Source of the DNA: Planctomycetota bacterium
Lineage (GTDB): Bacteria > Planctomycetota > UBA8742 > JACQVU01 > JANLHZ01
Reading direction: 5' to 3'
DNA: 32,129 nucleotides
NCBI GenBank assembly: GCA_024653775.1
Contig: JANLHZ010000010.1
Location: forward strand, 1 to 32,129
The notes under the pieces are model-generated. The model was given only the letters and a program-made list of their open reading frames with translations. It searched no databases and had not been told where the DNA came from. Below, in pieces: positions 1 through 32,129 of the stretch; position 1 is the first letter of the stretch, and every line of letters begins with the position of its first letter. Position numbers and translations under genes: made by a program.

Positions 1-129
1 TAGCCATAGTTCCGATGAGTATTTGACGACCGAGAGCGAAGCGAAGATGGCGTGAAAATGAGATGCGAGATGGATACTTTATTTATTTTAGCCTCCTTAA
101 CGGCGTCGAATAGATACTTTCATTCGCAC

Positions 130-265
130 AACTGTTCACGGGGTAGTTCGCAGTCTATAGCGGGATTCTGTAGTAGTGTGCTCGTGAGAGCATATTTTCG
201 CGGTGTGGCGGATCAAAAAACGCCTTACTGCGTCACTACGAACGCGAGCTACCCTGTGAACAGTT
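130..265. repeat. 22-bp inverted repeat with 92-base spacer
   Basis: The arm at 130-151 (AACTGTTCACGGGG...TTCGC) pairs with the arm at 244-265 (GCGAG...GAACAGTT). Twenty of 22 positions are Watson-Crick. The other two would be G-U wobble pairs in a + strand RNA, so the RNA stem is unbroken. This could be the stem of a structured RNA or the ends of a small MITE-like element. No terminal duplication is evident. Confidence 0.6.
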
Positions 266-355
266 ACCTATACCCGCGGGATTATGGTGGTCTATAGTCC
301 TTAAGGACGTGTAAAATAATAACCAACCTGGAGCTACGATCCGAGGTCGAATAAT

Positions 356-382
356 AGTGCGCTATAGTGCGCTATAGTGCGC
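356..382. repeat. 10-bp tandem repeat (AGTGCGCTAT)
   Basis: AGTGCGCTAT occurs at 356-365 and 366-375, followed by a partial unit AGTGCGC at 376-382. The period is close to one DNA turn. A perfect palindrome AACTATAGTT follows at 397-406 and a further CTATAGTT at 410-417. Such spacing suits cooperative protein binding on one DNA face, but no known operator was recognised. Confidence 0.7.
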
Positions 383-440
383 GGAAACGAAGCGGCAACT
401 ATAGTTTTGCTATAGTTCGCCGATATCGAAGAATCGGAAT

Positions 441-1445
441 TCAGTCGTCGGTTTCTTCGTCATCGAATTCATCTTCGAATTCCTCCGGCGGAGGCTTTTT
501 CTTTTTTCCAGGTTTCCTTTCAGGATCGACTTCGTCCGAAGGCGCGACAAAAAACTGGTTCATAAAAAAGTCCTCGAACGAAAGTCCTGCGTATCCGTCG
601 TCGGTATTTTTGAGGCGGTCGCGCTTTTTCGGCTCGAACGCGTCGTCGCCGAGGATCTGCTTCGTCGCGCGTTTGAACAAATCGTCGAGCGGCTGCTTTT
701 TAAGAGTGTCACGAAGCTTCAAAGTATAGCGAATAATCGAAATCCCGTCGCGGACGCTATAGTCGCTTCCGCCGGCGTGACTGCTCTGCAGGAAGTCGAC
801 GGTCATCTGCAATAGTTTGTCCGGCGCGAAGCCTATGTTGTAACGGAGGATCGCTATCTCTTCCTCGCGCTCCGGAAACTCCATCGAAATCATAGGTGAA
901 AGCCGTGAAAGAATGTAGTCCGGAACTTCGTACGTGCTCGAATCGTCGTTCATAGTGACACAGCAGCGAAAATCCGGATGAGCTTCGATCTTGATACCCG
1001 CGACTATGGATTCCGCGTACCTGCGATGATCGAGCAGCGGCGCGAGGCTCGCCCAGCTTTTTTCGCTCATGCGGTTCGCCTCGTCCAGAATGCACGCGCC
1101 GCCCGTAATCGCGGCGCTCATCAGCGGGCTTGCGTGGTAGATGATCTTGCCCTTGTCCGACAGCACAGGCGTTACGATCAGATCCTCAGGCCGCGTATCC
1201 ATCGTGCACTGGAAAATGTAGACGTCCTTCTTCATCAGATTCGCGGCGGCCTGGGCGAGTGTGGTCTTGCCCATTCCGGGCTTCCCGATGATCCTAGGCG
1301 TCAGCGGCAGATCGTCTTTATGCACGACGTGCCAGCACGCCTGTAACTGCGTGAGGACTTCCTCCTGTCCGATCCACTGCGCTTTCTTCGCCACCGGAAT
1401 CGAAAGAACGAGGTCGATATCATCAACTTTGTGGTGCCTTGTCAT
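441..1445 (-). CDS. MoxR-type AAA+ ATPase
   Basis: A 334-residue AAA+ ATPase of the MoxR kind. These chaperone-like ATPases usually act with VWA- or DUF58-domain partners. Visible motifs are Walker A (G54-KPGMGKTT), Walker B (CILDEANR, about 118-125), sensor 1 (TMND, about 164-167) and a probable arginine finger in SRLSP (about 180-184). The segment with DEANR...LDHRRY matches the MoxR core. The C-terminus (about 314-334) is a lysine/proline stretch followed by a strongly acidic tail, which is unusual and may bind a partner. The ATG start has no clear ribosome binding site. No VWA or DUF58 gene lies beside it in the window: 440 non-coding bases follow on the downstream side, so any partner is elsewhere or beyond the edge. 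Confidence 0.85.
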   Translation of the reverse strand: MTRHHKVDDIDLVLSIPVAKKAQWIGQEEVLTQLQACWHVVHKDDLPLTPRIIGKPGMGKTTLAQAAANLMKKDVYIFQCTMDTRPEDLIVTPVLSDKGKIIYHASPLMSAAITGGACILDEANRMSEKSWASLAPLLDHRRYAESIVAGIKIEAHPDFRCCVTMNDDSSTYEVPDYILSRLSPMISMEFPEREEEIAILRYNIGFAPDKLLQMTVDFLQSSHAGGSDYSVRDGISIIRYTLKLRDTLKKQPLDDLFKRATKQILGDDAFEPKKRDRLKNTDDGYAGLSFEDFFMNQFFVAPSDEVDPERKPGKKKKPPPEEFEDEFDDEETDD

Positions 1446-1496
1446 CGGAATTGATTTTATGATAGACGAGTCACAAATGCTATCGGAGCCGAAGAA

Positions 1497-3065
1497 ATGA
1501 ACATTCGTAATTCGTCACTCGCGTTTCGTCGTCGTATTCGCCAGGTCCCCTGCGCGATCGTCCTGATGACGACGTTGTTCGCCGCTGCCAGTTTGCGCGC
1601 CGAGGAACCAGGGTATGAATGGTGGCCGGAAGATCTGCCGGACTTTTCGTGGGCGGGTTATGACGCGGGGGAAAGCGAGTTCCAGCTTCCGGAGCGGGTT
1701 TTCAAAATCGAGGACTTCGAAGGATTTCCGGACGACGAAGAGGACGACACCGACGCGCTGCGCAAAACCATCTCAGCGGCGGAGGAAGGCGACGCAGGCG
1801 GCGTGGTCCTGCTTTCCGAGGGACGCTACATCCTCAAAGAGGACGTGCGCGTTCGGAAGGACCGCGTTGTAATCCTAGGCGCGGGTTCCGGAAAAACGGT
1901 GTTCGACTGCCCGAAGTCGCTCAGCGATATGCACGGCTACGAAGCTGGCTGGAGCTGGTCGGGAGGGATGATCCAGTTCAACCCAGGCGGCTCGAGCGAG
2001 AAAATCGCGGAGGCCAGGCTGCTCACGCAGGCGGGGGATGACAGGCTTGTCGTCAGTCCACTTGAGGACGTCCACACCCCCATAAATCCCGGCTGGTACA
2101 TGCTCCAGTGGTACAACGACAAGGGCGCGGATACGCTGCTTGACCATCTCTACGGCGGAGTCGTCCCGCAGGCGAATATGGGGCAGGAGCTTCGGGACTC
2201 GGAAGGCGCGCGGGTGCGGGAGTGGATTTATGTCACGAGTTCGCGCGCGCTCGAAGATGAGTATCAAGGACTAATCGAACTGACCATCCGACAGCCGCTC
2301 CGGATCGACGTCCGTCCCGAGTGGAAGTGCGAAATCATCGCGCGAAAACCGATGATGAACTCCGGCATCCGGGGAGTCGGCTTCGAATTCCCGCTGACGG
2401 AATACCCGGGGCATCTGAAGGAGGTCGGCTACAATGCGATAGCGATGTCGAGCGCGGTGAACTGCGTCATCATAGACGTACGGACCCTCAACGCCGACAG
2501 TGGGATCTTCGTAAGCTCCTGCCGGTGTCTGACCATCGACGAAGTAACGATCGCAGGGAGATACATGCACCACTGCATCTGCGTATCGTGGAGTTCCGAT
2601 TGCCTCGTGACGAACTGGCGGATCGAGGCTCAACACCGACACGGAACGACGATCTCATGGACCGCGCACGGGAACGTGTTTTCGCGCGGCTTCGGGCATC
2701 AGCTCGCGATGGATTCACACCGCGCCGCGTCGTTTATGAACCTGCACACCGATATCGAGATCGACCACGGCGCGACGATGCAGTACCCATTCCGCAGCGG
2801 TGGAAGCGCGCCGAGGGGTCCGCACAGCGCAAAGCAGAACGTCTACTGGAACATCCGCAACACGTTCCGCGGAAGGCCGGACGAAACCACCCGCATCGGT
2901 CCCGTGCGCGAATGGCCGCGGGGCGTATTCGTCGGCTGGACGGGGACGCGTCCGCTCGAAATGCCTCCGATCGCGAATCTGCGGCAGCAAGTCGTGCTGC
3001 TGAACGAAGTTCCTGAAGTTCCGGACCTGTACCTCTACCAGCGCAAACTGCGCATCGGAAGATGA
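1497..3065 (+). CDS. Exported right-handed beta-helix (pectate-lyase-like) protein
   Basis: A 522-residue protein with a long basic N-terminus and hydrophobic stretch (about residues 18-35) ending in an ALA-like cleavage site before EEPGYEWW, so it is probably exported. Residues of about 75-130 (DDTDALRKTI...GGVVLLSEGRYILKEDVRV) match the start of pectate-lyase-3/glycosyl-hydrolase-28-like beta-helices, where a supposedly infinite set of rungs begins with a D-T-xA motif. The central part has the alternating short strands expected of stacked coils. Catalytic residues cannot be assigned, so it may be a polysaccharide lyase/hydrolase or only a surface structure. Its ATG follows GGAG and GAAG. 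It is divergent from the MoxR gene (51 bases between starts) and convergent with the next gene (6 bases). Confidence 0.7.
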   Translation: MNIRNSSLAFRRRIRQVPCAIVLMTTLFAAASLRAEEPGYEWWPEDLPDFSWAGYDAGESEFQLPERVFKIEDFEGFPDDEEDDTDALRKTISAAEEGDAGGVVLLSEGRYILKEDVRVRKDRVVILGAGSGKTVFDCPKSLSDMHGYEAGWSWSGGMIQFNPGGSSEKIAEARLLTQAGDDRLVVSPLEDVHTPINPGWYMLQWYNDKGADTLLDHLYGGVVPQANMGQELRDSEGARVREWIYVTSSRALEDEYQGLIELTIRQPLRIDVRPEWKCEIIARKPMMNSGIRGVGFEFPLTEYPGHLKEVGYNAIAMSSAVNCVIIDVRTLNADSGIFVSSCRCLTIDEVTIAGRYMHHCICVSWSSDCLVTNWRIEAQHRHGTTISWTAHGNVFSRGFGHQLAMDSHRAASFMNLHTDIEIDHGATMQYPFRSGGSAPRGPHSAKQNVYWNIRNTFRGRPDETTRIGPVREWPRGVFVGWTGTRPLEMPPIANLRQQVVLLNEVPEVPDLYLYQRKLRIGR

Positions 3066-3071
3066 CCTCTT

Positions 3072-3563
3072 TCAGTTTGTATGCGTCTCGTTCCCGGACT
3101 CCGGCGAGGCTTTGATTTCCGGCGCGGCAGGCGGACCGTTTGCTGTCTCGGTTTCAGCTCGAAGGGTTTTGAGCTGGTCCATGAACGCGCCAAGTATCTT
3201 GGTCGCCTGCTGGAAATTCAGGAACGTGTAGATCGAGATGATGAAGAACATCGACGCGACGATGATGCAGCACCACGTCAGGAACCAAAGTTCGCCGATC
3301 TTCTTAAGCTCGGCTTCGCTTTTATCTTCAGGACGCGAATCCATCTGGGTCAGAGTCGAGGCGGGATCGACTTCCCGATTCGGCGCGACGTCCGGAACGG
3401 GCGTGGACTCTCCTCCGCCTTCAGCCGGGGCGCCAGTGGCTGCTTCAGGCGCCTCGACGCCCTCGGTTTGCGAGGCGGAAACCTCCGCAAGATCGTTCGC
3501 CGCGAAAAGAAGTTCGGGTGACGCCACGAAAATGACCAGTATTGCAAGAATTCTTGTAAGCAT
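3072..3563 (-). CDS. Single-helix membrane protein, possibly CcmD-like
   Basis: A 163-residue protein counted from the ATG at 3563; a TTG at 3575 in frame is less likely because the signal sequence begins at MLTRILAILV. It has a cleavable-looking signal peptide (ending near LLFA), an acidic Ala/Pro/Glu-rich linker (about 20-85), one transmembrane segment (about 94-115, FLTWCCIIVASMFFIISIY) and a polar tail. It follows the ccmC-like gene on the same strand with about 34 bases between. CcmD is a small one-helix partner of CcmC, and the helix-plus-basic-tail layout is compatible, but this protein is much longer, so the assignment rests on context only. Confidence 0.6.
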   Translation of the reverse strand: MLTRILAILVIFVASPELLFAANDLAEVSASQTEGVEAPEAATGAPAEGGGESTPVPDVAPNREVDPASTLTQMDSRPEDKSEAELKKIGELWFLTWCCIIVASMFFIISIYTFLNFQQATKILGAFMDQLKTLRAETETANGPPAAPEIKASPESGNETHTN

Positions 3564-3597
3564 AATTTCGTCCAATGTTGCGAATTCAGATTGTAAA

Positions 3598-4377
3598 CTA
3601 ACCTTCGACCGCGGCGTTGCGTTTCAGCGAAGCGATTATCTGAACGTGTTCGTCGATCATCGATTTGAGCGCCCTCGCGGAATCGCGAACGCGGATCGCC
3701 TCGACCGCGTAGAGATACAGTCCGAAAAGCAGAAGCAGCAGCGCGCTTCCGGCTGTCGCGAGCGTGATCTGGCTTTCATAGGTGCTGAAAATTCCGGGGA
3801 GGGCTTTCGCGCCGGGGTGGACGGTATCGATGTTTTCCGCCGGTTTCCACCAGTAGACGCTCTGGTTCACGACGATCATCATAGGCGACGCGAACAGCAC
3901 GTAGACCGCGCAGAACCTCGCGCGCTTGCTCGGCTCGTCGATCGAAGAGCGTAGAAGTTTGTACGCGAGGTAGATCACGAAAAGGATCAGAGTCGTCACC
4001 AGCCGCGGCTCGCTCCAGAGCCAGTAGGATCCCCATTCCGCCTTGGCCCAGATCATTCCGCAGCCTAGGACCGTGCCGAAGCAGCAGAGGCCGAAGAACA
4101 CGCCAACGTCGGAGCGTACGTCGCGCTTCAAGTCCCTGGCGAGGAGATAGAAAATCGCGTCGATCGCCGCGAGAACGAGGAAAAGATAGCCGATGATCGC
4201 AAGCGGCATCTTGTAGAACAGGATGCGGTAGACCTCGGTCATTTTTGCGACGTTGGGCGCCCAGGTGAACGCCATCGGAAACGAGACGATAAGGAGCACC
4301 GCTCCGAGCATGCAGAGCCATAGCGCGGCCTTGCTGGGCTTCACGGTCTCAGGAATGGTCGAGGTCAAAAGACTCAT
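3598..4377 (-). CDS. ccmC: CcmC/CcsA-family heme-handling membrane protein
   Basis: A 259-residue protein with about six hydrophobic helices and the tryptophan-rich heme-binding segment of the CcmC/CcsA family (WGSYWLWSEPR, 115-125; family form WGxxWxWD or WTWEPR). It would act in the inner membrane in cytochrome c maturation, presenting heme to CcmE. A conserved-looking periplasmic histidine is H187 in TVHPG. The other heme-ligand position, the His of the family motif (Y/I)HVP, appears as K56 in FYKMP, and one extra residue lies in W-S-E-P-R. A strong GGGAGG lies 8-13 bases before the ATG. No ccmA, ccmB, ccmE or ccmF is in the window, so the system is split or reduced. Confidence 0.8.
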   Translation of the reverse strand: MSLLTSTIPETVKPSKAALWLCMLGAVLLIVSFPMAFTWAPNVAKMTEVYRILFYKMPLAIIGYLFLVLAAIDAIFYLLARDLKRDVRSDVGVFFGLCCFGTVLGCGMIWAKAEWGSYWLWSEPRLVTTLILFVIYLAYKLLRSSIDEPSKRARFCAVYVLFASPMMIVVNQSVYWWKPAENIDTVHPGAKALPGIFSTYESQITLATAGSALLLLLFGLYLYAVEAIRVRDSARALKSMIDEHVQIIASLKRNAAVEG

Positions 4378-4490
4378 TTTTCAGCCTCCCGGGACGATTT
4401 CAAGTCTCGCGGTATTTGTGTGTCCGAAACGCAATTCCGATGTATATTTATAAAGTTTGCGACCTGCATCAACGAATTTGAAGGAATTCG

Positions 4491-5699
4491 ATGGCTCGTG
4501 ACATTGCAGTACTAACATATTCCGGCGGCGTCGACTCTCTGCACAGAGCGTTCGCGCTCTCGAAGATTCACAAAATGGAGGTCCACACCGTCGGCGTCGA
4601 CACGGGCGGAATCACGGGCAAGGAACGAATCGCGGCGATAAACAGATGCGAGCAGAATCTCGGGCTGCGAAGAACCGAATTCGTGGACTCGAAGGCAAGC
4701 GCGCTTAAATATTTCGTTCCGTACCTCACGCTCGGACTGTTTTCGCCGCTCGAACTCGCGATGCCGGCAATAAGCGCGGCAAGATTTCTCGAGGCGAAGG
4801 AGGCATCTAGCATCGCGCGAAAAAACGGAGCGAAATGCATCGCGTACGCCGGACTCGCCGCTCATACCGCAAGGCTGATGGAAACGTCCCTTTCGCTGTT
4901 CGCGCCGGGAATTCCGGTTGCGCCAAGCTCGGAAAAAGAAATGCTTTCGCGGGAGGACAAAATCGCGGAATTAAAAGGCGCGGGGCTGATTTTCGATCGC
5001 GCGGAAGAAATATACAGTATAGATCATGCGCTCTGGGTTAGCGTGGCATTCAGAAAACCTCCGGTAATCGCCGGGTCGTCCCAACCGGAGGGTTATTTGA
5101 AACGCGATCTCGACAATGCGTCGAAAAAGGTCAGCGACCGTCTGCGCGATCATCGGATCGGATTCACGGAAGGGCTTCCGATCTCTCTGGACGGCGCGAC
5201 GCATCCCCTCCCGGAGATGATGGAAAAACTCGGCGCCATCGCTCACCAGCACGGCATCGGAACGGAGCCGGGTACACTGTCGAGTCCGCACGACGTGAGA
5301 CTTCGCGCGTTTGTAGACGCCGCGGCGTGGGAGGTGGTCCGCGTAGCTCTGAAGGGAATTTTCGAAGTGGTGCTGACGTACCAGCAACAAAATCTGCTTC
5401 AGACGATCACCGGACGATACGCGGAATTGCTTTCGAGAGGACAGTACTACAATCCTGTAATGCGGGATATGGAAGCGCTGATGGATTCGGTTCGAAAACT
5501 CGTCTCAGGCGAAGTCGTTATCAAGATCGGGATGGGTTCGTGTAAACTCGCGAGCGTCGATTCGCCACGGGACTTCACGTCAAGCCCGCTGCTGAACGTC
5601 GGCAGCGGCAATGATATCTGGAACTTCCGTGACGCGCAGGGCGCCGGACGTCTGGACGGGCTTACCGCGCAGCTAGTGCGCAGGTTTCTCACGGAATGA
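4491..5699 (+). CDS. Divergent argininosuccinate synthase homologue (PP-loop enzyme)
   Basis: A 402-residue protein that follows ArgG along its whole length. It has the ATP PP-loop (Y10-SGGVDS16), a D-T-G pocket (37-39), the region GAKCIAYA (113-120) matching ArgG GAxxxxHG, I177-DHALW before the subdomain break (family DENLW), G255-IG matching GVGR, and a SVDSPRDF tail matching GRESPLSLY. The ArgG signature TGKGNDxxRF, which contacts citrulline and aspartate, is replaced by G121-LAAHTARLM. An ATP-dependent ligation by adenylation is therefore likely, but probably not of citrulline with aspartate. AAGGA precedes the ATG. It is followed after 4 bases by a radical SAM gene, so both are surely co-transcribed and likely share a pathway. 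Confidence 0.8.
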   Translation: MARDIAVLTYSGGVDSLHRAFALSKIHKMEVHTVGVDTGGITGKERIAAINRCEQNLGLRRTEFVDSKASALKYFVPYLTLGLFSPLELAMPAISAARFLEAKEASSIARKNGAKCIAYAGLAAHTARLMETSLSLFAPGIPVAPSSEKEMLSREDKIAELKGAGLIFDRAEEIYSIDHALWVSVAFRKPPVIAGSSQPEGYLKRDLDNASKKVSDRLRDHRIGFTEGLPISLDGATHPLPEMMEKLGAIAHQHGIGTEPGTLSSPHDVRLRAFVDAAAWEVVRVALKGIFEVVLTYQQQNLLQTITGRYAELLSRGQYYNPVMRDMEALMDSVRKLVSGEVVIKIGMGSCKLASVDSPRDFTSSPLLNVGSGNDIWNFRDAQGAGRLDGLTAQLVRRFLTE

Positions 5700-5703
5700 G
5701 CTT

Positions 5704-7734
5704 ATGACTAAAATCCTTTTCTCCTCGGTCTGCAAACCAATCGGGCCGAGCGTCGGAGACACTACCTCCGTGGGTTATGAACTGCTTCACGGACAGGTCA
5801 CGAGATCGCAGGGCATATACTCGCCAAGGGTTGTCCACAAGCAGTTCGCGCTCGATTACATCGCCGAAAATCTCGACGCCCCTTCGACAGTGCTTCACTA
5901 TCCTGCGAGGGAGCACTTCATCAAAGAGCTGAAGAAAGGTCCGGAGATCGTCGGGATTTCATTCGTCTTAAGCACCGCGCACCACATGATCGAAATGTGC
6001 GCGCTCGTGCGCGAGTATGCTCCCGGAGCGAAGATCGTCCTCGGCGGCTACGGAACCGTGATGGACGACGACGAGCTTACACCGCATTGCGACGCGATAT
6101 GCCGCGAGGAAGGCGTCGGCTTTATGCGGAGGTATCTTGGGGAGGAGGAACTTCCCGTCGAAAAGTTCACCCACCCGGAACTGACGAGCAGACTGCGGAT
6201 ATTCGGGATTCCGATAGCGCACACCGCAATGATCTTCGCTGGGCTTGGCTGCCCGAACGGCTGCGATTTCTGCGCCACGTCCCACTTTTTCAGGCGCGAG
6301 CACATAAAACTCCTCGCCACGGGAGATGCGATCTACGAAACCATGGAGTCGTTCCAGAGCAACGACCCGGATTGCGAATTCACGATCCTCGACGAGGATT
6401 TCCTGCTCAATGAAAAACGCGCGAGACGGTTTCTTCAGCTTTGCCGGGAAAAGCAGCGATCGTTCCCAACCTTCTGTTTCGCGTCGGTGCGCGCGCTTTC
6501 GAAGTTCACTTACGAGGAACTTCACGAAATGGGAATCGACGGCATCTGGGTCGGGTACGAAGGAAGGGAGTCTGGATACGACAAGCACCACGGTCGCGAC
6601 ATCGACGAACTCATCCGCGATCTGCAGGCACACGGAATATCGGTGCTGACGTCGATGATCGTCGGCATTCCGTATCAGACCGCCGAAATCGCAAGAAAGG
6701 AATTCCGCGGGCTGATGGAAGATAAGCCGTCGCTGAGTCAGTTCCTGATTTACGGACCGACGCCCGGCACCCCGTTTTACGAGAAGGTTGTCAGGGAAGG
6801 ACTTCTGCGCGATGAAATGCTGAGCGATCGAGCAAAGTATTACAAAAGCTGCACAGGCTTTAAGTCAATGGTCAACCATCCGTTCATGCCTCCGGAGGAC
6901 ATCGAGGCGCTTCAGGAGGAATTCTACAGGGAAGATTTCAGGATTCTGGGACCGTCGATTTTCCGGATGATAGACGTCAAGCTGAACGGCTATCTAAAAT
7001 ACAAGGACTCCGAAAACCCGATGCTTCGGAAGAAAGCCGCGGAGTTCAGGGACAAACTTGCGAAATACCTTGCGGTGCTTCCCGTCGGCATCGTCGGACC
7101 GCAGGTTTCCTTAAAAAACCGTCTGCTATATCTGAAGCGGTATTTCCAGATTCTTTTCGCGACCTCGTTCGCGCAGAAGGCGATGGTCCTCGCGGCTCCG
7201 ATCATGCTTGTCGCCGCTGCGATTACATTCATCACAAGGCTGTTCAACTTTGGCGAGCACCCTGTATCGAGGTACCACCACTATTTTGGACGGAAGTCGA
7301 TGCAGAAACCCGTGAAGCTGGCGACGACTCTTTACAATCTTCTGCACGTGCGAAGAGAGACGACCTGTATCCCGTTCTGGCGAAAGCTGAGCTGGAGAGC
7401 GATAATGTCTCTTCGATTGTCGCCAAAGTTGTGGCTTCCTCGCAGGGATGCGCTCGAGGACTGGATGCGCAGGGCGAGGCAGAAACTTCAGGGCAAGGGA
7501 TTCGAGACGGATGGCCTCGATGAAATGCGCACACAGATCTACGGCCTGCATGCGAGGTTCGACGCCGCGAAGAGACGCTACAAACAGTTCAAGGCGGAAG
7601 TTGGTTCCCGCTCGCGGGAGAAGCTCGCGGAACTGAAGTCCGACATCAAGGCCGCGAAGGCGGAACTCAAGCGAAGAATCGTTGAAATGCGCCTCACCAT
7701 CCGCCTTGCGTACGCGGGTGAAACCGCGGAGTGA
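5704..7734 (+). CDS. B12-binding radical SAM protein with membrane/coiled-coil tail
   Basis: A 676-residue protein. Residues 1-165 resemble a cobalamin-binding Rossmann domain (VGISFVLSTAHH, then KIVLGGYGTVMDD). The radical SAM cluster motif is C183-PNGC187-DFC190, followed by an ELP-like barrel with DEDFLL (about 228-233) and GIDGIWVGYEG. The B12-binding/radical SAM group includes BchE-like cyclases, methylases and ring-contracting enzymes, so the reaction could be methylation or C-C bond formation. After about residue 400 comes a long extension with a hydrophobic segment (about 495-516, AMVLAAPIMLVAAAITFI) and a charged helical end (590-670) likely to form coiled coil, pointing to membrane attachment. 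It starts 4 bases after the ArgG-like gene, suggesting translational coupling. The substrate is unknown. Confidence 0.85.
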   Translation: MTKILFSSVCKPIGPSVGDTTSVGYELLHGQVTRSQGIYSPRVVHKQFALDYIAENLDAPSTVLHYPAREHFIKELKKGPEIVGISFVLSTAHHMIEMCALVREYAPGAKIVLGGYGTVMDDDELTPHCDAICREEGVGFMRRYLGEEELPVEKFTHPELTSRLRIFGIPIAHTAMIFAGLGCPNGCDFCATSHFFRREHIKLLATGDAIYETMESFQSNDPDCEFTILDEDFLLNEKRARRFLQLCREKQRSFPTFCFASVRALSKFTYEELHEMGIDGIWVGYEGRESGYDKHHGRDIDELIRDLQAHGISVLTSMIVGIPYQTAEIARKEFRGLMEDKPSLSQFLIYGPTPGTPFYEKVVREGLLRDEMLSDRAKYYKSCTGFKSMVNHPFMPPEDIEALQEEFYREDFRILGPSIFRMIDVKLNGYLKYKDSENPMLRKKAAEFRDKLAKYLAVLPVGIVGPQVSLKNRLLYLKRYFQILFATSFAQKAMVLAAPIMLVAAAITFITRLFNFGEHPVSRYHHYFGRKSMQKPVKLATTLYNLLHVRRETTCIPFWRKLSWRAIMSLRLSPKLWLPRRDALEDWMRRARQKLQGKGFETDGLDEMRTQIYGLHARFDAAKRRYKQFKAEVGSRSREKLAELKSDIKAAKAELKRRIVEMRLTIRLAYAGETAE

Positions 7735-7743
7735 CCGATCATG

Positions 7744-7995
7744 TTACCCGATTTCATCGAGCGTCGGAGCATCGTAGGCGATCAGCACGAAAAGCTCTCG
7801 CGGACCATGCGCGGGCATCACGAGGATTTTTTCGACGTCCGCGGTCCTGCTGGCGCCCGTGATTATCGTCGTCCAGACGCCGGGGGATTTTTCCGCGCGG
7901 CACTCCGCGAGATAATAGCCAGGGTAGTGATAGATGGCGTCCGCCTTGGAAAACGATAAACGCGGCGTCATCAGGGGATGCAGTCTCTGGTCAAT
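7744..7995 (-). pseudogene. Truncated duplicate of the lutC-type 3' end
   Basis: The reverse strand encodes about 75-80 residues (best seen from 7971) that repeat the C-terminal third of the neighbouring LutC-type protein. Both share TTIITGASRTADVEKILVM, then AHGPRELFVLIA and DAPTL. The DNA is also highly similar: 7747-7860 against 8144-8257 has only scattered changes. The copy lacks the N-terminal two thirds, and its frame ends early at GG-TAA where the intact gene runs on for about ten residues. It begins just after the stop of the radical SAM gene. This is a degenerate tandem duplication; the upstream boundary is approximate. Confidence 0.85.
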
Positions 7996-8106
7996 ACAGC
8001 ATAAAGTTAAATAAAAATTGATTTGCTATTTATTCACGACTCGTGACACTATGTATATCATATACTTTATATGATATTATATATGATAATTACGTGTTAT
8101 GGCTAT
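7972..8106. other. AT-rich spacer with hairpin
   Basis: This spacer separates the lutC fragment from the intact gene. It is much richer in A+T than its surroundings and carries a perfect 10-bp hairpin (8055-8064 with 8068-8077, loop CTT), just past the end of the intact lutC-type gene. It could stop or stabilise that transcript, but it has no T-tract typical of intrinsic terminators. Confidence 0.5.
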
Positions 8107-8724
8107 TTATTTGAATTTTATCAGGTCGTTTGAAGCAGCGCGGATTTCGTTGAGCGTTGGAGCATCGTCGGCGATCAGCACGAAAAGCTCTCGCGGACCG
8201 TGCGCGGGCATCACAAGGATTTTTTCGACGTCCGCGGTCCTGCTGGCGCCCGTGATTATCGTCGTCCACACGCCAGGACGCTTCTCGCCCGCCGCGGCTG
8301 CGAGGTAATCTCCGAGGTAGTGCACAACGCTGTCCGCACGCGCGACGATTATCGACGTCAGAACGAGCAGCGACGCGTAGCTCTCCTCGTCGGTTCGGAA
8401 ACTGAGCGCCGCGCCACCTGTGTCCGCGATGAGCGCATCGCAGGCGGAAATCCCGAACTCGTGGTCGCGAAGCTCCGCAGGCCGATCCTGGTAAATGACA
8501 TCCTTCGAACCCGCGACTATTTCGCGGATTCGCGCCAGCGTTGCGTCCTTCGTTTTCGTGTACTCAGCGTGGTCGAGGGCACCAGCGAAAACCTCCGCGT
8601 CGCAGAACTTCGCGATAAGCGCGTCCTTGTCCACGAGTCGCGCCTCTTCGTCGAACGGCAACGAAACCTCGGGCCGCGGTACGCGCGCAACGCCTTTCAG
8701 TTGTTTCTTTATCTCGTCGAGCAT
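8107..8724 (-). CDS. lutC: LUD-domain protein, LutC/YkgG type
   Basis: A 205-residue protein with the LUD fold of LutC. Signature parts are FGISACDALIADTGGAALS (about 98-116) and the C-terminal GASRTADVEKILV...AHGPREL (about 158-181), which match the family pattern G-SxTADIE...GxHGP. LutC works with LutA and LutB in the iron-sulfur lactate dehydrogenase complex in the cytoplasm. Here no lutA or lutB lies within the window, so either the other subunits are elsewhere or this is a stand-alone LUD protein. The ATG start is preceded by a modest GAGAG. It is divergent from the CoA-transferase gene, 70 bases between starts. A broken copy of its 3' end lies downstream. Confidence 0.85.
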   Translation of the reverse strand: MLDEIKKQLKGVARVPRPEVSLPFDEEARLVDKDALIAKFCDAEVFAGALDHAEYTKTKDATLARIREIVAGSKDVIYQDRPAELRDHEFGISACDALIADTGGAALSFRTDEESYASLLVLTSIIVARADSVVHYLGDYLAAAAGEKRPGVWTTIITGASRTADVEKILVMPAHGPRELFVLIADDAPTLNEIRAASNDLIKFK

Positions 8725-8770
8725 AAACTACACTCTCAAACTCCGCACACAGGTTTGCACGGATAAACCG

Positions 8771-8797
8771 AAAATCAAAAATCAAAAATCAAAAATG
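8771..8797. repeat. 7-bp tandem repeat (AAAAATC) ending in a start codon
   Basis: Units run AAAATC (8771-8776), AAAAATC (8777-8783), AAAAATC (8784-8790) and AAAAATG (8791-8797). The last unit supplies the ATG of the CoA-transferase by a C-to-G difference. No Shine-Dalgarno sequence lies in the usual place, which the repeat occupies. Copy-number change would alter the leader but not the reading frame. Confidence 0.7.
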
Positions 8798-10009
8798 GTA
8801 CAAAAACGAACCGTCCTCACCGTCGAGCAGGCGCTCTCGATGTCTTACGCCACGCTGCGTTTCGTCCACCTCGGATGGCGAGTGATCCGCGTGGAAGCGA
8901 CCCCGGTGAAAGGCCTCGCCTCGATGGGCGATCCGAACAGATTCATCGGAAGGAAAGTAGTCCACGACGATCTGCACAGCTATTTCGTCGGCCCGAACGT
9001 CGGCAAGGAGGCGATCGCGCTCGATCTGAAATCCGCTGAAGGACGCGAGGCGCTGCACCGCATCGTGAAGAAACTGGACGTCGACGTCTTCTGCACGAAT
9101 TCGCTCCCAAGACGCCACAAGGACTTCGGCTTCGATTACGAAACCCTCCGCGCGGTGAAGCCGGACATAATCTGGGCATCGATTTCCGCGCTCGGACTCG
9201 CGCATCCGGACGTCCCAGGCTACGACCCCGTGATGCAGGCGATGCTCGGCTATATGGACATCACCGGCTATTCCGACGGTCCGCCGCTGCAGAACGGTCC
9301 GCCGCTGACGGACTTGAAGGCGGGCGACGAGGTCTTCGCGCAGACGATGCTCGCTCTGCTGGAACGCGCGGAAACTGGCGAAGGCAAGATGATCGACGTC
9401 TCGATGGCGCGCTCCGCTGCGAGCTGGTTGCAGACGTTCATCCCAATGCTCGATATGGGTTCGCCTCCCGAGGAACTGAAGCGCAACGGAAACGAGCACC
9501 GGCAGTTCATCCCCGTGAACGCCTACCGCACGAGCGACGGCTGGATCTACGCCGCGATAGGGAGCGACTCCCAGTGGAAGCGGCTGACGGAAAGCGAAAT
9601 GTTTCTTCCGCTCGCGCTCGAGAAGTTCCACACGAACGAAAGCCGCCGGCAGAATAAGCGGGAGCTTCACGAGTCGATCGACCGCGAGACTTCGAAGTAT
9701 ACAACCGCGAATGTCGAAGCTGTGATGGCGAAGTGCGTCGTTCCGCACGCACGAATCACGCCGATCGAAGGGGTCACGAGCATTCCGTTTATCGCGCAGG
9801 ATTTGACGCACACGACCGCTCCGGACGGAAGTCCCGTCCGCCTCCCCCCCGCGGCGGTGTCGACCGCGCACCTCGAAGAATCGAAAGGCGAAATCCCCTT
9901 CGCCCCCCGCTACGGCGAGCACACCCGCGCGGTCCTCATTGAGGCGGGATATTCTGCCGCTGAAATCGACGCGCTCCTCACTTCCGAAGCGGCGTACGGT
10001 CTCGAATGA
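8795..10009 (+). CDS. Class III (CaiB/BaiF) acyl-CoA transferase
   Basis: A 404-residue family III CoA-transferase, which moves CoA between carboxylic acids through an aspartyl-CoA intermediate. The family blocks are visible: HLGWRVIRVEATPVKG (25-40), ALDLKSAEGREALHRIVKKLDV (75-96), DFGFDYETLRAVKPDIIWASIS (110-131), GYDPVMQAMLGYM (142-154) and KMIDVSM. The probable catalytic aspartate is D173 in LTDLKAG, aligning with formyl-CoA transferase D169. The usual GVRVLD start is weak, and a longer frame upstream runs through the lutC-type promoter, so the ATG at 8795 is chosen. The tail VLxEAGYSAAEIDAL is repeated at 10574-10648. The substrate cannot be read from sequence. Confidence 0.85.
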   Translation: MVQKRTVLTVEQALSMSYATLRFVHLGWRVIRVEATPVKGLASMGDPNRFIGRKVVHDDLHSYFVGPNVGKEAIALDLKSAEGREALHRIVKKLDVDVFCTNSLPRRHKDFGFDYETLRAVKPDIIWASISALGLAHPDVPGYDPVMQAMLGYMDITGYSDGPPLQNGPPLTDLKAGDEVFAQTMLALLERAETGEGKMIDVSMARSAASWLQTFIPMLDMGSPPEELKRNGNEHRQFIPVNAYRTSDGWIYAAIGSDSQWKRLTESEMFLPLALEKFHTNESRRQNKRELHESIDRETSKYTTANVEAVMAKCVVPHARITPIEGVTSIPFIAQDLTHTTAPDGSPVRLPPAAVSTAHLEESKGEIPFAPRYGEHTRAVLIEAGYSAAEIDALLTSEAAYGLE

Positions 10010-10028
10010 GGAAACCGAAATATCTGGA

Positions 10029-10310
10029 ATGTTCAGTCGTAAACTCAAACAGATGCGTGACCTTGTCGGTCGAGTTGACTACGTGTTGACTGCTCATGCT
10101 ATCGACGAGATGGACGAAGATATGTTATCGGTGTTCGATGTCGAAAACTGTGTTTTGACAGGTGAAATTGACTCAAGGAAGCGAGACGAGGAAACTCTCG
10201 AATGGAAATACTGCATCACAGGTGATACTATTTCAGGGGAAGAGATGAGCGTAATTGCGAAATTCGGTCACACAGGCAAGTTGGTGATAATCACGGTATA
10301 CAAACTATGA
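10029..10310 (+). CDS. DUF4258-type small protein, probable toxin partner
   Basis: A 93-residue protein with the DUF4258 pattern: LTAHAIDEMDEDMLSVFDVENCVLTGEI near the start and a C-terminal strand pair (MSVIAKFGHTGKLVIITVYKL). DUF4258 proteins are commonly paired with YgiT-type zinc-finger proteins and resemble the RelE/MqsR toxin fold, so it may be an RNase-type toxin. That role is inferred from the pairing. The start may be the ATG at 10029 or at 10053; both lack a strong ribosome binding site. Its stop overlaps the next start (ATGA). It lies between two copies of a CoA-transferase 3' end, suggesting insertion. Confidence 0.75.
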   Translation: MFSRKLKQMRDLVGRVDYVLTAHAIDEMDEDMLSVFDVENCVLTGEIDSRKRDEETLEWKYCITGDTISGEEMSVIAKFGHTGKLVIITVYKL

Positions 10311-10555
10311 AGCGAGGCGATGAAAAACTCACCTGCGAACTTTGCGGCAAGCATTCCGCAAAAGTTCGCCGCGTCACGAGAACCTTTGGCAAAGGCGAGA
10401 ACCTGCTTCTAGTTGAAAACGTTCCGGTTGTTTTCTGCCAAAGCTGCCACGAAAGCTACGTTTCGGCATCGACTCTCCATGAAATCGAGAGAATCAAAAA
10501 GAACCGAAAGCAGCTTGCAAAGTCGAAACCCGTAGATACGGTAAAGTTCGGCTGA
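10307..10555 (+). CDS. YgiT-type zinc-finger protein, probable antitoxin partner
   Basis: An 82-residue protein with two CxxC pairs, C10-ELC13 and the later FCQSC pair (about 44-47), framing a short beta region as in the zinc-binding N-terminal domain of MqsA/YgiT. The DNA-binding HTH domain of full-length MqsA is absent; the end is a charged helix (HEIERIKKNRKQLAKSKP). It overlaps the DUF4258 gene by 4 bases, and the pair forms the known DUF4258/YgiT-type toxin-antitoxin-like arrangement. It would bind and neutralise its partner in the cytoplasm. Function here is inferred from family and layout. Confidence 0.8.
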   Translation: MKRGDEKLTCELCGKHSAKVRRVTRTFGKGENLLLVENVPVVFCQSCHESYVSASTLHEIERIKKNRKQLAKSKPVDTVKFG

Positions 10556-10563
10556 GAACGGCG

Positions 10564-10591
10564 CCCCGCCAAAGTCCTCAGAGAGGCGGGG
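10564..10591 (+). terminator. GC-rich hairpin after the YgiT-type gene
   Basis: CCCCGCC (10564-10570) pairs with GGCGGGG (10585-10591) across a 14-base loop, 8 bases after the stop. The stem is strong but no T-run follows, so intrinsic termination is uncertain. The right arm lies within the duplicated CoA-transferase tail. Confidence 0.35.
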
Positions 10592-10648
10592 TATTCTGCC
10601 GCTGAAATCGACGCGCTCATTTTCTCCGGCGCGGCGTACGCTCCGTGA
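10574..10648 (+). pseudogene. Duplicate of the CoA-transferase 3' end
   Basis: This stretch repeats 9932-10009, the last 25 codons of the CoA-transferase. It includes an identical 27-base core (TATTCTGCC...GCGCTC) and an in-frame stop (TGA at 10646-10648). It would encode VLREAGYSAAEIDALIFSG plus a short end. The copies have diverged, so the duplication is not very recent or came from a paralogue. With copy 1 it brackets the toxin-antitoxin-like pair. Confidence 0.8.
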
Positions 10649-10747
10649 CAAATAAAGACCTCCACGATCAAATGAACGCTCCAGGTTCCGTCCTGTAGAA
10701 GCGAGAGAGACTTCGAATGGGTCGGAGATCGATAATAAAGAGGTAAA

Positions 10748-11026
10748 ATGAATCAGTCAGAAAATGTAATCTGGATCGCAGACAAAGTATTTAACAAAAA
10801 TCGAAAGAAGATGGAGCCAGGTACGATCGACTTTCGTATCCGGTGGGAAGATGAAAGTGAGGGTTTATTTTTTATTCTAGAACGTAGATATCCGAACAAA
10901 GACTCGTGGGAAAAACTAGGCCCTTACTATAGCGTTTGCGAAGCTCAAAACGCTGTAGATTCGATCGTCGGGCGCAAAGTTCCTAGTTCAAACTGGATTG
11001 AACAAAAACCCATCGATCAGAGATGA
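10748..11026 (+). CDS. Small hypothetical protein
   Basis: A 92-residue protein not matched to any family I recognise. It is polar, without a signal peptide or membrane helix, and has a mix of charged residues and aromatic positions (FRIRWEDES, FFILERRYPN) that suggests a small folded beta-rich domain. A good ribosome binding site (AGAGGT, 5 bases before ATG) supports translation. Base composition is lower in G+C than the flanking CoA-transferase and permease, as is the toxin-antitoxin-like pair before it, so the whole 10.0-11.2 kb stretch may be acquired DNA. Confidence 0.65.
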   Translation: MNQSENVIWIADKVFNKNRKKMEPGTIDFRIRWEDESEGLFFILERRYPNKDSWEKLGPYYSVCEAQNAVDSIVGRKVPSSNWIEQKPIDQR

Positions 11027-11272
11027 AGAACTCTATTAACAATGAGAGGAACTGCCATATCAGCAAAACTACAGCCGATAGTCCTCATAGCAGCGTGCGT
11101 ACCAGAAGGCACAGCTCGCTTCGATCGAAGTCGCATTCCCTTCCTCGATCCTCGATCCTGAATCCTCGCCCCTTTCCAGTAAAATCGGGTTTAGCCGTGA
11201 ACGGGGGCGCAGCGGGCTTTAGAATCCGGGGGTATTGAATTTGTCTAAGGCAAACGGAGTTTAACTATTCAT
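11027..11272. other. Intergenic stretch without a clear gene
   Basis: No supported gene. A 71-codon frame at 11023-11238 starts within the previous stop but codes for a Ser/Arg/Pro-rich sequence caused by simple repeats (TCGATCCTCGATCCTGAATC near 11142-11161). A G-rich patch (11203-11216) and the phrase GCGGGCTTTAGAATCC near 11212 look like a degenerate dispersed repeat. Confidence 0.5.
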
Positions 11273-11320
11273 CGCCACCGAACGAGACGTTCGATGGCGT
11301 TTGCGGACGAGGACGTCCGC
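11273..11320. repeat. Double-hairpin palindromic element before the permease
   Basis: The first hairpin pairs 11273-11284 with 11288-11299 (11 of 12 positions, loop AGA). The second pairs GCGGACG (11303-11309) with CGTCCGC (11314-11320). The core CGAACGAGACGTTCG closely resembles CGGACGAGACGTCCG of the element inside rarA, so this is a member of the same family, placed just before the permease start. An ATG at 11294 lies in the first stem. Confidence 0.65.
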
Positions 11321-11329
11321 GGTCCCAAT

Positions 11330-12529
11330 ATGGCGCTATTCGAACTCGGATACAGGAAGTGGCAGGGGAAGCTCGGATTCCGGATTTTCCGCTGGATGCC
11401 TATGGTGCGGAGGCAGATCCCGGTGCTGCTGCGTTCGAAGGTGCTGATTACGCTGCTCGTTTTGTTTCTGCTTTTCACGATGATCAGCCAGGCGATAACC
11501 CTCGCGGGGCTGATGATGGGGAATGCTCTGATGAGCACGTACACCGTCGCGCAGTACATCGACATCGGCCTATATTTCACGTACGTGATCCTCGTCTTCG
11601 CGGGCGCGGGGCTGATCTCATCCGACATACGCGCGAACGCGTTCCAGATCTACGGCTCGAAACCTATAACGTGGCTCGACTACTACAAAGGCAAGTTCGT
11701 AACGGTCGGGCTGTTCATATTCGCGACGACGTTCGTGCCGGGGACGGTGTTCTATCTCTTCGGGATCGGATCGCAAGTCGAAATGCCAGGCTGGCAGGAC
11801 GTTATGAAAGGCGTCGGATTCGTGTTTTTGTATTCGATGCTGCTCGTTGTCACACTGAGCACCATTATCCTTTTTCTTTCGTCGATCACGAAGAACCAGT
11901 GGGTCGCGGGAGTTCTCTGGATTCTGATCCTGCTGATGGGAAATACCATCGGCGAACTCGTGGAGGAAGTTTCCGACACTCCAGGCGGAAGATATTTCAG
12001 CGTCGAATACAACCTCCGCTGCGTCGCGGCGCGCATGCTCGAGGAGACCAGGATAGACAACGTATCGTTTCTCGCGCCGGAATCGATTTTCCCGGACCTC
12101 GATCGCGAGCTTCCGCGAAAGTCCACTACTTTAGCCCCGACGGGAGCCGAGCCGGACGATCCGAAGGCGTTCATCTACGTCAGCCTGCGTTCGCTTGCGA
12201 CGGGACCGCTTGTAGGAATGTTCGCCCAGGGTCGCGCAATGAATCAGCGCGAGGCTGAACGGCTGCTCTCGGAAGAAGAAAAACAGGACGAGCGCGACCA
12301 GAACGCCCTACGAATGGAGATGGCGAAGCTCTTTATGAACTCGGGATACAAACCGACGGTTGAACAGCTTCTCGGGATCATCGAGCTGCGTCTGTCGCTC
12401 GAACAGAAGCCTGACAGCGACGTCCGCAAGATGGACTTCGAGACGAGCCTGTACGTCACCATCGGCGTAACGCTCGGATGCTTCGTGTTGACGATTCTGA
12501 AACTGCGGCGCGCGATACTCGAACGGTAG
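11330..12529 (+). CDS. ABC-2-type membrane permease
   Basis: A 399-residue integral membrane protein with the look of ABC-2/NatB-type permeases. It begins MALFELGYRKWQG, as many such proteins start with (G)YRxWxG, and has hydrophobic helices at about 38-60, 75-95, 120-142, 160-182, 190-205 and 375-395. A long polar region between about 210 and 370 probably lies outside the membrane. The start at 11330 is preferred to the ATG at 11294, which lies inside a palindromic repeat and would add only the repeat-encoded residues. No ATP-binding partner is adjacent, so the ATPase must be encoded elsewhere if this is an ABC exporter. The cargo is unknown. Confidence 0.7.
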   Translation: MALFELGYRKWQGKLGFRIFRWMPMVRRQIPVLLRSKVLITLLVLFLLFTMISQAITLAGLMMGNALMSTYTVAQYIDIGLYFTYVILVFAGAGLISSDIRANAFQIYGSKPITWLDYYKGKFVTVGLFIFATTFVPGTVFYLFGIGSQVEMPGWQDVMKGVGFVFLYSMLLVVTLSTIILFLSSITKNQWVAGVLWILILLMGNTIGELVEEVSDTPGGRYFSVEYNLRCVAARMLEETRIDNVSFLAPESIFPDLDRELPRKSTTLAPTGAEPDDPKAFIYVSLRSLATGPLVGMFAQGRAMNQREAERLLSEEEKQDERDQNALRMEMAKLFMNSGYKPTVEQLLGIIELRLSLEQKPDSDVRKMDFETSLYVTIGVTLGCFVLTILKLRRAILER

Positions 12530-12551
12530 ATTGCCGTCCGCGCGTGAGCGT

Positions 12552-12635
12552 GGCACGGACGTCCCGTCCGTGGTGGGGGTGCAGACGTCTCGTCTGCGCA
12601 TTCCCTTGAAAATCACGGGCAGGATGCCCGTGCCA
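12552..12635. repeat. Palindromic repeat cluster 1 (GGCACGG family)
   Basis: Three hairpins lie in a row: CACGGACGTCCCGTCCGTG (12554-12572), GCAGACGTCTCGTCTGC (12581-12597) and CACGGGCAGGATGCCCGTG (12614-12632), flanked by GGCAC/GTGCC ends. The same words occur in rarA, in the carbamoyltransferase and at 12705-12723, defining a dispersed repeat family. Confidence 0.85.
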
Positions 12636-12701
12636 CTGCGCAGTATTTTCAATCTGTAGGCGAGACGCGTGGCACTTCCGCCATCGTCCGTGGGAAATGG
12701 T

Positions 12702-12742
12702 ACTCACGGGCAAGATGCCCGTGCCACGTCTGCGCTCCCAGG
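12702..12742. repeat. Palindromic repeat cluster 2 (GGCACGG family)
   Basis: CACGGGCAAGATGCCCGTG (12705-12723) is followed by CCACGTCTGCGCTCCCAGGA (12724-12743), words also found in the carbamoyltransferase insert (CTGCACTCCCAGG, 24451-24463). It differs by one base from the copy at 12614-12632. Confidence 0.8.
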
Positions 12743-12921
12743 ACGCACTCGAAAAAAAATCCGTGAAAAAATGCGCAGTAGTATAGTGCTTCAACAAAGT
12801 ATTGTTGCAACATGAAGAAGCAGGGATTGGAGGTTCGAGATCGCGCAAAAACAGGTAAGTCCGGAGTGCGGTATAAACTAACGTAGGCTGGTTCTGTTTA
12901 TGCGGGTAACGATCTCGAACC

Positions 12922-12976
12922 ACCCGAAGCCATCAAATCGCCGTCGAGTTTCTCCGGCGACGCGATGACTTCGGGT
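12922..12976. repeat. Long hairpin, 22-base arms
   Basis: Arm 12922-12943 (ACCCGAAGCCATCAAATCGC and so on) pairs with 12955-12976 at 18 of 22 positions around an 11-base loop. It directly follows the right arm of a 12-bp inverted repeat and precedes the perfect palindrome CGAGGGCGCCCTCG. It may be a separate repetitive extragenic element. Confidence 0.65.
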
Positions 12977-13078
12977 CCACCGAGGGCGCCCTCGATCCTT
13001 TCTCGCCACAAGCGGGAAGGAAAAAAAGGCTGAGAACGAAAGGACCGGATGACAAAGTAGGGGGCAGGTTGAAGGAAA

Positions 13079-13100
13079 GATAAGGACGCGCGTCCTTATC
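13079..13100. repeat. Perfect 22-bp palindrome upstream of rarA
   Basis: GATAAGGACGCG and its exact reverse complement CGCGTCCTTATC share the central bases, making an uninterrupted 22-bp dyad. It lies 144 bases before the rarA ATG. No T-run follows, so an operator for a dimeric regulator or a cruciform site is as likely as a terminator for anything upstream. Confidence 0.7.
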
Positions 13101-13243
13101 AGTTCGTTCGCGTTCTCCCTGGTAGTAATGAGACGGCGGACATATAAATTCTACTCCGAAGAACGATTACTGGATAGCGAATTCTTGCGGTCCGCAGGTT
13201 GAATCCGTTGCCCAGGACGAGCCAAGAGGTTACATTCTTGGCT

Positions 13244-14515
13244 ATGGCCGACATTTTTGCGTCTATCCCGGAGGAACCGCAGGACGAGCATGCGCCGCTG
13301 GCGGAGCGGATGCGACCGCGGACGTTCGCGGACTTCGTCGGGCAGCAGAAAATCGTCGGCGAGGGCGCGCTGCTCCGGAAAGCGATCGAATCGGGCGAAT
13401 TGCCATCGATCATACTGTGGGGTCCGCCCGGCAGCGGAAAGACGACTCTCGCGCGGATCGTTGCGACGAAAACGAAGGCGTTCTTCGTTCCATTCAGCGC
13501 AGTAACGAGCGGCGTCAAGGAACTTCGCGAGGTCATCTCGCACGCGGAGAAGCGAAGGAAGTTCGAACGCAGCCGGACTATTCTGTTCGTGGATGAAATC
13601 CACCGCTGGAACAAGTCGCAGCAGGACGCGCTTCTGCCCCACGTCGAAAGCGGGCTGATAACGCTTATAGGCGCGACGACCGAGAACCCGAGTTTCGAGA
13701 TAAATTCGGCGCTGCTCTCCCGCTGCCGGGTGTTCGTGCTCGAGAGCCTTTCGGACGATGAGATCGTGACGCTTTTGAAGCGAGCGATTGCGGTTTTGCC
13801 CTCATCCCCAGCGAGGCACGGGCATCCTGCCCGTGAACTCACGGACGAGACGTCCGTGCCACCTGTGCTCGAATATCTCGCGGCCATGTCCAGCGGCGAC
13901 GCGCGGGTCGCGCTGAACGCGCTCGAGCTGGCGCTGAAGTCCGGAGGAGCGCTTACGAGGGAAAGCGTCAGCGAGGCACTGCAGCGCACGCACCTTCTCT
14001 ACGATCGCGCCGGCGAGGAGCACTACAACATCATCTCGGCGCTGCATAAAAGCCTCCGCGGGAGCGATCCTGACGCGTCGCTTTACTGGCTGGGACGGAT
14101 GCTCGAGGCTGGCGAGGAGCCGCTGTACGTCGCGCGCCGGCTGGTGCGATTCGCGTCGGAGGACGTGGGGATGGCGGACCCGTGGGCGCTGAACCAGGCG
14201 GTCTCAGCGTTCGAGGCGTGTCATTACATCGGGATGCCCGAATGCGAACTCGCGCTTGCGCAGCTTGTCGTCTACCTCGCGCTCGCGCCCAAGTCGAACA
14301 AGCTTTACACCGCATACGCGGCGGTCAAGAAGGACATCCGCGAACTCCCCGCGGAAGGAGTCCCGCTGCACCTTCGTAACGCGCCGACGAAGCTGATGAA
14401 AAACCTCGGCTACGGGAAGGACTACAAGTATAACCCCGATTACGACGGCCCAGTGGATCAGACGTATCTGCCCGATTCGGTGAAGGACCGGAAGTACTGG
14501 ACCGGCGAAACTTGA
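13244..14515 (+). CDS. rarA: Replication-associated recombination ATPase RarA (MgsA)
   Basis: A 423-residue AAA+ ATPase of the RarA/MgsA/WRNIP1 family, which acts at stalled replication forks. Visible are PLAERMRPRTFADFVGQ (18-34), Walker A G60-PPGSGKT67, Walker B LFVDEIHRWNKSQQDALLP (114-132), sensor ATTENPSF (144-151), arginine finger R160 and GDAR (218-221). The C-terminal half carries SEDVGMADPWAL and the tetramerisation region to YLPDSVKDRKYW. Residues of about 188-207 (PARHGHPARELTDETSVPP) are not family sequence: they are encoded by a palindromic repeat in frame. The ATG at 13244 is chosen over a TTG at 13201-adjacent frame positions because the family begins close by. No clear ribosome binding site. 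Confidence 0.92.
   Translation: MADIFASIPEEPQDEHAPLAERMRPRTFADFVGQQKIVGEGALLRKAIESGELPSIILWGPPGSGKTTLARIVATKTKAFFVPFSAVTSGVKELREVISHAEKRRKFERSRTILFVDEIHRWNKSQQDALLPHVESGLITLIGATTENPSFEINSALLSRCRVFVLESLSDDEIVTLLKRAIAVLPSSPARHGHPARELTDETSVPPVLEYLAAMSSGDARVALNALELALKSGGALTRESVSEALQRTHLLYDRAGEEHYNIISALHKSLRGSDPDASLYWLGRMLEAGEEPLYVARRLVRFASEDVGMADPWALNQAVSAFEACHYIGMPECELALAQLVVYLALAPKSNKLYTAYAAVKKDIRELPAEGVPLHLRNAPTKLMKNLGYGKDYKYNPDYDGPVDQTYLPDSVKDRKYWTGET
13815..13862 (+). repeat. Palindromic element inserted in frame in rarA
   Basis: Two hairpins, CACGGGCATCCTGCCCGTG (13817-13835) and CACGGACGAGACGTCCGTG (13840-13858), lie inside outer arms GGCACGG (13815-13821) and CCGTGCC (13854-13860). The same words are intergenic at 12552-12742. 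It codes for RHGHPARELTDETSVP within RarA, between the lid helices and the conserved GDAR segment, and keeps the frame open. Confidence 0.88.
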
Positions 14516-14621
14516 GCCAATCCGGCTAAATCCATCGACTAGCAGACTCCGTTGCAATGTGCGGTTAAAGCGAGTAGATTGACTTAGAACTCGGGAAGCA
14601 AGTGAAATAGTTGACGCGACA

Positions 14622-15815
14622 ATGACCGATAATGAACTTGAACAACTTTTGTCGGATATAGAGTCCGACATTTGCGAAAGAACGTCATCCGAAAAGGATA
14701 CCGACAAGATCAGGAAGGCAATCTGCGCGTTCGCCAACGATTTGCCAAATTATGGACGTGCCGGGATACTTTTTATAGGAGTTGACGACAATGGAACTCC
14801 AGTTGGACTATCCATCACAGATCGCTTGCTGCAAACTCTTTCGTCTATGCGGGATGATGGGAACATCGTTCCACTGCCGTCCATAGACGTTCAAAAGCGA
14901 AAGCTGAAAGGAGAGGAGGTGGCCGCGGTATTCGTCTACCCTTCGAAGGCGCCTCCGGTCAGGTTCAAGGGAACCGTTTGGATTCGATCAGGTCCGAGGC
15001 GAGGCATCGCGAGCTCCGATGACGAACGCAGATTGAATGAGAAGCGCAGGCATGGAGATTTGTCCTTCGACATAAGGCCGGTCCAGTCCGCGAGCATCGA
15101 CGATCTAGACGAGTCACTTTTTAGGCGCGAATATCTACCCGCCGCGATCGACCCTGAAATCTTATCGCGGAACAACAGGACACTGGAACATCAACTCATA
15201 GCCACGAAATTCGCCCACCTCGGTCCGCCGACGCTGCCGACGACGCTTGGCATACTTGCCATCGGTAAGGCGCCAACCGACTGGATACCCGGCGCGTATG
15301 TTCAAATCATCCGTTTTGACGGCGAAACTCTCGGCGACCCGATTATCGCAAAAAACGAAATCCGGGGTCCGTTACCTGAATTGCTGATTCGTTCGGAAAG
15401 CGCTTTGAAACTTAATATTCGAACGGCTGTCGATTTAACTTCATCGGACCTGGAAGTAAATACGCCCGACTATCCTGTCGAGGCTTTACAGCAAATATTC
15501 AGGAACGCTATTCTGCACCGAAACTATGAAAATACAGGTGCGCCCGTGAACGTGTACTGGTTCAACGACAGGATAGAGTTTCATTCTCCTGGAGGTCCTT
15601 ATGGACAGGTCACGCTGGAAAACTTCGGCAATCCGGGAATGTCTGATTATCGTAACCCGAATCTCGCCGCGGTCATGAAGGAACTGTCTTTCGTCCAGCA
15701 TTTCGGTGTTGGAATCGAAACTTGTCGATCCGCGATGAAGCGCAACGGGAATCCCGAGCCTGTGTTTCAGGTGCAGCATTCCCACGTTGCGGTGATCCTG
15801 CGGAGGCGACAATGA
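14622..15815 (+). CDS. AlbA_2 (Schlafen-like) plus C-terminal ATP-binding-domain protein
   Basis: A 397-residue protein. Residues of about 18-130 match the AlbA_2/Schlafen AlbA domain: KAICAFANDLPNYGRAGILFIGVDDNGTPVG (32-62), then a PPVRFKGTVWIRSGPRR block (111-127). Residues of about 285-385 match the HATPase_c_4 region (YPVEALQQIFRNAILHRNY, then FNDRIEFHSPGG and GVGIE). Such proteins are usually annotated as ATP-dependent helicase-like or transcriptional regulators; several occur in defence islands. Its stop overlaps the ATG of the ParA-like gene (ATGA), so the two are translated together. Role unknown; nucleic-acid binding with ATP control is a reasonable guess. Confidence 0.85.
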   Translation: MTDNELEQLLSDIESDICERTSSEKDTDKIRKAICAFANDLPNYGRAGILFIGVDDNGTPVGLSITDRLLQTLSSMRDDGNIVPLPSIDVQKRKLKGEEVAAVFVYPSKAPPVRFKGTVWIRSGPRRGIASSDDERRLNEKRRHGDLSFDIRPVQSASIDDLDESLFRREYLPAAIDPEILSRNNRTLEHQLIATKFAHLGPPTLPTTLGILAIGKAPTDWIPGAYVQIIRFDGETLGDPIIAKNEIRGPLPELLIRSESALKLNIRTAVDLTSSDLEVNTPDYPVEALQQIFRNAILHRNYENTGAPVNVYWFNDRIEFHSPGGPYGQVTLENFGNPGMSDYRNPNLAAVMKELSFVQHFGVGIETCRSAMKRNGNPEPVFQVQHSHVAVILRRRQ

Positions 15816-16813
15816 GCGTTCCCGTCATCGCATTCTTCAACAATAAAGGCGGAGTAGGAAAAACATCGATGGTGTACCATCTTTCGTGGATGTTTGCCGA
15901 CCGCGGGCTAAGGATAGTCGCGGCCGATATCGATCCTCAGTGCAACCTGTCCGCTGCGTTTCTGGACGAAGAGAGGCTGCTTCAGGTCAATCCTCCCGGT
16001 GGCGATCATGCGCTTACGATTTTTGGAAGCGTACAACCTTTAAGACGCGGTACTGGCGATATAGCCGACCCGCATGTCGAAATTATTTCGGACCGACTCG
16101 GGCTTATCGTAGGCGATATGTCTCTTTCGACCTTCGAGGATCAACTGTCCGAGGTCTGGCCCAAGTGCATGGACAGGGACGAACGAGCGTTTCGAACGAC
16201 GTCTTCGTTTTTCAGATTGACTCAAAACGCGGCGTTGAAACACGGAGCCGACGCGATCCTGATCGATATCGGCCCGAACCTTGGAGCAATCAACCGCGCC
16301 GCGCTTATCGCGTCGGATTTCGTCGTTATTCCACTTGGACCGGACCTTTTCTCGATTCAGGGTCTTACTAACCTCGGTCCGGCGCTCCGCAGTTGGCGAG
16401 TCGAATGGAAAGACCGATTGGTTAGGAACCCCGCGAAGGAAATCCAGCTCCCCGCCGGAAATATCGAACCCATAGGATACGTTGTCCTTCGTCATACTAT
16501 CAGGCTCGATCGTCCGGTGAAGGCGTTCGATCGCTGGATTGCCCGGATGCCATCGACGTATTCCGAATCGGTGCTCAACGAGGGTGCTAAATCGGAGTTG
16601 ACAGTGGAAAAAGACATCAACTGCCTGGCAAGGATCAAGGATTATCGCTCTCTGATCCCACTGGCGCAGGAAGCCCGGAAACCTATGTTTTCCCTTCGCG
16701 CCGGGGATGGCGCGCTCGGCGCTCATTTGAATTACGTTGAAGAGGCACGTAAAGACTTCTTTAATCTCGCTGTAAAAATTGCCAAAAACGCCAATTTGAA
16801 GGAACTCTCGTGA
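15812..16813 (+). CDS. ParA/MinD-family ATPase
   Basis: A 333-residue SIMIBI-class ATPase. It has the deviant Walker A motif (N11-KGGVGKTS19), switch region ADIDPQCNLSAAF (38-50) and Walker B-type ILIDIGPNLGAINRAAL (about 149-165), followed by VVIPLGPDLFS, all as in ParA. No ParB gene or centromere-like array is adjacent, so a plasmid-partition role is not supported. Instead it overlaps an AlbA_2/ATPase gene upstream (ATGA) and bioB downstream (GTGA). ParA-like ATPases paired with AlbA_2 proteins suggest a positioning or defence-type module. The C-terminal third (about 200-333) is not typical ParA sequence and may carry the partner-binding part. Confidence 0.85.
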   Translation: MSVPVIAFFNNKGGVGKTSMVYHLSWMFADRGLRIVAADIDPQCNLSAAFLDEERLLQVNPPGGDHALTIFGSVQPLRRGTGDIADPHVEIISDRLGLIVGDMSLSTFEDQLSEVWPKCMDRDERAFRTTSSFFRLTQNAALKHGADAILIDIGPNLGAINRAALIASDFVVIPLGPDLFSIQGLTNLGPALRSWRVEWKDRLVRNPAKEIQLPAGNIEPIGYVVLRHTIRLDRPVKAFDRWIARMPSTYSESVLNEGAKSELTVEKDINCLARIKDYRSLIPLAQEARKPMFSLRAGDGALGAHLNYVEEARKDFFNLAVKIAKNANLKELS

Positions 16814-17829
16814 CCACACTGAATCTCGAACTTCCCTCTGTCATCGCGGCGGACGCGATGCGAGTACTTTCCATCGCGCGGAGGATCGTCCTGACCGGCG
16901 AGGGCGCCGAGCGAGACGAAGCTGAATTCATCGCGGGCTATCCGCTAGAGTACCTGACCGACGTTTTCGCCGGCGCGAACCGCATCCGCATACATTTCCG
17001 CGGCGAAGAGATTCACCGCTGCAGAATCGCGAACGTCAAAAGCGGCAAATGCGAGGAGCGCTGCGACTTCTGCCGGCAGAGCGCGCACTTCAACGCCGAT
17101 TCGCCCGAATATCCGCTGGTAGACGAGGCAACGATCCTCCGCGAAGCCGAGCAAGCGGAGAAGGACACCGCCGCGGAACTCGGACTCGTCGCGTCTGGCT
17201 ACGGCCTAGGCGACGGCCCGGACTTCGAAAAGCTGCTCGAAAGCGTGACCGCGGTGAAGAATCAGGGAAAGGTGAACCCGCACGCAAGCCTCGGCATCAT
17301 TCCGGAAAGCTCGCTTCGAAGGCTGAAAGACGCTGGACTCGAGATGTACCACCACAACCTCGAAACCGCGCGACGTCATCATCCGAGCATCGTTCACTCG
17401 CACACTTACGACGAGGAGGTCAGCGTTATTCGCGCTGCGAAGAAGGTCGGGCTGAAGACATGCTCCGGCGGCATCCTCGGAATGGGGGAGACCGAGGAGG
17501 ACCGCATCGACTTCGCGTACGAGCTTGCGGACCTTGCGCCCGACACGATCCCGCTGAACTTCTACGTCGACGTTCACGGCACTCCGCTTTTCGGGAAGGT
17601 CACGCCTATGGAGCCACGCGAGATTCTGCGCGTCATTTCGCTTTACCGTTTCGTGAATCCGCGGGCGGACATCCTGATCGCCGCGGGGCGCGCCCAGCAT
17701 CTTCGCGACCTGCAATCGATGATCTTCTTCGCGGGCGCAAGCGGAATGATGATCGGGGACTTCCTGACGACGCCGGGCAGAACCGTTAGCGACGACGTCC
17801 TGATGCTTCGCGACCTCGGAATGGCGTGA
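16810..17829 (+). CDS. bioB: Biotin synthase, probably the anaerobe-type (type II) class
   Basis: A 339-residue radical SAM enzyme that would insert sulfur into dethiobiotin in the last step of biotin synthesis. The SAM cluster motif is C81-EERC85-DFC88, then CSGGILGMGET (about 217-227), NFYVDVHGTPL and FFAGASGMMIGDFLTTPGR. The cysteines that hold the [2Fe-2S] cluster in E. coli BioB (C97, C128) and R260 are not present at the aligned positions. Instead an extra C71 precedes the motif in C71-RIANVKSGKC, as in Bacteroides-like enzymes. The GTG start overlaps the ParA-like stop. No other bio gene is in the window. Confidence 0.88.
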   Translation: MTTLNLELPSVIAADAMRVLSIARRIVLTGEGAERDEAEFIAGYPLEYLTDVFAGANRIRIHFRGEEIHRCRIANVKSGKCEERCDFCRQSAHFNADSPEYPLVDEATILREAEQAEKDTAAELGLVASGYGLGDGPDFEKLLESVTAVKNQGKVNPHASLGIIPESSLRRLKDAGLEMYHHNLETARRHHPSIVHSHTYDEEVSVIRAAKKVGLKTCSGGILGMGETEEDRIDFAYELADLAPDTIPLNFYVDVHGTPLFGKVTPMEPREILRVISLYRFVNPRADILIAAGRAQHLRDLQSMIFFAGASGMMIGDFLTTPGRTVSDDVLMLRDLGMA

Positions 17830-17870
17830 AAGCGCTGTCAATCCTCGCCGCGGAGGCTTTCGATGGTCGC

Positions 17871-20800
17871 CTACGCTTCTATTCTCATCATCCGGTACTG
17901 ATCGGAGGTGTGGGTGCGAATGAAGTTTTCGAGGGTTGGAATCGCCCCCGCTGCGGAAGGTCCGACGTGACGCAGCTCGACGATGATCGTGTGACGAAGC
18001 GCGGTGGTGTTGTCTTCGAAAGCCTCGATGATTTCCAAAGTCACCGCGCCCGCGTCCGGACCGAGAAGGCCGAGGGATTTCATCGCGTAATCCCGAAGCA
18101 GCGGATCGCGGTGTTTCAGAATCTTCGCGTAGGCGCGCGCGCGTTCGACGCATAGCACGTTCGAACGCCGCAGAGCGTCGATCGAAACGGTTGTAATTCC
18201 GATTTCCTGCGTAGACAGCTTCGAAATCAGCGCCCGCACGACTCTTTCGTCGTCCGGCGCGATCTTCCCAAGTGTCGTCGCGCTTGTGATCGGCACCTGC
18301 GGAAGCAGCGAGTCGAGGCTGGCAATCACCACGCCGGTTGCCTCGGAGGCGGCTGGACCGATCTCGCCAAGCGCGTAAATCAGATGGAAAATCCGGAAAC
18401 TCCTCGCGGCGGAAATCTCCGCAACTATCCGCGGGACTGCGTCGGGCCCCTGTCTTATGAGGTTCGTTATCGCCTCATCACGTCTCATGCTTTCTTCATC
18501 CATCGCGAGTGCGATGAACAACTCCGTCGATTCGGACATTGGCGCGTTCAGAATCGCGAGCGTGCGCGCTGCCTGCATCCGAACGCCGTGATTCTCCGAC
18601 TTGAGCAGGGGCGCGAGTCCTTCAGCCACGAATTCTACATCTGGATCGATCCTTGCGACTGCCCAGATCGCTGCGATTCGGACGTCGTCGTCCTCGTCGC
18701 CAAAAAGCGACGCGAGGTCCATTTCTGCGCCGGAGGCTATCGGACCGAGCGCGCCGATACTTCGCGCCGCGTTATGCCTGACGACGGAGTTTTCGTCGTA
18801 GAGCGCGAGCAGCAGCGCCGGGAGTACGAGATCCGGGTCGATGGAGATGGAAGGGAGTCTTTCAGCGACAATGATCCGCGCTTCGTCCGGACCGTCGCGG
18901 AGCAGTTTAAGCAAAGACGGGAGCGCCTTTACGCCGACGTTAGAAATCGCGGTTATTGCAAGAAATGGTTCGCACTCGCCCGAGAGAATCATCTCCTCGA
19001 GCGCAGGGACCGCTGGCTCCGCGCGATTTCCGATCGCGACGAGGGACGATACCGCGAAGCTGCGAATCTCTGGAAGATCGTCCCGCGTAAGCTCCGCTAG
19101 TTCCTCCCCGGATAGAGACGAGCCACCGGCGAATCGAATTTCGTTCCGCGCCATTTCGTTCACGCCGACATCTTCGTCGTGCGCCAGATATACAAGTGTG
19201 CGGATCGCCACGGGATCTGTGAAGTGTAGCCTTCCGAGTGTGCGCGCGAGCGCAAAACGAATCATGGTGGATTCGTCATCGCGAATTTCCGCAAGACTCT
19301 CCGCGATAAAACTCGACGTCGCGCCGAGGCGCTCGATTCCCTGCACCACCGCGAGTCTCACGGTTGCGTCTTCGTGATTAAGAAAAGGAAGGACCAGTTT
19401 TGCGGTGTCGTCAAATCTCATCCGAAGCTCGCAGATCGAGCGTATCGCCGCGGCTTTCAGTTCCGGGTTTTCGCTTTCGACGACCTTTAGAACCGCGCGA
19501 TAGATTTTCACCTGATCTCTTTGAAACGTTCCGAGAAGCTCCACACAGCGGACTGCGAGGACGGTTTCGCCTCCGCCAGCGAAATCGATCAGCCGGTCCG
19601 CGATTTTCCCCGGCGCGTTCTGAAGTAGAAAGATCGTCTTCAGTCTGACTTCGTTGCGATCGTCCAGAAGCATTCGGATCAGCTCCGTGGGGTCGTAGAT
19701 CAGGATCGACCTCAGCGTATTCTCGGCGGCGAGCCAGCTCTTGTCTTCCTTCCCCTGCGCGTATATCTCCATCACCGTCTTCGTCGCGCGGACGCTGCAC
19801 GCGCCAATCAGTCCGATGGCGTCGATGGCTTTTGCGCGGATCTCGTCGTCGCTTTCGCTTTCAACTACTCTGCAAAGAGCGCTTAGGACTTCCTCGTTCT
19901 CGCCGAAGCGTCCTGCGATCGACGTTGCTGCGAGCAGCCTCGTCGACTTCTTCGGGCTTTCGAGCATCTCGATGAATTTTTTCTCGATTCGACCGAGAAG
20001 CCGATCCGAGATAAGCATGTGGTCGAGCACCCAGAGCGCCTGTATGCTCTTCTCGTCGTCGCCGAGTTTTTCGATCATCATTAGCGCGGAGAGTTCGCCC
20101 ATCCGCGTGAGGGCGATTCTGATTGCGACTCCGACGCGGGAATCCTCGTGCATCAGTTCCACCAGCGCGGGGACCGCCTCCTTCGCGTCCGCGCCCATAT
20201 ACCCGAGCATCTCCGCGGCTTCGAAGCGGACCTCCTCGTCGTCGCTCGAAAGGTTCTGTATGAGGAACTGCGCCTTCATCGACGGATCGATAGCGCTGAC
20301 GATAAGCTGAAAATCGCCGACTTCGTTGAGACTCGGGAGACGGTACACGATCCCGAGGTAGACAGCGCCTGCAAGCGAGAAGAGCGTCGCCACCCGCGCG
20401 AAACCAAGCGGTACCCGCGCCGGCCGGTCATCGATGTAGTCGTCTGCATTCGGACGCGATTCGAGGGACGGACGCCAGACGATGCACGAAAACACGAATA
20501 TCGGGAAGATCAGAAGCTCCACGATTTGCCCGAGAAGGAACTGCACGGCAAGACTCGTCGTGAACACGTCCTCGCTGAACGCCACGCCGTATTTGATGTA
20601 GGTGTTAGCGAAGAAGAACGGAATCTCGATGAGGAAGCCGAGGAGATAGAGCTTCACGAAAACCCGTTGGTGGAACGCCTCTTTTTTATCGTTCGCGCCG
20701 AAAACGAGGGTCAGCACGTATTTCGGGACGAGCGCGAGGTTCGATAGCATCCGCGACGAGCGCAGGAATTCCGGGTTCTCGATGTAAAGCGCTTCGAGCT

Positions 20801-21491
20801 GATTGAGCAGCCTGCGGATCTTCGCGGGAATGAAAAATATGATCTCGATCAAGCTGAACGGCGGTCCCTTGTAGTTCATTTCCATCGAACTGCCGACATC
20901 GATAAAGTCCCTGCGGACGTCTATCTCCCGGCTTCTGAAGGTGAACGCCGCGAGGATGAAATAAAGGCTTAGCTCAGAAACGATGTCCCACATTCCGATG
21001 GCGGAATAGAAATATGCGATGGTAAGAACGACCGGCACGCTCCAGAACCTCGTGAATATCATCGAGAAGTTGGCGTTTACTTTCGCTGACTTGATTTTCG
21101 CGATCTGTTTCTGGAGTTCGTGAAGATCACCGCTCCTCGACATCTGGATTCGCGTCAGCATGGCAGAGCCTTCGAGTCCGGACGTAAACTCGAGGCAGCG
21201 CGCGGCTATGTCCGCGGTCGACGAATCTATCACTTTAGCGATAGCCGTCTCGATTTCGCGGCGAAGGGATTTGAGCCTTTCGCTCGCTGAATACCTTCGC
21301 TCCAGGTTCGAGACTCGAAGAAACGCGAAGCTGAATTCCTCGGAACCTTCGAGCGTGGCGAGAAGAACGTACGTGAACCACGAAAGCGCGTACTCGCGGT
21401 TCTTCCTTTCTCTGAGTATCTGTATGCTGTTGTTCGACGGCGTTCGCATTGATCGTTTATCAGTCTGGATTACGACGTTTTTATATATCAT
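17871..21491 (-). CDS. Large membrane-anchored HEAT-repeat protein
   Basis: A 1206-residue protein. The first 400 residues are membrane-linked: hydrophobic segments lie at about 150-187, 280-297, 312-338 and 365-384, with a charged helical region at 60-140 facing the cytoplasm. From about 405 to the end the sequence is a run of HEAT/PBS-lyase-type repeats of about 35-40 residues, with the recurring pattern D-xxVRxxAAxxLGxxG (for example EEVRFEAAEMLGYMG and AGAIPTLENF). HEAT arrays act as scaffolds, so this is a scaffold held at the inner membrane; no enzyme domain is seen. Start alternatives are ATG 21491 or the ATG 14 codons later (21449), which leaves 51 bases for divergent promoters. Its partners are unknown. 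Confidence 0.8.
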   Translation of the reverse strand: MIYKNVVIQTDKRSMRTPSNNSIQILRERKNREYALSWFTYVLLATLEGSEEFSFAFLRVSNLERRYSASERLKSLRREIETAIAKVIDSSTADIAARCLEFTSGLEGSAMLTRIQMSRSGDLHELQKQIAKIKSAKVNANFSMIFTRFWSVPVVLTIAYFYSAIGMWDIVSELSLYFILAAFTFRSREIDVRRDFIDVGSSMEMNYKGPPFSLIEIIFFIPAKIRRLLNQLEALYIENPEFLRSSRMLSNLALVPKYVLTLVFGANDKKEAFHQRVFVKLYLLGFLIEIPFFFANTYIKYGVAFSEDVFTTSLAVQFLLGQIVELLIFPIFVFSCIVWRPSLESRPNADDYIDDRPARVPLGFARVATLFSLAGAVYLGIVYRLPSLNEVGDFQLIVSAIDPSMKAQFLIQNLSSDDEEVRFEAAEMLGYMGADAKEAVPALVELMHEDSRVGVAIRIALTRMGELSALMMIEKLGDDEKSIQALWVLDHMLISDRLLGRIEKKFIEMLESPKKSTRLLAATSIAGRFGENEEVLSALCRVVESESDDEIRAKAIDAIGLIGACSVRATKTVMEIYAQGKEDKSWLAAENTLRSILIYDPTELIRMLLDDRNEVRLKTIFLLQNAPGKIADRLIDFAGGGETVLAVRCVELLGTFQRDQVKIYRAVLKVVESENPELKAAAIRSICELRMRFDDTAKLVLPFLNHEDATVRLAVVQGIERLGATSSFIAESLAEIRDDESTMIRFALARTLGRLHFTDPVAIRTLVYLAHDEDVGVNEMARNEIRFAGGSSLSGEELAELTRDDLPEIRSFAVSSLVAIGNRAEPAVPALEEMILSGECEPFLAITAISNVGVKALPSLLKLLRDGPDEARIIVAERLPSISIDPDLVLPALLLALYDENSVVRHNAARSIGALGPIASGAEMDLASLFGDEDDDVRIAAIWAVARIDPDVEFVAEGLAPLLKSENHGVRMQAARTLAILNAPMSESTELFIALAMDEESMRRDEAITNLIRQGPDAVPRIVAEISAARSFRIFHLIYALGEIGPAASEATGVVIASLDSLLPQVPITSATTLGKIAPDDERVVRALISKLSTQEIGITTVSIDALRRSNVLCVERARAYAKILKHRDPLLRDYAMKSLGLLGPDAGAVTLEIIEAFEDNTTALRHTIIVELRHVGPSAAGAIPTLENFIRTHTSDQYRMMRIEA

Positions 21492-21500
21492 TCTTTATTT

Positions 21501-22493
21501 ATGCGCTACGCAAAACTTGTCGGGAGTCCCTACGCAACCGCGATCAAGGTCGTCACCTTTTCGGGAGACGGCGCGGAGACTTTCGTGCGCGAACACGTTC
21601 GAGTTCGGACGGTAGATGAGAACTCGGCGCGCGTCGCGAAAATCGTAGGCGGGGAAGACATTCTCGATGAAGGACTTCTGATAAAGCGCGAAGAGGTCTA
21701 CGAACTGCATCTTCACGGAAATGACGCGATCGTAGAAGACGTCTGCGCGCTCCTCGAACGCAGCGGCGCGGTTCAGGCGGACCCGTGGGATCTCGCGCCG
21801 GAAACGTCGGGACTTTCCGCGCGAAAAAAAATGCTGCTCCGCCTCGCGGCTGACGCGAAAACCGACTTCGCCGCGACGGTGCTGCTTCGAGAGTTTTCGC
21901 GGGATGAAACAGTGGAGTCTCGAAGGCCGCCAGCGCCGGCGGAACTCGTCCGGATGCTTCTGAATCCTACCCGCGTCCTTCTCGTCGGCCCGGGAAACGC
22001 TGGCAAATCGACTCTCGCGAACTACCTTTCCGGCGAGAACAAAAGCGCCGTCGCGAGCGTCGCAGGAACAACCGCTGACCTCGTGGTGCATAGGAGCGCG
22101 ATCCACGGATTTCCGTTCGAATGGTGGGACATTCCGGGCATGGACGAAACCGTCGACCCGATCGCGAAAATCGGGAAGGAGCGCGCAAAAAAACTCTTCG
22201 ATAGCGCCGACGGCTGGATTTTAGTGGCGGAAGACCTCGAAGAGTCGGAGTGGACCGAGACGCCGAAGACTCCACCCGCGGCGGTTGTTCTCAGCAAAGC
22301 CGACCTGCATTGCGAAACATTGCCCGGCAACTCGAATCTCTTCGCAGACGTTCTACGCGCCAAAATATCGGTCCACCGCGAATCCGGTCTTGACGAACTC
22401 CAGAACCTTGTTCTTCTGCACTTTGCCTCCCGGCTCGGATATACAATCGAAAGCGCGATTGCCGCGCTACTCGCCGGACCGCTCAGTTTCTGA
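21501..22493 (+). CDS. Short MnmE-like GTPase
   Basis: A 330-residue protein related to MnmE (TrmE), which normally modifies U34 of tRNA. Residues 1-95 match the N-terminal folate-binding-like domain (VYELHLHGNDAIVEDV). The G domain is clear: G1 G163-PGNAGKST171, G2 GTT (189-191), G3 D210-IPG213, G4 S265-KAD268, with DETVDPIAKIGKERAKKLFDSAD matching MnmE. The central helical domain is reduced to about 60 residues, and the C-terminal helix with the catalytic CxGK motif is missing: it ends at LLAGPLSF. It is therefore unlikely to do the MnmE reaction. It is divergent from the HEAT-repeat gene. Confidence 0.82.
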   Translation: MRYAKLVGSPYATAIKVVTFSGDGAETFVREHVRVRTVDENSARVAKIVGGEDILDEGLLIKREEVYELHLHGNDAIVEDVCALLERSGAVQADPWDLAPETSGLSARKKMLLRLAADAKTDFAATVLLREFSRDETVESRRPPAPAELVRMLLNPTRVLLVGPGNAGKSTLANYLSGENKSAVASVAGTTADLVVHRSAIHGFPFEWWDIPGMDETVDPIAKIGKERAKKLFDSADGWILVAEDLEESEWTETPKTPPAAVVLSKADLHCETLPGNSNLFADVLRAKISVHRESGLDELQNLVLLHFASRLGYTIESAIAALLAGPLSF

Positions 22494-22685
22494 TTTACGG
22501 CCGTCGAAAGCGCGTCGAGCAGTTGTTGCTAAATGTTTATATCCGACCATTATATCTATCAAATTAATTTCAAAATTGAATCGTAAACAGTAATATTAAA
22601 TTATGTATATCTGTTTTTATAGACAATATTTAATACTATTTCTATCTGAAGTGAAACTGCTGTTTTACCACGGTTAGCAGCGTGG
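22494..22685. other. AT-rich convergent intergenic region
   Basis: It lies between two convergent genes and is strongly A+T-rich from 22540 to 22650. A short hairpin (ACCACG 22667-22672 with CGTGGT 22681-22686) overlaps the stop of the leftward lipoprotein gene. It lacks a T-tract on either strand. Confidence 0.4.
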
Positions 22686-23669
22686 TTATCGCGGTTCGAT
22701 TTCTTCAGCATTGATGTTCAGCCGCTCCCTCAGCGCGCGAACCATTTCTGGAAAAATCTTGGGAAGAAACAGCGCCGCGGAATAATGGCCCGAAGGGATC
22801 GCAACCAGCTCAGGATGGCCTATCTTGTCGTATAGCGAGAAGCCTTCGTTCACCGGGACCGTCTCGTCGTGCAGCGCGAGCACCATCATCACACGCTCTC
22901 GTTCGACGTATTTCGCGTAGTCTCCGGGGTTCAGGGTGAAGCTGCCGTCGATCCTGCGATGGAATTCCGCCACGTCGATGCCGCGCGTTTCAAGATAGTT
23001 TTCGCGGAACCTTCTTACGCGCTTTTCCGTCGAAACGCTCACAATGTTTGCGACGTTGTCTCCAGGCATACAGAGAACATGCGCCTTTACGATCGGTTCC
23101 ACCGCGGCGAAAATCGTCCCGCGAATCGCGCCGAGGCTGACGCCGATCGCGCCGATGCGGTTCTCGTCAACGAAATCGAGCTTCGACGCTACGTGCGCCG
23201 CGGCGCGCATCTTCCGTATCGCGAGCACGGTGGTTTCCTCCCAGCTTTCGACATCGACGCCGAGGTCCATAATGTTTCCTTCGCGGAACACGATCAGCGC
23301 GTGAAAACCTTCTTCGCAGAGCCAGCGCGAGAGAATCCGCGAAAGCAGATACCGTCCGCTCAGAATCGGGTGGATGATCACGAGCGGCTTCCTGAGCGCC
23401 TCTCCCGTGAGACTTTGGTACAGCTCGCCCTTCACGTCCAGATCGTGACCGGGGATTTCGAAGCTGAATTTCCGGTACGCGGACGTCGTTTCGAGTCTCT
23501 GGATTTCCGCGTCCGCAAGCCCTAGTTCCGGCACTTCGAACTTCCGCGCGATCTCCTCCGGAAGCGGAAGCGTCTCGCGTGGGAACGTCTCCGCAGGTAT
23601 GTAATCGAAGGTGCAGGCCGACGTCAGCGCCAGACTGACGACCAGAAAGACCGCGAGCGAATTCTGCAT
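22686..23669 (-). CDS. Alpha/beta-hydrolase-fold lipoprotein
   Basis: A 327-residue protein with a lipoprotein signal (LTSAC, lipid on C19). The alpha/beta-hydrolase features are the HPILSG oxyanion-type loop (100-105), nucleophile S178 in GVSLG (176-180), acid D268 in LALHDETVP and H295 in PSGHYSA, giving a full catalytic triad. It would act in the periplasm or at the outer membrane as an esterase-, lipase- or peptidase-like enzyme; the substrate is unknown. A duplicated ribosome-binding-like signal, CTAAGGAACTAAGGAA, lies directly before the ATG. The hydrolase is alone on its strand, with the carbamoyltransferase upstream. Confidence 0.8.
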   Translation of the reverse strand: MQNSLAVFLVVSLALTSACTFDYIPAETFPRETLPLPEEIARKFEVPELGLADAEIQRLETTSAYRKFSFEIPGHDLDVKGELYQSLTGEALRKPLVIIHPILSGRYLLSRILSRWLCEEGFHALIVFREGNIMDLGVDVESWEETTVLAIRKMRAAAHVASKLDFVDENRIGAIGVSLGAIRGTIFAAVEPIVKAHVLCMPGDNVANIVSVSTEKRVRRFRENYLETRGIDVAEFHRRIDGSFTLNPGDYAKYVERERVMMVLALHDETVPVNEGFSLYDKIGHPELVAIPSGHYSAALFLPKIFPEMVRALRERLNINAEEIEPR

Positions 23670-23685
23670 TTCCTTAGTTCCTTAG
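23670..23685 (-). promoter_or_regulatory. Duplicated Shine-Dalgarno-like sequence
   Basis: On the reverse strand CTAAGGAACTAAGGAA immediately precedes the lipoprotein ATG. The 8-base unit occurs twice. The proximal AAGGA is only 1-2 bases from the start codon, too close for good initiation, while the distal copy is about 9 bases away and better placed. Confidence 0.5.
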
Positions 23686-23839
23686 GCGCGTAAAACAATG
23701 ACTTGTCGATCTCGCATCACATCTTATACGTGGGACACGCAGTTATTCATGTTCGGAGAGATTATACATCAATTTATAGTCGATGATGATTCTCTGAATG
23801 TGAATAACCTGGTTTTTGCATAGTCGATTTTTATAGCAA

Positions 23840-25609
23840 TTATTTTATAAGCATAAAATCGCCTATGACGAGCATGTCGATGCCGGATTTGAGGTAGGAC
23901 GCGATCGCGTCCTGCGGCGTGCAGACGATCGGCTCGCCGCGGACGTTGAAGCTCGTGTTCAGAAGCATTGGAACGCCGGTGAGTTCCGCGAACTTCTCGA
24001 TCAGACGGTAGAACCTTGGGTTCGAGTCCCGCTCGACGGTCTGCACGCGGGCGCTTCCGTCGGCGTGGGTGATAGCCTGTACCGCGGATCGCTTCTCCTC
24101 GCGCACCTGCGGCACGAGCAGCATGAACCGCGACGAAAAATCCATCTCGAACCACTCGTGCGCCTTCTCCGCGAGCACCGCAGGCGCGAAGGGGCGGAAT
24201 CGCTCGCGGAACTTCACCTTCGCGTTGATGATGTCCTTCATCTCCGCCGGGCGCGGGTCCGCGAGGATGCTGCGCGCTCCGAGCGCTCGCGGGCCGAATT
24301 CCATCCGCCCCTGGAACCAGCCGACGACCTTGCCCGCATCGATCTCGCGCGAGACGTGATTCAAAAGTTCGTCCTCGGATTCGAAGTGTAGCGGCGCACT
24401 GAAACCTGTGGCACGGGAATCCTGCCCGTGATAACTCACGGACGGAACGTCTGCACTCCCAGGCGGACGGGACGTCTGCGCTACAAGTGCATGCGCGATT
24501 TCATCGTTCGAAAACTCCGGGCCGAGGTACGCGTGGCGCATTTCGTAGACGCGCGGCTGGTTCAGCGCTCCGTGCTGCACGTACAGCGCGACCCCAAGCG
24601 CGGCGCCGTCGTCGCCCGCCGCGGGCTGGATGAAAATTTCGTCGACGTCCGTCTCCGCGAGCAGACGATAGTTCGCCTTCGAGTTCAGGCCGACCCCGCC
24701 CGCGATGCAGAGTTTTTTCAGCCCGGTGCGTTTAACAGCGTCGCGTACGATTGCGAGCAGCGTCTCCTCGACTACGAGCTGCGCGCTTCTCGCGACGTCG
24801 CTATGGAAGTCCGTCAGAGGTTCGTCCTCGCTCCGTCTCGGAGCGCCGAGGAGCTTTTCGAACTTCCTCGCAATCGCGCTCGAAAGCGACCTGTGGAACG
24901 CGAAGTAGCTCATATCGAGCTGGAAACTGCCGTCGTCCGCGGTTCTGATCGTCTTCCGGAGCTGATCCGCGAACCGCGGCTCGCCGTACGCCGCGAGTCC
25001 CATCACCTTCCATTCCGCGTCGTTTATCTGGAATCCTAGATAGTGCGTGATTGCGCTGTAGAAAAGTCCGAGCGAGTGGGGGAAGCGTATTTCGCGGTCG
25101 AGTTCGATGACGTTCCCGCGCCCGACGCCCACGCTGGTGGTCGTCCACTCGCCAACGCCGTCGACGGTGAGGATCACGGCTTCGTCGAATCCGGACGGGT
25201 AGAACGCCGACGCGGCGTGGGAAAGATGGTGCTCGCCGAAGAGGATCGCCTTCGTTTTCGGAAGGCCGAGACTTTTCCGGATCGTCTTCGCGATGTGCAG
25301 ACGGCTCGTCATCCAGAGCGGCATTGCGCGGAACCAGGTTCCCGCCGAAAATGGCCATGTGGCGATGCACGTTTCGATGATGCGCGAAAACTTCCGCAGC
25401 GGCTTTTCGTAGAACGCGACGTAGTCGACGTTCCGCGCTCCGATTCCAGCGGTTTCGAGGCAGTATTCGATCGCCTTCGTCGGGAACTCGCTTGTGTGTT
25501 TCACCCGCGTGAACCGTTCCTCCGCCGCGCAGGCGACTGGTATGCCATCCGCAACCAGCGCGGCGGCGCTGTCGTGGAAAAAGGCGGATATGCCGAGGAT
25601 GTAAATCAT
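23840..25609 (-). CDS. NodU/CmcH-family carbamoyltransferase
   Basis: A 589-residue enzyme that would transfer a carbamoyl group from carbamoyl phosphate to a hydroxyl on a natural product or glycan. The N-terminal YrdC/Kae1-like part has MIYILGISAFFHDSAAAL (1-18) and E126-HHLSHAASAF (H127, H128, H131), then D150-GVGEW; the C-terminal part has GWFQGRMEFGPRALGARSILADPR and FRPFAPAVL. The ATG at 25609 is chosen; a TTG three codons earlier is possible. About 30 residues (around 373-402, from VAQTSRPPG to ATGFSA) are encoded by a palindromic repeat element. No biosynthetic cluster is adjacent. Confidence 0.9.
   Translation of the reverse strand: MIYILGISAFFHDSAAALVADGIPVACAAEERFTRVKHTSEFPTKAIEYCLETAGIGARNVDYVAFYEKPLRKFSRIIETCIATWPFSAGTWFRAMPLWMTSRLHIAKTIRKSLGLPKTKAILFGEHHLSHAASAFYPSGFDEAVILTVDGVGEWTTTSVGVGRGNVIELDREIRFPHSLGLFYSAITHYLGFQINDAEWKVMGLAAYGEPRFADQLRKTIRTADDGSFQLDMSYFAFHRSLSSAIARKFEKLLGAPRRSEDEPLTDFHSDVARSAQLVVEETLLAIVRDAVKRTGLKKLCIAGGVGLNSKANYRLLAETDVDEIFIQPAAGDDGAALGVALYVQHGALNQPRVYEMRHAYLGPEFSNDEIAHALVAQTSRPPGSADVPSVSYHGQDSRATGFSAPLHFESEDELLNHVSREIDAGKVVGWFQGRMEFGPRALGARSILADPRPAEMKDIINAKVKFRERFRPFAPAVLAEKAHEWFEMDFSSRFMLLVPQVREEKRSAVQAITHADGSARVQTVERDSNPRFYRLIEKFAELTGVPMLLNTSFNVRGEPIVCTPQDAIASYLKSGIDMLVIGDFMLIK
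24409..24492. repeat. Palindromic element inserted in frame in the carbamoyltransferase
   Basis: The outer unit GGCACGGGAATCCTGCCCGT (24410-24429) is followed by CTCACGGACGGAACG and CTGCACTCCCAGG, then GGCGGACGGGACGTCTGCGC (24462-24481). These are the same words as in clusters at 12552-12742 and in rarA. Read leftward the element codes for VAQTSRPPGSADVPSVSYHG and so on without a stop. Confidence 0.85.
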
Positions 25610-25797
25610 CGTAGGCAATTATGGATCACGGATGGCGAATTACGAATTCAAATCTGTCCGCAATCGTGCGCGGCGCTTCGCAAGACCTTGGCGCAATTCC
25701 TTATTTTATTTGAGGTAACTAACAAAACTAAATACACTCACGATTCGTCACCATATTCATTGCGAAGATTCACCTGAAACACAAACCGGAGTTTTCG

Positions 25798-27039
25798 ATG
25801 AAAAAATCAATCGGGTCCGCTGTGCTCGCGTCAGTTCTGATTCTGATCTCTTTCTTTCTGTGCCCGACATCTTTCGCGCAGAACGCGGGCGACAGGCAAA
25901 TCGAGGTCGACTTCAGCAACAAGTCGAAAGGAAACGCGATCTTCAGGATGGGAGTCACCGAAATTCCAGTCGCCACTGGCCGGACGGTCAACAAGAAGGG
26001 TCCGGAAGCGCCGAACATTACCGTCGCGGTGAAAATAGGCGAGAACGTCGCGACCACGGAGACGTCGATGCCGTCAGGATTCGCGTACCTCGTCGAGGCG
26101 AGCGACACCGGAATGGTCATCAAGAGGAAGAACCTTGCAAGCAACAGCGTGCAGACCTCCGCGGAAGTTCTATTTGCCGGGGGAGGAGGCGCGATTGCGG
26201 AGTCGGAGGTATCTTCGATGGCTTTGAGCATGCCGTCGGGAAGTTTCACGCTAGGCTCCTCGATCGACGCGTACTCCGCGACCGGATTCGACGGTATCGG
26301 CCTCTCCGGAACCGCTGCAATGAGCACCGCAAACGTTATGAAAGAGAAGTACGGGAGTTTCGGTCTCAAAATCACTTTCGCGAAACTTGAACTCGACTCG
26401 AATGCATCTCCCGCGGAGATTTCCTTCCAGAGGTTCGATTTCAATTTCCGCTACGGCGTGGCGGAGAAAGTAGAAGTCGCGGTGAACCTCCCGTACTCGA
26501 TGGAGAACGTCAAAGTCGGAAGTTTCATCGATACCGACGAGTCCGGAGTAGGCGACCTCAGCCTCGCCGCGAAGTATTACGCGTACAGCAAGGACAAGAT
26601 CGAGATCGCGGGCGCGTTCAACTTGCAGCTTCCAACGGGAGACGAGGACAAAATCATCGTCGCGCGTGGAAATCCGTACGTCGGCTTCATTGGAGATCTG
26701 GCGTACCAGGTGAACGAGAAAGCCTACATCGACGGCGAACTCTCGCTCTACTTCGGCAAAAGCGATTCGTCAGACAAGAACGAGCAGGACTTCAGTCTGG
26801 CGGTCGGCGGACGATACATACTCGAAAGCGGAAGAGTGTTCGGCGCGTACAGATTCTGGAGTTCATCGGAGGACAGGGTCGGATCTTCGGGGACTCTGAC
26901 AATAGGCTATCACCACGGACTTCAGGAAGACAAACTTGGAGTGTTCGGCGCAATCGCGTTCGATCTTCAAACCCGCGACGGCGTAGACTCGCAGTATCAG
27001 GTGATGCTTGGCGGGGCGTACGTGTTCGGGGGAAGCTGA
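25798..27039 (+). CDS. Outer-membrane beta-barrel-type protein
   Basis: A 413-residue protein with a signal peptide (first about 28 residues, ending SFAQ). Residues of about 30-190 are Gly/Ser-rich and hydrophilic with no recognised domain. From about 205 onward are alternating short beta-strands ending in an aromatic or small residue, as in outer-membrane barrels: FDFNFRYGVAEKVEVAVNLPYS, GDLSLAAKYYAYS, LQLPTGDE. This resembles the MetA-pathway-of-phenol-degradation/transporter-like barrel family. GGAG lies 7 bases before the ATG. The TctC-type lipoprotein gene follows. Pore or adhesin functions are both open. Confidence 0.75.
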   Translation: MKKSIGSAVLASVLILISFFLCPTSFAQNAGDRQIEVDFSNKSKGNAIFRMGVTEIPVATGRTVNKKGPEAPNITVAVKIGENVATTETSMPSGFAYLVEASDTGMVIKRKNLASNSVQTSAEVLFAGGGGAIAESEVSSMALSMPSGSFTLGSSIDAYSATGFDGIGLSGTAAMSTANVMKEKYGSFGLKITFAKLELDSNASPAEISFQRFDFNFRYGVAEKVEVAVNLPYSMENVKVGSFIDTDESGVGDLSLAAKYYAYSKDKIEIAGAFNLQLPTGDEDKIIVARGNPYVGFIGDLAYQVNEKAYIDGELSLYFGKSDSSDKNEQDFSLAVGGRYILESGRVFGAYRFWSSSEDRVGSSGTLTIGYHHGLQEDKLGVFGAIAFDLQTRDGVDSQYQVMLGGAYVFGGS

Positions 27040-27087
27040 AGAACTGAGTTCGAGATTTGCAGACAAGACCTTATGGGAGACGGAAAT

Positions 27088-28041
27088 ATGAAATATTTTT
27101 CGATTTTGACCTTACTGTTTGCCTTCGGTCTTCTCGGCTGCACGGAAGCCGCGTCGGGGTCGTCGGAGGGCGAATTCCCGTCGTCGCGCATCACCATCCA
27201 CTGCCCGAACGCTCAGGGAGGCGCGTCCGACACGGTGTGCAGGACGATTCAGAACGCGCTCCGCGAAAACGAGGGCTGGGACCTCAGCGTCACCAACGGC
27301 GGCGGAGCGACGGAACTCCCGACTCTCTCGGTCAAGCCCGCCGACGGCTACCATCTGATCTACGTCCCCTGCGAGCTGGCGATCCTGCCTTACGTCCCGG
27401 GGGCCGTCGCGGCGAATCTCAGCCACGAGAAATTCGATCTGCTCTGCCTCGTGAACTCGGTCTACTCAGCGGTGACGGTGCGCGCGGACTCTCCGTGGAA
27501 GAGCCTTCAGGAACTGGTCGACGCGGGCAAAACGAAAACTCTCCAGATCGGAGTGTCCGCTCAAAACGGCATCTGGGAACTTGCCGGCAAGGAACTCGCG
27601 CGCGCAACCGGCGCCTCCTTCAACTACATAAACCACGGGAGCGCGTCCGACGCCGTCGCGGCGCTGCAGGGGACCGCGGGGATCGACGCGATCACCGTTT
27701 CCGCGTCGGAAGTCAAAACCGGAGTCGAAAGCGGCGAGCTACGCATTCTCGCGGTGATGAAGCCCGAGCGGGAATCCGTCTTCCCCGACGTGCCGACGGT
27801 GAAGGAAGCGATCGGGCAGGACGTCAGCGTATGCGCCTGGGGCGGGTTCGCGGTTCCGAAGGGCACTCCGGAAGACGTCCGCAAAACTCTGGTCGAGGCG
27901 CTGAAGAAAGCTCATGGGTCCGAGACGTTCCAGAATATGGCGGAAAAGCAGGGCATTCTCGCGACCTTCCTCGGCGAAGCGGAGTTCCTCGAATTCGTGA
28001 AGACCGAGTGCGAGAAACACAAAAGACTTCTAAGTCGATAG
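27088..28041 (+). CDS. TctC/Bug-family tricarboxylate-type solute-binding lipoprotein
   Basis: A 317-residue protein with a lipoprotein signal (LLGC, lipid on C18). Residues 35-60 (ITIHCPNAQGGASDTVCRTIQNAL) match the start of Bug/TctC binding proteins (GGxxDxxxR). The body follows the two-lobe pattern (AVTVRADSPWKSLQELVDA, then GVPTV-like DVPTVKEA and WGGFAVPKGTP). It would bind a small carboxylate or similar in the periplasm for a TctA/TctB transporter, but neither is in the window. The ATG at 27088 is chosen because the signal peptide begins there; an upstream ATG (27073) is less likely. It follows the barrel gene by about 48 bases. Confidence 0.85.
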   Translation: MKYFSILTLLFAFGLLGCTEAASGSSEGEFPSSRITIHCPNAQGGASDTVCRTIQNALRENEGWDLSVTNGGGATELPTLSVKPADGYHLIYVPCELAILPYVPGAVAANLSHEKFDLLCLVNSVYSAVTVRADSPWKSLQELVDAGKTKTLQIGVSAQNGIWELAGKELARATGASFNYINHGSASDAVAALQGTAGIDAITVSASEVKTGVESGELRILAVMKPERESVFPDVPTVKEAIGQDVSVCAWGGFAVPKGTPEDVRKTLVEALKKAHGSETFQNMAEKQGILATFLGEAEFLEFVKTECEKHKRLLSR

Positions 28042-28269
28042 TCTGTGTAGCGGTCCATTTTCAAGTTTTCTGTATTGATGCCGCGCGCAAAATAATAACC
28101 AATATTTCTTTCGCGATGAAATTCCATTGTGAACCGTACTCCCTGGAGTTACGCTGTCATTTCCACGAAGTTTTCTTGAATTCGTCGCTGTAATTGTCCG
28201 AAATACTTTTCGGCCTCGAAAATGTTATGATTTTAACAGTTTAAGAAGTTACTTGTCTGGGAGGAAGCG
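28042..28269. other. Intergenic region with strong ribosome binding site at its end
   Basis: No gene is seen. The end carries GGGAGGA (28259-28265), 4 bases before the GTG start of the next gene, which decides that start. Confidence 0.5.
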
Positions 28270-28806
28270 GTGGGTTCGCGAAGCAAATCAATATCTCCGC
28301 GTCAAACAAGGAGTTCATCGCGGAAAAAAAAGTCGGTCAGACTTTTCGCTATAGACGGTCGTCAACCTTGGGCGCTTAGGATCGATCTTCCCGACAAGAA
28401 CGTTGCGAGAGCGGTCGATCCGATCGCTCTCGGAGGAGACGAAGTCCTCGCGGGTCATTACACGAAAAAGCAGTTCGACGCTATTTTGATGAAAATGAAA
28501 GCACTGTCGGACAAAGCACAGCAAATTTTCGATGAGTGGACGAGTACGAACTCCGAGGTGCTACACAGCGTATACCGAAGGGTAACGCAGAACCGGACAT
28601 CCGTTTACGTTTTCACCAAAGGCGAGGACGTGAATTACGACTTCTTCGAAAACTGCTCTCGGCTTGTCGCGTCTATTCGCAAGGAAACGGGAATCCCCAT
28701 CGACATCTGGAATCGTCCAATCGCCCACGCGGATGCTTACATGTCGCAGTACAAACCTGTTCCGGAAGAACTCATTTATCCCGTTTCCGCGCCGAAGACT
28801 CGCTGA
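28270..28806 (+). CDS. Unknown protein upstream of a HEPN-like gene
   Basis: A 178-residue protein that starts at GTG with a strong GGGAGGA just upstream. The first 20 residues are Ser/Arg/Lys-rich. The rest is a compact alpha-beta sequence with YTKKQFDAILMKMKALSDKAQQIFDEW (about 65-90, amphipathic) and VYVFTKGEDVNYDFFENC. No family recognised. Its stop overlaps the next ATG (TGATG), so it is coupled to the HEPN-like gene. That pairing resembles two-gene toxin-antitoxin or defence modules, but this is inference only. Confidence 0.6.
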   Translation: MGSRSKSISPRQTRSSSRKKKSVRLFAIDGRQPWALRIDLPDKNVARAVDPIALGGDEVLAGHYTKKQFDAILMKMKALSDKAQQIFDEWTSTNSEVLHSVYRRVTQNRTSVYVFTKGEDVNYDFFENCSRLVASIRKETGIPIDIWNRPIAHADAYMSQYKPVPEELIYPVSAPKTR

Positions 28807-29209
28807 TGCCAGTTCAAGTTCCTGACGATCCTTTCGAAACCCACAGAGCCTTCTGCGAAGACAACTTCGCTCTGTTCCAGATGTTGCACGCGCGTAACGT
28901 TCATCCTGACTGGCGGATAACGTTGCTATTCTACGCCGCCCTTCACAGGGTCAAAATGATGATGCTCAGGACCGGCGTTGACCTGGACGAATATCCCGAC
29001 CACCAGACGATGGCTCACTGGGTTCACGTCGAGCACGGCGCGAGGGTCGGAGGGGCCTACAGGACTTTGCTACAATCATCCTACGACGCCAGATACTCCG
29101 GATTTCCGGATACCAGAGCAGGGACACAGCTTTAAGCAAATGCATCGACGCGTACGTGATCGTCGAATCTGCCTACAAAACATTGGAGGCATCAAGCGGT
29201 TCATCCTAA
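28806..29209 (+). CDS. HEPN-like small protein with an apparent frameshift
   Basis: The uninterrupted frame (to 29135) gives 109 residues. HPDWRITLLFYAALHRVKMM (about 33-52), HWVHVEHGARVG and LLQSSYDARY are the pattern of a family of small HEPN-like helical proteins (WxxxxxFYAALHxV...H..R...Y..L...S..ARY). The frame then ends in an odd tail (PDTRAGTQL). A shift of one base near 29103-29108 continues in another frame as GYQSRDTALSKCIDAYVIVE plus a Ser-rich end, stop at 29207-29209. This makes the expected amphipathic C-terminal helix. HEPN proteins often cleave RNA or bind nucleotidyltransferase partners; function here is not shown. Confidence 0.6.
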
Positions 29210-29302
29210 TCGCTATTATTTCCTATCGGGAACAAAATTGAGAACCTAAACATGCCGCTAAATATAATCCGCTTGGAATTGCCGGTGCCCGCATTATAAT
29301 CA

Positions 29303-29330
29303 AGTTTGGATAATCGAGTTTGGATAATCG
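29303..29330. repeat. Two tandem 14-bp repeats
   Basis: AGTTTGGATAATCG occurs twice end to end (29303-29316 and 29317-29330), followed by a GGTTCGATTAACC-type dyad (29331-29343). It lies 53 bases before the lipoprotein ATG, a natural place for an operator. Confidence 0.6.
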
Positions 29331-29382
29331 GGTTCGATTAACCGGATCGACGTAGATCTCGCCTTGGCCATAGGAAACCATC

Positions 29383-29766
29383 ATGCGCCGAAAGTCATTC
29401 GCACTATTTTCGCTACTCGTTCTCTGCGCGACAATGTTCCTTAGCGGCTGCGCTTCGAGGCCTGAGCCAGGCTCGGCAACGGCCGGGGAGTTCAAGTGGT
29501 ATCGCGAGATCGTCGAAGTCCCCTACGGCGTTATCCGGATTCCGCTGACGGTGCTTCTGATTCCCGTATTTATGATCAGTTCGCCTCCATACAAAAGCGG
29601 TATGCAGATCGCGGCGGATTACTTCAGCACGAACGTAAGACTCGTCAATCCATCGAGGAACGACTTTCAGACCTGGAACGTCAACGACGTTGCCGACAAC
29701 GACAGCCAGCTTCAGACGATGGAAACCATGAGGTCCTGGCAGGAAAGCGTCGGCGTGATAGAGTGA
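29383..29766 (+). CDS. Small lipoprotein
   Basis: A 127-residue protein with a clear lipoprotein signal (FLSGC, lipid on C23). A second hydrophobic stretch (about 50-68, VIRIPLTVLLIPVFMI) may be a membrane segment or buried helix. The rest is polar with no recognised family. The next gene begins 2 bases after its stop, so the two are certainly co-transcribed. It probably sits at the outer or inner membrane facing the periplasm. Nothing more specific can be said. Confidence 0.7.
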   Translation: MRRKSFALFSLLVLCATMFLSGCASRPEPGSATAGEFKWYREIVEVPYGVIRIPLTVLLIPVFMISSPPYKSGMQIAADYFSTNVRLVNPSRNDFQTWNVNDVADNDSQLQTMETMRSWQESVGVIE

Positions 29767-29768
29767 AT

Positions 29769-30635
29769 ATGTCTTTTGACCGGGAAGAAAACACGAGCGG
29801 CGAAATTCCGCCCCGAAGAGAGGAATCCGCAGGGAATGAAGCCGCGAAGTCCGGAGATGACGCGGCGGAACCGCGCAGAGATTCTCTGGAGTCCTCTCCC
29901 GTTCAGGAGCCTGCCGCCGGCTCCGGAAGAAAGCGCGCGGAACTGATCGAGGAGGACCTGGTTCACCACGTGAACGAAATTTCCGACGCGCCCGCGACTC
30001 CTATAGACGATGCCGAATTCGTGACGATTCCGCTTAAATGCGTCACCGCCCTCGGCGAGCGTTGGGACCTGCTGCTCTACGAGGATCACCTTCTGCTCGA
30101 TGATCGCGTCGCGGCGAACTCCCCGATCAGAATCGACCGGGACGAGCTTTCGAAGTACGTCCGACTGTTCAACAGCGTGATGAAACAGGACACGATCGAG
30201 ATTCTCGATCCGATAAACCTGACGTTCCGCACTTCCCCGGCCGCGTTCGAATATCTTGCGAAATGGAGCGGACTCCGCGTCGTCAATTTCATCGACGCGA
30301 AGACCTACGTGCTTCGAAGGAGCGCGTCCTACATGTTCATCGGAACGTTTATCGCGGTGATGGGGCTGCTCGCAACTGCGGGCGCGGAAAAGGATTACCT
30401 CCTGATTGCGCTCGGAGCGTTTCTTTTCGCGATCGGCCTTGGCGGGAAACTCGTTCCCCATCGCGGCTGGTGCCTCGTCGACGCCGGGTGGGAGGCCGCG
30501 ATGCTGTTCTATTTCCTTCCCTCCGCGATGAAGGGCGACGGCTGGGCGATGTTCATCTGCATCGTGTTTTTCTTCTTCGTGCCGTCGTCGATATTCAGAT
30601 TCATCCGCTTTGGCGAACTCGAAAGACGTATGTAA
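29769..30635 (+). CDS. Membrane protein of unknown function
   Basis: A 288-residue protein. Residues 1-80 are highly charged and disordered-looking; 85-180 is a folded polar domain (FVTIPLKCVTALGERWDLLLYEDHLLLDD). Hydrophobic helices lie at about 187-204, 209-228, 240-253 and 258-275 with RFIRFGELERRM at the end. It therefore has a cytoplasmic N-terminus and four closely spaced helices. No family was recognised. It is coupled to the lipoprotein gene. Its stop codon TAA (30633-30635) is the left end of a perfect 40-bp palindrome. Confidence 0.7.
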   Translation: MSFDREENTSGEIPPRREESAGNEAAKSGDDAAEPRRDSLESSPVQEPAAGSGRKRAELIEEDLVHHVNEISDAPATPIDDAEFVTIPLKCVTALGERWDLLLYEDHLLLDDRVAANSPIRIDRDELSKYVRLFNSVMKQDTIEILDPINLTFRTSPAAFEYLAKWSGLRVVNFIDAKTYVLRRSASYMFIGTFIAVMGLLATAGAEKDYLLIALGAFLFAIGLGGKLVPHRGWCLVDAGWEAAMLFYFLPSAMKGDGWAMFICIVFFFFVPSSIFRFIRFGELERRM

Positions 30636-30672
30636 CAAGTAACAATTATTAATTAATAATTGTTACTTGTTA
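30633..30672. repeat. Perfect 40-bp AT-rich palindrome
   Basis: From the TAA at 30633 to the TTA at 30672 every base pairs with its mirror position (20-base half TAACAAGTAACAATTATTAA, exact reverse complement follows). It holds the stop of the membrane protein and ends 9 bases before the acyl-CoA dehydrogenase ATG (30682). A perfect dyad of this length could form a cruciform, hide the downstream start in an RNA hairpin, or be a regulator site. Confidence 0.9.
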
Positions 30673-30681
30673 ATTGTTTCA

Positions 30682-31806
30682 ATGGACTATTCATTCGACG
30701 AAAACCAGATAATGATCCGCGATACGTTTCGCGGCTTCGCGCAGTCGGAAGTCCGGAAGACCGCGGAGCATCTAGATCAGAATCCTGAGTTCCCGCGGGA
30801 ACTGTTCAAAAAAGCCGCGGACCTCGGTACTTTCGGTCTTCGCTACCCCGAACCTTACGGAGCGGGCCTCGACGTCGTTACGTGGTGCCTCGCAATCGAA
30901 GAACTCGCGCGGGAGAGCCTCGCGTTCGCTGCGACGTGCATGATGCAGTCGCTGATGGGCACGTACTTCGTTCATCGCTTCGGGTCGGACGACGTGAAGG
31001 GAAGGCTGTTCGAACCCGCGCTTGCAGGAGAGAAGGTCGCGACGATCTGCATGACGGAACCGAACGCGGGAAGCGATCTGATGTCGCTTAAGACCCGCGC
31101 GGAAAGGCGCGACGGCCGCTACTTCATTTCCGGCCAGAAAACCTGGATCACGAGCGCGCCCGTCGCGGATATGTTCACCGTGCTAGCTTCGACCGGCGAA
31201 AGACAACTCGCGATCTTCCTCGTGGAGAAGGGCGCAAGCGGACTCGATGTCGGGAAGTCGATCGACAAGATGGGAGTCCGCAGCTCGCTTACGAGCGAGG
31301 TGAGCTTCGATAACGTCCCTGCTACGGAAATGCTGGGCGAAGAAGGCAGGGGCCTCGAGTACCTGCGCGAAATCCTCGCTGAAATTCGCGTCGGAACCGC
31401 GGCGCTGTCTCTTGGCATCGCGGAAGCCGCGCTCGCGGAGGCGACCAGGTACGCGGGCGAGCGTAAGCAGTTCGGGAAGCCGATCGGGCAGTTCCAGGCG
31501 ATACAGACGTATCTTGCGGAAATGCGCACGCAGCTCGAAGCCGCGCGGCATCTGACGTACTTCGCCGCGTGGCGGAGCGACATGGGAATGCCGAAGGACG
31601 ACCACGCTTCGATGGCGAAGCTGTTCGCGTCCGAGGCTGCGCTTGATATATGCGACAAAGCCTGCCGGATATTCGCCAGCTACGGCTTTGCGAAGGAGTA
31701 TCCGGTGGAACGCTACTACCGCGACGCGCGGTTCCTGATCCTCGGCGGCGGCACCTCCGAGATTCTGAAGGTGAACATCGCGAAGAGCATGCTGCGCGAC
31801 TCCTAA
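30682..31806 (+). CDS. Acyl-CoA dehydrogenase
   Basis: A 374-residue flavoenzyme of the acyl-CoA dehydrogenase family that oxidises acyl-CoA to 2-enoyl-CoA and passes electrons to ETF. Motifs include CMTEPNAGSDLMSLKT (123-138), W155-ITSAPVADMFTVLAST, R261-KQFGKPIGQFQAIQ and the C-terminal LILGGGTSEILK (352-363). The Glu catalytic position in MCAD-type enzymes (YEGT) is G356 here. At the alternate position used by isovaleryl-CoA dehydrogenase the Glu is one residue off (E234-I-R rather than ER). The ATG at 30682 is chosen over a TTG inside the palindrome. ETF genes are not in the window. Confidence 0.92.
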   Translation: MDYSFDENQIMIRDTFRGFAQSEVRKTAEHLDQNPEFPRELFKKAADLGTFGLRYPEPYGAGLDVVTWCLAIEELARESLAFAATCMMQSLMGTYFVHRFGSDDVKGRLFEPALAGEKVATICMTEPNAGSDLMSLKTRAERRDGRYFISGQKTWITSAPVADMFTVLASTGERQLAIFLVEKGASGLDVGKSIDKMGVRSSLTSEVSFDNVPATEMLGEEGRGLEYLREILAEIRVGTAALSLGIAEAALAEATRYAGERKQFGKPIGQFQAIQTYLAEMRTQLEAARHLTYFAAWRSDMGMPKDDHASMAKLFASEAALDICDKACRIFASYGFAKEYPVERYYRDARFLILGGGTSEILKVNIAKSMLRDS

Positions 31807-32129
31807 CCCAAAACACGAATAAAAGCACTAATTAATTATAGAACAAGTTTTTACATTACACGTAAATGTTCGGTGAACCACATTCCCTGAATTACAAAAC
31901 CGGCGTCCTCGCAAAGCTTCAGCGCAGAGACGCGGAGAGCGCGGAGATTCGCAGAGAATTTTTGGAGTGCGCACAAGTTCGTTCCCTGTACATCCTGACC
32001 GTGATTCGCTTACGGGGGTAGTAGCGCGGCCGTCCCGTCCGCAATATAGCAACGAATAGCGCCGCACCTTGTTCCTCTTTGCGCCTTCGCACCTTTGCAT
32101 CTTTGCGCGAAATATTTTTCGAAACCGGA
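31807..32129. other. Non-coding end with repeat units
   Basis: No gene is supported; a leftward frame (31828-32100) crosses repeats. It holds a GCAGAGACGCGGAGAGCG-type array (31911-31958), a reverse-oriented CTTTGCGCC/CTTTGCATC array (32077-32110) and a copy of the GGCCGTCCCGTCC word (32028-32040) related to the double-hairpin family. Confidence 0.55.
31911..32110. repeat. Short 9-bp-type dispersed arrays in opposite orientation
   Basis: About 9-base units (GCGCAGAGA, CGCGGAGAG, CGCGGAGAT, TCGCAGAGA) run from 31922 to 31958. Units CTTTGCGCC, TTCGCACC, TTTGCATC and TTTGCGCG run from 32077 to 32110, roughly the opposite strand. Such patterns are often seen between genes in uncultured bacterial genomes. 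Unit lengths vary, so this is not a CRISPR array. Confidence 0.55.

Follow-up and report, generated by a model that had tools for sequence, protein, structure and literature searches.

The window, by which we mean the whole stretch of DNA that was analysed, is 32,129 nt long and constitutes an entire contig (C158) of a Planctomycetota genome of 5.4 Mb in 331 contigs. Two open reading frames on its plus strand, 4491–5699 (402 amino acids) and 5704–7734 (676 amino acids), encode a protein resembling argininosuccinate synthase (ArgG) and a radical SAM protein. The two frames are 4 nt apart, bearing out the preliminary description, which had placed the start of the second gene four bases past the first. 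The features of the pair are as follows:

4476–4490, plus strand: probable ribosome-binding site, GAAGGAATTCG, ahead of the ATG of the ArgG-like gene (sequence)
4491–5699, plus strand: ArgG-like gene, 402 amino acids (open reading frame, Pfam, NCBIfam, AlphaFold model with pLDDT 79 and pTM 0.80, Foldseek matches to ArgG structures)
4518–4538, plus strand: retained PP-loop YSGGVDS, residues 10–16 (alignment)
4845–4880, plus strand: site where the TGxGNDxxRF signature has degenerated, reading Y119-A-G-L-A-A-H-T-A-R-L-M130 with one residue deleted (alignment of 27 relatives, alignments to solved structures)
5700–5703, plus strand: intergenic gap of 4 bases, GCTT (sequence)
5704–7734, plus strand: gene for a radical SAM protein with a B12-binding-like N-terminal domain, 676 amino acids (open reading frame, Pfam, NCBIfam, model, fold search)
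5890–6117, plus strand: match to a B12-binding-like domain, residues 63–138, without DxHxxG (Pfam, motif scan)
6250–6273, plus strand: radical SAM cluster motif CPNGCDFC, residues 183–190 (sequence)
7180–7236, plus strand: hydrophobic segment, residues 493–511, a possible membrane anchor (mean hydropathy 2.31)
7510–7716, plus strand: charged helical hairpin or coiled-coil-like tail, residues 603–671, found in the window copy alone (AlphaFold model)

The pair forms an isolated two-gene unit, because it is bounded upstream by a divergent CcmC-like gene (3598–4377, minus strand) and downstream by a LUD-domain gene that also lies on the minus strand (8107–8724). Codon usage in both genes is ordinary for the contig and within the range of their neighbours.

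Several other features of the window were recorded. A broken tandem duplicate of the LUD gene separates the intact copy from the radical SAM gene: positions 7744–7971 (minus strand) are a partial copy of the 3′ part of the LUD gene, and a 135-nt stretch of this copy is 94% identical to 8143–8277. A tract at 8769–8797, TCAAAAATCAAAAATCAAAAATG, lies directly ahead of a possible CoA-transferase-like reading frame, and stretches of 26–39 nt resembling it recur elsewhere in the genome, on at least 11 other contigs. Farther along, at 14622–17829 on the plus strand, a Schlafen/AlbA_2 gene, an overlapping gene for a ParA/MinD-type ATPase and a gene for a BATS radical SAM protein follow one another. 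No RNA elements were found in the window, the short open reading frames in its gaps yielded no convincing RiPP precursor, and neither the ArgG-like nor the radical SAM protein had a PADLOC match to anti-phage defence.

The ArgG-like protein matches the Pfam family Arginosuc_syn_C at 60.3 bits (cutoff 27) and falls slightly below the same cutoff for the N-terminal Arginosuc_synth family (24.2 bits). Against the NCBIfam equivalog model for ArgG, TIGR00032, it reaches 89.5 bits, far from the cutoff of 268.2. Nor does it belong to the argininosuccinate synthase-related family NF038212 (argG_rel), which it resembles in being a divergent ArgG paralogue and from which it differs in score (54 bits against a cutoff of 425). 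Arginosuc_syn_C matches three proteins in the genome, and the other two are ArgGs above the TIGR00032 cutoff, with 316 bits (contig C198) and 337 bits (contig C107); the ArgG-like protein is thus not the genome's only ArgG, and only the opposite would have counted against the preliminary description on this point. Judged by its sequence, it is a third ArgG paralogue and is predicted not to be the arginine enzyme, since it has lost the signature of the family and two proper ArgGs are encoded elsewhere in the genome. Two ArgG matches also occur in at least 17 of 20 genomes of the class that includes L002, L003 and their relatives: type A, which reads TGAGNDQxRFD and has the equivalents of Glu191, Glu270 and Tyr282 replaced, and type B, which reads GNDQFRFE.

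To what extent the catalytic residues survive is best seen in human argininosuccinate synthase (ASS) numbering, which we assigned ourselves from the alignments of relatives and solved structures, using published lists of ATP and citrulline/aspartate residues and of their sensitivity to mutation (PMC13289927). The ATP contacts Ser12, Gly14, Asp16, Thr17 (as Ser), Arg95, Ser180 and Asp182 are kept, which amounts to 7 of the 10 most mutation-sensitive positions. The contacts that changed, Gly117 (to Ala), Thr119 and Asp124, all lie inside the lost signature. None of the nine citrulline/aspartate residues (Tyr87, Thr119, Asn123, Asp124, Arg127, Ser189, Glu191, Glu270 and Tyr282) is kept, and the TGxGNDxxRF site aligns as LAAHTARL-M, one residue short. 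About five of the nine survive in type-A ArgGs, so that one part of the loss, at Ser189, Glu191, Glu270 and Tyr282, is common to the clade; the losses of Tyr87, Thr119, Asn123, Asp124 and Arg127 are peculiar to this protein. As far as can be read from the alignment, then, the losses are unevenly spread over function: most of the ATP half survives, and the citrulline/aspartate half is erased. Both the retained ATP loop (SGGVDS) and the missing citrulline/aspartate signature had been noticed in the preliminary description, and both observations stand. In human ASS, G117S prevents the use of ATP (PMC3475689), and changes at Thr119, Asn123, Asp124, Arg127, Glu191 or Glu270 are highly deleterious (PMC13289927). 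Across an alignment of the ArgG-like protein with 26 relatives, in which 94 columns were at least 90% conserved, it departs at 50 of these columns, and type-A ArgGs depart at 0–7; the genome's own type-B ArgG, a member of another clade, departs at 54 of 102 conserved columns.

The ArgG fold is retained, as first proposed. An AlphaFold model of the protein (pLDDT 79, pTM 0.80), in which the C-terminal arm past residue 366 is unreliable, finds its best E-value in Foldseek among ArgG structures (2.8e-25 to 1kh1), so that a chance match is no concern. The same search aligns it to ArtA with TM-scores of 0.73–0.80 and r.m.s.d. values of 3.3–3.7. ArtA is an ArgG-like nitrile synthetase, reportedly described in ACS Catal in 2025. 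We take its identity from the titles of PDB entries 9leh and 9lei and from PMC13060819, where the work is cited as reference 13. Aligned to solved structures, ArtA reads LSQNSLRRLNSS where ArgG has TGKGNDQVRF and the ArgG-like protein has LAAHTARLMETS. The two proteins therefore share the ArgG fold, the absence of TGxGNDxxRF and a Leu at the place of Thr119; they differ in that they are only about 20% identical and arise separately in the tree. That ArtA lost the same signature means that an active ArgG-fold enzyme without the motif is possible. A maximum-likelihood tree nests the ArgG-like protein within the clade of type-A ArgGs (support 100/100); its branch measures 4.33 changes per column, where the median is 0.34. 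Grouping it with ArtA in one clade was rejected (p-AU 0.011), if not beyond doubt, as both are long branches. The analogy with ArtA is accordingly one of convergent motif loss, not of kinship, given the position inside type A.

The second protein combines CPNGCDFC, an instance of CxxxCxxC, with a match to the Pfam family Radical_SAM (PF04055, 39.5 bits, cutoff 29.5) and a partial match to the B12-binding family PF02310 (35.0 bits, cutoff 32.1). These support its earlier assignment as a cobalamin-type radical SAM protein so far as architecture goes. DxHxxG is absent from it and from 21 relatives, so 'cobalamin-type' describes the fold and not a shown use of the cofactor; the motif is not needed by every member of the cobalamin-binding (class B) radical SAM enzymes. 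Of the membrane/coiled-coil tail that had also been proposed, the hydrophobic segment and the hairpin are present in the window copy, where the helix at 493–511 is strong; the helix is weaker in most orthologues, leaving a membrane location speculative. The radical SAM core finishes near residue 530, and the tail beyond it varies: where the window copy has the hairpin, a weak STAS-like domain stands in some orthologues. The family, with five C-termini of relatives compared, swaps its tail between none, a weak STAS-like domain (STAS_2 at 26 bits in the relative L104) and the hairpin of the window copy.

The nearest solved folds are AprD4, a radical SAM 1,2-diol dehydratase (6fd2), and TsrM (6wtf), at E-values of about 1e-11. 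Identity to them is 13–14%, and the present protein differs further in two additions, a hydrophobic helix and a tail folded as a helical hairpin. Among NCBIfam models the best match is HpnJ (TIGR03471), a radical SAM protein with a B12 domain that acts in hopanoid side-chain synthesis, but the score of 51 bits is far from the cutoff of 577.6 and the protein is not a member. A hopanoid link was rejected, the genome giving only partial squalene-hopene-cyclase-like matches and no full one, and the lipid substrate that had been suggested for the pair is guesswork.

The pairing itself was seen in one genome only among those searched. We inspected the surroundings of 29 further members of the radical SAM family, as far as about 9 kb to either side and in some cases cut by contig ends; none of the 29 has an ArgG-like gene, including the 17 around close orthologues. 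Close orthologues, 42–51% identical over the aligned length, occur in several families of the same phylum. Eight radical SAM carriers of the same class (G003, G007, G008, G012, G016, G017, G041 and G022) have two ordinary ArgG matches each and no third. Among 392 genomes drawn from the phylum, none yielded an orthologue of the ArgG-like protein: the best match among those listed is 31% identical, and of the ten listed apart from the protein itself, the nine that were aligned all keep GND. Further draws, from two other classes and again from the phylum (the latter apparently almost the same genome set as the first), gave no match at an E-value of 1e-41 or better. Viral contigs gave no match, and plasmids gave matches of about 25–27% identity, the annotated ones listed being named argininosuccinate synthase. 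Scanning 84,980 species genomes by exact 8-residue words, an approach insensitive to distant orthologues, returned a single match, which was rejected as not ArgG-like: the open reading frame there looks like that of a CorA-like transporter, and the peptide in common is a coincidence. The one other genome that represented the order, which is 79% complete, has neither gene at the thresholds used. With the order so thinly represented, an origin within it is possible. The expectation of a conserved pair, and with it of a conserved coupled pathway, is thus not borne out in the genomes searched; in relatives the radical SAM family stands alone.

From its intact frame and its ArgG-like predicted fold, the first protein appears to be a working enzyme put to a new use, and we consider it probable that it is a functional, adenylating paralogue of argininosuccinate synthase. 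That its 402-codon frame has stayed open along so long a branch speaks for this reading; the altered ATP contacts at Gly117, Thr119 and Asp124, the first now Ala, speak against it. As an AMP-forming ligase or an enzyme of the nitrile-synthase type, it would activate an amide, ureido or carboxylate oxygen to form an AMP intermediate, which would then either lose AMP to give a nitrile, as a comparison with ArtA suggests, or react with a nucleophile that is not aspartate. Its gene may have been recruited in this lineage into an operon with the gene of a radical SAM enzyme that was there before and elsewhere stands alone; this enzyme would act on the same molecule or in the same pathway. Taken whole, repurposing together with a shared pathway, the statement is one to which we give slightly less than even credence, the occurrence of the pair in a single genome counting against it. 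The more specific proposal of a new two-enzyme pathway, in which the ArgG-derived enzyme installs a nitrile, an amidine or a group of the guanidine type and the B12-fold radical SAM enzyme modifies the same molecule, is speculative.

The alternative that survives best, possible if rather doubtful, is that two independent genes share one transcript, with the radical SAM protein acting as it does in relatives and the ArgG-like protein in an unrelated pathway. The empty neighbourhoods of the radical SAM family and the eight carriers without a third ArgG match argue for it. Against it stand the 4-nt spacing and the two-gene unit, which make co-translation likely; bacterial gene pairs at short distance are usually functionally linked.

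It is unlikely that the ArgG-like protein is a pseudoenzyme without catalytic activity, its fold kept so that it can serve as a subunit or regulator, whether of the radical SAM enzyme or of the genome's real ArgG. The disappearance of all nine substrate residues and of the conserved Gly117, Thr119 and Asp124, along with the very long branch, would fit such a role, but the SGGxDS PP-loop and the equivalents of Arg95, Ser180 and Asp182 would be needless for a pure scaffold, and ArtA is active in this fold without the motif. A decaying, non-functional copy is very improbable: many conserved positions are lost and the broken copy of the neighbouring gene just downstream indicates that the region was rearranged, but the frame is intact, with a good ribosome-binding site and ordinary codon usage, and neutral drift would not leave it open, with PP-loop and fold kept, after more than four changes per column. 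Least credible of all is a merely divergent argininosuccinate synthase, for which the shared features of the family (TIGR00032; PF00764 and PF20979), namely fold, domain, length, PP-loop and the Ser180, Asp182 and Arg95 equivalents, and the place within type A can be cited, but which would have to work at one third of the equivalog cutoff, beside two other ArgGs above it and without any of the nine citrulline/aspartate residues, six of which (Thr119, Asn123, Asp124, Arg127, Glu191 and Glu270) are those whose change is highly deleterious to the human enzyme (PMC13289927).

We return to a repurposed adenylating enzyme as the preferred reading. As an orphan in one genome, the protein carries limited weight. 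A single reaction is ascribed to the ArgG family. If the preferred reading is right, the ArgG scaffold would have been repurposed at least twice, in ArtA and, separately, here, and automatic 'ArgG' labels based on the C-terminal Pfam domain can mislead. Should an activity be found, a natural adenylating tool enzyme would be gained.
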